Source of the DNA: Anaerolineaceae bacterium
Lineage (GTDB): Bacteria; Chloroflexota; Anaerolineae; Anaerolineales; Anaerolineaceae
Direction of reading: 5' to 3'
DNA length: 64,000 nt
NCBI GenBank assembly: GCA_016841525.1
Contig: JAENYZ010000004.1
Location: 310,001 to 374,000 of the forward strand
In this document: piece by piece, positions 1 through 64,000 of the stretch
How the letters are laid out: each line of letters begins with the position of its first letter
Position numbering within the stretch: the first letter of the stretch is position 1
The notes under the pieces: model-generated
Seen by the model: the letters and a program-made list of their open reading frames with translations, nothing else
The model's database searches: none
What the model was told of the DNA's origin: nothing
Position numbers and translations under genes: made by a program

Positions 1-981
1 TCGTAATAATTCCCATGACTCTCCACCCCGAATATCTCTCGAAGGCAAATAACTCTCATTCACTTCCAGAGCCTTTTCCCCATCCCATCCGCCAATCACA
101 TAAATTTTTCCGCCGGCTTCAGCCGCCCCGGCATATGCTCTTGCGGTAGGCATCGGTGTCACCTCATCCCATTGATCATCCTGGGGGTCATAACGCAGCG
201 CAGTATCCAGCACTTTCTCGCCATCCCAACCGCCAAAGAGATATATTTGCCCTTCGAAATCAGCCAGGGCATAGCCGCTCACCTTTATCGGCAACAACGC
301 TTTCTGTTCCCAGGTGTCTCTTCGTGGGTCGTACACTTCCAGGATGTCCGTCGGCTGACCATCAGCCAATCTGCCACCCGGGACATAGATCTTCTCGCCA
401 ACCAAAACGCCTTTGACATCCGCTACCGGTGTCGGCTTGTCGCTGAGCACTTCCCAGCGATCATCATCGGTGATATACCGAAAAACACCGCCGCTGACGC
501 CCTCCGGCCCCTCCCCGGCAATGGCGTAGATATCCCCATCATAAGCCGCCGCAGCCATGCTGGATCGCGGCTCTGGCAGCGGTGCCAGTTCTTGCCAGCG
601 GTCAGGAACTTCGGTAATAAGCCCGGCATTGGATATTCGTTGTGGGAACAAAAGATCCCACCCAAAAGCGATTATAACCAGTAAGACCAATCCAATAATG
701 CTAACAAATGTCCAGGGGATTTTCTGAACGACAGTCACGGTTTGAACTTGTACCGAATCCCCATTGGCTCCAGGCACATCAACAATGCCGTGTTCAATAC
801 CGTACAGCGTGGCTTCTGTCCGTGAGGAAACATCGATCTTTTCAAAGATGTTTCTCATATGGACTTTCACCGTATTCGGGCTGATAGTCAGAGCCTGTGC
901 TATTTCACGGTTCGTCAAACCTGTTGCAGCAAGCTGTAATATTTCTATCTCACGATCACTTAATTGATTAATATCAGACAT
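1..981 (-). CDS. Membrane-tethered LuxR-type HTH / Kelch-repeat regulator (3' end cut by window edge)
   Basis: The frame is open from the ATG at 981 to the left edge (327 codons, no stop), so the ORF track missed it. Residues 1-65 form a LuxR/GerE helix-turn-helix (LSDREIEILQLAATGLTNRE, then TISPNTVKVHMRNIF). A single hydrophobic helix follows at about 89-107. From about residue 125 there are repeated Kelch blades (IYVPGGR, IYLFGGWDGEKV, IYVIGGWDGEKA). The DNA-binding domain would be cytoplasmic and the propeller outside. That suggests a one-component regulator that senses something at the cell surface; this role is inferred. There is no receiver domain. The ribosome site (gaaagaaat) is weak, but the start fits the HTH. 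The C-terminus lies outside the window. Confidence 0.85.
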   Translation of the reverse strand, partial: MSDINQLSDREIEILQLAATGLTNREIAQALTISPNTVKVHMRNIFEKIDVSSRTEATLYGIEHGIVDVPGANGDSVQVQTVTVVQKIPWTFVSIIGLVLLVIIAFGWDLLFPQRISNAGLITEVPDRWQELAPLPEPRSSMAAAAYDGDIYAIAGEGPEGVSGGVFRYITDDDRWEVLSDKPTPVADVKGVLVGEKIYVPGGRLADGQPTDILEVYDPRRDTWEQKALLPIKVSGYALADFEGQIYLFGGWDGEKVLDTALRYDPQDDQWDEVTPMPTARAYAGAAEAGGKIYVIGGWDGEKALEVNESYLPSRDIRGGESWELLR

Positions 982-1012
982 ATTTCTTTCATATAAGTAC
1001 AATATTGTGTCA

Positions 1013-1041
1013 ATTATACTGGCTTACTTATGAATTCATAA
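1013..1041 (-). promoter_or_regulatory. Candidate promoter with palindrome upstream of the LuxR/Kelch gene
   Basis: On the minus strand a perfect TATAAT lies at 1018-1013. Seventeen bases upstream is a weak -35 (TTATGA) that overlaps the perfect 14-bp palindrome TTATGAATTCATAA (1028-1041). The palindrome could be an operator, possibly for the adjacent HTH protein itself; that is inference. Confidence 0.35.
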
Positions 1042-1355
1042 TGGAATACGTCTTTATAAAAATATCGATCATGAAGAGTTTGCTTACTACAAAACAAAAT
1101 TGTTTTTAAGTCAACTATAAAAATTCATTTTTCCATGTTAAGTTAACTGAATAAATACAGAAAAATTATCTTTTTCAACGATTGTGACAGATTCTTAATT
1201 CAGTAATAGTAAAGTATACCTTTGGAAATGCGTTCTCTCGAAAAGGATACTTCGTAAAATATCGAGGCTTGCGAAAGCATGTATTTTTATCCTGTGGACT
1301 ATTCAAATAAAAACATTAGCCCAATCACCAATTACAGCTTAGCATATAAAAACTT
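1042..1355. other. AT-rich intergenic stretch, no gene seen
   Basis: This stretch separates the 3' end of the M23 peptidase gene from the LuxR/Kelch promoter, both on the minus strand. It is very AT-rich with many short A and T runs. I see no convincing ORF, structured RNA or strong terminator hairpin in it. Confidence 0.5.
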
Positions 1356-3389
1356 TTAATTATCAGAAAAAATCTGCATAAATATATATTGGTAAGGCCA
1401 CTCAAAACCATTAGTGAACATGATGTGTTCCTGGGTGGCTTGATGTCCAGACTTATCATAAGCGGTTATTGATACAACAATAAGCTGGTTTGGCAGCACA
1501 TTTAATCTATACGATGTTGTCGAAGCAGGCAGGTTACCAGCCCGCACCTGGAAATCACCATCGTTCACTTTTACAGACAACGAGTAATGGTCAATGCCAG
1601 ACATATTATCCCCGGCTGACCAGGTAATATTGACCGCATCCGTCATGATAGGCGAAGTCACAGGGTTTATTTCTAACCAGGGTGCAGTTCGATCGACTAC
1701 CCCGATAAACATTATGCCCCCACCCTTGTTCCCGGCAGAATCCGTTGCCAATGAAAATATGATGTAATTATTTGCTTCCGCCCAATTAGTTGTTGAAATC
1801 GGCACTCGCCAGAAATCTTGAGTATAGGTATCCTTACCCAAATAAACCCGGTCATCGGTGAATAAATTCTGGCCTAAGAACCAAAATTCAACAGAAGAGA
1901 TTGGGCTACCGCTGCTGCCCGGCGTCGCACTGACGCTGACCGTCCCCTCCTCAGGTAAATAGCGGCTCGTAAATGTAATATCCGGATTTTTACTGCAATT
2001 TATATTCTTAAACACCTCACGTCGTCCCAAAATGCTCGATTGGTTGCCTTCGTAATCCCAAAGGCGAATGGCGATGTCAAAATAACCATCAGGAACATTT
2101 GTATTGCAAAAGTCAACGTTTGTTGTAAAGCTCGTCCCGCCAGGTCCTTCGCCGATCGTAACCCAGCTGCCATTGTAGTCAGCCAGCACCTCCACTTTGG
2201 TGACTGCCACATCATCCCTGCCCCAACCTGTCACCGTCAAAGTTTGGTTTGTAAGATAGGTGTTTGCTGCCGGCGTTGTCAAACCGCCTGTAGGTGGATT
2301 GGCAGGCGCATTTCCTGAAATATAATAGGTCCTTCCCTCGCCGCCGTAAGTTTCAGCTTCGTAGGCCAACCGCGGCCGACCGCCCCTGGTGACCGGGTCC
2401 CAATTGATATCCACATCTCTGAATGTAATATCCTCTGCAACCCCCCAATAGGATTGCATGCTGTATGAAAAATAACGCGTGTTTTCAGTCACCACCATAA
2501 AGTGAACATGATGCCCTGAGCTGTAGCCTGTATCGTCAACATTAGCGATATACTGCCCCTGGGTGACAGGTGTACCGACTTTTTTGAGTCCGGCTGGCAC
2601 GCTGCCCTGTGCGATGTGCAGGTAGATCTGGTAGGTCCAGGGAGTTGTGGATTTATCCTGGATGGTGATGCTGTTTGTACAGGTTGAATCACCATTTGCG
2701 CAGGTATCCCGCCAGTGGAACACAGAACCACCCTTTGCGGCAACCATTGGGAACATTGTGCCATCCGCAAAATCAAAAGCATGGGTGCAGTAATAAATGG
2801 GATAGCAGGAGGTGTGACCCACTGACCAGGTTAGCCGCTTTTCTAAACCCTTTGCCCAGGGCAAATAATAACCGCCATAAACGGTGCCGGATTTTGGTAA
2901 AGCTTCTTGTTCGCCTGATAGGATATCACCATTTAAAAGGCTTTTTTCTGCATATTGAAATGTCTTAAAAGTTGCTTCAAAGTTTGGTTCATCTTCTAAC
3001 AAAATCCGCCATTCACCCAGTTCATTCTGCTCAGCCACAGCCAATTCTGGTTCTCTACCTAAGAATTCCCCGGTTTCCGGGTCTATAGGCGCTAGCCATA
3101 CAATCGCCATCTTTCCATCATCCTGGATTTGGATGTGGTCAATCTTATAGGTTGACTCTTTCCATCGCCCGGTGCTGTTTTCTAATGCCTGTTCTATCGC
3201 CGCTTCCAGGTCTTTCCCAACCTCAACATCAGGTGGGGGTGATTCTTGATCACTGGATGACGGGGTTTCTGTATTTATTGCCTGGCTCAGTGCAGGACCA
3301 TTTTTTGGAATGTCAATTAATAAAACGGCGCCCAAAACAACACAAAGGATAACCAGAAGGACAATACCAAATTTTAGTGTTTTACTCAT
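1356..3389 (-). CDS. Secreted or membrane-anchored M23-family metallopeptidase with Ig-like C-terminal domains
   Basis: Numbering follows the 682-residue ORF-track protein. An N-terminal hydrophobic helix (about 10-31) acts as signal or anchor, followed by a Ser/Pro-rich linker. An M23 (lysostaphin/LytM-type) domain spans about 195-305 and keeps the zinc ligands HAFD (H208, D211) and HVH (H299, H301), plus the YLHIA strand. M23 enzymes cut peptidoglycan cross-bridges or other peptides. The remainder holds beta-sandwich, Ig/cadherin-like segments (TLTVTGWGRDDVAVTKVEV; later INPVTSP...NITWSAGDNMSGIDHYSL), probably for binding. I start at the second Met (MSKTLKF, 3389) because GGAG lies 8 bases before it, while the first Met (3404) has no ribosome site. 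Many Cys pairs in the M23 part fit an extracytoplasmic location. Confidence 0.82.
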   Translation of the reverse strand: MSKTLKFGIVLLVILCVVLGAVLLIDIPKNGPALSQAINTETPSSSDQESPPPDVEVGKDLEAAIEQALENSTGRWKESTYKIDHIQIQDDGKMAIVWLAPIDPETGEFLGREPELAVAEQNELGEWRILLEDEPNFEATFKTFQYAEKSLLNGDILSGEQEALPKSGTVYGGYYLPWAKGLEKRLTWSVGHTSCYPIYYCTHAFDFADGTMFPMVAAKGGSVFHWRDTCANGDSTCTNSITIQDKSTTPWTYQIYLHIAQGSVPAGLKKVGTPVTQGQYIANVDDTGYSSGHHVHFMVVTENTRYFSYSMQSYWGVAEDITFRDVDINWDPVTRGGRPRLAYEAETYGGEGRTYYISGNAPANPPTGGLTTPAANTYLTNQTLTVTGWGRDDVAVTKVEVLADYNGSWVTIGEGPGGTSFTTNVDFCNTNVPDGYFDIAIRLWDYEGNQSSILGRREVFKNINCSKNPDITFTSRYLPEEGTVSVSATPGSSGSPISSVEFWFLGQNLFTDDRVYLGKDTYTQDFWRVPISTTNWAEANNYIIFSLATDSAGNKGGGIMFIGVVDRTAPWLEINPVTSPIMTDAVNITWSAGDNMSGIDHYSLSVKVNDGDFQVRAGNLPASTTSYRLNVLPNQLIVVSITAYDKSGHQATQEHIMFTNGFEWPYQYIFMQIFSDN

Positions 3390-3404
3390 AAGAAGTTTCT
3401 CCAT

Positions 3405-3631
3405 AGCTATCGCGGTCTCAAAACATAATTGCTTTGGTCTCGCGCGTTTGCTTTTTTGTCTGTTCTATGACTTGCAAGGTTTATACCAATATCATGATAA
3501 GGAAATAAAAATTCATTCTCAGGATATAAAACTCAAAACCAAAAGGAAGCTTTTCTTCATATGTTAAACTTTCATGATAAGGATAATTAATTAGAGATAC
3601 ATAGTCACTAAAACCCGAGCCAAAAAAGCAC
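3405..3631. other. Intergenic region between divergent genes, nothing specific seen
   Basis: This AT-rich region lies between the M23 gene (minus) and the greA promoter (plus). The ORF at 3310-3567 on plus is antisense to the M23 start and has no coding character. I see no RNA gene. Confidence 0.4.
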
Positions 3632-3660
3632 TTGCACACAGTCTAAAAATGTGATAAGAT
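3632..3660 (+). promoter_or_regulatory. Candidate sigma-70 promoter for greA
   Basis: TTGCAC (3632-3637), a 17-bp spacer, then TAAGAT (3655-3660). The spacing is optimal and each box matches consensus at four or more positions. It lies about 130 bases before greA. Confidence 0.5.
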
Positions 3661-3788
3661 ATCTGCCTACAAGAGACAATCACTATTTTCAAGAAAGCAC
3701 TTTTTCTCGAAGATAGCGAGTTTTTTTTATTTTACAAAGGGGAATAAATTTAGCCCCAAGGACCACAGACTTACTGGAAGGAAGTCTT

Positions 3789-4250
3789 ATGCCCAGTTCA
3801 TATTTAACACGTGAGGGTTTTGAAAGGCTACAAAAAGAGCTTGATCACCTCAGAACCGAAAAACGCATTGAAGTCGCAGACCGACTGCGCGAAGCCTTAG
3901 AAGATGGCGAACTGATTGAAAACGCTGAATTAGAAGCAGCCAAGAATGAGCAATCCTTTGTCGAAGGGCGCATTAAGGAACTTGAAATCCTGCTTTCTAA
4001 CGCACACCTGATTGAAGAGACCAACAATACCGATTCAATCCAGGTTGGCTCCAAGGTCAAGGTGCAGGAAGAAGGGTATGACCCAGAGGAATATGTGATT
4101 GTCGGTGCTGCTGAAGCAGACCCGCGCCTTGGTCGTATTTCCAACGAGTCCCCTCTGGGTAAAGCGTTGCTTAATAAAAAAGCTGGTGATAAAGTTAAGG
4201 TCGAAGCCCCGGGCGGAGAGTTTGAGATAGAAATTCTCTCAATTGGTTGA
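3789..4250 (+). CDS. greA: Transcription elongation factor GreA
   Basis: The 153-residue protein has the normal GreA length. The N-terminal coiled coil (about 1-75) includes YLTREGFERLQKELDHLRTE and the tip acidic pair in DGELIENAELEAAKNEQ. GreA inserts this coil into the RNA polymerase secondary channel to stimulate cleavage of backtracked transcripts. The C-terminal FKBP-like domain follows, with the family pattern SPLGKALLNKKAGDKV. A strong ribosome site (ggaagg) precedes the ATG. A factor-independent terminator directly follows, so greA is probably largely its own transcript ahead of lysS. Confidence 0.97.
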   Translation: MPSSYLTREGFERLQKELDHLRTEKRIEVADRLREALEDGELIENAELEAAKNEQSFVEGRIKELEILLSNAHLIEETNNTDSIQVGSKVKVQEEGYDPEEYVIVGAAEADPRLGRISNESPLGKALLNKKAGDKVKVEAPGGEFEIEILSIG

Positions 4251-4270
4251 CCTGACACCCCGTCAATTAT

Positions 4271-4306
4271 GCCCCGCCCGTCTCAAATGGTCGGGGCTTT
4301 TATTTT
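4271..4306 (+). terminator. Rho-independent terminator after greA
   Basis: The stem GCCCCG (4271-4276) pairs with CGGGGC (4292-4297), followed by a T-rich tract. It lies inside the ORF-track N-terminal extension of lysS, which argues against that upstream start. Confidence 0.75.
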
Positions 4307-4328
4307 AAATTTCATTGAGGAAGGTATC

Positions 4329-5858
4329 ATGCTTGAAGAATCATTTTCAGAACTTGAATTGACCCGTCTTGAAAAATTGCGCGCCATGGAAGAGAAGGGG
4401 ATGGATCCCTTCCCTACCCGCGCTGAACAAACCCACACCAGCAAACAAGCCATCGAAGCTTTTTCTAAAGCGGAAACCGAAGGGGTCGACACCCCCATTC
4501 AGGTAACATTGGCAGGCCGCATCCGAGCCCTGCGTCCCATGGGAAAAATTGCTTTTGCACACATTGACGATCGCGATGGTCGAGTTCAGCTTTTTTTCCG
4601 AATCAATGATTTAGGCGAAGAGAAAATGGAAATGCTGAGTGATTACTTCGATCTTGGCGATTTCATTCAAGCCAGCGGTTATATGTTCCGCACACGTCGG
4701 GGTGAGGTTTCCCTTTATGTAGAAGATTTCAAGATGCTTGCCAAAGCCTTACGCCCTTTGCCTGCAGCAAAAGATGAGGTTGTTGATGGTGAGGTCCTAC
4801 GGCATGCCAAACTCAGCGATCCCGAAACGCGTTACCGTCAGCGTTATGTTGACCTTGCTGTCAACCCGGATGTCCAGGAAATTTTCAAAATCCGTGCAGC
4901 GACCCTGCGATCTTTACGCGATTATCTTGACAGCCACGATTTTATCGAGGTTGAAACACCCATTCTCCAGCCAATTTACGGCGGTGCAGCAGCCCAACCC
5001 TTTACCACCCATCACAACCAGCTTCACCAGGACCTGTACTTGCGCATTTCCTTCGAGCTTTACCTGAAGCGGCTCCTTGTTGGCGGCTTAGAACGTGTTT
5101 ATGAAATTGGCCGTGATTTTAGAAACGAAGGTGTTTCTTATAAGCATAACCCCGAATTCACACAGCTTGAGTTTTATTGGGCGTATGCAGATTACCAGGA
5201 AGTCATGCAATTCACCGAAGAGATGATCGCCTTCGCCGCTAAGCAGGTCCTTGGGAGTACAATAATCACTTTTGACAATCAGGAAATTGACCTTTCCCCT
5301 CCCTGGCGACGGGTTGAACTCAGGCAGGGAATCCTGGATGCAACCGGTATCGATATCGATCTGCACCCCGATGCGCAGTCCCTAGAAGCCGCAATGAAAG
5401 CAAAAAATCTCAATCCCAAACCCGGGTCAACGCGTGGAAAATTGATCGACAGCATCATCGGGGACTTCCTTGAGCCAAACGCTATCCAACCAACCTTCAT
5501 CTATAATTACCCGAGGGATATTTCGCCACTGGCGAAGAGCAAGCCTGGGGACCCGGGCACCGTCGAGCGTTTTGAAGGCTTTGTAGGCGGTATGGAGTTG
5601 TGTAACGCCTTTTCAGAGCTAAATGACCCGCTTGACCAGGAGCAGCGCTTTTTAGAGATGGGCCGTGCTTATGCGGATGATGATGAGGAACAACATCCAA
5701 TGGATGATGATTATTTAAATGCCCTCAGCTACGGCATGCCCCCGGCGGGCGGATTTGGCATTGGCGTTGACCGCCTGATGATGCTTTTCAGCGGGCGCAG
5801 GAGCATTCGAGAGGTCATTTTGTTCCCCCACCTCCGAAGTTTATCCCAGGATGAATAA
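4329..5858 (+). CDS. lysS: Lysyl-tRNA synthetase, class II
   Basis: This enzyme charges tRNA-Lys with lysine. The N-terminal OB-fold anticodon-binding domain (about 45-150 from this start) is followed by the class II catalytic core. Motif 2 is seen in YEIGRDFRNEGVSYKHNPEF and motif 3 in GFGIGVDRLMMLFSGRRS. At 509 residues it is the normal bacterial length. I use the ATG at 4329 (MLEESFSE) because GAGGAAGG lies just upstream and because the longer ORF-track start (4269) would read through the greA terminator. The downstream sigma factor gene begins 64 bases later. The window also holds one tRNA-Lys gene, far from here. Confidence 0.97.
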   Translation: MLEESFSELELTRLEKLRAMEEKGMDPFPTRAEQTHTSKQAIEAFSKAETEGVDTPIQVTLAGRIRALRPMGKIAFAHIDDRDGRVQLFFRINDLGEEKMEMLSDYFDLGDFIQASGYMFRTRRGEVSLYVEDFKMLAKALRPLPAAKDEVVDGEVLRHAKLSDPETRYRQRYVDLAVNPDVQEIFKIRAATLRSLRDYLDSHDFIEVETPILQPIYGGAAAQPFTTHHNQLHQDLYLRISFELYLKRLLVGGLERVYEIGRDFRNEGVSYKHNPEFTQLEFYWAYADYQEVMQFTEEMIAFAAKQVLGSTIITFDNQEIDLSPPWRRVELRQGILDATGIDIDLHPDAQSLEAAMKAKNLNPKPGSTRGKLIDSIIGDFLEPNAIQPTFIYNYPRDISPLAKSKPGDPGTVERFEGFVGGMELCNAFSELNDPLDQEQRFLEMGRAYADDDEEQHPMDDDYLNALSYGMPPAGGFGIGVDRLMMLFSGRRSIREVILFPHLRSLSQDE

Positions 5859-5922
5859 ATCCTGATAAAATAGAAATGCTGCAGCAGTATCATTCATCGT
5901 AAAGTGATCGAAACGGGCTTAA

Positions 5923-6531
5923 ATGGACGAACAGGCACTTATCCAGGACGCACTTGAAGGTAAGCTAAATGCCTTCAACAGCCTTGTATTACATTACCAG
6001 GATATGGCCTATAACGTTGCGTATCGCATCATGGGCGAACATGGTGCTGCTGATGATGCCGCCCAGGAAGCCTTTATCTCAGCCTATCAGAAACTCGACC
6101 AATACCGCGGCGGTTCTTTCAAAGCCTGGCTGCTGCGGATAGTCACCAATGCCTGTTATGACGAGCTTCGCCGCAGGCAGCGACAGCCTGTAACCCCCCT
6201 CAAACCCGAATTAGATGATGGCGAAACCCTTGAAAATCCCTATTGGATTGAAGATGATTCGCCGTCTCCTGAAGAAGAATTTGAGGAATCAGAATTGCAA
6301 GAGGCAATCCAGCACTGCATCAATAATCTTGATAAAAAATTTAAAACCATTCTTGTTTTGGTGGATGTTGAAGGTCTGGATTACGACACAGCATCCGAAA
6401 TTATTGGCAGGCCTTTAGGTACTGTCAAAAGCCGTTTAGCGCGTGCGCGCGAGCGAGTTCAGGAATGTTTGCAGGGATTTCGGGAACTTTTACCCGATCT
6501 CTTTCGTCTAAGTAGTGAGGAAAAAAGATGA
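5923..6531 (+). CDS. ECF-type RNA polymerase sigma factor
   Basis: The 202-residue protein has sigma region 2 at about 10-80 (NSLVLHYQDMAYNVAYRIM, AADDAAQEAFISAYQKL, FKAWLLRIVTNACYDELRRR) and region 4 at about 130-190 (DYDTASEIIGRPLGTVKSRL). There is no region 1.1 or 3, as is usual for extracytoplasmic-function sigmas. The ATGA overlap with the next gene, which looks like an anti-sigma factor, suggests translational coupling and that the pair controls an envelope or stress regulon. The regulon is unknown. The ribosome site is weak. Confidence 0.93.
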   Translation: MDEQALIQDALEGKLNAFNSLVLHYQDMAYNVAYRIMGEHGAADDAAQEAFISAYQKLDQYRGGSFKAWLLRIVTNACYDELRRRQRQPVTPLKPELDDGETLENPYWIEDDSPSPEEEFEESELQEAIQHCINNLDKKFKTILVLVDVEGLDYDTASEIIGRPLGTVKSRLARARERVQECLQGFRELLPDLFRLSSEEKR

Positions 6532-7355
6532 AAAAAGAGAGAGATCGGATCGAAGAATTAAATATGCTTTCAGCATATCTGGACAATGCTTTGGAAGCAG
6601 AAGAACTTGAAAAGCTTAAGTCGCGCCTGGAGCAAGACCAGGGCTTACGCCAGAAACTTGAAAATCTTCGCCAGACCAAGGTGTTAATCAGCCGCCTTGA
6701 TCGGTTAAACGCACCCCGTAATTACACACTCACACCGGACATGGTCAAAGTGCGCAGACGGAAATCGAAACCATTATTTTCAACATTAAGATTAGCATCC
6801 TCATTTGCAGCTATTTTACTCGTTGCCTTGTTTGGTGTTCAGGCATTGCTTGGGGGTGGATTCCTCCCATCAGCCATGACAGCTGAAGCACCTATGATGG
6901 AGGCTGCCCGTGTGGAAGATGAAAGCACACCCGAACCGCTGATCCTTTGGGCACAACCGGGTGTTGGCGGTGCGGTCCCTGATGGTTATGGCGGCGGTAG
7001 TGCAGAAAGTTTGCCTGAAGAAAGCTTTATCCTTGAACAGCCTTCGGAAGAGGAAGAGATTGCACCTAAAGATCAACCTGTAGAGCAGCCCGAAACTCTG
7101 CCTGAAGCGGAGCTTGCACCCCAGGAGCCAGAAGAAATTGAAAGTTACGCCGCTGAAGAAGACCTTGAAGGAGCATCCCCGGTGTTAGGAATCAACACTG
7201 AACAGGGCGGCGAGGTGCTGGACCGCAGCGAACCTGCTTCTGCTGATCAGAAAGCTGCCGTGGACTGGACACAAGTGATCCAGTGGGCACAGGTTGGCCT
7301 GGCGGTGATTGCAGTGGGCGGAGGTGTGACCTTGTGGATTTTACGGAAAATTTAG
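6528..7355 (+). CDS. Putative membrane anti-sigma factor
   Basis: The gene overlaps the sigma gene by 4 bases. Residues 1-60 resemble the cytoplasmic anti-sigma helical domain (LSAYLDNALEAEELEKLKSRL, then LENLRQTKVLISRL) but lack the HxxxCxxC zinc motif. A first membrane helix lies at about 85-107. A long acidic, Pro/Glu-rich segment (about 115-245) follows, and a second helix closes the C-terminus (WAQVGLAVIAVGGGVTLWIL). The function is inferred from position and N-terminal pattern. The two helices with an acidic loop suggest an outside sensing segment that could be cleaved or could bind a ligand. Confidence 0.72.
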   Translation: MKKERDRIEELNMLSAYLDNALEAEELEKLKSRLEQDQGLRQKLENLRQTKVLISRLDRLNAPRNYTLTPDMVKVRRRKSKPLFSTLRLASSFAAILLVALFGVQALLGGGFLPSAMTAEAPMMEAARVEDESTPEPLILWAQPGVGGAVPDGYGGGSAESLPEESFILEQPSEEEEIAPKDQPVEQPETLPEAELAPQEPEEIESYAAEEDLEGASPVLGINTEQGGEVLDRSEPASADQKAAVDWTQVIQWAQVGLAVIAVGGGVTLWILRKI

Positions 7356-7500
7356 AAACAAAATTAGAACTCCCCCCCCCTGAAGGGAAAGAGAAAGCTT
7401 TGCATTCTTAATTTAATGAGCAAACATTCACAGACTAAATGTTAGCTTTCCTTTGGCTTTTTCTGAACGGTGAGACTCCCCTTCACAGATTCCCCTGTGT
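7356..7500. other. Intergenic region with a C9 run and a weak inverted repeat
   Basis: Just after the anti-sigma gene there is a homopolymer of C followed by GAAAGCT and, some 50 bases later, AGCTTTC and a T-run. This could be a poor terminator. No gene is seen before the promoter at 7501. Confidence 0.3.
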
Positions 7501-7529
7501 TTGACATTACCCCACCCTCGCAGTATAAT
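7501..7529 (+). promoter_or_regulatory. Perfect-consensus sigma-70 promoter
   Basis: TTGACA (7501-7506), exactly 17 bp, then TATAAT (7524-7529). Both hexamers match the consensus at every position. It drives the S1-domain gene starting at 7571. Confidence 0.8.
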
Positions 7530-7570
7530 CACACTTCGTGAAATTTGTAATTTAATGGGAGAAGAGCGCC

Positions 7571-8314
7571 ATGGAACAAGAAAAAGAATTTAATACTAAG
7601 GAGCGCTATACGGGGACGGTGCTAAAAAACACTTTGCAGGGAGCTTTGGTCGATATCGGTAGTCAAAAACCTGCATTTATCCACATTTCGCAAGCTGTTA
7701 AAGACGGCGATCCAAAGAAACAGATCAATAGTATTGATGAGGTTTTAGAGGTAGGTCAGAAATTGGATTTTTGGGTCAAACGAGTTCGCAAGGATCGTAT
7801 TGAATTGACCATGAAAGAGCCGCTTGCCCTCGAATGGCGAGAGATTAAACCAGACATGACCGTCAAAGGTAAAGTTGTCCGATTAGAGACATTCGGTGCC
7901 TTTGTAGAGATTGGTGCAGAACGACCTGGCCTGATCCACATCAGCGAGCTGGCACACAGTTATGTGCGCACACCCGGTGAAGTGGTTCGTGAAGGTGACG
8001 AAGTGGAAGCAAAAGTTCTTGAGGTCAACCGACGCAAGAAACAAATCAAGTTGAGCATCAAAGCACTACAGGTACTGCCTGAGAATCTTCAAATGCCAGA
8101 ACCCCCGGCAAGCAAGAAACAGCAAGAAGAGGAAGAGCCAAAAGAACCTGATTTGACGGCTATGGAAATCGCCTTGCGATCTGCAATGGAAAAATCTGAA
8201 GGCAACCAGAAGGAATCTGCAGCGAAGAAATCGCGGAAGAAACAAGGTTCTACTTCTGAGCAGGATGAGATACTCTCCCGTACACTGGAGAATAAAGTTG
8301 GTGAAGAATCCTGA
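7571..8314 (+). CDS. S1-domain RNA-binding protein (two S1 motifs)
   Basis: The 247-residue protein carries two S1 OB-fold domains. The first is at about 13-80 (YTGTVLKNTLQGALVDIG, AFIHISQAV). The second is at about 97-168 (VKGKVVRLETFGAFVEIG, PGLIHISELA, VLEVNRRKKQIKLSIKAL). A charged, low-complexity tail rich in Lys/Glu/Gln follows. It resembles short ribosomal protein S1-like or general-stress S1 proteins that bind mRNA. The exact role is not known. The ribosome site (gggaga) is good, and the gene sits between its own consensus promoter and a clear terminator, so it is monocistronic and probably highly expressed. Confidence 0.88.
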   Translation: MEQEKEFNTKERYTGTVLKNTLQGALVDIGSQKPAFIHISQAVKDGDPKKQINSIDEVLEVGQKLDFWVKRVRKDRIELTMKEPLALEWREIKPDMTVKGKVVRLETFGAFVEIGAERPGLIHISELAHSYVRTPGEVVREGDEVEAKVLEVNRRKKQIKLSIKALQVLPENLQMPEPPASKKQQEEEEPKEPDLTAMEIALRSAMEKSEGNQKESAAKKSRKKQGSTSEQDEILSRTLENKVGEES

Positions 8315-8370
8315 TAATTCAGGTTCATCCTTTGAGATGAACGCAAAAACAGGACGAAAATGAACAACAA

Positions 8371-8407
8371 GGGAGGTGCCGAACCATCGGCCCTCCCTTT
8401 ATCTTTT
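8371..8407 (+). terminator. Rho-independent terminator after the S1-domain gene
   Basis: GGGAGG and GCCGA pair with TCGGC and CCTCCC around a four-base loop, with one internal mismatch, followed by a T-rich tail. Confidence 0.8.
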
Positions 8408-8479
8408 AATTCAATGGTATCCTAAAGAGAATACTAAAATGGGACGATCAGGGGTTTCACCCAGCGCGTTGGAGGGCTG

Positions 8480-10117
8480 ATGAATACAAAATACATTTTT
8501 ATTACAGGTGGCGTCCTCAGTTCTGTTGGCAAAGGCGTCACAGCTGCTGCAACAGGCCGGCTCTTAAAAGCGCGGGGGTTCAATGTTGCCGTTCAAAAAT
8601 TGGACCCCTATATCAATGTTGATCCCGGAACAATGAGCCCTTATCAACACGGTGAGGTCTTTGTCCTTGACGACGGCGCTGAAACGGACCTTGACCTTGG
8701 ACACTACGAACGTTTTATCGATATCCGGCTTAATAAAGTATGCAACGTCACTACTGGACAGGTTTATGCAGAAGTAATCAGCTGTGAGCGGCGTGGGGAT
8801 TATTTGGGCGGCACGATCCAGGTTATCCCCCATATCACCAACGAGATCAAGCGCAGGGTGCGCATGGTCAGCAAAGCGACCGGCGCTGAAATTGTGCTGG
8901 TTGAAGTCGGCGGTACCGTCGGTGATATCGAAAGTCAACCCTTCCTTGAAGCCATCCGGCAAATGCGGTTAGACCTCGGCAGGGAAAACACAGCTTATAT
9001 CCACCTCACCTGGCTGCCCCATATCGGTGCTACCGGTGAACTAAAAACTAAACCGACGCAGCATTCCGTTCGAGAATTACGCTCAACGGGCATCATTCCT
9101 GATATTATCGTTACACGTTCTGACTACCCAATTACAGAAGGAATGCAAGAAAAAATTGCATTGTTTTGTGATGTTGAAGAAAAAGCCGTCATCCCAATGG
9201 TGACCACACCCATTCTTTATGAAATTCCACTTCTATTGGAAGAAACACCCATCGCTGAATTGATCCTGAAAAGTCTTAATTTAGAAGCCAGGAAAACCCC
9301 CAATTGGGATGAGTGGCGCTCCCTCATAGCAGAAGTGCGCCGTCCAAAACCCAGGATCAAAGTCGCCATCGTTGGTAAATATGTTGAACTTCACGATGCC
9401 TACATGAGTGTCAGGGAAGCCCTGAAACACGCCGCCCTTGCAAATGGTGTGGAAATCGATATCTCCTGGATCCACTCTACAGATCTCGAAAAAGACCAGG
9501 GGTGGGAAATCCTAAAGCAAGCGGACGGGGTCGTCGTTCCGGGCGGATTCGGCAGTCGCGGTATCGAAGGCAAAATTAAAGCAGCAAAATACGCCCGTGA
9601 AAACAAGATCCCTTATCTGGGCTTATGCCTGGGCATGCAGGTGATGGTGATCGAGTTTGCCAGGAATGTCCTGAAGAAGGGTTTAGCAAATTCATCCGAA
9701 TTTGACCGCTCAACACCGGATCCCTTTATTGACCTGATGCCTGAACAACATGACGTCACAGAAAAAGGCGGCACGATGCGGCTTGGTTTGTATCCTTGCA
9801 AGCTGATTCCGGGGACGAAAGCCAGTAACGCCTATCAAACCGACCTGGTAGAAGAGCGCCATCGCCATCGGTTTGAGCTGAACAATGACTTTCGACCTGA
9901 TCTTGAAGCTGCCGGGATGATTTGCTCTGGAGTCTCGCCAGATAATCGCCTGGTGGAAATCACAGAAATCCAGGACCACCCCTTTATGTTAGGGACACAA
10001 TTTCATCCTGAATTCCTATCTCGTCCAAATCGTGCCCACCCAATATTTTCTGCATTTATCAAATCAATCTGTAATAAATTGAATATTCATCAAAACCAAT
10101 CAAATAATGTAAAATGA
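8480..10117 (+). CDS. pyrG: CTP synthase
   Basis: This enzyme makes CTP from UTP, ATP and glutamine, the last step of pyrimidine nucleotide synthesis. At 545 residues it has the family length. The synthetase domain (1-270) shows the P-loop-like GGVLSSVGKGV and the FVLDDGAETDLDLGHYERF signature. The glutaminase domain (about 295-535) carries the nucleophile Cys in YLGLCLGMQ and the HPE of the triad in FHPEFLSRP. A strong ribosome site (ggaggg) sits before the ATG. A small lipoprotein gene follows after 13 bases and may be co-transcribed. Confidence 0.98.
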   Translation: MNTKYIFITGGVLSSVGKGVTAAATGRLLKARGFNVAVQKLDPYINVDPGTMSPYQHGEVFVLDDGAETDLDLGHYERFIDIRLNKVCNVTTGQVYAEVISCERRGDYLGGTIQVIPHITNEIKRRVRMVSKATGAEIVLVEVGGTVGDIESQPFLEAIRQMRLDLGRENTAYIHLTWLPHIGATGELKTKPTQHSVRELRSTGIIPDIIVTRSDYPITEGMQEKIALFCDVEEKAVIPMVTTPILYEIPLLLEETPIAELILKSLNLEARKTPNWDEWRSLIAEVRRPKPRIKVAIVGKYVELHDAYMSVREALKHAALANGVEIDISWIHSTDLEKDQGWEILKQADGVVVPGGFGSRGIEGKIKAAKYARENKIPYLGLCLGMQVMVIEFARNVLKKGLANSSEFDRSTPDPFIDLMPEQHDVTEKGGTMRLGLYPCKLIPGTKASNAYQTDLVEERHRHRFELNNDFRPDLEAAGMICSGVSPDNRLVEITEIQDHPFMLGTQFHPEFLSRPNRAHPIFSAFIKSICNKLNIHQNQSNNVK

Positions 10118-10130
10118 ACGAGGATAAATC

Positions 10131-10667
10131 ATGAAAAAGCAAACACGACTTTGGATAACTCTAATATTTTTCATTCTCGTATTGACGGCTTGCCAATCCG
10201 AAGAGGAACAACCAGCAGGCGGGACCATCTACCTGCCGCAGTCTTCATCAGGAGATATTACTGAACCCGAAAAAAGCGAAGCGATTGACCAGGAAGATGA
10301 TGCCTACCCGATCCAAACTGAGGTGTTTACAGAATATGAGGTCGCTTACCCCGTATCAACAGAAGACCTCAAATTATTGGATAGAAGCTGGTATCTCTAT
10401 GCCTACCGGGAAGATGGTGCGGATATGGAACTCGCAAACAAATCATTAACCTTCTCCGGCAATCGGTATGCGCTGACCACCGATGAAGGCACAATTACGG
10501 GTTCATGGACTGCTCGCATCGAATCGCCAGATCCAATCCTCGTCCTTGACTCTGGAAACTCGGAAACCTTATTCTATCAAATCATCTTACTGAATGAGAC
10601 CTCCCTCAATTTGCGAACTGTTCAGGATCAAATCCAAATCGAAGAATACTACATGCCTGTGGATTAG
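10131..10667 (+). CDS. Putative lipoprotein of unknown function
   Basis: The 178-residue protein has a classical lipoprotein signal: basic start, hydrophobic core, and lipobox LTAC with the modified Cys at about residue 21. An acidic, low-complexity linker (about 22-75) precedes a small folded part starting at LLDRSWYLYAY. That part contains a short beta-rich region (TFSGNRYALTTDEGTITGSW) reminiscent of META/lipocalin-like domains. The similarity is too slight to name. Position between pyrG and eno gives no functional hint. Confidence 0.75.
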   Translation: MKKQTRLWITLIFFILVLTACQSEEEQPAGGTIYLPQSSSGDITEPEKSEAIDQEDDAYPIQTEVFTEYEVAYPVSTEDLKLLDRSWYLYAYREDGADMELANKSLTFSGNRYALTTDEGTITGSWTARIESPDPILVLDSGNSETLFYQIILLNETSLNLRTVQDQIQIEEYYMPVD

Positions 10668-10673
10668 CAATAA

Positions 10674-12008
<1,335 letters not shown>

Positions 12009-12040
12009 ACAAATCTTTTCATACAAAATCCAGTAAATCA

Positions 12041-12073
12041 TTGGGACATTGCTAGCAATGTCCCAATTTCGTT
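12041..12073 (+). terminator. Palindromic terminator after eno
   Basis: Bases 12041-12066 are a perfect 26-bp palindrome (12-bp arms TTGGGACATTGC and GCAATGTCCCAA around TA). It is followed by a short, interrupted T tract (tttcgtt). Confidence 0.65.
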
Positions 12074-12102
12074 AAACAACATTTTTCCATTAGAATTATT
12101 TC

Positions 12103-12786
12103 ATGACTGATTCTTTCAAAACCCACAATAACAAACTAATAACCTGCCGTAAATGTCCCCGCCTGGTTAAATGGCGCGAAGAAGTTGCCCTAACAAAACG
12201 GAAAGCTTACCAGGATCAAACCTATTGGGGAAAGCCAGTACCTGGATTTGGAGATCCTGATGCGAGAATTATGATCGTCGGGTTGGCACCTGGCGCGCAC
12301 GGCTCCAACCGAACCGGACGTATGTTCACCGGTGATGCCAGCGGGGATTTTCTCTATCCTGCATTGCACCGGGCTGGTTTTGCCAACCAGGATGCTGCAG
12401 ATCACATCGGGGATGGGCTTGCGCTCAAGGATATATTTATCACCGCGATTTGCCGATGTGTGCCGCCCAATAACCGACCTTACGCTGCTGAAATAAAAAA
12501 TTGCCTGCCCTGGCTGGAAAAAGAGGTTGAGCTTCTGAAAAATTTACAGGGCTATGTCGCCCTGGGAAAAATCGCTTTCGACGGCATTCTCAGGATGTAC
12601 AAAATGCAAAAAATTGACCTGCCAAAGATGGATTTTGGCCATAACACGTTCTACGATTTGGGGCAGGGTTTACCCTGGCTGCTGTCCTCTTATCACCCAA
12701 GCCAACAAAACACCCTCACAGGACGCCTAACCAAGGATATGTTTGATGAGATTTGGGCAAGGGCGAAGGAGGGAATTAGTTATTAG
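12103..12786 (+). CDS. Uracil-DNA glycosylase, family 5 (UdgB-like)
   Basis: The 227-residue protein removes uracil or deaminated bases from DNA (base-excision repair). Family 5 features are LAPGAHGSNRTGRMFTGD near residue 63 (motif A, with Gly-Ala where family 4 has Glu) and SYHPSQQNTLTGRLT near the C-terminus (motif B). Cysteines in TCRKCPRL and later CRC...NC match the [4Fe-4S] ligands of families 4 and 5. The C-terminal codons (ATT AGT TAT TAG) already belong to the intergenic heptad repeat that follows. The ribosome site is weak. Confidence 0.9.
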   Translation: MTDSFKTHNNKLITCRKCPRLVKWREEVALTKRKAYQDQTYWGKPVPGFGDPDARIMIVGLAPGAHGSNRTGRMFTGDASGDFLYPALHRAGFANQDAADHIGDGLALKDIFITAICRCVPPNNRPYAAEIKNCLPWLEKEVELLKNLQGYVALGKIAFDGILRMYKMQKIDLPKMDFGHNTFYDLGQGLPWLLSSYHPSQQNTLTGRLTKDMFDEIWARAKEGISY

Positions 12787-12929
12787 GAAATCAGGTATTA
12801 GGAAATTAGCATAATGTAAAATTGGCTCTGAATAGTATATATACGACACAGGTATAGATGAATGCATATTCAACGCCTAATAACCAGTACCTAGTACCCA
12901 GTACCCAATGCCCAGTACCAGTACCTGAC
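12774..12929. repeat. Intergenic heptad-repeat array, inverted arms (locus A)
   Basis: A G-rich arm of TTAGTTA / TTAGGAA / TCAGGTA type units runs from the end of the glycosylase gene to about 12811. After about 62 bases a C-rich arm (12874-12929) repeats GTACCCA/CTAGTAC units with 7-base period. The two arms are loosely complementary. The same unit appears at four other places in the window. Confidence 0.7.
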
Positions 12930-12946
12930 AATTATCCACTACGCCC

Positions 12947-14596
12947 ATGATCAAACTACGTTTAGATAAAGTCACTTTTTCTTATCCCTCAAAATCCGTC
13001 CTTCGGGAGGCATCCTGTGCCATCAACGACGGCTGTTATGGTGTAATTGGACCCAACGGCAGTGGAAAAACCACTCTATTGAAACTGCTTCTTGGAAAAG
13101 AAAAACCTGATTCCGGTTTTATCCATCGAGAAAAAGGCTTGAATATCGCTTACATGCCGCAGGAAATTGACCTGGACCCGAACGAATTGGCATTTGACAG
13201 CGTCAAACAAGGCGCAAGAGAGGTCCTGGCGCTGGAAAGAAAATTGTCCCATATTGAGACATTATTTGCAAAACCTGAATACTACGCCAATGATAAACGG
13301 CTTGCACAATTAATTGATCAACAAGCTCATGCGCTTGATACATACAATCAATTAGGTGGACCCGGATTGGATGGCAGGATCAGAGCTTTGCTGACTTCAA
13401 TTGGTTTCCAACCATATGAGATAAATTTGCCAGTAAGTAAGCTGAGCGGCGGGCAGAAGAAACTTGTGGGGTTAGCCCGCATCATTATCAGTCGACCGGA
13501 TGTTCTCTTATTGGACGAACCGGATAATCACCTTGATCTTGACAGCAAGACATTATTGCAAAAGCTAATTGAAGATTTTCCAGGCAGTGTGCTGATTGTC
13601 TCCCATGATCGTTACTTTTTAGATATGGTCGTGGATGAAATTGTTGAGGTGGATAATGGGCAGATTACACAATTTAAGGGATCATATTCAGAGTATATCT
13701 TCGAAAAAAAGCGCCAATTGGAAAAACAGGCACAGACCTTCCAAACTCAGCAAAAGGAGATCACCCGCCTGGAACAGGCAGCTAAACGTTTATTGATGTG
13801 GGGAAAAGTTTATGACAATGCCAAGTTTTACAAGCGGGGGAAGAATATTCTGAACCGCATTGAACGGATGGATAAAATTGACAAACCCGAATTGGAAAAG
13901 GACAGGATAGAGATCCAATTAGGTGGATGGCGTGGGAGTCAAAAAGTATTGGAAATAAACAGCCTTAACAAAAGTTTCTCAGATAGCCAGGGCACTCACC
14001 ATGTTTTGAGAAATATTGATTTACTGCTGCGTTATGGGGACAGAATTGGCATGATTGGGGCAAATGGTGTGGGTAAATCCTTACTGATCCGGTTGATTTT
14101 AGGCGATATTAAGGCAGAAAATGGTACGGTTTACATCGGTCCAAGTGTAAAAACTGGTTATTACGCCCAGGAATTTGAGACCCTGGATCCAAAATTGACC
14201 TTGTTAGAGACTATCTGCAAGGGAGGTAATTTTTCGGAGAACAGAGGGGTCGCGTTCTTGAAGAAATTTCTCTTCACATATGAGCAACGCGATATGTGTG
14301 TGGATGATCTCTCAGGTGGTGAACGTGCCAGGCTGCAAATAGCATTGATCACCCTTTCTGGAGCAAACTTCCTTCTGCTCGATGAACCCACCAATCACCT
14401 GGACATTCCCTCATGTGAAGTGCTGGAAGACGCTTTATTGGATTTTGATGGTACGATTTTTGCAGTATCCCATGATCGCTACTTCTTAGATAGAATCGCA
14501 AACCAGATCGTTGAACTTCATGGCAATGGCACGCAAGACTATTCAGGAAATTATTCAGATTATGAACAACAGAAGAGAATCTCTGAGAAGAGATAA
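12947..14596 (+). CDS. ABC-F family ATP-binding protein
   Basis: The 549-residue protein has two ABC domains and no membrane segments, as in ABC-F proteins, which act on the ribosome (translation factors or antibiotic protection). Domain 1 shows GPNGSGKTT, KLSGGQKK and LLLDEPDNHLDLDS. Domain 2 shows GANGVGKS, LSGGERAR and LLLDEPTNHLDIPS. The linker between them (about 240-310, EKKRQLEKQAQTFQTQQKEI) is the charged helical segment typical of the family. The subfamily (Uup-like, resistance type) cannot be settled by eye. The start lies at the end of heptad array A with no clear ribosome site. Confidence 0.93.
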   Translation: MIKLRLDKVTFSYPSKSVLREASCAINDGCYGVIGPNGSGKTTLLKLLLGKEKPDSGFIHREKGLNIAYMPQEIDLDPNELAFDSVKQGAREVLALERKLSHIETLFAKPEYYANDKRLAQLIDQQAHALDTYNQLGGPGLDGRIRALLTSIGFQPYEINLPVSKLSGGQKKLVGLARIIISRPDVLLLDEPDNHLDLDSKTLLQKLIEDFPGSVLIVSHDRYFLDMVVDEIVEVDNGQITQFKGSYSEYIFEKKRQLEKQAQTFQTQQKEITRLEQAAKRLLMWGKVYDNAKFYKRGKNILNRIERMDKIDKPELEKDRIEIQLGGWRGSQKVLEINSLNKSFSDSQGTHHVLRNIDLLLRYGDRIGMIGANGVGKSLLIRLILGDIKAENGTVYIGPSVKTGYYAQEFETLDPKLTLLETICKGGNFSENRGVAFLKKFLFTYEQRDMCVDDLSGGERARLQIALITLSGANFLLLDEPTNHLDIPSCEVLEDALLDFDGTIFAVSHDRYFLDRIANQIVELHGNGTQDYSGNYSDYEQQKRISEKR

Positions 14597-14669
14597 TACA
14601 TGAACTACTAAGATCAAGTTGAGATAAATTATCTTAAATTTCGAGCTCAATAAATCTCAAAGCTAATTC

Positions 14670-14712
14670 CAGACCCCCCAATTCCTAATTCCCAATATCC
14701 AATCCCTATCCG
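14670..14712. repeat. Intergenic heptad-repeat array, single arm (locus B)
   Basis: C-rich units of about 7 bases (CCTAATT, CCCAATA, TCCAATC, CCTATCC) run in one orientation, with one 8-base unit. The units resemble those of loci A, D and E. Confidence 0.55.
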
Positions 14713-14733
14713 CCAGTTACCATTATTAAATGT

Positions 14734-14764
14734 TGAGCGCCAGGGACGCCGACCCTGGCGCTCA
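14734..14764. terminator. Strong 12-bp hairpin, possible terminator
   Basis: TGAGCGCCAGGG (14734-14745) and CCCTGGCGCTCA (14753-14764) pair perfectly around a 7-base loop. There is no T tract on either side, so it could stop transcription only with help. It might instead be an mRNA-stabilising or REP-like element. Confidence 0.4.
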
Positions 14765-14938
14765 TCAGAAGGAGAAGAAAAGTGTCTTAGCTAATATATT
14801 CTATCAAATCTATACCGAGATAACTTGACGATTACCCTACGATAACCCTACGCCAGCCCATTAATATGACTTTTTTCGCGTAGCACTATTATTAAAATCA
14901 CCTAAATTTCAGATAATCAAGTAGCTGAGTTCACGATT

Positions 14939-16171
14939 TTACTCATAGCGCAAGGCTTCAACGGGCGCCAGTGAGGCTGCCCTATTTGCCGGATAGTAGC
15001 CAAAGAATATTCCCACGGCTGCAGAGAATAAGGTCGCCAATAAAACTGAGTTTGCAGTGACAATGATTTCTAACGGCGTGCCGGACCGCGTGGCAATCTG
15101 ACTGACCACCAATGCGATAGCCCACCCAAGCGCAATGCCGAGCAAACCGCCGATCATGCTCAATAAAACCGATTCAGTCAGAAATTGCAGAAGGATGTCC
15201 TTTTTCCTTGCACCCAGGGCTTTTCGCAAGCCAATCTCACGGGTGCGTTCTGTTACGGACACCAGCATAATATTCATGATGCCAATACCGCCCACAAGCA
15301 AAGATATTGCGCCAATACCACCCAGGAAAATGGTTAAAACATTGGTGATGGAAGCGGCGACAGCAAGAAAGTCCTGTTGATTGAGGATCCTGAAATCATT
15401 CGGACTGCGCGGGGGTATGCGATGCGTTGAACGCAGAACCTCGGTTATTTGTTGAATCGCCTGGTCTGCATCTTCAGCCTGGGCAACCGATACAAGGATA
15501 AATTGAACGGCATTCGGTGAATCGCCGTGCGGCAGACGGGTTTGGGCTGTGGATAGGGGAATATACACATTGTTATCCGGGTTGTTAAATGCACTGCCGC
15601 CCTTGGCTTCCGTCACACCAATCACTCTGAAGGGATACCCGCCAATCCTGACAGCACTGCCAATGATTCCCGAGCTTCTTCCAAGTAAATTTTGCGCTAT
15701 TTCGGGGCCTAACACAACCACAGCACTGCGTCCTTCAACCTGGGCTTCAGAGATAAAATCGCCTTCAGCCATTGTGATGTTCTGGACAAATTGATAATCT
15801 GGCGTAACGCCTGAAATAGATGTTTCCCGCCCCTCTGCGCCAAATGAAATCTCACTGCCCCCGCTGATAACGGGTGCAACATAAGCAACTTCCGGTGCTC
15901 GACGGGAGTTTGCCAGAGCTTCTGCATCCTGCAATGTCAGGTCCTTAGGATTGGTGACGTCGTCTGAATCATTGCCGCTCAAAATATAAATTACATTTGT
16001 ACCGATGCTCTCAATTTCCCCGGTGATTGAGTCCCCTGCGCTTTCACCAATAGAAAGCAGGGCGATCACGGAAGCCACGCCAATGACGATACCCAAAATC
16101 GTCAGCAGCGAGCGCAATTTATTCGCATTTAAACTCTGCAGTGCCTCTTTGAGGTTCAACAGGATGTTCAC
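14939..16171 (-). CDS. MacB/FtsX-like ABC transporter permease
   Basis: The 410-residue protein has the MacB permease layout: an N-terminal helix ([21 protein letters not shown]), a large extracytoplasmic MacB-PCD domain (about 45-270), and three C-terminal helices of the FtsX domain (about 275-405). The stretch [24 protein letters not shown] is diagnostic. It overlaps the ATPase gene by 4 bases and is the last gene of a three-gene operon with an HlyD-type adaptor. It probably exports a peptide, lipid or drug from the membrane; the substrate is unknown. Confidence 0.93.
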
Positions 16172-16869
16172 GAACGCACCTCCTGACCTTCGATCGCACC
16201 ATCTCGCAAGTGAATAATTCGTTCTGCGATAGCTGCAACCTCCGGATCATGGGTCACGATCAACAAGGTTGTCCCCTGGGTTTTGTTCAAATCCAGCAGT
16301 AATTTCATAATTTCATCCCCGGATTTCGTATCCAGGTTGCCCGTCGGCTCATCAGCAAGGATGATGGCTGGCTCATTGACCAGCGCCCGGGCAATGGCGA
16401 CGCGCTGCTGCTGACCACCTGAAAGTTCGTTCGGTTGGTGATAGATCCGATCACCAAGTCCTACGGCTTCAAGGGCTTTCTGAGCCCGAGCTTTGCGATC
16501 ACCATTGATACCAGCATATCTCAGCGGCAATTCCACGTTAGCAAGCGCCGTTGCGCGCGCCAGCAGGTTGAATTTTTGAAACACAAAGCCTATTTTCCTG
16601 TTTCGCACCAATGCCAACTGATCATCATCCAAAGAGGATACCAGCTCGCCTTCCAGGTAGTAATCACCAGAAGAAGGGATATCCAAACAGCCGATCATAT
16701 TCATCAACGTGGACTTTCCTGATCCCGAAGGGCCCATGATCGCCAGAACTTCACCGCGATCCACCGAAAAGCTAACACCCCTCAAGGCATGAACCTGGAT
16801 CTCCCCCATTTGATAAACCTTAGCCAGGTTTTCTATTCGTATAACCTTTTCATCCGCTGACATGCTCAT
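16168..16869 (-). CDS. MacB/LolD-type ABC transporter ATP-binding protein
   Basis: The 233-residue protein is a single ABC domain. It has Walker [10 protein letters not shown], the Q-loop in VFQKFNLL, the signature LSGGQQQR, Walker [14 protein letters not shown], and the switch His in LLIVTHD. The ADEPTGNLD form is typical of the LolD/MacB/FtsE branch. It sits between the adaptor (3-base gap) and the permease (4-base overlap), so the three proteins form one export complex. Confidence 0.95.
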
Positions 16870-16871
16870 CC

Positions 16872-18269
16872 TTAATTCCCAAATCCGCCAAATCCGCCTT
16901 GCGGGGGTCCGCCAAAGGGCATCTCCCCGGTGATCTCTTCAGGGGGATTCAACACGATCAATTCACCTTCATCAATATCGGCTTCAATGACTTCGCTGTA
17001 AAAATCTGAATAACTGCCCAATAAAACCCTTACAGCCTCATAAGACCCATTTCGTCGTACGTACACGTGTTCCTGCCCATCAATGCTCACAATGGCATCG
17101 TTTGGTACAACAAAAACATCCTCTTTTTCATCTACAACAATATTTACAGCAGCGGTCATACCAGGCTTAATGCGATCATCAGCATCCAGCATTTCTATCC
17201 TGACATCATACTCAACCACACCCTGCACAGCATTACCCACCGGTGAAATTTCAACCACTTTGCCTTCAAAGGAGTCCTCAAAATACGCATCAAAGACTAA
17301 CTGAGAAAGCTGACCAAGCTGTACAAAGGGGATATCCACTTCCGAAATCTGGACAACAATAAATAATTGTGAAAGGTTATCAATTTGAACAGCCTGCATC
17401 CCTGGTTGAACAACATCACCGTGTTTGGCTTTGAGAACCGTCACAATGCCGTCAAAGGATGCGTCAATCAGGGGGCTATCCAAACGTGACTGCGCCATGG
17501 ACAGCTGCGTTTCCAATATTGTCACCTGGTCAGGATCGGGTCCATCCTCGAGCAAATCAACACGTTCCTGCAGTTTGGCAGCCCGTGCTTCAGCCAGCTC
17601 GACCTCTAATTCTGCTTCTGCAATCTCGCGTTCTGTAAAATCTGCTAAACAATAATCCAGGTTTGCCTGGGCTGTGTTGACGGCGCGTAAAGTGTCTGAG
17701 TTCTGTCTGAATTTATAAATCTGCTCTGCATCATCCAGTTCATCCTCTAATTCCTCAATGCGTTCATCCGTACAACGCTGATAATTCATGATCTTCCGTT
17801 CACTTTCCAGATCTTCCAGAGCTTCTTGCGCATTCGATAGATCCAATCGTGTCTGTGCGAGATCGGACTGCCAGTTGTCATAAAGATCATCCAATGCATT
17901 CTGGGTATTGATCAAATCAATTTCAGCCTGCAAGATATCCACAGATAATGAATCTGGCGAAAGAGACATCAGCAATTGACCTTCCTCGACGCTTTCACCA
18001 ACTGAGACCAATACATCCCCTACAATCCCACTTGCAGACCAGGATAAAACAGCCGTTTGAACCGGTTCTACTGTGCCTGTCCCATAGATGTTGGCATTCA
18101 ATGTCTGCCGCTGATAGGGCTCCGTTTCAATATTGGCTAGGATCTGGTCCATATTTTGCCGATTTTGCCAGACCCGCCAACCGATAAATGCGCCTGCAAT
18201 CAGTAAAATAGCAATGACAACCCACCATACTTTAAAATTCTTTTTCTTTTTATTTTGTGTTTCTGCCAC
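16872..18269 (-). CDS. HlyD/MacA-like efflux periplasmic adaptor subunit
   Basis: The 465-residue protein has an N-terminal anchor helix (about 14-30), a split biotinyl-lipoyl domain ([18 protein letters not shown] and [19 protein letters not shown]), a long alpha-helical hairpin rich in Glu/Leu (about 115-260), and a beta-barrel region. It ends in a short Gly/Phe-rich tail ([13 protein letters not shown]). The start is GTG with GGAGG at good distance. In a single-membrane Chloroflexota cell such an adaptor would work at the outer face of the permease without an outer-membrane channel (inference). Confidence 0.92.
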
Positions 18270-18291
18270 GTATTTCCTCCACGTATTAAAC

Positions 18292-18308
18292 GATCATTCC
18301 AAATGATC
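18292..18308. promoter_or_regulatory. Inverted repeat upstream of the export operon
   Basis: GATCATT-CCA-AATGATC lies about 23-40 bases before the GTG start of the adaptor. Its place in the leader or promoter fits an operator, but no matching regulator gene is adjacent. Confidence 0.35.
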
Positions 18309-18639
18309 TTATCACTTAGAAATGGCTTTTACTAACTTTTGTGCAAGGTCTGAACCCCATGTTTCCATTTTTAGGCTAAATCAATCAGATAATTGGTCTT
18401 GCACACAATCAAATAATTATACTGAGCGGGTGTTAGATTTGTAATAACAAAATTAATTTAAAGGCTCAAATTTCAGCTGTGATTAATCATAAATTTATAG
18501 GGGTTTTACTCGGATATAATATAGAAACAATTCATTGATGAACAGAAATCTGTATAATATGGACAATTTTGGTAGATTTTTTACAGAACTTTATTTATAA
18601 TAGGGAAAAAACCCATCCTGAATATTCATCGGAGGAAGT
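18309..18639. other. Divergent intergenic region, promoters only
   Basis: This AT-rich region lies between the export operon (minus) and the zinc-ribbon gene (plus). Several TATAAT-like boxes occur on plus (18515, 18553, 18596) but none has a good -35 at 17 bp, so I do not assign one. No ORF or RNA gene is seen. Confidence 0.4.
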
Positions 18640-19665
18640 ATGGCTCGTAAAACGCTTGGTTACGTTCCACTAATTTGGGAATGCGCCTATTGCCAGACGC
18701 AGAATCCCGGCCCCATCAAAACATGCACAAGCTGCGGTGCGCCGCAGCCAGATGATGTTGCCTTTTTACAGGTGGATGAAAATAAATTTAACTTTATCAA
18801 AGATGAAGCCCTGATCAGGATGGCTCAAGCAGGGCCGGATATTCACTGCCCCTACTGCGGTACACGAAACCCGGCAGGTGCGGAAGTTTGCAGCAACTGC
18901 GGTGGGGAAATTAATATCCCGGGCAAAGTCGTTCGAGAAACCGGCAAAGAGGTCAGGACGGTCGCGGAACACACGGAAGAACTTCAATCTGCCCCGGTTG
19001 CAAGGCCTGCAATACCAACAGCAAGTACCAGGAAAAAACCAAACCGGTTAATCACCATCCTTTTAGCCCTGGGTGGGCTTGCAATCGTAGCGGGATGCAT
19101 CATTTTCTTAGTCATGATGCTCAAAACCGATTCCATCCAGGCGACTGTCACTGATGTTCGCTGGGAGCGCAGTATTGCAATTGAAGCTTTTACGGAAGTT
19201 TCCCGAAGCGATTGGTGGGATCAGATCCCGGATATTGCTGAGATCCAATCCTGCAGCCAGAGATACCGCTATACATCGGAAATTCCTGAAGCCAACGCTA
19301 CTGAGGTTTGCAGCGAAGCCGTTGTCGAAGACACCGGCACCGGTATCGGGGAGGTTGTCCAGGAATGCGTCTATGAAGTGTATGATGATTATTGTGACTA
19401 CACGGTCATGGACTGGGTTGTTTTAAACACTGTTGTAGAGACTGGTGAAAACTTAAATCCGTCCTGGCCTGAGCCCAATTTGAGTGCAGACCAGCAGTTG
19501 GGTGCTGCGACGGAGACATACACCATTCTCTTCTCCGGGGACGGGGAGCGATATACCTACACCACTACCGATGTCGACACTTTCTTGATGGCTCAACCTG
19601 GCAGCGAATGGGAGCTGACCGTCAATCAATTAGGTGCAGTACAGTCGATTGAACCATCCTATTAG
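18640..19665 (+). CDS. Membrane protein with two N-terminal zinc ribbons
   Basis: The 341-residue protein starts with two short Cys4 zinc-binding motifs: CAYCQTQNPGPIKTCTSCG (RanBP2-like) and CPYCGTRNPAGAEVCSNCGG (zinc ribbon). A charged linker follows, then one membrane helix (about 130-153, ITILLALGGLAIVAGCIIFLVMML). An extracytoplasmic domain of about 185 residues with several Cys follows and resembles nothing I recognise. A good ribosome site (ggagga) precedes it. The function is unknown. Zinc ribbons facing the cytoplasm coupled to an outside domain suggest a scaffold or sensor. Confidence 0.8.
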   Translation: MARKTLGYVPLIWECAYCQTQNPGPIKTCTSCGAPQPDDVAFLQVDENKFNFIKDEALIRMAQAGPDIHCPYCGTRNPAGAEVCSNCGGEINIPGKVVRETGKEVRTVAEHTEELQSAPVARPAIPTASTRKKPNRLITILLALGGLAIVAGCIIFLVMMLKTDSIQATVTDVRWERSIAIEAFTEVSRSDWWDQIPDIAEIQSCSQRYRYTSEIPEANATEVCSEAVVEDTGTGIGEVVQECVYEVYDDYCDYTVMDWVVLNTVVETGENLNPSWPEPNLSADQQLGAATETYTILFSGDGERYTYTTTDVDTFLMAQPGSEWELTVNQLGAVQSIEPSY

Positions 19666-19731
19666 CAGCCTATACGACTACAAATCAATAAGGATAAATG
19701 CCCGAAGACTCAAATAAATTTGGAGGGAAGA

Positions 19732-20280
19732 ATGGAATTGTTTGAATACGCAAAGGTCGGGGAACCTGCACCTTATTTTGAAATGTTGAGCACCAAAAAT
19801 TTAGAAACCCTGGAAGAAACCATTTCCCTTGAGGACTACCGGGGTCAGTGGCTGGTGCTTTTCTTCTATCCCCATGATTTCAGCATCGTCTGTCCCACAG
19901 AAATACTTGCACTCTCTAATCGCTATGAAGAATTCAAGGCGGTCAATGCGGAAATAATCGGCGTATCAACGGACTCAGTTTATTCACATCGAGCCTGGCT
20001 GCAAACCCCACAAGAAGAAAATGGTATCCAGGGTACAAAATACATCCTGGCGTCTGACCGGACTCACGAGGTCTCAGAATCCTATGGGGTGCTGGTAGAA
20101 GAAGAAGGTATTGCCTTGCGAGGATTGTTCATCATCGATCCCGAAGGGATTTTGCAATACGCCGTGGTACACAATATGGATATTGGCCGCAGTGTTGACG
20201 AAACCCTGCGCGTTTTAGAAGCTTTACAGGCTGGTGGTTTATGCGGCGCAAATTGGGAGCCTGGCGAGGATTTGCTTTAG
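19732..20280 (+). CDS. 2-Cys peroxiredoxin (AhpC/TSA, Prx1-like)
   Basis: This enzyme reduces hydrogen peroxide and organic peroxides. The peroxidatic Cys is in FSIVCPTEIL and the resolving Cys in GGLCGANW near the C-terminus. The ORF-track start (19720) is a TTG inside the ribosome site. The ATG at 19732 with GGAGGGA just upstream is much better, giving 182 residues, the usual length. The TlpA-like thiol protein starts 14 bases downstream and may be its reductant. Confidence 0.95.
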   Translation: MELFEYAKVGEPAPYFEMLSTKNLETLEETISLEDYRGQWLVLFFYPHDFSIVCPTEILALSNRYEEFKAVNAEIIGVSTDSVYSHRAWLQTPQEENGIQGTKYILASDRTHEVSESYGVLVEEEGIALRGLFIIDPEGILQYAVVHNMDIGRSVDETLRVLEALQAGGLCGANWEPGEDLL

Positions 20281-20293
20281 AAAGGAGCGTGCC

Positions 20294-20737
20294 ATGTCCC
20301 TACACCTGAATGCACCCATACCCTCTCTGGGAGGAGCAACGCAGTGGATCAATGCTGAACCTGACTTTGCTGAAATTAAGGGCAAACCTGTATTAATCTA
20401 TTTTTGGGCAGTAAGCTGCCAGGTATGCCATGCAAATATGTCCAAACTACAGTCCTGGCGGGAGGAATGCGTTCCGAGCGGTTTAAAAATGATCTCAATC
20501 CACTGCCCGAGGATGAAAACCGACACCGATATCGCTAAAGTAAAAGCGGCGGTTGAGAAATTCAGGATTGTCGAGCCCTGCGCGGTTGACAATATGCACA
20601 AAATCAAGAAAGCATTTGAAAATGAGATCTGGCCGGCATATTTTCTTTTTGATAAAGATGGCAAATTGAAACGCCGGACAGCGGGTAACAATGGCATAGC
20701 CATGCTTGTGCCGCTTTTAAAGGATATGGTTGAATAG
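20294..20737 (+). CDS. TlpA/ResA-like thioredoxin-fold protein
   Basis: The 147-residue protein (start ATG at 20294 after AAAGGAG; the ORF-track start 20234 lies inside the peroxiredoxin gene) has a thioredoxin fold with active site CQVC in YFWAVSCQVCHANM, and the cis-Pro region at IWPAYFLFDKDG. There is no signal peptide, so it should be cytoplasmic, unlike classic TlpA. Its position just behind a peroxiredoxin suggests that it recycles it; this is inferred. Confidence 0.87.
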   Translation: MSLHLNAPIPSLGGATQWINAEPDFAEIKGKPVLIYFWAVSCQVCHANMSKLQSWREECVPSGLKMISIHCPRMKTDTDIAKVKAAVEKFRIVEPCAVDNMHKIKKAFENEIWPAYFLFDKDGKLKRRTAGNNGIAMLVPLLKDMVE

Positions 20738-20745
20738 GGAGAAAG

Positions 20746-20780
20746 GTACTCGGTACTCGGTACTTGGTACTTGGTATTAA
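20746..20780. repeat. Intergenic heptad-repeat array, single arm (locus C)
   Basis: Five 7-base units (GGTACTC, GGTACTC, GGTACTT, GGTACTT, GGTATTA) follow directly on one another just after the TlpA-like gene. Their reverse complement matches the GTACC-type units of locus A. Confidence 0.7.
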
Positions 20781-20857
20781 GTGACCTGTTTTATTCGATT
20801 AGGTAGGGGCGGGTCTCTTTGCACGCCCTAAAAAATCTTCTCTGGTAAAATCATGCA

Positions 20858-22375
20858 ATGAATAAAAATCCCGTAATGCGGATTGAATCTAAAACTTTAA
20901 GTTGGGTGATAGGCGGATTGGGGTTGCTCTTTTTGCTTGCCAGCCTGCTCATCACCTTCGTTGAATACCGACGATTTCAATCTCAGGAAAGCTCCTTTCC
21001 AAAGGGCAGCCAGATTGCTGGTGTGCCTGTTGGGGGCTTAAATTCGCAAACGGCGGCTGCCCGGGTTGAGAATTATTACCGCATACCCCTGGTCCTTGAG
21101 ATTCAAGATGGGACGGTTCAAGTTAAACCGGAGGATCTTGGTTTCAGCATGGACGCCGCCAGCCTGGTTGATGATGCTTTGCTTGAGGTTGAAGGACAGC
21201 GTTTTTGGGCGCACCTCTGGAATCGCTCAGCCGCCATGCCAGTGGATCTGCCCCTAGCCGCGTCGGTGGACGATGCACAGATCAGAGGTTACCTCCTTCA
21301 GCAAATCCTTCCTCGATACATCCAGCATAGTAGACCTGTCACCCCCATCCCCGGGACGACCAATTTTGAACCCGGTCAAGCCGGGCAAGCGCTGGACACT
21401 CAAAAGGCACTTGAAGAAATTCGCGGGGCATTATTCACACCTGATGTCCACCAGGTTACTTTAGAAATTTCCGAAGATGTGCTCCCATCACCCCCTGAAG
21501 GCATGCTGGAAGCTTTTATGAAGCACAACATCAATTGGATCGGTTTCGATGCCCTATCCGAAGTTTACCTGGCGTCGATGGGTTCAGACCTGGAATCCCA
21601 TTTTGCTGTGCAGGGAGGGGATGACGTCCAAGCCGATGTTGCCTTTACTGCTGCCAGCACCATCAAAATCCCGATTATGATCTCGGTATTGCGCCGGACA
21701 GCGGACCCAACACCGGAAGGTGTGACGTCATTGCTGGAGCGCATGATCGTTTACTCTGAAAACCCACCCGCAGATACCCTCATGTCAACCTATATCGACG
21801 CGGTACGTGGACCTTTGATGGTCAGCGAGGATATGGCTGCATTGGGCCTGGAAAACACCTTCCTGGCGGGCTACTTCTACCTGGGTGCGCCCCTGCTGGA
21901 TCGTTTTGAGACCCCGGCAAACACGCGCACGGATATTTACCTCGACCCTGACATTTACAGCCAAACGGTTGCGTCAGAAATTGGGCAGCTTCTAAAAGGG
22001 GTTTACGATTGTGCCCAGGATGGGGACGGCTTATTGGTTGAGACCTTCCCGGGGGAAATCACCCAGGGTGAATGTCAATTGATGATCGATATTCTATCAG
22101 GCAATCGAATTGGTTTGTTGATCGAAGCCGGCTTGCCGCCGGAAGCTATCGCAGCTCATAAACATGGATGGGCACAGGAGCTGGACGGCTTACTGCACTC
22201 AATGAGCGATGCCGCCATCATTTTCACACCGGGTGAAGATATGGTATTGAACATCTTCATTTACGACCCGGATCGGCTTGACTTTGACCAGGGCAATCGA
22301 TTGATCGCACGGCTCTCACAAACAGTTTATAATTTCTTTAACCTTGAAAACCAGGCGTATTGGTGGTTTGATTAG
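20858..22375 (+). CDS. Membrane-anchored serine hydrolase, class A beta-lactamase-like
   Basis: The 505-residue protein has an N-terminal membrane helix (about 15-36). A PG_binding_4/YoaR-like region follows (about 48-200; IAGVPVGGLNSQTAAARV). A class A beta-lactamase/D-Ala-D-Ala peptidase-like domain covers about 225-500. The catalytic motifs are present: STIK (SxxK, S267 and K270), SEN (SxN-like, 300-302) and KHG in place of KTG near residue 434. The omega-loop Glu is not obvious. It may trim peptidoglycan or hydrolyse another ester or amide outside the cell. Drug resistance cannot be inferred. It ends 3 bases before the next gene. Confidence 0.85.
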   Translation: MNKNPVMRIESKTLSWVIGGLGLLFLLASLLITFVEYRRFQSQESSFPKGSQIAGVPVGGLNSQTAAARVENYYRIPLVLEIQDGTVQVKPEDLGFSMDAASLVDDALLEVEGQRFWAHLWNRSAAMPVDLPLAASVDDAQIRGYLLQQILPRYIQHSRPVTPIPGTTNFEPGQAGQALDTQKALEEIRGALFTPDVHQVTLEISEDVLPSPPEGMLEAFMKHNINWIGFDALSEVYLASMGSDLESHFAVQGGDDVQADVAFTAASTIKIPIMISVLRRTADPTPEGVTSLLERMIVYSENPPADTLMSTYIDAVRGPLMVSEDMAALGLENTFLAGYFYLGAPLLDRFETPANTRTDIYLDPDIYSQTVASEIGQLLKGVYDCAQDGDGLLVETFPGEITQGECQLMIDILSGNRIGLLIEAGLPPEAIAAHKHGWAQELDGLLHSMSDAAIIFTPGEDMVLNIFIYDPDRLDFDQGNRLIARLSQTVYNFFNLENQAYWWFD

Positions 22376-22378
22376 ATC

Positions 22379-25036
22379 ATGAAAGTCATACTGACTCACG
22401 AACAAGCAGATATGGATGCCCTGGCGTCGCAATTAGGCGCCTGGCTGCTGTGGCCGGATGCAGTGCCGCTGTTGCCGCATAACATCAACCGTAATGGAAA
22501 ACGCTTTGTCAAAACGTTTTCGTCTGACCTGCCTTATGTTGATTTCAAAAACCTGCCGCGCGAGCCAGTTGATACCATCATCCTGGTTGACACCCAATCC
22601 ATGATCACCCTCAAAGGGATGAGCAATGATACAAAGGTGCTTGTATATGACCACCATCCCAGGCGTGAGGACCTTGACCCGGATTGGGAAACCCATTTTA
22701 CTAATGCCGGGTCGAACACCAGCCAGATGGTAGCGATGATCAGGGAAAAAGAGATAGTCTTAAGCCCCATCCAGGCGACCACTCTGGCATTGGGCTTATA
22801 TGAGGACACCGGATCTTTCACCTACGATTCCACAACAGCAGACGACCTGGAAGCAGCGGGGTTCTGCATTCGCCATGGGGCGGATTTGGACATCGTCAGC
22901 GAATTCCTTTATCCGCCGCTTTCAGCAGATCAGCGCCGTCTCTATGAACGACTTTTAAAAAATATCGACACTTATCAAATAGAGGATCAAACCATCCTGG
23001 CTGTCAAAGCAGATGCCATGGATGTACAGGATGAGATCTCGAGCGTGGCTCATAAGATGCGCGATGTGCTCAACCCGGACGCACTCTTGCTGCTTGTCTC
23101 CACAACCCAGGGGATCCGCCTGGTGGCGCGGTCAACCAGTGACCAGGTGGACGTTTCTGCCATTGCCGAAGCGATGGGCGGCGGCGGGCATAAACGGGCT
23201 GCATCAGCTTTGATTCGCCCTGAGTCACACCTGGAAGGTGAAGATTTGCAGCATTTTTTGGAGCTTCAATACCAGGTAATGATTGAAAGTCTCAAAGACC
23301 ACGTCAAACCGGCTGTTGCCGTCAGAGGGCTGATGTCCAAAGACCCGCTGCTTCTGGCACCGGATACGCCTGTTCGTGAAGCGCACCGCTTGATGCAGCG
23401 CTACGGCTATGAAGGTTACCCTGTTGTCTCCGAGGGTCAGGTGGTGGGTTTGCTCAACCGGCGCGAAGTTGATCGTGCCATCAGTCACGGCTTAGATATG
23501 ACAGTCGACAGCCTGATGACCGCCGGGGACGTCACCATCAGCACCGATGCATCCTTGGAGGAATTGCAGGCTTTGATGGGCATTAGCGGCTGGGGACAAA
23601 TCCCGGTCACATCACCCCAAACCGGAGAGATTGTTGGGATTGTGACCCGCACCGACCTTTTGAAAACGCTGTCACCCAAACATGAACATCCCTCGCAAGA
23701 GGACGTGGCTGAAATGCTGGCAAAAGCCGTTCCCACGGCACGTTTGGCGCTTCTGCGCGCGCTTGCAAATGAAGCTGACAAGGTCAACCTGCCCATCTTT
23801 GTGGTGGGCGGCTTTGTGCGCGATCTCCTGCTGGGGCGTCCCAGTTTGGATTTTGACATTGTCGTTGAAGGGGATGCCATTTTCTTCGCAAACCGCCTGG
23901 TAGAGCGCTACGGGGGGCGTGTGATCACCCATCAGCGATTTGGAACAGCAAAATGGACTATTGACAGCATCAATCAGACAATCATTGACCGTTTGGATCT
24001 GACCGGCGAAGTGGACCCTGAAAATCTGCCCGATTCCCTGGACCTGATCACAGCCAGGACAGAATTTTATGAACAGCCGGCAGCCCTGCCGACGGTTGAG
24101 AGCAGCAGCATTAAAATGGACCTGCACCGCAGGGATTTCACCATCAACACCCTGGCATTGCGGCTCGATGGAGAACATTTCGGAAAAATCCATGATTATT
24201 GGGGTGGCTTGGATGATTTGCGCAAAGGTCACATCCGCGTCCTGCATGCCCTATCCTTTGTGGACGATGCTACACGTCTTCTGCGAGCGGTGCGTTTTGA
24301 GCAGCGGTTTGATTTTCAAATCGAGCCGCGCACCCTGGCATTGATGGAAGAAAGCCTGCCCTTATTGAATAAGCTGACCGGTGCCCGAATCCGGCACGAG
24401 ATCAACCTGATCCTGGCAGAACCGAAAGCCCCCCAAATGCTATCGCGATTGAATGACCTGGGCATCCTGCATGCCATTCACCCTGCTTTACCCTGGGACC
24501 GATCGCTGGAACAAAATTTACAGCACCTGGATACAGAAAATATTGATCCTGTTTGGGCACTGCCTGAACATTCAGATCATCTTGATATTCGCCAAACCTT
24601 AAGCTATTTAATCTGGCTGGGGCACCTGCCGCAGATGATATTACGCTCAATCACCTCTCGACTGCGCTTCAAGAGTGATCTGAAGCGCTTCTTGATCGCA
24701 ACCAGCAAGCTGATCAGGACGCTGCCCAACCTGACGGATTCTTCACCAAGCGCTGCGGTTCACGAGCTTGAAGGCGCACCGCGTTTGGCGATCTATGCGG
24801 TTTACCTGATCAATGCTGACCCTGAATTGCGGGCGCTTCTGCGCATGTATATCACAAAATGGATCGACGTTGAACCAGTTACCACGGGAAATGACCTGCG
24901 AGAGATGGGATTGAAACCTTCACCAGCTTATGGTCAAATTCTGACTGCCTTGCGGGATGCCTGGCTGGATGGCGAAATTAACTCCGCAGCACAAGAAAAA
25001 CAGCTGCTGAAAGAATTACTTTCCGAGATTGATTAA
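22379..25036 (+). CDS. DHH phosphoesterase / CBS pair / CCA-adding (poly(A) polymerase-type) nucleotidyltransferase fusion
   Basis: The 885-residue protein has four parts. The DHH/DHHA1 phosphoesterase part spans 1-300 (HEQADMDALAS, D91-HH in YDHHPRRED, GGGGHKRAASA). Two CBS domains span about 315-440 (LMSKDPLLLAPDTPV, LMTAGDVTISTDASL). The nucleotidyltransferase head starts at about 465 (VVGGFVRDLLLGRPSLDFDIVV, with GGxxRD and DxD). The tRNA/RNA-binding region contains HRRDFTINTLAL and DDATRLLRAVRF. This architecture is known from several bacterial phyla and is thought to add or repair the tRNA 3' CCA, with the DHH part removing nucleotides. CBS domains may sense adenylates. It follows the serine hydrolase gene by 3 bases. 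Confidence 0.92.
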   Translation: MKVILTHEQADMDALASQLGAWLLWPDAVPLLPHNINRNGKRFVKTFSSDLPYVDFKNLPREPVDTIILVDTQSMITLKGMSNDTKVLVYDHHPRREDLDPDWETHFTNAGSNTSQMVAMIREKEIVLSPIQATTLALGLYEDTGSFTYDSTTADDLEAAGFCIRHGADLDIVSEFLYPPLSADQRRLYERLLKNIDTYQIEDQTILAVKADAMDVQDEISSVAHKMRDVLNPDALLLLVSTTQGIRLVARSTSDQVDVSAIAEAMGGGGHKRAASALIRPESHLEGEDLQHFLELQYQVMIESLKDHVKPAVAVRGLMSKDPLLLAPDTPVREAHRLMQRYGYEGYPVVSEGQVVGLLNRREVDRAISHGLDMTVDSLMTAGDVTISTDASLEELQALMGISGWGQIPVTSPQTGEIVGIVTRTDLLKTLSPKHEHPSQEDVAEMLAKAVPTARLALLRALANEADKVNLPIFVVGGFVRDLLLGRPSLDFDIVVEGDAIFFANRLVERYGGRVITHQRFGTAKWTIDSINQTIIDRLDLTGEVDPENLPDSLDLITARTEFYEQPAALPTVESSSIKMDLHRRDFTINTLALRLDGEHFGKIHDYWGGLDDLRKGHIRVLHALSFVDDATRLLRAVRFEQRFDFQIEPRTLALMEESLPLLNKLTGARIRHEINLILAEPKAPQMLSRLNDLGILHAIHPALPWDRSLEQNLQHLDTENIDPVWALPEHSDHLDIRQTLSYLIWLGHLPQMILRSITSRLRFKSDLKRFLIATSKLIRTLPNLTDSSPSAAVHELEGAPRLAIYAVYLINADPELRALLRMYITKWIDVEPVTTGNDLREMGLKPSPAYGQILTALRDAWLDGEINSAAQEKQLLKELLSEID

Positions 25037-25059
25037 GGCCCTGCCTGCCTGTAATAAAC

Positions 25060-25599
25060 ATGATGGTTGACGCATCGCATTTGAAAAATGATACTTATTT
25101 GGGGGATTTGATAATTCGTCAGGTTGTGAAAGACGACTTGCCAGCCTTGGAATGGGATGGGGAATTTACGCAATTCCGGCGCATGTATGCCAGCCTGTAC
25201 CGTGATACCCAAACTGGTCGAGCAGTAATGTGGATGATCGAAACAGAAAAAGGGGACATGATCGGTCAGGCCTTTGTGATACTGCGAAGCGGCGAACTTT
25301 CAGCGGCAGATGGCGAAAGGCGCGCTTACATTTTCTCATTCCGTGTAAAACCAGCTTATCGCAACCAGGGAGTGGGGACCTTTTTGCTGGAATTTATCCA
25401 TGAGGATTTACGTCGGCGGGGATTTGTATTTGTGACCCTCAACGTTGCCAAGGATAACCCCAATGCAATCCGTTTATACCGGCGCCTTGGTTATAAAGTA
25501 ATCAGCTCACATGCGGGCAAGTGGTCCTACACCGATCATGAAGGCACCACCCACCATGTGGATGAGCCCGCCTGGCGCATGATGAAGCGGATTGGGTGA
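25060..25599 (+). CDS. GNAT-family N-acetyltransferase
   Basis: The 179-residue protein has the GNAT acetyl-CoA-binding pattern in FRVKPAYRNQGVGTFLLEFI (about 98-117) and the later strand FVTLNVAKDNPNAIRLYRRLGYK. The substrate is unknown. Two adjacent Met codons could start it (25060 or 25063) and neither has a strong ribosome site. It follows the CCA-fusion gene by 23 bases. Its 3' end abuts heptad locus D. Confidence 0.88.
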   Translation: MMVDASHLKNDTYLGDLIIRQVVKDDLPALEWDGEFTQFRRMYASLYRDTQTGRAVMWMIETEKGDMIGQAFVILRSGELSAADGERRAYIFSFRVKPAYRNQGVGTFLLEFIHEDLRRRGFVFVTLNVAKDNPNAIRLYRRLGYKVISSHAGKWSYTDHEGTTHHVDEPAWRMMKRIG

Positions 25600-25607
25600 G
25601 CAGGGAC

Positions 25608-25782
25608 CAGGCAATCAGGTATTAGGCAATTAGTATCAGGCGATTAGTTACAAGGTAATAAAATTTTATAATCTGTCCTGAATTTCTTATCTTTTTTATT
25701 GTATACCGGTAAACATATTTCAGGACGACACACGACACACTAATACCCATTACCTAGTACCCAATTCCTGGTACCCATTCAC
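25608..25782. repeat. Intergenic heptad-repeat array, inverted arms (locus D)
   Basis: The G-rich arm (25608-25650) reads TCAGGTA, TTAGGCA, ATTAGTA, TCAGGCG, ATTAGTT. The C-rich arm (25737-25782) reads CTAATAC, CCATTAC, CTAGTAC, CCAATTC, CTGGTAC, CCATTCA. Between them GTCCTGAA and TTCAGGAC form another inverted repeat. The array fills the gap between two convergent genes and reaches the stop codon of the minus-strand regulator. Confidence 0.75.
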
Positions 25783-28700
25783 AATCCCAAGGTACTTGCA
25801 TAAGGGAGGATAACTTCAACCACATCCTCGACAGACTCATCGTTATAAAAATAGTGGGTTTGGGGGTCTGGTAAATCGCTCATCCAAAGATCAGCCTGTT
25901 GAAGGAACGCTTGTGGTGTTTTCGGGTGGGATTTTAAATAAGAGAATAATGCCTGGCCTATTTGATCTTTCCCCTCGATGATGAAAACACAGGCAAGCCC
26001 AAGCAGGGCATACAGACTGACCGGGATCATTTTAACTTTCATAGACATATCAATCGATTCAACAAATTTTTCTTTGGCTGTTCCAGTGTGTTTTAAACCA
26101 AGGTGAGCAAATCCCATTCTGCATAAGGACGTACAAATACCCCAGGAATGTCCAAGTGAAATAAAAATATCATAACCCTGCTGCGCAAATTGTACAGATT
26201 CCTCGAATTGTCCCAAGAAAAATGCACTGATACTCATACGGCTGTAGCAATAAGCCGTTCCAGATTGGTAGCCTAATTGTTTGAATGTTTGAAGGCCTTC
26301 TTGTTGATGTCTTAATGCCTTTACATGCTGTCCCAAACTATCCTCAGCGAGGCCCATTTTACTCACTGCAAAGGCAACACCCCAAAGCGTATCACTTCTC
26401 TTATATATCTCGTAAGATTTTTCCAGGGTTGCCAAACCCTGTTCATATTCGCCTTTGAGAAAATAGGCATGTCCTAACCAAAACAAATATGTTGGCCAGA
26501 AAATACAGTCCGTTTCTCTGCCCAATAACACAGCTTCTTCCAACAAGCGCATTGATTCATCGACCTCACCTCGAAAAGAAGCGACGACTCCTAAATTATG
26601 AAGACAAATTGAAAGTGGTTTCCTCATTTCTGGATTATGTAATATAGGAAGACATTCGTTGGATATTCTCTGAGCCTCCTCGATATTTCCCAGGTTGACA
26701 AGCCAAAATGCCTGGAACAATCGCAGATTGAGCAAAATTTCATCTATTTCAATATTTTGCTTATTGCTTTCGCACAAAAACTTGCGTCTTGTGCTTTCTA
26801 ATTGCTGCAAGAATAAAACACCCTCATGCCATCCATATACCGTGAAAAAAGCCAGACTTGCTGTAAGAACCTTCATGAATTCTATTTTCTGCAGTTTATT
26901 GCAAGCAAGCAGCAATGCAGCTTCAAAATTGATCAAGAAGGGTTTTATTTTGTCCCTGGCACGCATCATGCCAGCGCCCAGGAGCGCTTCTTGCTGCTGG
27001 CTCATTAGTTCAACATAATAGTGACAAAACCTGTCAATTGTTTCCTGAAATAAATTCCTCTGTCGTGTTAATTTCTCGGATGCAAATTGATGGGCAAGTG
27101 CATGCATAAAAAAGTGTCCGGATGGATTACGTTTAAGCAGAGAACGATCAATCAGCCGACTTAATTGGCTCAGGTCTGATTCTAAAATGTTTTGAGCAGC
27201 CTGCAGATCAAATTCACCATGAAAGACAGCCATTTTGCTGAAGATCAATTTGTCTTTCTCACTAAGACCTTGCCAGGTATGGTCAAAAATAATCCGCAAG
27301 CTATGGTGTTTCTCTGGTATGTCCTGTTTGTTTGTGGTCAAGAAATCAAGACTTTTTTGAATTTCCTGAACAATTTCAGAAGGTTGGAGCAGATCACTCC
27401 AGGCAGCTGCCATCTCGATTCCCAAAGGCATCCCATCAACAAACTCGCAGATTTGGTACACGGCTGATTTCTGCTGATCATCAAAATTTATTGCCCGGCT
27501 GTTTGATTGCTGAGCTCTGGCAATAAAGAGCTTTACTGCATCAGGTTGACCATCGAAAAAAATTCCACCCGAGGAATAATAAGCTAATCCTTCCAGGTGA
27601 AAAATCCACTCAGATTTTAGGCTAAGGCTTTCGCGGGAATTTACGATAAGTTTAACTTTCGGTGCAAATTTAAGCAGTTCAACCAGGAATTCGGCGATGC
27701 TTACGAGGTGTTCAAAGCTATCTAGAACGAGTAAGCATGAACGATTAAAGAGAAATTCGAATACTTGTGATTTTGTGCCAACAGCGTTGATCACAACATC
27801 AATTGTTAATTCAAGCGATTTGGCAATTGCAAGAATTAGGTGATCTATGGATGGGCAAGTTTCAACTGGTACAAAGAAAACACCATCAGAAAAATATCTG
27901 GCACATTTGCGGGCTGCTTCGATGGACAGCCTTGTCTTCCCAATACCACCCTGTCCGATTATTGTAATCAAACGACAATCTGGTTTTCTAATGAGCCTTA
28001 TGAGCTCTTGAATTTCTTGTTCCCTGCCAATAAAACTGGTTTGTGGCGCAGGAAGCCTAATTTTTCTAATTAATGCCCCCTTTTCCACGGTATCACCCTG
28101 CATAATTTTTTCGTAGATTTTCCTGGTTTCATCAGAGGGTTTCAAATTCAATTCATTCTGCAAAATATCAGCATAAAACTGATAATGTGACAAAGCTGCA
28201 GGCCTATTCCCTGTAATAGCATACAGCAGGATGGTTTGCTGGTGGGCCTCTTCATTAATCGGGTCCAATTGTAAAATTTCCCTGGCGTATCGGTCTGCAT
28301 TAAAATAATCATCATTAACGATCGCATCCTGGAGGGCGCCCTGGAGGGCTTCAAGCAATTGGTTGTTTATGAGTGCTGCTTTATTTCGCACCCAATCTTC
28401 AAATTGTACGCTATCTTTTATACTGAAACCTTCCAGAAACTCTCCTTTGTAGATATCAAGTGCTTCATCCACTTTCGCATACGCTAATTTCCTCTGTAAT
28501 TCAGCGAAATCAAGCTGAATTTTAGAGAATTCGACGATACTCACAGTGTCCCTGGTTATATCAACATAATCCCCAATGTGTTTACGTAATTTGGAAAGCT
28601 CAACACGTAGGCTTCGACAAGCTTCTTCCTGAGGGCTCTCAGGCCAAAATATAGCAGCTAAAACACTTCGCTGCTGAACACGTCCTTCAATCAGCAGATA

Positions 28701-28796
28701 GACTAACAATGCTTGCGCTTTATGGGAATTGAGAGTCTTTATATCATGACCATCAACACCTATTGAAAAACCGCCCAAAGTTTTGATTTCTAACAT
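25779..28796 (-). CDS. SARP/BTAD-NB-ARC-TPR transcriptional regulator
   Basis: The 1005-residue STAND-type regulator starts with an OmpR-like winged helix (1-90; LGGFSIGVDGHDIKTLNSHKA, SLRVELSKLRKHIG), then a bacterial transcriptional activator domain (about 95-235). An NB-ARC ATPase follows (Walker A IGQGGIGKTRL at about 279-289; LLVLDSFEHL as Walker B; GMPLGIEMAA as the GxP motif). TPR-like helices (about 640-960) occupy the C-terminus. Such proteins bind ATP and a ligand before activating transcription. A good ribosome site (gaggaaga) precedes the ATG. It is divergent from tiny ORFs and a membrane protein gene, which may be its targets (inference). Confidence 0.9.
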   Translation of the reverse strand: MLEIKTLGGFSIGVDGHDIKTLNSHKAQALLVYLLIEGRVQQRSVLAAIFWPESPQEEACRSLRVELSKLRKHIGDYVDITRDTVSIVEFSKIQLDFAELQRKLAYAKVDEALDIYKGEFLEGFSIKDSVQFEDWVRNKAALINNQLLEALQGALQDAIVNDDYFNADRYAREILQLDPINEEAHQQTILLYAITGNRPAALSHYQFYADILQNELNLKPSDETRKIYEKIMQGDTVEKGALIRKIRLPAPQTSFIGREQEIQELIRLIRKPDCRLITIIGQGGIGKTRLSIEAARKCARYFSDGVFFVPVETCPSIDHLILAIAKSLELTIDVVINAVGTKSQVFEFLFNRSCLLVLDSFEHLVSIAEFLVELLKFAPKVKLIVNSRESLSLKSEWIFHLEGLAYYSSGGIFFDGQPDAVKLFIARAQQSNSRAINFDDQQKSAVYQICEFVDGMPLGIEMAAAWSDLLQPSEIVQEIQKSLDFLTTNKQDIPEKHHSLRIIFDHTWQGLSEKDKLIFSKMAVFHGEFDLQAAQNILESDLSQLSRLIDRSLLKRNPSGHFFMHALAHQFASEKLTRQRNLFQETIDRFCHYYVELMSQQQEALLGAGMMRARDKIKPFLINFEAALLLACNKLQKIEFMKVLTASLAFFTVYGWHEGVLFLQQLESTRRKFLCESNKQNIEIDEILLNLRLFQAFWLVNLGNIEEAQRISNECLPILHNPEMRKPLSICLHNLGVVASFRGEVDESMRLLEEAVLLGRETDCIFWPTYLFWLGHAYFLKGEYEQGLATLEKSYEIYKRSDTLWGVAFAVSKMGLAEDSLGQHVKALRHQQEGLQTFKQLGYQSGTAYCYSRMSISAFFLGQFEESVQFAQQGYDIFISLGHSWGICTSLCRMGFAHLGLKHTGTAKEKFVESIDMSMKVKMIPVSLYALLGLACVFIIEGKDQIGQALFSYLKSHPKTPQAFLQQADLWMSDLPDPQTHYFYNDESVEDVVEVILPYASTLGL

Positions 28797-28926
28797 TCTT
28801 CCTCACATGCGACTACATCTAAATCGGCCTTTACGATGTGAGCTATGTTGATTTTAATCAAACAATGATAATCAAATCTTAGATTTGTCGTTATTTAACG
28901 AATAATTAGCGAATATTTGATGTTCT

Positions 28927-28945
28927 TTTCTTATTATATAAGAAA
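28927..28945. promoter_or_regulatory. Inverted repeat before the small-ORF unit
   Basis: TTTCTTAT-TAT-ATAAGAAA lies about 33 bases before the 52-residue ORF and downstream of the divergent SARP regulator start. Position suggests an operator. Confidence 0.35.
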
Positions 28946-28977
28946 CAGGCAGAAAATAATAACAGGAGTTTAGTGAA

Positions 28978-29136
28978 ATGTCACCCAGGTTAAAAATTTT
29001 TATTTTCAATCAATCTGTGCTTGCTTTTCTGATCATTTCTTATGCCTGTTTCAGCTTTATTTTAGGCAAGATAATCATAAAAAATGAAACAAAAAACAAT
29101 CTGCTGCGTCCAAGTATCAATATTAAAGAGTTATGA
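28978..29136 (+). CDS. Small hydrophobic peptide (52 residues), unknown function
   Basis: This ORF is too short for the track. AGGAG lies 9 bases before the ATG. The peptide begins MSPRLKIFIFNQSVL, has one membrane helix (about 12-34, LAFLIISYACFSFILGKIIII-like) and ends in a polar tail. It stands divergent from the SARP regulator and ahead of a second tiny ORF and a four-helix membrane protein. I recognise no family. The ribosome site and helix support it; no homology was checked. Confidence 0.45.
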   Translation: MSPRLKIFIFNQSVLAFLIISYACFSFILGKIIIKNETKNNLLRPSINIKEL

Positions 29137-29142
29137 AAGGAG

Positions 29143-29250
29143 ATGTATTATGTGAAAGATATTTCACCCGCAGGTACTGGGTCCAACAGTCATCTCCATT
29201 TTGGTGAGTTTGCAAAACTTACCATAGAAAGAACACAGAAATTGGTTTAG
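29143..29250 (+). CDS. Very small ORF (32-35 residues), uncertain
   Basis: AAAGGAG lies at 29136-29142. An ATG follows at once (29143) and an in-frame GTG lies at 29152 with a better 9-base spacing. The peptide reads VKDISPAGTGSNSHLHFGEF onward and is polar. The well-formed ribosome site is the main support, and chance is possible. Confidence 0.25.
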   Translation: MYYVKDISPAGTGSNSHLHFGEFAKLTIERTQKLV

Positions 29251-29371
29251 CAAAATGATATTAAATACATGAAGTTGACAGATCGCCAGTTTTACCTGAA
29301 CCATCAGGTCAATAAAAAGACAGGCTGTTAATTTCAATAGGTTAAGTTAAAAAAAATAAAAGAGGACAATT
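29251..29371. other. Leader region of the four-helix membrane protein
   Basis: This stretch contains a small hairpin (ACCTGA-ACCA-TCAGGT, 29294-29309) and a 20-codon ORF without a ribosome site. Nothing else is recognised. Confidence 0.3.
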
Positions 29372-29755
29372 ATGAAATTTAAAACAATGATGGTCATCAA
29401 AGCAGTTGTTTGTTTGGTGATGGGTTCATGGCTGATGTTCTTTTACAATAGTATTGCGAACTTGCTTGGCGCATTTTCATTGACCAACGCTTTATCGTTG
29501 TTCCATGCCCAGGAGTATGCTGGTGCAATGTTTGGGATCATGCTCATTACATGGTTTGGAAGAAATGCAGTGGAATCTGATCTGAGACGTGGGATCATTT
29601 GGGGACTGACCATATATGATGCAATTGGCTTTGTAATCTCAGTGATCGCAACCCTCAATGGTTTGTTTAACTTCCTCGGATGGTCTATTGCTGCACTTTA
29701 CCTGTTCCTGACATTGGGCTTTGGATACTTCCTTATCAAACCGCCAAAACCTTAG
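29372..29755 (+). CDS. Small four-helix membrane protein, unknown function
   Basis: The 127-residue protein is almost entirely membrane-embedded. Helices lie at about 6-27 (MVIKAVVCLVMGSWLMFFYN), 46-64, 72-95 (GIIWGLTIYDAIGFVISVIATL) and 100-122. The ribosome site is agagga. It resembles small DoxX-like or DUF-type membrane proteins only in general layout. The neighbouring SARP regulator on the other strand may control it. Confidence 0.7.
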   Translation: MKFKTMMVIKAVVCLVMGSWLMFFYNSIANLLGAFSLTNALSLFHAQEYAGAMFGIMLITWFGRNAVESDLRRGIIWGLTIYDAIGFVISVIATLNGLFNFLGWSIAALYLFLTLGFGYFLIKPPKP

Positions 29756-29797
29756 GCAAAAGGCTGAATAAAATTTCCAAACAGGGGATATATCTAC

Positions 29798-29832
29798 ATC
29801 AGCAATCCCTCTTTAAGGGGGGGATTGCTGAT
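29798..29832. terminator. 12-bp hairpin after the four-helix membrane protein gene
   Basis: ATCAGCAATCCC (29798-29809) pairs perfectly with GGGATTGCTGAT (29821-29832). No real T tract follows (tcttgc), so termination is likely but not certain. Confidence 0.5.
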
Positions 29833-29904
29833 TCTTGCAGCAGTAAACAACTTGATGAATCCAATCAGATCCTCCCTCGATGGGGAAGTTCACCGATCCA
29901 AAAC

Positions 29905-30056
29905 CAAGGTATTAGGAAACCAGGTATCAGATGATTGGGTTTTCATCATTTGCGTACTTCGGATTTTCCAGTGCTAATGTGAAATTTTGATTTAAATCCT
30001 AAAACCTAATACCTGATAACTAATTCCAAGTATCCAATACCTAATAACTGATTTCC
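29905..30056. repeat. Intergenic heptad-repeat array, inverted arms (locus E)
   Basis: The G-rich arm (29905-29935) reads AAGGTAT, TAGGAAA, CCAGGTA. After about 60 bases the C-rich arm (29996-30056) reads CCTAAAA, CCTAATA, CCTGATA, ACTAATT, CCAAGTA, TCCAATA, CCTAATA, ACTGATT with exact 7-base period. This is the cleanest heptad array in the window. Confidence 0.75.
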
Positions 30057-30082
30057 CACTCACTATTTACTTAAATGAACAA

Positions 30083-30155
<73 letters not shown>

Positions 30156-30266
30156 ATTTGAAAAGTCATTATAGCACATTAAAAATGAAAATTTAAGCAA
30201 ATTTTGCCAAAATTAGTGCGTATTCTTCGAAGATTATCAGAATAAAATTAATGTTCTTCCCAATAA

Positions 30267-30295
30267 TTGACTTTGCTCCATGCGGGTGCTACAAT
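30267..30295 (+). promoter_or_regulatory. Strong promoter upstream of a candidate small RNA
   Basis: TTGACT (30267-30272), 17 bp, TACAAT (30290-30295), with an extended -10 TG one base upstream. No ORF starts within 240 bases downstream. Confidence 0.6.
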
Positions 30296-30302
30296 CCCAT
30301 AC

Positions 30303-30419
30303 TGAAGTTTGAAAGGTTTTCGGCCGATTTCGGCCACTGGTAAGATTTTGGAATTATTGACTGATTTTATAGACAGCAGTATTTCGCCCTGACTGGCCAG
30401 AAAGCCGCAGGGCGTTTTT
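30303..30419 (+). ncRNA. Candidate small RNA or rnj leader with intrinsic terminator
   Basis: The unit begins about 7 bases after the strong -10 and ends with a hairpin and T5 (CGCCCTG 30385-30391 pairs with CAGGGCG 30408-30414, with an inner GGC/GCC). An internal hairpin (GGCCG-attt-CGGCC) lies near 30323-30337. There is no start codon with a ribosome site. It matches no RNA family I know. It may be a free RNA of about 117 nt or an attenuator for rnj, which starts 124 bases downstream and has its own possible, weaker promoter (TTGACT at 30451). Confidence 0.45.
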
Positions 30420-30542
30420 AATTAATAAACCGATCGCATTTCAGATTAAATTGACTTTCAATGGGAATAACCCATTTAAGAATTTTGAAATTAATTAACT
30501 ATAAATTATTAGTGTACATAGGAGTACAAAAGGAAATATAGA

Positions 30543-32189
30543 ATGAGTGACAAAAAAATATTAAGAATTATCCCAATCGGGGGCTTAGGCGAAGTTGGGA
30601 AGAATATGACCCTGTATGAGTATAAGAACGATATCTTGATCGTTGATGCAGGCATTATGTTCCCAGAAAACGACATGATCGGTATTGACTACATCATCCC
30701 CGATTTCGAACATTATCTAAAAGACAAAAAGGACAAGGTGCGCGGCATCATCTTTACGCATGGTCATGAGGACCACATTGGTGCGATCCACCATTTGCTG
30801 GAACACATCAATGCACCAATTTACGCAACACCCCTTACCCGCGGCTTGATTGAGGTCAAACTCAACCGTTATGGCTTGTCCGGTAAAGCGGACTTACGAA
30901 CGATTAATGCGGGCGACCAGGTTCAAATCGGGTCTTTCCATGTGGACTTTTTCCACGTATGCCATTCCATCCCGGATGGAGTCGGCTTGGGAATTGACTC
31001 CCCGGCAGGGCTCGTGGTGCATACCGGCGATTATAAATTTGATAACACACCGGTAGACAACCGCCCAACAGATTACGGCAAATTAGCGGAGCTTTCAGAG
31101 CGCGGTGTAATGGCTTTAATCTCCGATTCCACCAATGCCACAGAGCCAGGTTGGACCCCATCAGAACGGATCATTGACGATGGTTTTGACCAGGTCTTTG
31201 AAAATGCTGAAGGCCGTGTACTGGTTGCCACCTTTGCCTCTTTGATCTCACGTATGCAGCAGGTTGTGAACGCAGCAGAAAGACACGGGAGGAAAATTGC
31301 CTTCACTGGCAGGAGCATGGTGGACAATATGAAAATGGCTCGCGAGCTGGGCTATGTTGATTTCCCAGAGCGGATGGTGGTATCCCTTGAAAAATCCCTT
31401 TCAATGCCTGACAACCAGGTTGCGATCATGGCTACGGGCTCACAGGGCGAACCCAGGTCGATTATGGGGCGCCTGGCACGTGGGACCAACCGCAAGTTTG
31501 ATGTGCGCGAAGGCGATACAATTGTGTTCTCCTCATATCCCATCCCCGGGAATGAAGAACCCGTGTACGAAACCATCAATCAGCTTTTCCGCAAGGGTGC
31601 AAATGTGATTTACGAATCTATTGCACCAGTACACGTTTCCGGACACGCCAGCCAGGAAGAAATCAAGCTTTTGTATCATATCGTCAGGCCTAAATATGCA
31701 ATTCCTGGACACGGCGAACTGCGCATGTTGAAACAGCACGCAAAGCTCGCTGAAGAAGCAGGTATTCCAAAAGAGAATATTGCTGTCGTTGAGAATGGGC
31801 AAATCATTGAATTTGTTGATGGTGAAATGCGGCTTGGGGAGCGAATCCCTGGAGACTATATCTTCGTGGACGGCACAGGCGTTGGGGATGTTGACCGCAG
31901 CATCGTCGGCGAACGTGAATCCCTTGGACGTGACGGCGTTCTGGTTGTCAATGTAAGCGTTGACAGGAATAACGGTCAATTAATTGGCAATCCAGAAGTT
32001 CTTTCACGCGGTTTCATGCTGCCTGAAGAAATGGACGAAATGATGGGTGAACTTCAAAAACGGGTAAGACAAGCTGTTCAGAACAGCAATGGCAATCTGG
32101 AAAGGGATATCCTTCGATCGCTTAAATCCTACCTGTACCAGGAGATCAACCGTAATCCATTCATTTTTGTGATGATCAACCAGAATTAA
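30543..32189 (+). CDS. rnj: Ribonuclease J
   Basis: The 548-residue metallo-beta-lactamase/beta-CASP ribonuclease has both endo- and 5' exonuclease activity in mRNA and rRNA processing. The zinc site is FTHGHEDHIGAI (HxHxDH), with later ligands in HVCHSIPDGVG and HTGDYKFD. The beta-CASP part carries ATGSQGEPRSIMGRLA, and VSGHASQEEIKLLYHIVRPKY holds a further ligand His. The C-terminal RNase J domain is complete. The ribosome site is aaagga. A perfect terminator follows. Confidence 0.96.
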   Translation: MSDKKILRIIPIGGLGEVGKNMTLYEYKNDILIVDAGIMFPENDMIGIDYIIPDFEHYLKDKKDKVRGIIFTHGHEDHIGAIHHLLEHINAPIYATPLTRGLIEVKLNRYGLSGKADLRTINAGDQVQIGSFHVDFFHVCHSIPDGVGLGIDSPAGLVVHTGDYKFDNTPVDNRPTDYGKLAELSERGVMALISDSTNATEPGWTPSERIIDDGFDQVFENAEGRVLVATFASLISRMQQVVNAAERHGRKIAFTGRSMVDNMKMARELGYVDFPERMVVSLEKSLSMPDNQVAIMATGSQGEPRSIMGRLARGTNRKFDVREGDTIVFSSYPIPGNEEPVYETINQLFRKGANVIYESIAPVHVSGHASQEEIKLLYHIVRPKYAIPGHGELRMLKQHAKLAEEAGIPKENIAVVENGQIIEFVDGEMRLGERIPGDYIFVDGTGVGDVDRSIVGERESLGRDGVLVVNVSVDRNNGQLIGNPEVLSRGFMLPEEMDEMMGELQKRVRQAVQNSNGNLERDILRSLKSYLYQEINRNPFIFVMINQN

Positions 32190-32207
32190 ACAAGCGAAAC
32201 AAAATTT

Positions 32208-32237
32208 AAGCGAAGTGGTCAGACACTTCGCTTTTTT
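32208..32237 (+). terminator. Rho-independent terminator after rnj
   Basis: AAGCGAAGTG pairs perfectly with CACTTCGCTT around a 6-base loop, followed by a run of T. Confidence 0.9.
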
Positions 32238-32390
32238 GTTTAAAAATTCCAAAAAAGATTGTATCAGAAATATTAAATTCTATTATTGCCAGATATGGCG
32301 TTACCTCGGTCATTCAACAATCAAAACTTGGGGAAATCAAGTGCAATTTTTAACATTCTTAAAAAACGTTGGTTTTTAAGGCTAAGCCCT

Positions 32391-32417
32391 TTGCTCAAAT
32401 TTTCTGCATGCTATAAT
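32391..32417 (+). promoter_or_regulatory. Candidate extended -10 promoter for dnaE
   Basis: TGCTATAAT (32409-32417) is an extended -10 with a perfect TATAAT. The upstream TTGCTC (32391-32396) is only 15 bp away, so the extended -10 probably carries the activity. Confidence 0.5.
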
Positions 32418-32490
32418 ACATTATGCAAATGCGTCCTGTCACTAATAATAGGGCGCAATTTTTAACCGGTACACGAAAAAAATTATCAAT

Positions 32491-35400
32491 ATGTCATTTG
32501 TTCATCTTCACGTCCACTCAACCTATTCCATCTTAGATGGTTTTAGCAAGATTAAACCACTGGTTGCGCGCGCTAAAGAATTGGGCATGCCTGCAGTGGC
32601 TTTGACAGATCACGGCACCATGTTTGGTACAGTGGAATTCTTTAATGCAGCAGTGGCTGCCGGGATTAAGCCAATTATCGGTCTGGAGACCTATCTGGCA
32701 CCTCGAAAAATGACAGATCGTGAGCCGCACCGCGATAAACGAGCAGCGCATTTGCTCCTCCTGGCAGAGAACATGACCGGTTATCAAAATCTGTTAAAGA
32801 TCGCCTCAGCATCACAGCTTGAAGGCTTTTATTATCGCCCAAGGATCGACCTTGACTTTCTCAAGCAGCACAACGAAGGCTTGATTGCGACATCAGGCTG
32901 TCTTTCCGGGCAAATTCCACGCGCACTCTATAATAATGACCAGGAGCGAGCAGAGAAATATCTACGCTGGTACCTGGATGTTTTCGGGCGGGACCGATTC
33001 TTTATTGAGCTGCAGTCACATAACATCAAAGGCATGGCACAGCTCAATCAGCGCCTGGTCAACCTTGGCAAGGACCATAATGTTCAGTTTGTGGCTTCCA
33101 ATGATGTGCATTACATCAACAAAGAGGATGCCAGGCTCCAGGATATCCTATTGGCGATCCAAACGGGCAGCCTCCTGGCAGACCCGGATCGCATGCGCAT
33201 GGATGATGACAGTTATTACCTGCGCACGCCTGAGGAGATGCAATCTCTGTTCGGCAGCATACCAGGGGCTATTGAAAATTCCTTAAAGATTGCAGAAAGA
33301 TGCAATGTTGATCTGACCCCAACAGGGTATCATTTGCCCTTGTTCACCGTACCGCAGGAATTTACAACACAATCCTACTTGCGGCATCTTTGTGAAGCAG
33401 GTTTAGAGCGCATTTACGGCGAAAGCGTAAAGGAAGCACAAATCCAGGAACGCCTTGATTATGAGCTGGATGTTATCCATGACATGGGATTTGACGCTTA
33501 CTTCCTGATTGTTTGGGATTTATGCCAGCACGCAAAGGAGCGGGGCATTTGGTACAACGCTCGCGGTTCAGCCGCCGGCTCACTGGTGGCTTATGCCCTG
33601 GATATCAACCTGATTGACCCCCTTGAACACGATTTATTGTTTGAGCGTTTCCTTCAAAAGGGACGTGTTAACATGCCTGATATTGACCTGGACTTCCAGG
33701 ATGACCGCCGGGCAGAAATGATGCAGTATTGTGCAGAAAAATACGGTGAGGATAAGGTCGCCCAGATCATCACCTTTGGCACGATGGGCGCTCGCGCTGC
33801 CATACGGGATGTAGGTAGGGTAATGGATATCCCAATAGCGGAGGTGGACCGAGTTGCGAAGCTGATTCCGGCAATACCAGGAAGACCCGTCACCATTGCA
33901 GAAGTGCTGGCTGAGTCAGAAGAACTTCAGCAAATGTATAATTCTGCACCTTATTATCGAGAATTGATCGATACAGCCAGCAAAATGGAAGGCACCGTTC
34001 GGAATGCCGGTACCCATGCGGCGGGAGTGATCATTACCGATAAACCCATCGTTGAATATACACCCCTGCATCGCCCCACAAACCAATCCGATGACAACCC
34101 GGTCAACACAGTCACACAGTATGAAATGGCAATTGTTGATCACCTTGGCTTGCTCAAAGTGGACTTCTTGGGCTTGACAACATTAACCGTCATGTCCCGT
34201 GCCTGTGACCTGATTAAAGCAAGACACGGCAAAGAATATGATTTACGCTCGATCCCCATCGATGACCCGGCAGTTTTTGACTTTATCAGCCAGGGGCATA
34301 CCACCGGCATGTTCCAGCTGGAAGGCACGGGGATGACCCGTTACATCACTGAGATGAAACCGCGTGAGCTGGCACATGTGATCGCCATGATCGCACTCTA
34401 CCGCCCCGGCCCAATGCAATTCATCCCGGACTACATCGATTGTTTGCATAAGAAGAAGAAACCTAAATATCCTCATCCCTTACTGGAACCCATTTTCAAA
34501 GACACCTTTGGCATCCCAATTTACCAGGAGCAGATCATGCAGGCTGCGATGCAGCTGGCTGGGTATGAGGCAAGCGAAGCGGATAGCTTACGAAAAGCGA
34601 TTGCCAAGAAAAAAGAAAAAGCATTACAGGAACACCGAACGAAATTCATCGAAGGCGCAAAAGCCCACAGCCAGGTGAAAGAGAAGGATGCCGCCTTAAT
34701 TTTTGACGACTGGGAAGAATTTGCCCGTTACGGCTTCAATAAAAGCCACGCAGCAGATTATGGTGTCATTGCCGTCCAGACGGGATATCTAAAATACCAC
34801 TATCCCGTTGAATACATGACGGCTTTACTCTCCGCCTGGAAGAACGACACCGACAAGGTTGCAACCTATGTAGCAGATTGTCGATCTCTGGGCATTGAGG
34901 TATTACCGCCGGATGTCAACAAGAGTGGCTATGATTTCAGCATCGAGGACCGCGAAGATAAGCCCCCTGCTATTCGGTTTGGCATGGGCGCCGTCAAGAA
35001 TGTGGGAGAAAATCCGGTCAGTCTGATCCTTGAAGCACGCCAGGAGGGACCTTTCGCAGATCTCACCGATTTTGCACACCGGGTGGACCTGCAGCAAGTG
35101 GGCAGGCGAGCTCTGGAATGTTTGATCAAGGTTGGCAGTTTGGATCGCTTTGGCCCACGCCTTGTGCTGCTTCAGGAATTGGAAAGAATTATTGCCGTCA
35201 GCAGCAGCTTCTTCCGTGCTAAAGAAGCCGGGCAAATGATGTTATTTGATGCTTCAGATGCCATCAATGACAGCATCATTCTGCCCCCCACAGCTTATAC
35301 CGATAAACGTGAAGAGCTTAACTGGGAACGCGAATTAATCGGGCTTTATGTTTCTGATCATCCCCTCAGCCCATACCAGAAGATACTCAAAGAAAAAGTA

Positions 35401-36351
35401 ACCCACTTTTCCCACCAACTTGCAGAGACTGCCGACAAAGAGAAGGTGGTTGTTGCTGGAATGGTCGATCACTATCGCCAACACATGACCAAAAAGGGCA
35501 ATCACATGGGTTTTGTGACCCTGGAAGATCTTTATGGCAGGGTTGACCTGGTCATTTTCCCCAGCGTTTGGGAGCAGGTTTACCACCTGGTTGAGATCGA
35601 TAAAGTCCTTCAAGCTGAAGGGCGTATTGATGCCTCACGGGGTGACCCAAAGGTGATTGTTGATACATTAAAACGCGTCACGCAGGAGGAGCTGCGTTCT
35701 GGCAGCAGTGGATTCGGAAAGAAAAATGAAGAAACACCTCTCACAACAGATGAAGATGAATTATTGGAGGATTTTCTCCCGGATTTACCTTTTGATGAAG
35801 ATCTTACCGATGCCTTTGAACCTGAGGATCCTGGGGATTCTGAAGATGAACTATCAGAAAAAGACGAAGATCCTGAGAATATAACCTTAATAGAATCACA
35901 GCCAGAAGATAATCCTGAACCACCAATTAACGATGATCAAGCACCAGTCGATGGCAAGGGACTTGAACCGTCTGAGACCAGGGATTTGTCCGAACAAAGG
36001 CCAGGGTTCTCTACACCTAAACGACAAAATCTGAGAGGTGCTTACCACCTGTACAGTCCATCGCTTGCAAAGGCAGAGCCTTTGCCACACCCGGATCAAA
36101 AACCACGCTGCATCTACATCACCCTGAATTCATGCGGTGACAAGAATACGGATGTACGTCGATTACGCTTGTTGCACGACATTCTGGTCTCACGCCCAGG
36201 CAGGGATGCCTTTGCCTTCCGAGTGTGTGAAAATGGCTGTAAATACGAGATCGACTTTCCAAATGTCACAACGGGCTTAACCGAGCCTTTGATCCAGAAG
36301 TTGGAGGGATTAATGGGGGCGAACAATATTCAAATCACCCAGTTGACCTGA
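32491..36351 (+). CDS. dnaE: DNA polymerase III subunit alpha
   Basis: This is the replicative polymerase, 1286 residues long. The PHP domain opens the protein (HLHVHSTYSILDGFSKI). The catalytic palm shows MPDIDLDFQDDRR (about 395-407), and GTMGARAAIRDVGRV and HAADYGVIAVQT are also conserved. An OB fold lies near 1010-1050 (VVVAGMVDHYRQHM, GRVDLVIFPSVWEQV). It is longer than usual because an acidic, low-complexity stretch of about 120 residues (about 1070-1190) separates the OB fold from the C-terminal domain. PHP metal ligands look intact, so proofreading by PHP is possible. The ribosome site is weak. Confidence 0.96.
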   Translation: MSFVHLHVHSTYSILDGFSKIKPLVARAKELGMPAVALTDHGTMFGTVEFFNAAVAAGIKPIIGLETYLAPRKMTDREPHRDKRAAHLLLLAENMTGYQNLLKIASASQLEGFYYRPRIDLDFLKQHNEGLIATSGCLSGQIPRALYNNDQERAEKYLRWYLDVFGRDRFFIELQSHNIKGMAQLNQRLVNLGKDHNVQFVASNDVHYINKEDARLQDILLAIQTGSLLADPDRMRMDDDSYYLRTPEEMQSLFGSIPGAIENSLKIAERCNVDLTPTGYHLPLFTVPQEFTTQSYLRHLCEAGLERIYGESVKEAQIQERLDYELDVIHDMGFDAYFLIVWDLCQHAKERGIWYNARGSAAGSLVAYALDINLIDPLEHDLLFERFLQKGRVNMPDIDLDFQDDRRAEMMQYCAEKYGEDKVAQIITFGTMGARAAIRDVGRVMDIPIAEVDRVAKLIPAIPGRPVTIAEVLAESEELQQMYNSAPYYRELIDTASKMEGTVRNAGTHAAGVIITDKPIVEYTPLHRPTNQSDDNPVNTVTQYEMAIVDHLGLLKVDFLGLTTLTVMSRACDLIKARHGKEYDLRSIPIDDPAVFDFISQGHTTGMFQLEGTGMTRYITEMKPRELAHVIAMIALYRPGPMQFIPDYIDCLHKKKKPKYPHPLLEPIFKDTFGIPIYQEQIMQAAMQLAGYEASEADSLRKAIAKKKEKALQEHRTKFIEGAKAHSQVKEKDAALIFDDWEEFARYGFNKSHAADYGVIAVQTGYLKYHYPVEYMTALLSAWKNDTDKVATYVADCRSLGIEVLPPDVNKSGYDFSIEDREDKPPAIRFGMGAVKNVGENPVSLILEARQEGPFADLTDFAHRVDLQQVGRRALECLIKVGSLDRFGPRLVLLQELERIIAVSSSFFRAKEAGQMMLFDASDAINDSIILPPTAYTDKREELNWERELIGLYVSDHPLSPYQKILKEKVTHFSHQLAETADKEKVVVAGMVDHYRQHMTKKGNHMGFVTLEDLYGRVDLVIFPSVWEQVYHLVEIDKVLQAEGRIDASRGDPKVIVDTLKRVTQEELRSGSSGFGKKNEETPLTTDEDELLEDFLPDLPFDEDLTDAFEPEDPGDSEDELSEKDEDPENITLIESQPEDNPEPPINDDQAPVDGKGLEPSETRDLSEQRPGFSTPKRQNLRGAYHLYSPSLAKAEPLPHPDQKPRCIYITLNSCGDKNTDVRRLRLLHDILVSRPGRDAFAFRVCENGCKYEIDFPNVTTGLTEPLIQKLEGLMGANNIQITQLT

Positions 36352-36488
36352 GCGATTGCACATCCGGTCAATTTCTTTGACAATCAGCATAAAATTAAGC
36401 TCATAAAAGGATATTTTGCATTGATTAACAAAATGCATGCTCATTCGGGTAAAATCTGAAGTATCGAATCAACTTTGAATGGAAACTT

Positions 36489-37028
36489 ATGTCACGTATA
36501 CATATGGATATAAACCCGGTTTCTCATATTACCGTGGATGCCATTGGGCAGCCCGGCGAGCGTGTGTTTTATCTCCAGGGAGAGAATCCTGACCAGGTGG
36601 TCACATTGCTGGTCGAAAAATTTCAGATTCAAACACTCGCCCTGGCTGTTGAAAACATCATGTCGGAGCTTCGTGAGAAATCACCCGATTTACCCGAGGC
36701 ATCGCCGGACTATGTGGAAGAGAATATGACTCTTGCGCCGCCATTAGACCCATTATTCCGGGTTGGCGAATTAAGCTTGGGGTATGACCCTTCCCAGGAT
36801 TTGCTGATCTTGATCGCCAAAAAAGTGCCCCTGGAGATATCAGATTTGGATCCAGACCAATTAAGCGAGGTTCGGTTCTGGTGTACCCGATCGCAGTTGT
36901 GGGCTATGGCTCGCTGGTCCATCGAACTTGCCAGCCGAGGGCGCCCGGTTTGGCCGTCAACTGGTGAGCCCATTCTTCCTCCCGGGGAATTTTCACCCAA
37001 AAATAACGGCCACAAAACCACCCCCTGA
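36489..37028 (+). CDS. DUF3090 family protein
   Basis: The 179-residue protein matches the DUF3090/TIGR03847 pattern known from actinobacteria: an opening like VDAIGQPGERVFYLQGE, a central EENMTLAPPLDPLFRVGELSLGYD, and an end at SRGRPVWPSTGEPILPPGEF. In actinobacterial members, from memory, the C-terminal part has CPxCGxPxDPxGHxCP. Here the cysteines are replaced (WPSTG, FSPK), so any zinc site is lost. The SCO1664-family gene follows after 11 bases, the same order as in actinobacteria. Function is unknown. Confidence 0.82.
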   Translation: MSRIHMDINPVSHITVDAIGQPGERVFYLQGENPDQVVTLLVEKFQIQTLALAVENIMSELREKSPDLPEASPDYVEENMTLAPPLDPLFRVGELSLGYDPSQDLLILIAKKVPLEISDLDPDQLSEVRFWCTRSQLWAMARWSIELASRGRPVWPSTGEPILPPGEFSPKNNGHKTTP

Positions 37029-37039
37029 AAGAAAAAAGC

Positions 37040-37762
37040 ATGGACAAAGATTTAACCCTTGCCGCCCTGCGTGAGGGAGAAATGCGCCTTGAAGGGCAGT
37101 TTGTTTATGGTTCAAACTATACCTTCCTGGCAATCTGTACCTTTGCAGAACTGAAAATCAAGGCGGTTTATAAACCAATGCAGGGGGAACGACCGCTGTG
37201 GGATTTTCCACCAAATACATTGGCGCGGCGTGAGGCGGCTGCCTACAACCTCAGTGAGGCATTAGGATGGAACCTCGTACCGCCAACCGTTTTTCGATTG
37301 AGAGGGGCACCCATGGGTCCTGGTTCGGTTCAATATTTTATTGATCATGACCCAAACAAGCATTACTTGACATTTGAGCAAAAGGAAAAAGAACCATTCC
37401 AAAAGGCGGCGGCATTTGACCTGATCATCAATAACGCCGATCGCAAAGGGGGGCATTTTTTATTGGACGACCAAGGAAAACTATGGCTGATTGATCACGG
37501 CATCAGCTTTCATGTAGAAGATAAACTGCGAACCGTTCTTTGGGACTACGCAGGTCAGGAAATTCCACAAAAGATCTTGGAAGATGTTCATGCAATAATC
37601 CGCTCCTTATCCCCAGAAAATAAATTGTATCAAACCTTGCAGCCGCATTTACTGGCGCAAGAGATTCAAGCGCTCAAAACTAGGTCTGAGGAACTTGTAA
37701 AAAACGGCGTTTTCCCTTTGCCGCCTGAAGAACGGCGAGCCTATCCCTGGCCCTTGGTATAA
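37040..37762 (+). CDS. SCO1664-family protein, PI3/4-kinase-like fold
   Basis: The 240-residue protein matches the SCO1664 family (TIGR03843). The N-terminal nucleotide-binding part includes IKAVYKPMQGERPLWDFP with the likely ATP-binding Lys, and LARREAAAYNLSEALGW. The catalytic and metal part is INNADRKGGHFLLD and LWLIDHGISFH, analogous to the DRxxxN and DxG motifs of PI3/4-kinase-like enzymes. The substrate is unknown. In actinobacteria it sits with DUF3090 and often near mshC, but no mycothiol gene is seen here. hutI follows after 11 bases. Confidence 0.85.
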   Translation: MDKDLTLAALREGEMRLEGQFVYGSNYTFLAICTFAELKIKAVYKPMQGERPLWDFPPNTLARREAAAYNLSEALGWNLVPPTVFRLRGAPMGPGSVQYFIDHDPNKHYLTFEQKEKEPFQKAAAFDLIINNADRKGGHFLLDDQGKLWLIDHGISFHVEDKLRTVLWDYAGQEIPQKILEDVHAIIRSLSPENKLYQTLQPHLLAQEIQALKTRSEELVKNGVFPLPPEERRAYPWPLV

Positions 37763-37773
37763 TTGGTGAACGC

Positions 37774-39051
37774 ATGAATAATAAAACACAAAACAATTTC
37801 ATTTTGCATAATGCATCGCAGCTCCTCACCCTGGCGGGTGGTCCCCAGCGTGGGAATCGTTTAGGGGAATTGAGCATCCTTGAAAATACAGCTGTTGCAG
37901 TCAGGGATGGCGTCATCATCGCCATTGGTGAATTTTGGGATTTACAAAGAGACTTTCCTTCCTTTTCAAAACTTGATGCTGAGGGGTATGTGGTGATGCC
38001 CGGATTTGTAGACCCCCATACGCACATGGTATGGGCGGGGGATCGAGCCGGTGAATTTGACCTGCGATTGCAAGGTAAATCCTACATGGAGATCTTGAAT
38101 GCAGGTGGGGGGATCATATCGACCGTTCGGGCAACGAGGGAAGCATCTCTTGAAGACCTCATCAACCAGACCCGAAGGCGTGCCCAACTGGCATTTTCTC
38201 ACGGCACGACAACCATGGAAGTAAAAACTGGGTATGGCCTAACCTTCGAATCCGAGCTTAAACAACTTCAAGCAGTTCTCAATCTCAATGAAGAAGGTCC
38301 CTTAGAACTCCTCCCCACCTTCATGGGAGCGCATGCGGTGCCGCCAGAATATAAGGGAAGAACTGACGCATATGTTTCACTGGTCTGCGATGAAATGATC
38401 CCAGCCCTTTACCAATGGTTGCAGGACCATTATCCACAGCGTGCACTGCCCTTTGTAGATGTATTTTGCGAAAAGAGGGTTTTTGACCTGGATCAGTCTC
38501 GCCGAATTTTAATGACAGCAAAGAAATTCGGGTTCCCTTTGAAGATCCACGTCGATGAATTTGAAAGCTTGGGTGGGGCACAATTGGCTGCAGAATTGGG
38601 CGCTGTTTCAGCGGATCACCTTGTAAAAACGCTGCCTGAGGATATTGAAGCCCTTTCAAAATCAAACACGGTGGCGGTTTCGCTGCCCGGCACCCCTTTT
38701 GGGTTGAACGAAGATGATTACACACCTGCAAAAGCACTCATCGAAAAAGATGCAATTTTGGCACTGGCGACGGATATCAACCCTGGGACAAGCTGGTGTG
38801 AATCAATGCAGTTCATCCTTGCCTTAGCCTGCCGGAAATTAAATCTGACGCCTGCCCAGGTGATCGCTGCCGGGACGATCAATGCTGCAGCAGCATTAGG
38901 TCAGCAGCAACAGATTGGCTCAATTGAGATTGGTAAGCAAGCTGACCTGCTCATATTAGACGTGGATGACTATCGGCATCTTGGGTACCGTTTCGGCATC
39001 AATCTTGTATCCACTGTTATTAAGCAGGGCATTGTTTACTCGGTTAAGTGA
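37774..39051 (+). CDS. hutI: Imidazolonepropionase
   Basis: This amidohydrolase opens imidazolone-propionate to N-formimino-glutamate, the third step of histidine breakdown. The metal-binding PHTHMVWAGDR, the stretch SHGTTTMEVKTGYGL, the ligand His in FPLKIHVDEF, SADHLVKTL and the catalytic Asp in LATDINPGTSWCESM are all present. At 425 residues it has the family length. No other hut gene lies in the window, so histidine use cannot be concluded from this segment alone. Confidence 0.95.
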   Translation: MNNKTQNNFILHNASQLLTLAGGPQRGNRLGELSILENTAVAVRDGVIIAIGEFWDLQRDFPSFSKLDAEGYVVMPGFVDPHTHMVWAGDRAGEFDLRLQGKSYMEILNAGGGIISTVRATREASLEDLINQTRRRAQLAFSHGTTTMEVKTGYGLTFESELKQLQAVLNLNEEGPLELLPTFMGAHAVPPEYKGRTDAYVSLVCDEMIPALYQWLQDHYPQRALPFVDVFCEKRVFDLDQSRRILMTAKKFGFPLKIHVDEFESLGGAQLAAELGAVSADHLVKTLPEDIEALSKSNTVAVSLPGTPFGLNEDDYTPAKALIEKDAILALATDINPGTSWCESMQFILALACRKLNLTPAQVIAAGTINAAAALGQQQQIGSIEIGKQADLLILDVDDYRHLGYRFGINLVSTVIKQGIVYSVK

Positions 39052-39087
39052 ACATGCCTGGATTAATCCTTTAACAGATATGGATCA

Positions 39088-39303
39088 ATGATGACTGAAA
39101 TGGTAAATAACATTTTTACAATTATTGCTGCAGGTTTGATTCTGCTTGCAGGGGTATTTATTTTGAGATTTGTGGTCAGGCTTGCATGGAAGTTTGTGCG
39201 GACTGCCTTGATTATTTTGTCTGTAATTATCATTGCGGGTTACTTTTTTGGAATTTTTGATATTGCCATTCATGAGATTGGCATAGAAGGATTACTCCCC
39301 TAA
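39088..39303 (+). CDS. Small membrane protein (71 residues)
   Basis: The protein has two closely spaced hydrophobic helices (about 8-30, IFTIIAAGLILLAGVFILRF; about 38-58, TALIILSVIIIAGYFFGIF) separated by a basic loop. Its stop codon directly precedes the ATG of the HD phosphohydrolase gene with no gap, which supports translation and coupling. I recognise no family. Confidence 0.6.
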   Translation: MMTEMVNNIFTIIAAGLILLAGVFILRFVVRLAWKFVRTALIILSVIIIAGYFFGIFDIAIHEIGIEGLLP

Positions 39304-39951
39304 ATGGAAAAACTCACCATAGAAGAAGCACGGGGCTGGTACCAGGATGCAGATCCAGTCCATGATTTTGATCATGTCTTGCGTGTCTATCGCGTTGCGA
39401 CGCGAATCGCCAATGCTGAGGGCGCTGATTTGGGAATTGTACAGGCTGCGGCATTGCTGCATGATTCACAGGGGAGTGCACCGGGCACATCAGGCAATGC
39501 CCGGGCAGAGCATCATATTGCTTCAGCAGAATTTGCCAATGAGGTACTGAGATCAAAGGGATGGCCTGAAGAAAAGATTAAAGCAGTTCAATATTGTATT
39601 CGGGCACACAGATTCCGGGGAAAAGAAGACAAACCAGAAACCCTGGAGGCAAAAGTTCTTTTTGATGCCGACAAACTGGATGTTTTAGGCGCAATTGGCG
39701 CTGCAAGAACGGTGGCATATGCCGCCCTGGATAACCAGCCAGTTTATACTGAACCTTCCCAGCAGTTTATTTCAACAGGCGTCAAAGCAGCAGGTGAACC
39801 CCACTCTTCCTACCATGAGTTCTTATTTAAATTGCGCCATGTCAAGGATCGTATGTTTACAAAAACAGGTAAAAGCCTGGCTGAAGCCCGTCATGCTTAC
39901 CTGGTTGAATTTTTTACCCAGCTTACCGCTGAAGTGCGCGGCGAGCGATGA
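39304..39951 (+). CDS. HD-domain phosphohydrolase
   Basis: The 215-residue protein has the HD metal site: HDFDHVLRVYRVA (first His), ALLHDSQG (the HD pair), then HHIASAEFA and CIRAHRFRGK, with DADKLDVLGAIG carrying the last Asp. Such enzymes cleave phosphoesters of nucleotides or similar small molecules. The substrate is unknown. It follows the small membrane protein gene without a gap. Confidence 0.9.
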   Translation: MEKLTIEEARGWYQDADPVHDFDHVLRVYRVATRIANAEGADLGIVQAAALLHDSQGSAPGTSGNARAEHHIASAEFANEVLRSKGWPEEKIKAVQYCIRAHRFRGKEDKPETLEAKVLFDADKLDVLGAIGAARTVAYAALDNQPVYTEPSQQFISTGVKAAGEPHSSYHEFLFKLRHVKDRMFTKTGKSLAEARHAYLVEFFTQLTAEVRGER

Positions 39952-40051
39952 ACAAACAAAGCTGCTGACTTTGAGCTACAATAGTCCATAAGCATAAAAA
40001 TAGTTATACTTAGGGTGTGCACAGGAAAGCTGACCACAGGAGTTCTGTTGG

Positions 40052-41206
40052 ATGAAAATTTGCTTTGTTCATGAGTACTTAATCGATTATGGGGGAGCTG
40101 AGCAAGTCCTTAAAGGACTTCTGGAAATCTGGCCGAATTCCCCAATCTTTACACTGATTTTTAATCCAGATGGGAACTGCAAGGAGATCATCCAATCAAC
40201 CGAAGTTATCGGATCATTCCTCAATAAAATGCCCTTTGCCAAACGCAAACACCGGGCATATCTTCCCTTGATGCCCCTGGCAATCGAACAACTGGACCTA
40301 TCGGGTTATGATGTGGTCATATCAGCCAGCCACGCCATCGCCAAAGGGGTCATCACCAGCCCTGACCAATTGCACATCGGTTATATCCATACCCCCATTC
40401 GATATGCATGGGATATGCAGAAGCCCTATTTAGAGCATGCTGGGCTGGATAGAGGTTTGAAAAGTTTTTTCACCCGTGCATTATTGCATTACCTCCGAAT
40501 TTGGGACATGCGGACGGTGGCGGGGGTGGACCATTACATTGCAAACTCGAAATTCATCGCCCGCCGAATAAAAAAATTATACAAACGGGAGGCAGAGGTC
40601 ATTTATCCCCCTGTAGATATCAGCAGGTTCAACGTCAGGTCGGAAAAGGAAGACTTTTATGCAACCATATCCCGCCTGGTCTCATACAAAAAAGTAGACC
40701 TGATCGTGCGTGCGTTTAACCAAATGCCGGAGAAAAAACTGGTTGTTGTCGGTGATGGTCCTGAGCTGAAATCCCTGAAGGAGATTGCTTCCGATAATAT
40801 TACTTTTTTAGGTTTTCAAGATGACAGCGTCGTAGAAGATATCTTGCAGCGAGCCAGGGCTTTTGTCTATGCAGCAGAGGAAGACTTTGGTATTGTCCCT
40901 GTTGAGGCACAGGCTTGCGGCACCCCGGTGATCGCCTATGGCAAAGGCGGCGCCCTGGAGACCGTTGTCCCTGGAAAAACCGGCTTCTTTTTCTCTGAAC
41001 AAAACCCGGAAGGGATCATTCACGCTGTTAACGCTTTCGAAAAATCTCCGCATCTTGATCCATGGACAATCCGGAAAAATGCAGAAAAATTCAGCAAAGC
41101 ACGATTCAAAGACCAAATGGAAGCCTTTGTTGAAGAGAAAGCAGCTCAATTTTTTAGCCAGATCAACAAACAGGATAGGGAGATCAATGGCAAAAAATCA
41201 AAATAG
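40052..41206 (+). CDS. Glycosyltransferase family 4 protein
   Basis: The 384-residue GT-B enzyme opens with VHEYLIDYGGAEQVLKGL and carries the donor-binding C-domain patterns VVVGDGPELKSLKEI and the EEDFGIVPVEAQACGTPVIAY segment (acid/base Glu and sugar-nucleotide binding). It is close to WbaZ/mannosyltransferase-like enzymes of O-antigen or capsule synthesis. It overlaps the phosphoglycosyl transferase gene by 20 bases and so belongs to a surface-polysaccharide operon. Confidence 0.9.
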   Translation: MKICFVHEYLIDYGGAEQVLKGLLEIWPNSPIFTLIFNPDGNCKEIIQSTEVIGSFLNKMPFAKRKHRAYLPLMPLAIEQLDLSGYDVVISASHAIAKGVITSPDQLHIGYIHTPIRYAWDMQKPYLEHAGLDRGLKSFFTRALLHYLRIWDMRTVAGVDHYIANSKFIARRIKKLYKREAEVIYPPVDISRFNVRSEKEDFYATISRLVSYKKVDLIVRAFNQMPEKKLVVVGDGPELKSLKEIASDNITFLGFQDDSVVEDILQRARAFVYAAEEDFGIVPVEAQACGTPVIAYGKGGALETVVPGKTGFFFSEQNPEGIIHAVNAFEKSPHLDPWTIRKNAEKFSKARFKDQMEAFVEEKAAQFFSQINKQDREINGKKSK

Positions 41207-42629
41207 TAGAATTCGAACCGCCCTTTTGGAGAATCGAAGCAGTGTTGTAAATGCATCGTTAATCCTGGTTGATATTTTTACCCTCAGCCTGGCAGTCTTA
41301 TTCTCGGCGCTGATTCGAATGCTGCTCGTGCCAATCATGGGTGGCGCAATTAATTGGCCCCTGATCTTCAAAGGGCTAGGTTTTTACGTCCTCTTTGCTA
41401 TCTTGCTGGCATGGATCAATGGGCTCTACCCGGGATTTGGCCTTGCTGCTGTCCATGAAATGCAGAAGGTATTGTATGTGGTCAGCCTTGCCTCCGTCTT
41501 TTTAGGCGTGTTTCTATTTTTACAGCAATTAGGAATGGCGTATTCCCGATTTGTCTTCTTGCTGACATGGTTCTTATCCGCCTTATTGATGATGTTAGGG
41601 CGGTTTGGTTTGCGAAATCGATTGTCCCGATTTGTCTGGTGGGGCATCCCAATGGTCATTGTTGGCTCGCCGGCAAATGCTGAACCGGTCATTGAACAAT
41701 TGATCCAAAATCGGCGCCTTGGCTTCAGACCGGTGTCCTATTACGACCCTCAGTTCAACCAAACAGAACCACTGGTAGGCGTCCCTGTGATCAAATCAAA
41801 GACTGCACTAACACGCATGGTGGGGGATTCGAGCGTCCAGCATGTTGTTTTCACTGACCCCGTTGATGATGTTCAAACATTCAATTTTCAATGGATGCGG
41901 GATGTGTTCCCCAATATCTTATTTGTGCTCAACACCGCCCCCTTTGGTTCATTGTGGGTTCGCACCGTTGATTTGCACGGCACCCTCGCGATCGAAACCA
42001 ATTACCACTTGCTCAACAAGCGGGAAACGGTCATCAAGCGCATCCTTGATATGTTCCTCACCATATTGATGCTTTTGTTTACCTGGCCCATATTTATCAT
42101 TCTGGCTTTGCTTGTCCGTTTTGATTCAAAAGGTCCGATCCTGTATACACAAAAACGATTGGGACAGCATGGTAAAACCTTTGACAGCTTTAAATTCAGG
42201 ACAATGTATAACAATGCTGACACAAAATTGGACGAATTGCTGGAAAGCGATCCCGAAGCCAGGCAAGAGTATGCTGAATATCATAAATTAGTCAATGACC
42301 CCCGGGTAACCCCCGTGGGGAAGGTTCTGCGTCGTTACAGTCTGGACGAACTGCCACAATTAATCAACGTCGTTAAAGGGGATATGAACCTGATCGGTCC
42401 CCGCAGCTACTTGCCGCGGGAACTGCCAACCATGGGGGATTATGCAAAGATCATTTTGAAAGTCAAGCCCGGTCTCACCGGCTGGTGGCAGGTGATGGGT
42501 AGAAATGCCACCTCCTTTAAAGAACGCTTGCGGCTGGATGAATACTATATCAGCAATTGGTCGATTTGGCTGGATATTTACATCATCATAAAAACCATTT
42601 GGGTCTTAATTACCGGTCAGGGCTTATAA
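41187..42629 (+). CDS. Polyprenyl-phosphate sugar-1-phosphate transferase (WbaP/PglC superfamily)
   Basis: The 480-residue enzyme starts polysaccharide synthesis by moving a sugar-phosphate to undecaprenyl phosphate. It has four to five N-terminal helices, a central Rossmann-like part (MVIVGSPANAEPVIEQLI), another helix (DMFLTILMLLFTWPIFIILALLVRF), and the C-terminal transferase domain with KGPILYTQKRLGQHGKTFDSFKFRTM and LDELPQLINVVKGDMNLIGPR. I use the ATG at 41187 with AGGGAG upstream; the ORF-track start (40938) lies inside the glycosyltransferase gene and adds 83 non-family residues. Confidence 0.93.
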   Translation: MAKNQNSRIRTALLENRSSVVNASLILVDIFTLSLAVLFSALIRMLLVPIMGGAINWPLIFKGLGFYVLFAILLAWINGLYPGFGLAAVHEMQKVLYVVSLASVFLGVFLFLQQLGMAYSRFVFLLTWFLSALLMMLGRFGLRNRLSRFVWWGIPMVIVGSPANAEPVIEQLIQNRRLGFRPVSYYDPQFNQTEPLVGVPVIKSKTALTRMVGDSSVQHVVFTDPVDDVQTFNFQWMRDVFPNILFVLNTAPFGSLWVRTVDLHGTLAIETNYHLLNKRETVIKRILDMFLTILMLLFTWPIFIILALLVRFDSKGPILYTQKRLGQHGKTFDSFKFRTMYNNADTKLDELLESDPEARQEYAEYHKLVNDPRVTPVGKVLRRYSLDELPQLINVVKGDMNLIGPRSYLPRELPTMGDYAKIILKVKPGLTGWWQVMGRNATSFKERLRLDEYYISNWSIWLDIYIIIKTIWVLITGQGL

Positions 42630-42740
42630 GCTAAACCAGCTTTATGTTTTCACGCCTGCATCCATATGACAGGTAAAAATAAGGTAAAATTCTCCCAACA
42701 TTTACGACATTGGTGAAACTTCAGAAAAAGGATATCCACA

Positions 42741-44015
42741 GTGAAATTTGATTCCTTATGCGTAATCGGAATGGGTTATATTGGCTTGCCTACGGCGAGC
42801 ATTTTCGCCAGTCATGGCATTCATGTCACCGGCATGGACATCAACGCGGACATCATTGACGGCCTGCATGCCGGCAAATTACACATTTTCGAACCCGGAT
42901 TGCGCGGGTTGGTGATGGATGCCCTTTCCAGCGGCAGCCTGGAAATTTCTTCGGAAGTTCGCCCAGCGGATGCCTTTATCATTGCTGTCCCCACGCCGTT
43001 CTACGAGGATAAACGAGCCGACTTGCGAGCTGTAATCTCAGCAGCAGAATCGATTGTGCCCCACCTGAGAAAAGGAAACCTGGTAATACTGGAATCGACC
43101 TCTCCCCCACGCACAACGGTGGATATCGTCGCCCCGATCCTTGAGAAAAGCGGCTTGAAGTCTGGCATAGATTTTAAGCTGGCTTATTCCCCCGAGCGTG
43201 TCTTGCCAGGACGGATTTTGCGAGAACTGGTGGATAATGCACGTGTGATAGGGGGCATCGATCGACCTTCTGCAGAAGCAGGCCGGGATTTGTATCGCAA
43301 AATTGTCAAGGGTGATATCATCCTGACCGATGCAACCACGGCAGAGATGATCAAACTGATGGAAAATACGTCTCGTGATATTAACATCGCCATTGCCAAT
43401 GAATTTTCTCGGCTGGCACAAAAATTCGATGTGGATATTTGGGAAGCAATTGAGATTGCCAATTTGCACCCACGGGTTGAAATCCTGCGACCGGGCGTGG
43501 GCGTTGGCGGTCACTGCATCAGCGTTGATCCCTGGTTTTTAGTGGAAGCGGCACCTGAAACAGCACAATTGATCAAAACAGCAAGGGGAATCAATGATGA
43601 ACAACCTGCCTTTGTTGCTGGACTGATTGAAGAGGCTGCAGATGGCCTGGTAGGAAAGAAAGTCGCCTTTTTAGGGCTGGCATTTAAACCCAATGTTGAT
43701 GATATCCGTGAGAGCCCGGCTGTCCACCTGGCTCATCATTTGCAAACCCGGGGAGCTGTCGTTGATGCTTATGAGCCCTTCAAGGAGAATGCCGGATTAA
43801 CTGGCATCCACCAGGTGACCAATTTAGAGGATGCATTGCAGGATGCTGACATAATTGTTTTGGCTGTTGGACACGAGCAGTTCAAAGATCTTGACCCTCA
43901 TCTCATATATGAAAAAACAAAAGCCAACCTGGTCTTTGATGCCGTGAACAGCTGGGATAAGGCAGCCTGGGAAAATGCTGGATTCCAATTCATGGGCTTG
44001 GCAAGAAAATATTGA
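42741..44015 (+). CDS. wecC: UDP-N-acetyl-D-mannosamine dehydrogenase-like nucleotide-sugar dehydrogenase
   Basis: The 424-residue enzyme oxidises a UDP-sugar C6 alcohol to the acid with two NAD. The Rossmann start is CVIGMGYIGLPTASIFA, and the catalytic Cys lies in GVGVGGHCISVDPWFL. The C-domain AFLGLAFKPNVDDIRESP is typical. The family form fits UDP-ManNAc dehydrogenase better than UDP-glucose dehydrogenase. It starts with GTG after AAAAAGGA. With the two genes upstream it points to an acidic surface glycan. Confidence 0.88.
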   Translation: MKFDSLCVIGMGYIGLPTASIFASHGIHVTGMDINADIIDGLHAGKLHIFEPGLRGLVMDALSSGSLEISSEVRPADAFIIAVPTPFYEDKRADLRAVISAAESIVPHLRKGNLVILESTSPPRTTVDIVAPILEKSGLKSGIDFKLAYSPERVLPGRILRELVDNARVIGGIDRPSAEAGRDLYRKIVKGDIILTDATTAEMIKLMENTSRDINIAIANEFSRLAQKFDVDIWEAIEIANLHPRVEILRPGVGVGGHCISVDPWFLVEAAPETAQLIKTARGINDEQPAFVAGLIEEAADGLVGKKVAFLGLAFKPNVDDIRESPAVHLAHHLQTRGAVVDAYEPFKENAGLTGIHQVTNLEDALQDADIIVLAVGHEQFKDLDPHLIYEKTKANLVFDAVNSWDKAAWENAGFQFMGLARKY

Positions 44016-44047
44016 GTGATACTTCGGATAAATAAATTTTTGCCATA

Positions 44048-44077
44048 TGGTTAATACAGATTATTAACCAATATTTT
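44048..44077 (+). terminator. Possible terminator after the dehydrogenase gene
   Basis: TGGTTAAT pairs with ATTAACCA around a 7-base loop, followed by atatttt. The stem is AT-rich and so only moderate. Confidence 0.35.
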
Positions 44078-44105
44078 AGAAGAACAAGCAAGAAAGGGGT
44101 GTTTT

Positions 44106-44876
44106 ATGTTAGGCGCAATGATCGGGGATATTGTCGGTTCTGTTTACGAATGGAACAACATCAAGACTGAAGATTTTGAATTTTTCAAGGATACGTGTTT
44201 CTTTACAGATGATACCGTTTTGACCGCAGCCACGGCGAAGGTTTTGATGACGGGGATCAACTATGTGGAAGCTTACCAGGATTTCTCGAGGCGATACCCG
44301 GGGCGTGGTTATGGGGGCAATTTCAGCCATTGGATTCACGCTGAAAACCCAAGCCCCTATAACAGCTGGGGGAATGGGTCGGCAATGCGAGTCAGCCCGG
44401 TTGGTTTTACCTTCGACACTGTTGAAGAAGTGCTGGCAGAGGCGGAACGAAGTGCTGTTGTCACGCATGATCACCCAGAGGGCATTAAGGGCGCCCAGGC
44501 GACAGCCCTTGCTGTTTTGCTCAGCCGCCAGAGTGCTTCACGGGAGGATATCCGGCGAGAGATAAGTCTTCGATTTGGATATGATTTGGAGCGCACGTTG
44601 GATGAGATCCGCCCGGGATATCGGTTTGATGTCTCCTGCCAGGGCTCTGTCCCGGAGGCAATCATTGCATTCTTAGAATCCGAGGATTATGAAGATGCCA
44701 TCCGCAAGGCGATTTCCATCGGCGGCGACAGCGATACAATTGCCTGCATCACTGGAGGGATCGCCGAAGCCTTTTACGGCGGCATCCCAGAGGCGATTGC
44801 CTCACAAGCGCGGATCTACTTGTCGGATGAGATCATCGAGATCATTAATGCCTTTTATAAACGGCATAAGGGATAA
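44106..44876 (+). CDS. ADP-ribosylglycohydrolase family protein (DraG-like)
   Basis: The 256-residue protein has the metal-binding patterns of the family: GAMIGDIVGSVYEW at the start, FFTDDTVLTAAT (first Asp pair), GNGSAMRVSPVGF, and the C-terminal IGGDSDTIACITGGIAEA. Such enzymes remove ADP-ribose from proteins or from small molecules. The target is not evident from context. Ribosome site: agaaagg. Confidence 0.9.
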   Translation: MLGAMIGDIVGSVYEWNNIKTEDFEFFKDTCFFTDDTVLTAATAKVLMTGINYVEAYQDFSRRYPGRGYGGNFSHWIHAENPSPYNSWGNGSAMRVSPVGFTFDTVEEVLAEAERSAVVTHDHPEGIKGAQATALAVLLSRQSASREDIRREISLRFGYDLERTLDEIRPGYRFDVSCQGSVPEAIIAFLESEDYEDAIRKAISIGGDSDTIACITGGIAEAFYGGIPEAIASQARIYLSDEIIEIINAFYKRHKG

Positions 44877-45065
44877 TGTCCTGTAAACACTTAAAAATCG
44901 GGGGGGGGTAATATGAAGTTTTAGTAAGTCTGATTTGTAATATGGCAAATAAAGGGTTATTGATATTGTCCTACAGATAGATTACCAACCGTACATGTTG
45001 GATAGAATGTTAGAATAGTACTACCGTATGGAATTTCTCTAAAAACTGGTAAGGAGATAAGGAAC

Positions 45066-45896
45066 ATGAGTAAAAATCAAGCTGATTATATCAAACTTCC
45101 AGTCAAAGGCAGCCTTGGACTTACTTACATTCTCACATTGTTGATCACCGTGTTAATGACAGCAGCCTCGATTATCGGGTTGGCTTACCGCGAGATAATC
45201 TATCCGAGCGCCGAATTGCTCGAAGGGTTGATGCCTAATGACGTAATCAATCTGGTTGTGGGTGTTCCGATTCTGCTCATTTCGATATGGCTAGCGCGGA
45301 GCGGCAAGCTGATTGGCCTTCTACTGTGGCCTGGAGCGCTGGTATACACATTCTACAACTACCTTGCCTATGTCTTCGTCTTACCGCTCAATCTTATCTA
45401 TTTGTTGGGATTGATTTTAGTCACTTTGTGCGCCTACACATTGTTCACTTTGATCGCCTGTATCGATGCGTCCGCGGTGCAGGAAAAGCTTGCCGGGAAA
45501 GTACGCGAACGCCTAGCCGGGGGAATCATTGCTGTATTTGGTATCATCTTTGCAGGGCGGGTGATCGTGTTGGTGTCTGGAGCGCTGTTCAATCAGACTC
45601 CAATCGACTCGATAGACCTCGCCGTGATGGTTTCTGATTTCATGATCGCACCTGCAATGGTAATCGGTGGGGTGCTGCTTTGGCAGCACAAGCCTCTGGG
45701 ATTTGCTGCCGGGTTAGGTTTACTGTTCCAGGCCAGCATGCTGTTCATTGGTTTGATCGCTTTTATGCTGATCCAGCCGTCCCTGACTAATACCCCCTTC
45801 AATCTGACCGATACTCTGGTGGTGGCGGTAATGGGGATGGTTTGTTTCGTACCTTTTGTTTTTTTTGTAAGGGGCGTGACATCATCATCTAAATAA
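45066..45896 (+). CDS. Polytopic membrane protein of unknown function
   Basis: The 276-residue protein has eight or nine predicted helices spread over the whole length (for example YILTLLITVLMTAASIIGLAY, LIYLLGLILVTLCAYTLFTL, VVAVMGMVCFVPFVFFV) and short polar loops. There is no obvious catalytic or transport motif. A good ribosome site (aaggagat) precedes the ATG. It stands alone between the ADP-ribosylglycohydrolase and the hydrogenase operon. Confidence 0.72.
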   Translation: MSKNQADYIKLPVKGSLGLTYILTLLITVLMTAASIIGLAYREIIYPSAELLEGLMPNDVINLVVGVPILLISIWLARSGKLIGLLLWPGALVYTFYNYLAYVFVLPLNLIYLLGLILVTLCAYTLFTLIACIDASAVQEKLAGKVRERLAGGIIAVFGIIFAGRVIVLVSGALFNQTPIDSIDLAVMVSDFMIAPAMVIGGVLLWQHKPLGFAAGLGLLFQASMLFIGLIAFMLIQPSLTNTPFNLTDTLVVAVMGMVCFVPFVFFVRGVTSSSK

Positions 45897-46241
45897 CCAG
45901 TGGCTCACATGAATGACATTGATCCATTTGAGTTTAAATATCACTTGATATCTGGACATCATTCGGGTGGTATAGGCCAGCTATCTGAAGTTTACAACCA
46001 CGGGTGCTAGGCCACAAAACCTGCTCCCGCTTTTACCAATGGTGCTGGTGTAGCGAACTTTTGTGTGCGCAGAGCTCTTCCTGCGCACCAAAACCTGGCA
46101 CAATTCCCAAAATAAATTCTCAAAGTACGATCCCTGATCAAATACTTTCAAAACAAAATTTTCCGATCTGGTGCGCACATTACAGGTTTCAATCGAGATC
46201 GCCACGTCGTCGTGGTCACCCCTCCTCGCGAGGACATAATT
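45897..46241. other. Intergenic region between convergent genes
   Basis: This 345-base gap holds a hairpin (GTGCGCAG 46065-46072 with CTGCGCAC 46081-46088) and a degenerate dispersed repeat (46188-46236). The short ORFs listed here on both strands lack ribosome sites and conserved patterns. It looks like decayed or non-coding DNA. Confidence 0.5.
46188..46236. repeat. Degenerate dispersed intergenic repeat
   Basis: The string around GAGATCGCCACGTCGTCGTG and CTCCTCGCGAGGACA resembles, from memory, a widespread bacterial intergenic repeat of the form GAGATTGCCACGTCG...CTCCTCGCAATGACA. It contains the small palindromes CCTCGCGAGG and CCACG-TCGT-CGTGG. Only one copy lies in the window. Confidence 0.4.
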
Positions 46242-47555
46242 TTATTGCGTTGCACAGGCAATACAGGGATCAAAGGCGCGCACCACCCTGCCCACAGCCT
46301 TTTCAAGTTCCAGGTTGATCCCACTCGGGGACACATACCGATCACCAGCCACCATCAACGCTCGTTCAATTGCCAGCATATTGTGCACCGTGGGGATAAT
46401 GAACTCTGCATCTTCAATTAATCCATCCTTGACGGTGTAATGGTGCACCAAGGGGCCGCGAGGTGCTTCTACAAGACCGTACCCCTCGCCATCTTTCGGC
46501 TTATAAGGTACATCGGTATCCTCATAGTCCAGATCATTGGATAAGATCTCAATTGCGCGTTCAAAGGCATAGACCATCTCAATCCCCCGACACAAATCAA
46601 ACAAGAGAATGGGGTGCGCTGGTTTGCCAAAGGTCTTTGTTAATCGATCCAGGTAATTATCTGCACAAGGTGTACCCATTGATAGCGCCAGGTTCATCCG
46701 GGCAAGACTGTTCGCACGAAGTACCTGCCCCTTGTAGCTGGATTGACCCGAATAACTGTATTCCGTTTCCTGGTAATCCAGGTACTCCCGGATTAAATGC
46801 GGTGGGAAGCTCGCCCTTTCTGAACCATCCGGGCCGAGAACACGGATCGTGTCGCTGTTCAACTGAGGTCGGGTTCTGCCTGTGGAAGCAATGTAAAAAG
46901 CTGGCTGGTCATCGCCCCAAGTGCCAATACGCTCGCGCATCGCCAATGACATTTCCCAGTATTCATCAAATAAGGTACAGGCGATTGGCAGCATTTCCTT
47001 GACCTCGGAAAGCATTTTTTCCGCATCTTCCTTTTTGATCCCGCTGGTTATCCCGCCAATGATTGCTTTGACAGGATGGATGAACTGCCCACCTGCCAGG
47101 GTGATCAGCTTTGTGCCAATTTGCCGGACTTTCAAAGCCCGTTGGGCAAGGCTGAGCTGCTGCTCCGGATCTGCTTCGCTTTCATCCATGTGAAATATAC
47201 TGCTTGCACCAACACGGTCTGGCATGGTGAAGATAAACAAGGAGGTTGCCTGGTTCTGAATCAATTGACCGAGCAATAACAATTCCCTGATTTCCTTAGC
47301 CAACTCAGGCGGTTCCACTTCGAAAATGTCCTCAAGGGCTTTAACCGATGCAACGTGATGAGCGGTGGAGCACACACCGCAGATGCGAGGCACAATCACC
47401 GGCATTTGTTCCGCAGGGGTGCCTTGCATAAAGTATCGAAAACCACGCATTTCAATCGCCTGGAATTGGGCAGAAATAACTTTGCCATCCTCAACTTCCA
47501 TTTCAACCCGGGCGTGTCCTTCAATCCTGCTGAGGGGGAAACGTAAAGTAGTCAT
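46242..47555 (-). CDS. Cytosolic [NiFe] hydrogenase large subunit (group 3-like)
   Basis: The 437-residue subunit holds the Ni-Fe site. The N-terminal motif is RICGVCSTAHHVAS (C59, C62) and the C-terminal motif DPCIACATQ (C431, C434). The protein ends exactly there: the final residue is Gln where most members have His, and there is no C-terminal peptide for a maturation protease to remove. There is no signal peptide. The length and the partner fit group 3 (Mvh/sulfhydrogenase-like) enzymes; the subgroup is inferred. It overlaps the small-subunit stop by 1 base (TAATG). No maturation (hyp) or electron-partner genes are in the window. Confidence 0.92.
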   Translation of the reverse strand: MTTLRFPLSRIEGHARVEMEVEDGKVISAQFQAIEMRGFRYFMQGTPAEQMPVIVPRICGVCSTAHHVASVKALEDIFEVEPPELAKEIRELLLLGQLIQNQATSLFIFTMPDRVGASSIFHMDESEADPEQQLSLAQRALKVRQIGTKLITLAGGQFIHPVKAIIGGITSGIKKEDAEKMLSEVKEMLPIACTLFDEYWEMSLAMRERIGTWGDDQPAFYIASTGRTRPQLNSDTIRVLGPDGSERASFPPHLIREYLDYQETEYSYSGQSSYKGQVLRANSLARMNLALSMGTPCADNYLDRLTKTFGKPAHPILLFDLCRGIEMVYAFERAIEILSNDLDYEDTDVPYKPKDGEGYGLVEAPRGPLVHHYTVKDGLIEDAEFIIPTVHNMLAIERALMVAGDRYVSPSGINLELEKAVGRVVRAFDPCIACATQ

Positions 47556-48427
47556 TAAAGCACCTTCTCTTTCGATCTTGCTGGACCGCCATTGCCCATG
47601 TAGTCCGCAAACTGGAAAAGGAATAATGAGAGCTGCGGTGAGTGCAGGGCATCATAGATTTCCTGGGGTGGAATATCCGTCAGCCTCTCAAAAACTTGCT
47701 GCACCCTGTCAAACCAGACCGAGGATTCCTTTTCAATATACGCATCAGAAGGACCCCGGCAGCCCACGCAGGGATGACCAGGCCGGGTGCAAATTGCCCG
47801 GCAGCCCCCGCGTGTGGAGGAACCAACGCATAAGTAACCCTGGTTGATCAGGCAAATATCTGGCAGAACCTCCCCCTGCTGAAAGCCCAATAGGTGTTTG
47901 GGACGCATATCTTTGAGCTTTTTCCGCCCACATTCCTGGCACACAATGCTGCTTGCTTGAAAATTCTCAGGACCAGTCAACGCACCCATAAAGAGTTCTG
48001 GTGTCGGCGGGCATCCGGGAAGGTACAGGTCCACATCAACAAAGGCATCAATCGGTCTGCTTTTGGGTAAGAGGTGCGGCAGGTGATGGCGATTTGCCTG
48101 CGCCATAAACATTTCCCGCACTTCATCACGATCACCCAAATTTGCAACACCGCCAGAAATGGCACATGTTCCCACGGCAATGACCCTGTCTACAATCTTA
48201 ACGGCACGCCGCAGGTTATAAACATCTTCATCGTTTCGAACGCCGCCGCTCACCAGGAGGATCTCTGTATCCTCAGGGACGGTATGGGTTGAGACAACCA
48301 GGGGCATATACACCAGTTGATATTTCTCAACCCATTCGTTGGCGTTCAGCAGTGAAACTTCGCAGCCAGCACATCCGGAAAGCTGCAGCACGGCGAAGCG
48401 TGGTAGGCTTTGGTTTATTAGGCTCAT
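47555..48427 (-). CDS. [NiFe] hydrogenase small subunit (group 3-like)
   Basis: The 290-residue subunit carries Fe-S clusters. The proximal cluster ligands are SGCAGCEVSL (C19, C22), GTCAISGG and YLPGCPPTPE. A Cys-rich C-terminal part (CQECGRKK, then CLINQGYLCVGSSTRGGC and HPCVGCRGP) would bind two more clusters. It lacks a Tat signal, so the enzyme is cytosolic. I start at the ATG at 48427 with GAAAGGA upstream; the ORF-track GTG (48463) has no ribosome site and lies inside a palindromic leader. It forms an operon with the large subunit. Confidence 0.92.
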   Translation of the reverse strand: MSLINQSLPRFAVLQLSGCAGCEVSLLNANEWVEKYQLVYMPLVVSTHTVPEDTEILLVSGGVRNDEDVYNLRRAVKIVDRVIAVGTCAISGGVANLGDRDEVREMFMAQANRHHLPHLLPKSRPIDAFVDVDLYLPGCPPTPELFMGALTGPENFQASSIVCQECGRKKLKDMRPKHLLGFQQGEVLPDICLINQGYLCVGSSTRGGCRAICTRPGHPCVGCRGPSDAYIEKESSVWFDRVQQVFERLTDIPPQEIYDALHSPQLSLFLFQFADYMGNGGPARSKEKVL

Positions 48428-48445
48428 AGGGCGGTCCTTTCTGCT

Positions 48446-48487
48446 TTCAATCGATTGAACCACAAATATCCTTGCTCAATATTGAGC
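48446..48487. promoter_or_regulatory. Two perfect 14-bp palindromes in the hydrogenase leader
   Basis: TTCAATCGATTGAA (48446-48459) and GCTCAATATTGAGC (48474-48487) share the half-site TCAAT/ATTGA with 2 and 0 central bases, and their centres are 28 bp apart. They lie between the predicted transcription start and the small-subunit start, so they could bind a repressor or redox regulator. Confidence 0.55.
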
Positions 48488-48497
48488 GATGATGGGT

Positions 48498-48526
48498 AAT
48501 TTACGAACACTTTAATTTTACATCAA
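48498..48526 (-). promoter_or_regulatory. Candidate hydrogenase promoter
   Basis: On minus, TTGATG (48526-48521), 17 bp, TAAATT (48503-48498). Boxes are moderate but spacing is exact. The predicted start near 48491 puts both palindromes in the leader. Confidence 0.4.
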
Positions 48527-48579
48527 TATCTGATTGGATTTTTTGTGATTTATTAACAAAGGACACAAGCCACAGCGTG

Positions 48580-48588
48580 TGTTACAAT
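48580..48588 (+). promoter_or_regulatory. Extended -10 for the inositol phosphatase gene
   Basis: TGTTACAAT lies about 49 bases before the chosen ATG. No good -35 is at 17 bp. It supports the start at 48637 because the ORF-track start (48577) would lie in the promoter. Confidence 0.35.
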
Positions 48589-48636
48589 GAAACGTCACAT
48601 ATGGAAAATATCACAAAAAAAGGAAACTTTTCGGAT

Positions 48637-49434
48637 ATGAAGCCCACATTAGCATTTATCAAAGAACTGGCATTGCAGGCAGGGGATATCCTCCAGAATT
48701 ATGTCAGAGAAGACCTGGATGTCAGGCATAAAAGCCGAACAGATTTGGTAACAAACGCAGACCATGCTGCAGAAAAGCTGATCATCGGTGCAATCAAAAA
48801 AGCGTTCCCGAATCACGCGATCAACGCTGAAGAATCAGGTGAGTGGGAAGGTGCAGCGGAGCATCAATGGTATATTGACCCTTTAGATGGCACCCTCAAT
48901 TATGCCCACGGCGTGCCAATATACTGCATATCCATCGGCTATGCTTACCAGGGGAAAATGCATTTAGGTGTCATATATGATCCAACGCGTGACGAAATGT
49001 TCGCTGCTGAACGCTGCAAAGGCGCTACCTTAAACGATCAACCAATGCATGTCTCGGAGCAAACGGATTTGATCAATTCTATGCTCGTAACAGGTTTTCC
49101 CAATGAAATCTGGGGAGCACCCGATGATAACACTGATAATTTCTTTCGCTTTTCACAATTAGCCCAAACCGTTCGACGTTTAGGTTCAGCTGCTCTGGAC
49201 GGGGCTTATGTCGCGGCAGGCAGGCTGGATGGTTTTTGGGAGAATGAGGTGAACGAATGGGATGTGGCAGCCGGCGCCCTGCTGGTTGAAGAAGCGGGCG
49301 GCGTTGTGACAAATATTTACGGTGACAAGGATTACCTCAAAAAGCCGGTAACGATTCTTTCTGCAAACCCGGTCATCCATGCCAAAATGCTGGATGTGCT
49401 GGCGGAAGTTCGCAAGAAAAGAAATTATAACTGA
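48637..49434 (+). CDS. Inositol monophosphatase family protein
   Basis: The 265-residue protein has the metal and phosphate-binding motifs: AEESGEW (Glu), WYIDPLDGTLNYAHG (DPxDGTxN) and NEWDVAAGALLVEEAGG (WD motif). It may cleave inositol phosphates or similar sugar phosphates, or act in phospho-inositide lipid synthesis. The start is taken at MKPTLAFI (48637) after a purine-rich AAAAAAGGAAA site; longer starts overlap the -10 element. A shared strong terminator follows. Confidence 0.93.
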   Translation: MKPTLAFIKELALQAGDILQNYVREDLDVRHKSRTDLVTNADHAAEKLIIGAIKKAFPNHAINAEESGEWEGAAEHQWYIDPLDGTLNYAHGVPIYCISIGYAYQGKMHLGVIYDPTRDEMFAAERCKGATLNDQPMHVSEQTDLINSMLVTGFPNEIWGAPDDNTDNFFRFSQLAQTVRRLGSAALDGAYVAAGRLDGFWENEVNEWDVAAGALLVEEAGGVVTNIYGDKDYLKKPVTILSANPVIHAKMLDVLAEVRKKRNYN

Positions 49435-49451
49435 TTTGGATATTTAAAACT

Positions 49452-49492
49452 AAAAACTGCTGGTGAGTTTCTGAACTCATCAGCAGTTTTTT
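49452..49492. terminator. Bidirectional terminator between convergent genes
   Basis: An 18-bp stem (one G-U pair) around a 4-base loop (AAAAACTGCTGGTGAGTT and its complement) is flanked by A and T runs on both sides. It serves both the phosphatase (plus) and the DUF2892 gene (minus). Confidence 0.9.
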
Positions 49493-49508
49493 AGTTTAAT
49501 TGAGAAGA

Positions 49509-49712
49509 TCAGGATTTTTTACGAGTTGAAATGCCGAAAGGCATATAAAGTGGGCAGACCCCAACCAGGCTTGTAACCAGGAAAATTGCTGCCAAAACAC
49601 CCAGGATGATTGCCCATGTGCCGCTGATCACGTTTGTAAAATACAGAACGGCAATCAAAGCTGCCAGTGCGAGACGGATAATTTTATCGGTAGTTCCCAT
49701 ATTCTTCTTCAT
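49509..49712 (-). CDS. DUF2892 family inner-membrane protein
   Basis: The 67-residue protein has the DUF2892/YgaP-tail pattern: MKKNMGTTDKIIRLALAALI, two helices (about 11-28 and 32-50) and the conserved GVCPLYMPFGI. Ribosome site AAAGGAG. Members often accompany rhodanese-type sulfur enzymes, but none is here and the role is unknown. Confidence 0.88.
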   Translation of the reverse strand: MKKNMGTTDKIIRLALAALIAVLYFTNVISGTWAIILGVLAAIFLVTSLVGVCPLYMPFGISTRKKS

Positions 49713-49853
49713 TTTTTACTCCTTTATATTTGTTGACTTTCTTATTTAGATGTAAATTTTAATGTTTTGGTTACATCCTTGTCAATTTTCAAAAACATGC
49801 GAAATTTCGAAAAACTTTGATAAAATTAAGATCATTCGCAGTGAGGTTCTATA

Positions 49854-52265
49854 ATGCAGCCATCCTCGCCAGTTGAACCTAAAAAATATTCCCCTTTTGA
49901 AGGTTTTATTCCCTTTCTTTGGTTGTCCCTTGCCTGTGCTGGCGGGATTGTCTTTGCCAATCTCACAGCTTTGCCAATTCTGGTCTGGATTTCAGGTTTT
50001 GTAATTTGCCTTAGCGCCTGGGTATTGGCTTGCAAGCTTCCAATGCGATTGGTCTTTACACATCGATTAAGGCATTGGACAGGTGCAAATCAAAAACTGC
50101 CTACAGTATTGCTTCCAATCATTTTTTTCGTAGGGGGATGGCGTTTTACAGCCGAACAACCTACGCAAACACTTTTGAGCAGCTCATTTTATAATGGCAG
50201 AGGTGTTGTCCAGATTGTTGGCCTGGTTATCCAAGCACCAGACCTTCGCGATACACATACAAATTTGACCATTGAAGTTGAATCACTTCAGCCCCTCTCG
50301 CCATCTCCTGATACCTTTAATCCTGAATCGGTCTCAGGCAGGGTCCTGCTGCAAGTCCCTTCCAATCGTGATTGGGCGTACGGTGATCGCTTGCGGGTAA
50401 CCGGGGAATTGACACTTCCCTATGAAAGCAGCAATTTCTCATATCGCGAATACCTTGCAGTAAAAGGCATCCATTCCATGATGGCTTATGCCCGTGTCAA
50501 TTGGGTTGAACCTGGTCAGGGCAAACCCATTCTCGCCCATATCTTTGGCTTTCGGCAAAAGAGTTATGAGGTATTGCACGAAATTTTCCCCGCGCCAGAG
50601 TCAGAACTATTGTCAGGGATCTTATTAGGCAGGGATAAGGGAATCGCTCAGGACCTGCAGCACGCCTTTCAATTAACAGGTATGACCCATATCATTGCCA
50701 TTTCTGGATTTAATATCACCATTTTAGCCGGCTTGTTTTCAAGCATCTTCACCCGTATTTTTGGTCATAAAATTGGCACCCTGGGGGCGATTTTCGGCAT
50801 CTCGGCGTATACCATTTTAGTAGGCGCAGAAGCAGCAGTCGTCAGGGCTGCAATCATTGGCACCCTGGGTGTGTTAGGCGGTATGTTTGGCCGGCGGCAG
50901 AACGGTTTGAACAGCCTTGGCCTGGCGGCATTGGGAATGGCTTTGTTCGATCCAAACATTCTTTGGGATGTTGGCTTTCAACTTTCAGTTGCTGCGACCC
51001 TGGGTTTGATATTGTATGCCCAGCCCATGGAAGAACGGTTTATTAAATTCGCCTCCCAATGGCTGTCGGAGGAACAGGCTAAAACAATTGCTGGCCCGGT
51101 GAGCGAGATCTTCTTGTTTACACTTGCAGCCCAATTAATGACACTGCCGATCATCGCCTACCACTTTGGTGAAGTCTCCTGGTTAGCTTTGATTGCTAAC
51201 CCGCTGGTTTTGCCGCCCCAATCGCTGGTCATGCTGCTGGGCGGATTGGCGTTGTTGGCAGGACTAGCTTTGCCTTTATTCGGGAAAATCATTGGGGCTT
51301 TAGCCCTGCCCTTTGTGCGTTACACAATTCGGATGGTTACGTTGGTTGCGAAATTTCCGGGTGCCGATCTTAAATTGCCTAATTTTCATGTCTTGTGGCT
51401 CGTGATTTTTTATGGTTTTTTGTTCATCCTGACCTTGTTCCCAATTGAGAAGCGAAGAAACCTCTTCCGCAAAGCTTTTTCTCCCGATATAGGGCTGTTA
51501 GTCTTATCAGCAAGTGTGATTTTTATTTGGAATCATGCCTTATCGCGCCCTGATGGGAAATTGCACCTGACATTATTAGACCATGAAGGGACACTTTTTA
51601 TCCAAACACCGGATGGCAAGACCTTATTAATCGGCGGCGGTCCCAGCCCTTCCTCACTGAATCAAAGCCTGGGTCAATTGCTTCCCCCCGGTGAAAAGCA
51701 TCTCGATGCCTTGATCCTTGCCAGCATCGCCCGCGATGACAACAACGCGCTGACAGGCGCATTAAAAATGTATTCACCCGACATCGTTTTATGGGGACCG
51801 GCAGCAGATTCTAACCAAACAACGGCAGCGGTTTACACTTTATTAGCTGATAAGAACATTCCAATCATAGATATGGAAACCGGGCAGAAATTGAACCTTG
51901 GGTCGGGAATTGAACTCAGTGTTTTATGGGTTGAAGAACGCGGTGCTGTATTATTTCTAACCTGGAATAATTTCAGCGCATACCTGCCAGCGGGGAAGAT
52001 TGAAAAATCGAGATTTTCCTTGCCTGAAGCACCGGATGTCGTGCTCTTGGAAGATGGTTTTAAGGCAGAAGCTAAATCCCTGGAAAAGATAACCGGATGG
52101 TCACCTGCGGTGATTCTGATACCCCTTGAGGAATCAGATTTACCTTTGTTGGGTGAGCATGAGCTTTTATCCTTGCTGGCAAACTTTCCAATTGTCACCA
52201 CCCTTGACCATCCCTGGGTGCGCGTTTCAACGGATGGCGAGCAGCTTTGGGTAAGTGGGAAATAA
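49854..52265 (+). CDS. comEC: ComEC/Rec2-family DNA-uptake channel protein
   Basis: The 803-residue protein has two or three N-terminal helices with a DUF4131/OB region (about 15-230). The Competence domain (about 255-520) contains LLSGILLGRDKGI, MTHIIAISGFNITILAG and VGAEAAVVRAAIIG. A C-terminal part follows where other members have a metallo-beta-lactamase nuclease (about 570-800). In that last part the fold pattern LHLTLLDHEGTLFIQTPDGKTLLI is kept, but the zinc motif HxHxDH is replaced (SIARDDNN). So the nuclease is probably inactive. The channel part should still carry single-stranded DNA inward. Confidence 0.92.
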   Translation: MQPSSPVEPKKYSPFEGFIPFLWLSLACAGGIVFANLTALPILVWISGFVICLSAWVLACKLPMRLVFTHRLRHWTGANQKLPTVLLPIIFFVGGWRFTAEQPTQTLLSSSFYNGRGVVQIVGLVIQAPDLRDTHTNLTIEVESLQPLSPSPDTFNPESVSGRVLLQVPSNRDWAYGDRLRVTGELTLPYESSNFSYREYLAVKGIHSMMAYARVNWVEPGQGKPILAHIFGFRQKSYEVLHEIFPAPESELLSGILLGRDKGIAQDLQHAFQLTGMTHIIAISGFNITILAGLFSSIFTRIFGHKIGTLGAIFGISAYTILVGAEAAVVRAAIIGTLGVLGGMFGRRQNGLNSLGLAALGMALFDPNILWDVGFQLSVAATLGLILYAQPMEERFIKFASQWLSEEQAKTIAGPVSEIFLFTLAAQLMTLPIIAYHFGEVSWLALIANPLVLPPQSLVMLLGGLALLAGLALPLFGKIIGALALPFVRYTIRMVTLVAKFPGADLKLPNFHVLWLVIFYGFLFILTLFPIEKRRNLFRKAFSPDIGLLVLSASVIFIWNHALSRPDGKLHLTLLDHEGTLFIQTPDGKTLLIGGGPSPSSLNQSLGQLLPPGEKHLDALILASIARDDNNALTGALKMYSPDIVLWGPAADSNQTTAAVYTLLADKNIPIIDMETGQKLNLGSGIELSVLWVEERGAVLFLTWNNFSAYLPAGKIEKSRFSLPEAPDVVLLEDGFKAEAKSLEKITGWSPAVILIPLEESDLPLLGEHELLSLLANFPIVTTLDHPWVRVSTDGEQLWVSGK

Positions 52266-52386
52266 TAGGCTTTTGTGTTAAGACAAGAAAAAAGCTTGTA
52301 CGTAAGGGCTTAATCTCATACAATCAATACACAGAAAAAGAGAATTACCAGAGTCCTTTTCAAAACCAATAGAGAGGATGTCACTT

Positions 52387-53322
52387 ATGGCTAGCAGATT
52401 ACCGCATCCCTATGTTTTTTCAAAACAAATCGTCCAGGCAAATCAATTTGGTTCACCGATTGTAGCACTGGAATCGACAGTAATTACCCATGGATTGCCC
52501 AGGCCGGACAATTTACAGCTTGCCGTGGACATGGAAAACATTGTGCGTGAACACGGCGCGACGCCTGCCACGATTGCTATTTTAGACGGGGAGATTCATA
52601 TCGGCTTATCGGAAGAAGAGCTGAGCACCCTGGCAAACCGGGAGGATACAAGAAAAATCAGCGTGCGAGATCTTGGAATTGCACTTGCTACCGGTTTAAG
52701 CGGTGGAACGACTGTTGCCAGCACCTTATTTGTGTCAGCTCTGGCAAACATCAAAGTCTTCGCGACGGGCGGTATCGGCGGCGTCCATCGTGGTGCGCCA
52801 TTTGATATTTCTGCCGATCTAACCCAGCTGGGCAAATCACCGGTTCTTGTGGTGTGCGCCGGCGCAAAAGCAATCCTTGATTTGCCAGCAACAAGAGAGG
52901 TTCTCGAAACCCAGGGTGTTCCCGTCATTGGTTATCAAACCGATGAATTTCCTGCTTTTTACACCCGCAGCAGCGGCCTGGGGGTTGATGCCAGGGTGGA
53001 CACTCCAGAAGAAGCTGCAAAAATTGCCATTGAATCCTGGGAAGCCGGTATCACATCGGCAATCCTGCTGGTAGTCCCGCCGCCCGAGGAAAGTGCATTA
53101 TCACCTGATGAGATGGAATCAGCCATTCAAACAGCCTTATATGAGGCTGAAAGCGCAGCACTACACGGCGCTGAGACCACACCATTTTTACTGAAAAGAG
53201 TGAGCGAATTGACGGGCGGTGAAAGCTTACGCGCAAACCTGGCTTTGCTCAAGAACAACGCCAGGATTGCTGCCCAGGTGTCAGGAGCAATGGGTAGGGT
53301 CGAAAAAGCCGGTCCTTTTTAG
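52387..53322 (+). CDS. psuG: Pseudouridine-5'-phosphate glycosidase
   Basis: The enzyme (311 residues from this start) splits pseudouridine 5'-phosphate to uracil and ribose 5-phosphate. Family signatures are PIVALESTVITHGLPRPDN, the Lys-bearing LANREDTRKISVRDLG, GGTTVASTLFVS, GGIGGVHRGA and the end ALLKNNARIAAQVS. I prefer the Met at 52387, since GAGAGG lies at a proper distance. The upstream Met (52378) sits directly on that site. The usual partner kinase (psuK) is not next to it. Its stop is 3 bases from that of the convergent Thr/Pro-rich gene. Confidence 0.94.
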   Translation: MASRLPHPYVFSKQIVQANQFGSPIVALESTVITHGLPRPDNLQLAVDMENIVREHGATPATIAILDGEIHIGLSEEELSTLANREDTRKISVRDLGIALATGLSGGTTVASTLFVSALANIKVFATGGIGGVHRGAPFDISADLTQLGKSPVLVVCAGAKAILDLPATREVLETQGVPVIGYQTDEFPAFYTRSSGLGVDARVDTPEEAAKIAIESWEAGITSAILLVVPPPEESALSPDEMESAIQTALYEAESAALHGAETTPFLLKRVSELTGGESLRANLALLKNNARIAAQVSGAMGRVEKAGPF

Positions 53323-53325
53323 CGA

Positions 53326-54243
53326 TTAATCCGTCGGGGTAACCCGCGGGGTGCGCGTCTGTGTCGGGGTGAGGGTGATGGTGGGCGTCAGGGTTGGCTG
53401 ACGCGTATGCGTTGATGTTGGGGGTTGTGTTTGGCTGGGTGTCAGCGAGGGCGTTGCCGTTAAGGTCGGTGTTAATGTAATGGTTGGCGTTGGCGGCTCA
53501 CCGGTCACTGTGAAGTAGCCGGAAACCATCCATTCTGACCCAATAAAAATCTGAACCTCATACATGCCCGCCAGCCATTGATCGCTGTCGGGCGCCCAAT
53601 CCGTATACCCATAGCCCCCAGTGCCGCCTTCCCAGGGTGCGGTCTCATAATAAACAAGCTCACCCTCTCGATACCACAAAGCGCTCCATTGAACGCCGTT
53701 TGACATATTGTTATAGCTGAATGTCCCATAAAGCTGTCCCACGGGATTTTCGAATTCAATAGCGGGATCAATCGGTTGAAATGCTTCATCGATCTGCTGT
53801 GAGAATTGAATAAAGCTGAACACTGCATCCGGGTTGGGCGTCACTTCACCTTCAAAATCTGCTTCAACTTCAGAAGGTAAACTTGGTGTGCTGGTTATGG
53901 AGGGCGTATCGGTGATTGTTGGCGTCAGCGTTATGGTGGGCGTCAGGGTGATGGTAGGCGTCAGGGTAATGGTAGGAGTTTGCGTCGCCGTTGGCGATGG
54001 TGAAATAAAATTGTAAACAAGGGGTTCCGAGTAATTCAAAATGATCCAGGACAGCGGGATCAACAGAACGGCAGCCAGCAGCAATCGCCAACCTCGAACC
54101 ATACGATCGTGGCGTTTGCGGTAAAATGGGATTTGACGGCCTTTCAGGATATTGTTTATCCCAAAGATCAGGGTTAGCAAGGCTGCAACGCCTGTAATGA
54201 TTGTAGCAGTCAAGACCGTTGAGCGAATGTCAATTTGAAGCAT
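53326..54243 (-). CDS. Membrane protein with Thr/Pro-rich repeat stalks
   Basis: The 305-residue protein has two N-terminal helices (about 9-30 and 50-70), then a first Thr/Pro tract (TPTITLTPTITLTPTIT), a folded domain of about 110 residues (about 130-240) and a second tract (TPTITLTPTLTATPSLTPSQ) at the C-terminus. The folded part (SALWYREGELVYYETAPWEG, WLAGMYEVQIFIGSEWMVSG) looks beta-rich. Such stalks are common in surface proteins of Chloroflexota and are likely glycosylated. It is divergent from the kinase gene. Confidence 0.75.
   Translation of the reverse strand: MLQIDIRSTVLTATIITGVAALLTLIFGINNILKGRQIPFYRKRHDRMVRGWRLLLAAVLLIPLSWIILNYSEPLVYNFISPSPTATQTPTITLTPTITLTPTITLTPTITDTPSITSTPSLPSEVEADFEGEVTPNPDAVFSFIQFSQQIDEAFQPIDPAIEFENPVGQLYGTFSYNNMSNGVQWSALWYREGELVYYETAPWEGGTGGYGYTDWAPDSDQWLAGMYEVQIFIGSEWMVSGYFTVTGEPPTPTITLTPTLTATPSLTPSQTQPPTSTHTRQPTLTPTITLTPTQTRTPRVTPTD
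53921..53984. repeat. Tandem 18-bp coding repeat
   Basis: Three to four near-identical 18-bp units (like GTCAGGGTGATGGTAGGC) encode the TPTITL repeats of the minus-strand surface protein. A diverged copy of the repeat lies near 53375 and 53465. Confidence 0.7.
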
Positions 54244-54350
54244 AAACTGGCTTTCCGTCGTTGATTTCGAATTATAGCCTATTTTATTGCTTACAATAAG
54301 TAAAATATGGGATAAAATAAATTAATCAAAAATTTAATATTAGAGATGCC

Positions 54351-56453
54351 ATGCCCCTTGAAAACGGTTATCGCCTAAATCAACGTTACAAAATAATTGA
54401 CATCCTCGGGCAGGGCGGCATGGGGGCTGTTTATCGAGCTGTCGATGAAAACCTGGATGTCACAGTTGCTATCAAAGAAAATGCGTTTTTCTCTGAAGAT
54501 TATGCGCGCCAGTTCCAAAGGGAAGCAAAAGTATTAGCATCTTTACGGCACCCCAACCTACCGCGGGTTTTTGATTATTTCGTAATAGCTCAACAAGGGC
54601 AGTACCTAGTAATGGATTACATAGAGGGGGATGACCTTCGCCAGTGGATGAACAAAGAAGGGGTAATTCCTGAAATTGATGTCATTCAAATTGGGATCGA
54701 AATATGTAATGCCCTGATTTATTTACACTCCAGAACGCCGCCGATAACCCATCGAGATATTAAACCCGGCAACATCAAAATCACGCCTGAGGGGGAGGTC
54801 ATCCTGGTTGATTTTGGCTTGGTGAAAATCAATTACGACAAGGAATTGACCACAACGGCTGCCCGGGCAATGACCCCGGGTTATTCCCCACCAGAACAAT
54901 ATGGGGATACGCCTACAGATCACAGATCCGACATCTTCTCCTTGGGCGCAACGCTTTATGCAGCATTAGCGGGCTACCTTCCTGAAGACAGCCTGTCGAG
55001 GACAACCGGCAAAGCAGACTTAACACCGATTAGAGATTACAACCCCGATGTCTCTGAAGCACTTGAAATGGTGATAGAAAAAGCCCTGGCACTTCGTTAC
55101 CAGGACCGCTGGCAAACAGCAGAAGACTTTAAGCAAGCCCTTTTGGACGTCAAAGAATCAATCCCAAGAGAGGCGTGGCATAGTGACCATGTGATTCTCT
55201 TTAAAGCACCCACAACTTCAGATAATGGTCCCAATTTATCAGAATACAGCGGCAAAATTCAAGGGAACAATTTATCCCGACCCCAAAAGCGATGGTTTAA
55301 ACGTTTGGATCCGGTATGGATATTTTTCGCGAGTTTGCTTGCTGTAATGCTGTTGCTTTTAGGTGCTTCGGCAATATGGCCGCAGAATTTCAGGGCGATT
55401 TGGGGTATGAACAGCACTCCTACCCGCGCAAGAACCCTGTCAGTGATTGGGGATAAAACGTCGGTGAACCCATCTGAGACGATGATGGCGGTAGAAACAG
55501 CCCAAACACCCGAGATAACAGCGACGTTAATTGAGTCCCTCCCGGATGAGACAACACCGACGCCAACCAAGACCCCTACTGGCGGGGGCGCAGGTATGAT
55601 CGCCTATGTTTCTGAGCGAACAGGCTTACCTCAAATATGGCTTTTGGATACCCTGACGGGGGCGACACAGCAGCTTACCCGTCTTGATGAAGGAGCCTGC
55701 CAGCCGGATTGGTCCCCTGGTGGTGATGCAATCGTATTCTCATCACCCTGTTCAGGAAAGCGAACACGGCATGCGGGTGCAAGTTTATTTATCCTTGATC
55801 TTAAAGAAAATGCCCTGACACAATTGACGAAATCACTCGAAGGTGATTTTGATCCAGCATGGTCTCCTGCAGGAGATTGGATCGCCTACACCTCGTTATT
55901 GAATGGGCAGCTTCAATTATTCAAGATCAATATTTTTGATCAGTCGGTTGTCAAGCTGTCAGATGGTACTTATAACGAATTTGACCCTGCCTGGTCAAAG
56001 GGAGGTGGACAAATCGCTTTTGTTCGCACACGTGGGGCTGATCAGATTTGGATAATGAGTGCAGATGGTAAGGACCCGATACAATTTTCATTGTCCGGCG
56101 TCATTGATAACAGCCACCCCAGCTGGTATCCCCAGGAAGGGCTGATGCTTTTCAGCCAGGTGCTCGGAGCAGGCAGTCCCTCGAAAAAATTGTTTGGCAT
56201 GCGGCTTGATGATATCGGTAAGCATGAGGAATATCCAATTACACCAGCAAATCAGACAGATTATGTGCCGTTAATGGACAATGTGACCGTCTCTCCTGAT
56301 GGGATATGGCTTGCCTTTGATTATTGGTATTACGATGTACTTTCGGATATCTATATTATGAAGTTCCCGGGCGTAGACTTGCGCCAGCTAACGACCGATC
56401 CTGCTTTAGATTATGAGCCGGCATGGCGTCCACTGCCGCCAGCCAGTAATTAA
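54351..56453 (+). CDS. Ser/Thr protein kinase with extracellular PD40/TolB-like propeller
   Basis: The 700-residue protein starts with a Hanks-type kinase (about 12-270): glycine loop GQGGMGAVYRAV, catalytic Lys in VAIKEN, HRDIKPGNIKI, DFG in LVDFGLVKI, and PPEQYGD in place of APE. A membrane helix (about 323-345, WIFFASLLAVMLLLLGASAIW) follows, then a Thr/Pro-rich linker and a PD40/TolB-type beta propeller (about 415-700; GMIAYVSERTGLPQIWLLD, CQPDWSPGGDAIVFSS). It is a receptor-type kinase with an outside sensor. Targets are unknown. Confidence 0.93.
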   Translation: MPLENGYRLNQRYKIIDILGQGGMGAVYRAVDENLDVTVAIKENAFFSEDYARQFQREAKVLASLRHPNLPRVFDYFVIAQQGQYLVMDYIEGDDLRQWMNKEGVIPEIDVIQIGIEICNALIYLHSRTPPITHRDIKPGNIKITPEGEVILVDFGLVKINYDKELTTTAARAMTPGYSPPEQYGDTPTDHRSDIFSLGATLYAALAGYLPEDSLSRTTGKADLTPIRDYNPDVSEALEMVIEKALALRYQDRWQTAEDFKQALLDVKESIPREAWHSDHVILFKAPTTSDNGPNLSEYSGKIQGNNLSRPQKRWFKRLDPVWIFFASLLAVMLLLLGASAIWPQNFRAIWGMNSTPTRARTLSVIGDKTSVNPSETMMAVETAQTPEITATLIESLPDETTPTPTKTPTGGGAGMIAYVSERTGLPQIWLLDTLTGATQQLTRLDEGACQPDWSPGGDAIVFSSPCSGKRTRHAGASLFILDLKENALTQLTKSLEGDFDPAWSPAGDWIAYTSLLNGQLQLFKINIFDQSVVKLSDGTYNEFDPAWSKGGGQIAFVRTRGADQIWIMSADGKDPIQFSLSGVIDNSHPSWYPQEGLMLFSQVLGAGSPSKKLFGMRLDDIGKHEEYPITPANQTDYVPLMDNVTVSPDGIWLAFDYWYYDVLSDIYIMKFPGVDLRQLTTDPALDYEPAWRPLPPASN

Positions 56454-56457
56454 TATT

Positions 56458-56478
56458 TGAAACTCAATTAAAGTTTCA
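56458..56478. terminator. Small hairpin between convergent genes
   Basis: TGAAACT (56458-56464) pairs with AGTTTCA (56472-56478) around 7 bases, between the kinase and amylosucrase stops. Weak as a terminator. Confidence 0.3.
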
Positions 56479-56487
56479 CGCTTCCTA

Positions 56488-58464
56488 TTATTCTTTCAAA
56501 CACCCTTGAAGCCACATAAACTGAAAAGGTTCCAATTCCAGTTCTTCAATCGATGAGGTTGTTATGCCTGAAACAATATCTTTCAATATGATCTTCTCTT
56601 TGAAAAGATTCAGCTTTTTTAAGGATAGGCTTTGGGAAAAATCACTGAAATTATTCAAGAACAAGATTTGTTGGTCATGATCTTTGTGAATATATCCAAA
56701 TACATGGGGATTGCCGGTGTATATAAAATCAGGCAATTTCTCACTAATGATGGAGAGTGACTTTCTCAAATGAATCAATTTCTGAAAACCCTGGTAAATT
56801 CTTCCAGGAATGCTTTCTTCTTCGCCCCGTTTTGCATAGCGTTCTAAGTCAGCTTCAGTGCGATGAACCCAACGGCTGTCATCTGTTTTTGCAGGATCAT
56901 CTTGATAGCTGTAGTCATTCAGGGTGCCAACTTCATCGCCTAAATAGATCAGTGGAATGCCGCCAATTGACAATATAATGCTGTGAATCAGCAAAATCCT
57001 TCGGATGGCAAGATCGACCTCAACTTGAGTTTCTTCTTCAAGCGCCTTTTCAAGCCCCGCAAGTGAAGCAGTTGTTCCCGATATGCGTGCATCTTTGGTT
57101 TTTATATTTTCTTGGAAGGGCAAACCCCGGGCAAAACTGCCCTCAAAGCGACCGGTATAAAATGCATTCAAGAATTGACGATGGTCAAAGGCATTCACCC
57201 ACAAATCTGCGGCATCCTCATCTGAAAATGTCCAGCCGATATCATCGTGGCAGCGGACGTAATTCACCCAGGCGCAGCCATCGGGGATCTCAAAGCGTTT
57301 CTTCATCGAATACAACAGGAGGTTGACCTCTCTGGTTGCAAGGGTATTCCACAGCAAAGCCATCAAAAGCGGATTATAGGACAGCTGGCATTCATCCGGA
57401 TGGATATATTTAGCTACCTCATCAGGATGGACAATTGCCTCAGATTTGAACAACAAAGCTGGCGATGCAATGCGAGCAATCAGGTTATAGGCCTGAATGA
57501 TGCTGTGGGCTTGCGGCAGGTTCTCACAACTGGTCCCCATTTCTTTCCAGATAAAGGCAACCGCGTCAAGGCGCAGCACTTCCACACCCTGGTTTGCCAA
57601 AAACAGCATCTCCCCTGCCATCTGGTTGAAGACCTCTGGGTTGGCATAATTTAAATCCCATTGATTGGAATGAAAAGTGGTCCAAACCCATTGACCGATA
57701 TCATAAAAATAAGTGAATGCCCCGGGATGTTCTTCTGGAAATATCTCTCGCAGGGTTTTTTCGTAAGCATTTGGTATTGTGCGTTCGGGGAATATCCGGT
57801 AATAATTCTGATAACGCTGCTCTCCTGCACGTGCTTTTAATGCCCACTCATGCTCATTTGACGTGTGATTAAAGACGAAATCTATGACAAGGCTGATCCC
57901 TTCTTCCCGGAGTTCTCCTGCCAGTAACCTGAGGTCTTCCATCGTGCCTAATTTTGGGTCCACTTCTCGATAACTGCTGATGGCATACCCCCCGTCATTT
58001 TCACCTTCAGGAGATTTGAACAGAGGCATTAAATGAAGATAGGTCAAACCAAGCTCTTTGAAGTATGGAATTTTATTTCGGATCCCTGATAAATCTCCCG
58101 CGAAAAGATCGACATAGCATACGCCGCCGAGCATGCGGTGATCCTGAAACCAATTCGGTTGTCCCTCACGCAAAGCGTCCAGTTTTTTTAGGTCACCAGG
58201 TCGATCTATCCAGGCTTTTGTGATTTCAGTTAACAAGGATTCAAAATAAAAGAAGAAATCATATCGTTGACCATATAGATCCACAAGAATCGAAAAGAGC
58301 GATGGGAAATGTGTTTGAATCCGACGGATATATAACTTCCATGCTTCTGGATGTGATTTTCGAAAAGTAGAAAAACGATCATTCAACCGGGGAATCAATC
58401 GTTCAAGTGATTTTTTGGATTCTAATTCAATATCAAAATCAGGTTGATTGGGCTTATCAAGCAT
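56488..58464 (-). CDS. Amylosucrase-like GH13 glycoside hydrolase
   Basis: The 658-residue GH13 protein has the amylosucrase layout: a helical N-terminal domain (about 1-95), then the barrel. Motifs are LVIDFVFNHTSNEHEWA (region I), VEVLRLDAVAFIWKEMG (nucleophile Asp), LLFKSEAIVHPDEV (acid/base Glu), and NYVRCHDDIGWTF (stabilising Asp). Such enzymes make an alpha-1,4-glucan from sucrose and release fructose. The adjacent fructokinase-like gene and LacI regulator support sucrose as substrate. Sucrose hydrolysis or isomerisation by a near relative is also possible. Confidence 0.92.
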   Translation of the reverse strand: MLDKPNQPDFDIELESKKSLERLIPRLNDRFSTFRKSHPEAWKLYIRRIQTHFPSLFSILVDLYGQRYDFFFYFESLLTEITKAWIDRPGDLKKLDALREGQPNWFQDHRMLGGVCYVDLFAGDLSGIRNKIPYFKELGLTYLHLMPLFKSPEGENDGGYAISSYREVDPKLGTMEDLRLLAGELREEGISLVIDFVFNHTSNEHEWALKARAGEQRYQNYYRIFPERTIPNAYEKTLREIFPEEHPGAFTYFYDIGQWVWTTFHSNQWDLNYANPEVFNQMAGEMLFLANQGVEVLRLDAVAFIWKEMGTSCENLPQAHSIIQAYNLIARIASPALLFKSEAIVHPDEVAKYIHPDECQLSYNPLLMALLWNTLATREVNLLLYSMKKRFEIPDGCAWVNYVRCHDDIGWTFSDEDAADLWVNAFDHRQFLNAFYTGRFEGSFARGLPFQENIKTKDARISGTTASLAGLEKALEEETQVEVDLAIRRILLIHSIILSIGGIPLIYLGDEVGTLNDYSYQDDPAKTDDSRWVHRTEADLERYAKRGEEESIPGRIYQGFQKLIHLRKSLSIISEKLPDFIYTGNPHVFGYIHKDHDQQILFLNNFSDFSQSLSLKKLNLFKEKIILKDIVSGITTSSIEELELEPFQFMWLQGCLKE

Positions 58465-58498
58465 AATTTCTTCCTTTTTTGATAAAAATCAAATCAAT

Positions 58499-59476
58499 TT
58501 AAGACCATTGGATATCGATATTTCTTGATTTGAGAAATGCACGTACTTCCTTTGTGGTTGGCAGGGCTGGGATTGCCCCAAGCTGGGTTGTTGTGAGGGC
58601 ACCAACAGCATTAGCATACAGGCAGACCTTGCTCAAAATAGATTCGTTGACTAATGCTTCCGGATGTTCACTCAGTCCTTTTAATAAACCAGCGACAAAT
58701 CCATCGCCAGCGCCGGTCGTATCAATGGCTTTTGCGCTGATCCCCTCAACTAAGCCCTTAAAACCTGGCGTGTAATATCGGCAGCCTACTTTTCCCAGGG
58801 TGACTACCAATAGTTGTAGATTTTCATGCCACAGGGTGTTCACCGCTTCGTCAATGTCATCCATCCCTGTCAGGAAGGTCAACTCATCTTCGCTGACTTT
58901 GATCAAATCCACTTTTCCCCATACGCTGAGCATCCCATCCTTTGCAGCAGATGGATCAGGCCAGAGAGCAAGGCGCAAGTTGGGATCATAGGAGATCAGC
59001 ACACCGTTTTCACGAGCAGACCCCAGGGCAGCCAGGGTTGCGCTCCTGGAGGGTTCAGATATCAATGAGATCGAGCCAAAGTGAAATATTTTTGCATGTT
59101 TGATGAGGGTGTAGTCAACCTCATCAGGCCGGTACAGCATATCGGCACTGGGATGTCGGTAGAACATAAATTCACGCTCGCCATCAGCCTTCAATGAAAC
59201 AAAAGCAAGGGCTGTGCGCGCCTCGTGCGAAAAGACCAAACCCTGAGTGTTGACACCTAAATCACTTAGCGTCTTTTCCAGGAATTCTCCAAAAGGATCA
59301 TCGCCCACCTTCCCAAGGAAAGCACATGAGATCCCTAGCTTAGCCAGGCCGGCTGCAACATTTGCCGGGGCACCGCCAGGCGCTTTTTTAAATGCCGGCG
59401 CTTCAATCAGCGACACGTTTGAAGTGGTTGGAACAAAATCAATCAGTAACTCACCGAGAGTGACAATATCTGCCAT
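58499..59476 (-). CDS. PfkB-family sugar kinase, probable fructokinase
   Basis: The 325-residue protein has the PfkB signatures GAPANVAAGLAKLG near residue 35 and DTTGAGDGFVAGLL near 250 (catalytic Asp). It is flanked by an amylosucrase gene (34 bases downstream) and a LacI regulator, so phosphorylating the fructose freed from sucrose is the likely job. Other hexose substrates cannot be excluded. It opens with an ATG and a ribosome site (ggagagg). Confidence 0.92.
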   Translation of the reverse strand: MADIVTLGELLIDFVPTTSNVSLIEAPAFKKAPGGAPANVAAGLAKLGISCAFLGKVGDDPFGEFLEKTLSDLGVNTQGLVFSHEARTALAFVSLKADGEREFMFYRHPSADMLYRPDEVDYTLIKHAKIFHFGSISLISEPSRSATLAALGSARENGVLISYDPNLRLALWPDPSAAKDGMLSVWGKVDLIKVSEDELTFLTGMDDIDEAVNTLWHENLQLLVVTLGKVGCRYYTPGFKGLVEGISAKAIDTTGAGDGFVAGLLKGLSEHPEALVNESILSKVCLYANAVGALTTTQLGAIPALPTTKEVRAFLKSRNIDIQWS

Positions 59477-59598
59477 TTGATTACCTCTCCTTTATTTCTT
59501 ATTATATCAACAGCACCCACAAAATTTTTCGAACTTTTCTCTTCAAAATTTTCTCGAATGTTCCTTTTACGGTCCTGATCAAAGTTTTAAGTCATTTT

Positions 59599-60612
59599 TT
59601 ATGTTGATTGACGTTCAATAATTTTCAAAGGCAGACGTACATGGCGCAGCGGGCGATCAGGGTCCTTAATCCTTGATAACAAGATTTCGACGGCGAGGCG
59701 GCCGGACTCTTCCAGGGATTGTCGGATGGTGGATAGCCCAACATAACCAGCGATGTCCAGGTCGTCAAAGCCCAGGACTGCCAAATCCTCCGGGACTCGC
59801 AACCCCAAAGCCCGGGCTTTATTAACCACACCTAAGGCTTGCAAGTCAGTTGCAGCAAAGATTGCTGTTGGATGATTTTTCTGCTTCAAGATCGGTTCGA
59901 TCTTCTCTTCCGCGTTTTGTACATCATATTCTGCTTTACAGATAAATTCTGAAGGCAGATATAAATTCCTCTCTCGGAGCGCTTTTTGAAAACCCTGCAA
60001 GCGCTGCGTAATCGGGAGAATTGTATATTCCCGCAGCTCTGAAGTATCACCAATGAATCCAAAACTTTGATGTCCTTTATCAGCCAGGTAATTTCCTGCC
60101 ATTTCACCACCTGCAAGGTCATCAATTTCGACGGTGTTCAGGTCAGGCCGTGGGAATTCAATTAATACGGTTTCAAGGTCATGCTGCTTCAACTTATTCG
60201 CAGATTGATCGTTGACCTTCAATGAAAGTAAGATCAAGCCGTCCAGATGCGCCGTTAATGGCAAGGTCGCCAAGTAATGGTTGAGATGCTCGATTGATTC
60301 AACGGCAAAAATTGTCAATTCATAGGGTGTTGAAAGCAAGCCCTCAGCAATACCTCTAAGGCGTTGAACAAAGGCTGGTGCTGTGAAAAACGGGGTCAAT
60401 ACGCCGATGCGGGAGAAACCCTTCATCGCTCGCGCACGTGCCTCGGCTTTAGGGACAAAACCCAACCGATCAATGGCATCTTGAATGCGTTCCCGTGTGG
60501 GATCACTAACATGTGAACTTGCATTGATCACCCGGGAGACAGTCGAAATGCTGACGCCTGCCGCCTTAGCAACATCATAAATGGTGGGAGGGCGATTATC
60601 TTTTTGGCTCAT
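59599..60612 (-). CDS. LacI-family transcriptional regulator
   Basis: The 337-residue protein has the LacI HTH (about 10-55; [21 protein letters not shown], with the hinge region) and a periplasmic-binding-protein-like sugar domain (about 65-330). The ATG at 60612 is preferred; the ORF-track start (60624) uses TTG. It leads the minus-strand set of sugar kinase and amylosucrase, and probably represses it until sucrose or a product binds (inference). The tandem 14-bp motif just upstream is the likely operator. Confidence 0.9.
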
Positions 60613-60635
60613 AAATTGGATCAATTCTATTTATT

Positions 60636-60663
60636 GGAACTGCTTTCACGGAAGTGCTTTCAT
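60636..60663. promoter_or_regulatory. Tandem 14-bp direct repeat, candidate LacI-type operator
   Basis: GGAACTGCTTTCAC is followed directly by GGAAGTGCTTTCAT (12 of 14 identical). The reverse complement contains TGAAAGC twice, the common half-site of LacI-family operators. It lies between the LacI gene and the divergent aldo/keto reductase. Confidence 0.5.
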
Positions 60664-60822
60664 GCTCATATTAACATATTATTTTTTAGGAGTCAAACAA
60701 AAATGCGCCTGGCTTCTTCTGCTGTTATTTTGAGCAAGTTTGACCCTTCGCGTATAATTGATGTAACGAATAGGGGATCAATGCATCATATAAATAAAAA
60801 AAGGAAATATCAAGGAGGAATT

Positions 60823-61791
60823 ATGGAATATCGACATTTAGGTAGAGCAGGCGTGAAAGTATCAGAGCTTTCACTTGGTGCCTGGGTAACTTATGGAAAC
60901 CAGTTTGGCGTTCAAGAAGCCAAGGAGATCATGGCAGCAGCTTTCAACGCAGGTGTCAATTTCTTTGACAATGCAGAGGCTTATGCCAACGGCCAGGCTG
61001 AGCTTATCATGGGAAAAGCCCTCAAAGAATTGGGCTGGGCACGCAAGGATTATCTAATTTCAACAAAGATTTTCTGGGGCGGCGAAGGTCCAAATGATCG
61101 CGGCCTTTCCTATAAACACATCGTGGAAGGGGTAAATAACGCTCTCAAACGTTTGCAGCTGGATTATGTGGATTTTGTATATGCACATCGCCCTGACCCC
61201 GAAACACCAATTGAAGAAACTGTATTTGCTTTCAACCATGTAATTCAGCAGGGCAAGGCATTTTACTGGGGTACTTCGGAGTGGTCTGCTGCTGAAATAA
61301 TGCGGGCGACGGATTTTGCAAGGCGTAATAATTTGCGTCCGCCTTCCATGGAACAGCCCCAATACAATATGTTCCACAGGCGTCGTTTTGAAGAAGAATA
61401 CGCACCACTATATAAAGAGCTTGGTTATGGTACAACAACCTGGAGCCCCCTGTACGGCGGCATGCTGACCGGGAAATACAATGAAGGCAAGATACCTGAG
61501 GGCAGTCGTGCAAACCTGAGTGATTTTGAATGGATGAAGAAACGGGTTCAGGATGAGAAAAAGCTGGAAGTTACCCGAGAACTCGCAAAAGTTGCTGAAG
61601 ATTTAGGCGTATCCATGGCACAAATGTCACTGGCATGGGTTTTGAAGAACCCCAATGTGAGCACAGTGATTACCGGTGCCAGCAAGGTTTCCCAGGTGGA
61701 AGAAAATATGAAAGCCGTTGAGACCAAAGAAAAATTAACCGATGATGTCATGGAACGCATTGAGAATATCATCCGTGTTATCGAAGACTGA
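60823..61791 (+). CDS. Aldo/keto reductase (Kv-beta-like)
   Basis: The 322-residue TIM-barrel oxidoreductase opens with [17 protein letters not shown] and has the catalytic Tyr in [14 protein letters not shown], the Lys in LISTKIF, and the His in FVYAHRPDP. The form ([10 protein letters not shown]-like [13 protein letters not shown]) places it with the potassium-channel-beta-like reductases, which use NADPH. The true start is the ATG at 60823 with AAGGAGG; the ORF-track N-terminus (60604) is spurious. It may share control with the LacI gene across the short divergent region. Confidence 0.93.
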
Positions 61792-61811
61792 AGTTTTGAA
61801 TATGTAATGAT

Positions 61812-61845
61812 AAAGGGCTGCTGATAACGGCAGCCCTTTTCTTGT
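61812..61845 (+). terminator. Rho-independent terminator after the aldo/keto reductase
   Basis: AAAGGGCTGC pairs perfectly with GCAGCCCTTT around an 8-base loop, followed by a T-rich tail. Confidence 0.85.
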
Positions 61846-61920
61846 TAAACTTTTATTCAAAGCCAAATCGGGTTAAAATGAATTGAAAGCATCCACTCTA
61901 TATAATAAAGGACTGCTCCT

Positions 61921-64000
61921 ATGCCCCCAGTTTTATATCTTCTTGACGGTCACGGTCTTGCTTACAGAGCTTACTACGCGCTAACAGCCGGCGGCACTCG
62001 CACCAATGCTTTTCAGACAAGCAGCGGTGAACCAACAGCTGGCGTTTATGGTTTTACCAGCATCCTGCTGCGCATCTTTGAACAGGAAAATCCAGATTAC
62101 CTGGCGGTGGTATTTGATAAGGGAAAAACCTTTCGCCATGAGCTTTTTGATGACTATAAAGGCACGCGCGCAAAAATGCCGGATGATCTTCGTACCCAGG
62201 TGGAGCGCATGCGTGAAATCGTCGATGCATTCAATATCCCCCGTTTAGAAATGGAAAATTATGAGGCTGATGACGTTCTCGGCAGCGTGGCACGTTGGGC
62301 TGCAGAAGAAAAAGGTTTGGGAGTGAAGATCATCACCGGGGATAAGGACTTATTACAATTGGTTACGGATCGGGTGGTGGTTAACCTGGCAGGCAGCAAG
62401 CTCTCGGATGCAAAGGACTACTTCCCTGAGGACGTGAAAAAGAAACTCGGCGTTTTACCTGAAAAAGTGGTGGATTTTAAAGCCCTGTGCGGTGACACCT
62501 CCGACAATATTCCCGGCGTCAAAGGGGTCGGCGAAAAGACGGCTGTTAAGCTGCTTGATGAATACGGCGATCTGGACGGCATCTTCGAACACATCGATGA
62601 GATATCCGGCCGGGCAAAATCCGCGCTTGGGGGAAGTAAAGAAGTCGCTTACCTCAGCCAAAAACTGTCCCGTATTGTGACAGACCTGAAAGTAGATCTT
62701 AATCTTGAACAGGCACGCATTGACCGATTTAATCCCAAAGCAGTGGAAGACCTGTTCAGAGAATTAGAATTCCGAACGTTGACAGACCAGCTCAACAAAC
62801 TCGTGGGCAAGATGAAACCAATTATGCCAGAAGGTGAAGAACAAATGGATTTATTCCCTCAAAGTATCGAGTCTGCGTCATCCTTTGAAGCAGCAGGAGA
62901 AATAGGTACAACAATTGTTGATACCCCGGAGGCTCTTTCGGAACTCATAAAAACCTTGAAAGATGCGGACATGATTGCTTTTGACACCGAAACCACGGAT
63001 ACTGACGTGATGCGGGCAAAACTGGTCGGGATCTCACTGGCTGTGAAGCCTGATCACGGCTACTACATTCCTGTCGGACACAAAGAAGGCAAACAACTGC
63101 CGCTCAAGGACGTCTTTGAAGCCCTTTCAGGGGTAATGACAGATCCTGAGATTGGAAAAGCAGGTCATAACCTTAAATACGACTACCTGGTCTTAAAACG
63201 AGCCGGTTTGATCGTTTCACCGCTTACATTTGACACCATGATTGCAGAGTGGTTGATCAACCCTGCATCACGCAACCTGGGATTAAAAAACCTGGCATGG
63301 GTGCGCCTGGGATATGAAATGACCCAAATTGAAGCATTGATTGGCAAAGGGAGCAGCCAAAAGACGATGGATAAAGTGTCCATCGTCGATGCTGCCAGCT
63401 ATGCCGCAGCAGATGCGGCAATTTGTCTGCGCTTGATCCCTGAGTTGAGAAATGATTTGGAAGAACAAAAAGCTGAAGAGCTCTTCAAAACCATGGAGAT
63501 GCCCCTTATTCCTGTTTTAGCTGCTATGGAAGAAGCGGGCATTAAGCTGGACCAGGCATTCTTTGAAAACTTTTCGCATGAATTGGAAGAAAGCCTGGGC
63601 ACAATTGAGGATAAGATCCAGACTGCCGTCGGTTACGAATTCAACCTGAATTCAACGCAGCAGCTATCCCAGGCATTATTTCAAGACCTGGGATTAACAC
63701 CCCCGGATCGGGCACGAAAAACATCCTCAGGTTACTATTCCACGGCTGCCTCCGTTTTAGAGGCAATGAAGGGGCAGCACCCGGTGATCGATTGGATGCT
63801 TGAGTATCGGGAGCTCGAAAAACTTCGGTCAACTTATGTCGATTCACTGCCGCTGCAAATCAACCCGGAAACGGGGCGAGTCCACACTTCCTTCAACCAA
63901 ACTGGCACGGTAACAGGACGTATTGCTTCCTCTGATCCTAACTTGCAGAATATCCCCACCCGAACAGAAATTGGGCGACGCGTACGCAATGGATTCATTG
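61921..64000 (+). CDS. polA: DNA polymerase I (3' end cut by window edge)
   Basis: The frame stays open from the ATG at 61921 to the right edge (693 codons), so the ORF track missed it. The 5' nuclease domain spans about 1-290 (LLDGHGLAYRAYYAL, FDKGKTFRHELF, ENYEADDVLG, ITGDKDLLQLV, GVKGVGEKTAVKLL). The 3'-5' exonuclease spans about 330-510 with catalytic residues intact (AFDTETTDT, GHNLKYDYL, YAAADAAICLRL), so proofreading should work. The polymerase domain has begun (TVTGRIASSDPNLQNIPTR). The ribosome site is aaagga. The rest is outside the window. Confidence 0.96.
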   Translation, partial: MPPVLYLLDGHGLAYRAYYALTAGGTRTNAFQTSSGEPTAGVYGFTSILLRIFEQENPDYLAVVFDKGKTFRHELFDDYKGTRAKMPDDLRTQVERMREIVDAFNIPRLEMENYEADDVLGSVARWAAEEKGLGVKIITGDKDLLQLVTDRVVVNLAGSKLSDAKDYFPEDVKKKLGVLPEKVVDFKALCGDTSDNIPGVKGVGEKTAVKLLDEYGDLDGIFEHIDEISGRAKSALGGSKEVAYLSQKLSRIVTDLKVDLNLEQARIDRFNPKAVEDLFRELEFRTLTDQLNKLVGKMKPIMPEGEEQMDLFPQSIESASSFEAAGEIGTTIVDTPEALSELIKTLKDADMIAFDTETTDTDVMRAKLVGISLAVKPDHGYYIPVGHKEGKQLPLKDVFEALSGVMTDPEIGKAGHNLKYDYLVLKRAGLIVSPLTFDTMIAEWLINPASRNLGLKNLAWVRLGYEMTQIEALIGKGSSQKTMDKVSIVDAASYAAADAAICLRLIPELRNDLEEQKAEELFKTMEMPLIPVLAAMEEAGIKLDQAFFENFSHELEESLGTIEDKIQTAVGYEFNLNSTQQLSQALFQDLGLTPPDRARKTSSGYYSTAASVLEAMKGQHPVIDWMLEYRELEKLRSTYVDSLPLQINPETGRVHTSFNQTGTVTGRIASSDPNLQNIPTRTEIGRRVRNGFI

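Follow-up and report, generated by a model that had tools for sequence, protein, structure and literature searches.

In the genus Brevefilum, the DUF3090 protein appears to have exchanged the putative zinc knuckle of its relatives for a metal-free C-terminal tail, which is under extreme purifying selection and represents a functional remodelling rather than a decay. The gene lies beside one for an atypical kinase of the SCO1664 family, and the unit to which both belong is not a pair but a trio of kinase, DUF3090 protein and histidine phosphatase, widespread in two large phyla.

The DUF3090 gene is located at 36489..37028 (+ strand) of the window, which is the whole 64,000-nucleotide stretch of DNA analysed here, and encodes 179 residues, comprising a two-repeat alpha/beta body (residues 1–150) and the C-terminal tail (residues 151–179). 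After a gap of 11 nt, and on the same strand, comes the gene for the kinase (37040..37762, +; 240 residues). A sequence-only reading of this DNA had assigned both ORFs to these families, and profile searches confirm the assignment along with the coordinates and the strand. The first ORF matches PF11290 over residues 9–166 with 119.7 bits (1.6e-34), above the Pfam gathering threshold of 27, and aligns over its full length with the narrower model TIGR03847 at 110.8 bits, below the curated cut-off of 117.25. The second matches TIGR03843, the model of the SCO1664 family, over its full length with 271.9 bits (4.5e-81), above the curated cut-off of 172.4, and scores marginally over the gathering threshold of PF00454, the PI3/PI4-kinase family (28 vs. 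27.1 bits). These profile scores rule out chance or misannotation as the source of the pair. The same reading had called the pair a good candidate for an undescribed enzyme-partner system; this does not hold for the families, both of which are catalogued already, although no functional study of the SCO1664 kinase or of DUF3090 was found in the literature searched.

The kinase of the window is 90% identical to that of another locus of the genus Brevefilum, in the Chloroflexota (L214). Its gene has two candidate starts, 37040 and 37082; the ATG at 37082 has a stronger Shine-Dalgarno-like sequence, and the homologues favour the longer form. Downstream, hutI (imidazolonepropionase; 37774..39051, +; TIGR01224, 462.7 bits) follows the kinase after 11 nt. 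The same succession holds throughout the genus, as if the genes formed one operon: each of the 13 other Brevefilum-genus loci has hutI behind the pair, a position that it does not occupy in the remaining families of the sample. Upstream of DUF3090 lies a gene (32491..36351, +) that we take, from its sequence, to be dnaE-like, and which is common to the loci of Brevefilum and of the genera g5 and g196, as well as to the zinc-type relatives L202 and L203.

The motif of the DUF3090 family has been described as CxxC..HxC (PMC9425974). In 201 DUF3090 copies read by a uniform procedure, the tail signature C-x-x-C...C is present in 168 and absent from 33. The latter comprise the copies of 14 Brevefilum-genus genomes, three of which occur a second time under public names, those of five g5 genomes, a single one from g196, and ten copies from another group of Anaerolineae. 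The cysteines are kept in nearly all other Chloroflexota and in all 28 Actinomycetota copies (28 loci, including two plasmid-collection records; for this phylum the motif also rests on PMC9425974). Zinc binding by these relatives is a property that we infer from the motif alone. The zinc-type relatives of families f1 and f2 hold C, C, H, and C at the four aligned tail positions in 38/38 cases, which bears out the CPxCG...CP that the earlier reading had named, whereas in each of the 14 Brevefilum-genus genomes found with DUF3090 the usual C-P-x-C-G...H-x-C has become W-P-S-T-G...E-F-S. The window protein is thus not a member of the group with the CxxC..HxC motif. Its ligand positions are occupied by W155 (36951..36953, +), at the first cysteine, which is Trp in 14/14 genomes and Cys in 38/38 near relatives; T158 (36960..36962, +), at the second cysteine; E167 (36987..36989, +), at the histidine, with Glu in 13/14 genomes and Gln in 1/14; and S169 (36993..36995, +), at the third cysteine. 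The quoted motifs WPSTG...FSPK, ADRKGGH, and LIDHG are all present, while the exchange of His for Glu at the fourth ligand position had been missed. The whole tail, GRPVWPSTGEPILPPGEFSPKNNGHKTTP (36939..37025, +), replaces the knuckle without a gap, and 28 of its 29 residues are invariant in the 14 genomes; likewise, the segment GRPVWPSTGEPILPPGEFSPKNNGHK and its counterpart in the zinc-type locus L064 are of equal length and align without a gap. As far as aligned sequences can tell, the loss of the metal site in Brevefilum is real. A single DUF3090 copy was found in the window genome, and a C-plus paralogue was not found there.

The codons of this tail (151–179) exhibit a pS of 0.72 and a pN of 0.005 in the 14 Brevefilum-genus genomes, that is, a pN/pS of 0.007, compared to a pS of 0.73, a pN of 0.165, and a pN/pS of 0.226 for the body of the same protein, and to tail values of 0.056–0.275 in the zinc-type groups. 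Synonymous sites are near saturation and almost every codon varies synonymously, yet the sole amino-acid change is the Glu to Gln replacement in one genome. When five neighbouring genes are scanned in 29-codon windows, none has a pN as low as that of the tail (0.0053, compared to 0.0154 for the lowest window of DnaE, some copies of which are partial, 0.040 for that of an HD protein, 0.065 for HutI, and 0.106 for the kinase). Being frozen, and the slowest-changing stretch in its neighbourhood, it argues for functional remodelling instead of decay. The proposal that the metal ligands are lost and the pair kept stands, but not the notion of a site that has merely vanished. Searches with the tail gave no second copy in its own genome beyond one chance-level match (E 0.08), and no resembling structure among the solved ones. 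The frozen 29-residue peptide could serve as a bait for its target.

Loss of the knuckle was not a single event. On the main tree, built from the DUF3090 body and the kinase with the tail omitted, the distribution of zinc-less tails requires two changes, each imposed by well-supported branches, and a topology that groups all zinc-less rows is rejected (p-AU 4.9e-5), which rules out a single origin of these forms. On a tree of DUF3090 only, L189 (genus g196) falls beside Brevefilum and L326 (G288) represents a third origin, so that at least three changes are forced. According to these trees and alignments, there were at least three losses of the knuckle, one through substitution and two through deletion. 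Low-scoring Chloroflexota matches exist beyond those listed, and further losses may therefore exist. A survey of the cysteine motif, as the earlier reading had suggested, supports the loss in Brevefilum but not a general feature of the Chloroflexota: the loss is confined to a small number of clades and arose independently three times or more.

The deleted-knuckle Anaerolineae clade (L236, L240, L242, L243, L249, L256, L258, L268, L274, and L292) holds the pattern GR..DPKQNGR..YYWT, as in the GRADPKQNGR of L240, a pattern also found in L325; the order phosphatase-DUF3090-kinase is kept in all ten named loci. L326 reads SGRVQHSKNGH, and its kinase gene lies approximately 1.1 Mb away on the same contig. 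The WPS...FSP tail of L189 (G358, a genome 69% complete) belongs to a DUF3090 gene with no adjoining kinase, followed by a gene that we presume, from its sequence, to be homoserine-dehydrogenase-like. Residues E43, K44, Q46, G151, R152, and N173 of DUF3090 are invariant in 79 diverse homologues, zinc-less ones among them. It is the surroundings of the knuckle, with their flanking G-R and N-G, that are universal, and not the knuckle itself. Repeated losses of the presumed metal site amount to a natural mutagenesis experiment that points away from metal catalysis and indicates these six invariant positions as the working residues of DUF3090.

The kinase, for its part, has its catalytic residues in place. 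K45, E65, D134 (in NNADRKGGH), and D152 (in IDHG) are invariant in 79 homologues, making kinase activity plausible, and its AlphaFold model (pLDDT 96.7) retrieves with Foldseek PI4KIIalpha (5.3e-8) and Fam20A (3.9e-7), with Fam20C and CtkA also among the best solved matches. The PI3/4-kinase-like motifs that had been noticed are thus matched by fold and by catalytic residues, and the SCO1664 protein is a plausible candidate for an active kinase. Only one clade-specific change is observed in Brevefilum, the replacement of the penultimate Pro by Leu, and no compensating kinase changes common to the two main zinc-less clades were found. The near absence of matching changes in the kinase, together with its much faster evolution (lowest 29-codon window pN 0.106), argues against the frozen tail being mainly a surface for docking the kinase and suggests that it contacts another target, either instead of the kinase or in addition to it.

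The pair, which the sequence-only reading had pointed out as lying outside actinobacteria, is common across the Chloroflexota, and its occurrence there is not remarkable. Among the matches listed for 301 Chloroflexota genomes, sampled evenly over the phylum, DUF3090 is present in 197 and the kinase in 166; 157 genomes hold both, 40 hold DUF3090 alone, nine the kinase alone, and 95 neither (Fisher 1.5e-34, a p-value inflated by shared ancestry and synteny). The partnership is consequently not obligatory. Genomes with DUF3090 and no detectable kinase (such as G021, G040, G068, G084, and G196) are concentrated in families f19, f28, and f46, and those of their DUF3090 copies that were read keep the cysteines, while kinase-only genomes are concentrated in family f16. 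Lack of DUF3090 is observed in at least 14 genomes of genus g3, and G203 holds the pair in two copies. The pairs of L134–L142 and L101 (families f31 and f39) nest inside Actinomycetota on the tree with a branch support of 98, which suggests a transfer between phyla.

The proposed pairing, although backed by this co-occurrence, was incomplete. The gene order of the window, DUF3090 and then SCO1664, is indeed that of actinobacteria, but in Tsukamurella it is a histidine phosphatase, DUF3090, and SCO1664 that are consecutive, with mshC further on. Of 80 named loci from both phyla, 57 have a TIGR03848-like phosphatase close to DUF3090, almost without exception immediately before it; these include all 10 named loci with a deleted knuckle, and many further Chloroflexota loci have the phosphatase nearby as well. 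In the sample of 301 genomes, the kinase accompanies strong phosphatase matches in 66/70 (Fisher 6.6e-16, again inflated by relatedness). The unit is therefore the trio of kinase, DUF3090, and phosphatase. In the window genome the phosphatase is not adjacent to the pair, as it is in many other Chloroflexota; its TIGR03848 homologue is encoded on another contig (G000:C9:450134) and reaches 193.6 bits (E 4e-57), slightly below the model cut-off of 203.85. One Tsukamurella record, L213 (NZ_LR134462.1), is called plasmid 20; it carries mshC, metH, and dapA, and is thus probably a chromosomal fragment.

Several explanations of the zinc-less tail and of the module can be weighed against these data. 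A metal site decaying under relaxed selection on its way to gene loss would be in agreement with genus g5 of the same zinc-less clade, whose tail pN/pS of 0.52 is no lower than that of its body and where decay may hold, and with two near-complete genomes of the window's family (G168 and G283) in which DUF3090, kinase, and strong phosphatase are all absent. For Brevefilum, however, decay is contradicted and ruled out by the codon analysis, which places the tail far below both its own body and the zinc-type tails, making this explanation scarcely credible. Genome-wide zinc sparing, in which zinc sites would be replaced in many proteins where zinc is scarce in sulfidic digesters, has a precedent in other bacteria, which are known to respond with ribosomal-protein paralogues that need no zinc. 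It would also suit Brevefilum as a member of the Anaerolineaceae abundant in anaerobic digesters (PMC5481317); nevertheless, the CxxC pairs of L31 are kept in three Brevefilum-genus genomes other than that of the window, and those of S14 in the window genome and two others, so that zinc sparing is unsupported in the two proteins read and seems very improbable. A role in mycothiol or inositol-phosphate metabolism is suggested by the position of the genes beside mshC in actinomycetes, as SCO1664 is reported to be linked to mshC without exception in actinobacteria (PMC4255298) and mshC is found near the trio in Tsukamurella and other Actinomycetota. However, the Chloroflexota pairs examined have no true mshC nearby: the mshC-like genes near the f4 loci match MshC at only 35–37% and have the length of ordinary CysS. 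In the window genome no MshC scores above the cut-off (337 vs. 485 bits), the best match being probably an ordinary CysS; the link is unsupported there, the actinomycete connection to mycothiol does not carry over, and such a role appears improbable.

The two remaining alternatives concern the partner of the tail. The AlphaFold model of DUF3090 (mean pLDDT 88.7, mostly above 90 in the body, with a low confidence of 50–65 in the tail) shows a body of two similar beta-beta-beta-alpha halves, which align weakly, profile to profile (E 0.0008 local, 0.015 global). Its best Foldseek match is Pur-alpha I-II (prob 0.80, E 0.02). DUF3090 could accordingly be a PUR-type binder of nucleic acids, or of the ribosome or RNA polymerase, whose tail touches a near-invariant macromolecule in a contact regulated by kinase and phosphatase, and the far higher conservation of the tail than of the kinase would fit a conserved target other than the kinase. 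The structural match is nonetheless weak (TM 0.32, rmsd 13.8) and falls short of significance at 0.001, and this proposal is regarded as possible, albeit doubtful. It is less probable, and on balance unlikely, that the neighbouring kinase, encoded only 11 nt downstream, came to phosphorylate the Brevefilum tail. The tail gained five Ser/Thr residues (S157, T158, S169, T177, and T178) that are invariant in the 14 genomes, zinc-type tails having none or few; but its Pro and Gly residues are equally invariant, no consensus site is known for the SCO1664 kinase, and such residues are absent from the zinc-less deletion clade.

The preferred explanation, to which we give an even chance, is that DUF3090, the SCO1664 kinase, and the TIGR03848 histidine phosphatase would constitute one module of reversible phosphorylation. 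The SCO1664 protein would be catalytically active, as an atypical kinase of the PI4KII/Fam20/HipA type, and DUF3090 would be its non-catalytic partner, either adaptor or substrate, in which a G-R-[hairpin]-N-G tail follows the two-repeat body. Where present, zinc would be a dispensable structural clip that closes the hairpin and takes no part in catalysis; the survival of the gene through three or more losses of the knuckle, together with the invariance of G151, R152, and N173, argues for such a structural rather than catalytic role. In the Brevefilum lineage, the ligands C, C, H, and C would have given way to W, T, E, and S at the same positions, the hairpin being stabilised without metal, and the whole tail would then have become almost immutable through contact with a very conserved target. 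A more specific proposal, offered tentatively and with somewhat less than even confidence, is that the knuckle was converted position for position, without indels, into a metal-free peptide with a new essential binding or regulatory role, such as docking the adjoining kinase, accepting phosphate from it, or touching a core machine. If true, this new role would explain why the tail is conserved more rigidly than its zinc-bearing ancestors.

Compared to known systems, the trio is also present in mycobacteria, where Rv2134c and MSMEG_4192 are presumably the DUF3090 genes and Rv2135c presumably the TIGR03848 histidine phosphatase. Among them, MSMEG_4192 has appeared in a fitness screen with dibucaine (PMC10127668) and Rv2134c in one with rifampicin (PMC11329110), in both cases without follow-up. 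The Brevefilum protein shares with the DUF3090/TIGR03847 proteins of Actinomycetota the body, the G-R...N-G frame, and the position before the SCO1664 gene, but, unlike these and most Chloroflexota DUF3090 proteins, which hold CxxC..HxC (PMC9425974), it holds W, T, E, and S and scores below the TIGR03847 cut-off. The phosphatase gene, which immediately precedes DUF3090 in many Actinomycetota and Chloroflexota, lies elsewhere in the Brevefilum genome. The kinase is a typical member of SCO1664/TIGR03843, with a full-length match, the invariant K, E, D, and D, and a single clade-specific site that differs. It resembles type II PI4K and Fam20 (4hnd, 5wrr) and CtkA (3akk) in its predicted fold, with Foldseek E-values as low as 5e-8, and in the K/D/D frame of its catalytic residues, and differs from them as a minimal protein of 240 residues with DRKxxH and at most approximately 20% identity. 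PI kinases carry DRxxxN in place of this DRKxxH. Finally, ribosomal zinc-ribbon proteins exist in C-minus (zinc-free) variants, and DUF3090 is similar to them in that other residues have taken over the positions of the zinc ligands in a protein that is itself retained; unlike in those proteins, a single DUF3090 copy was found in the genome, and the replaced segment is more, not less, conserved.
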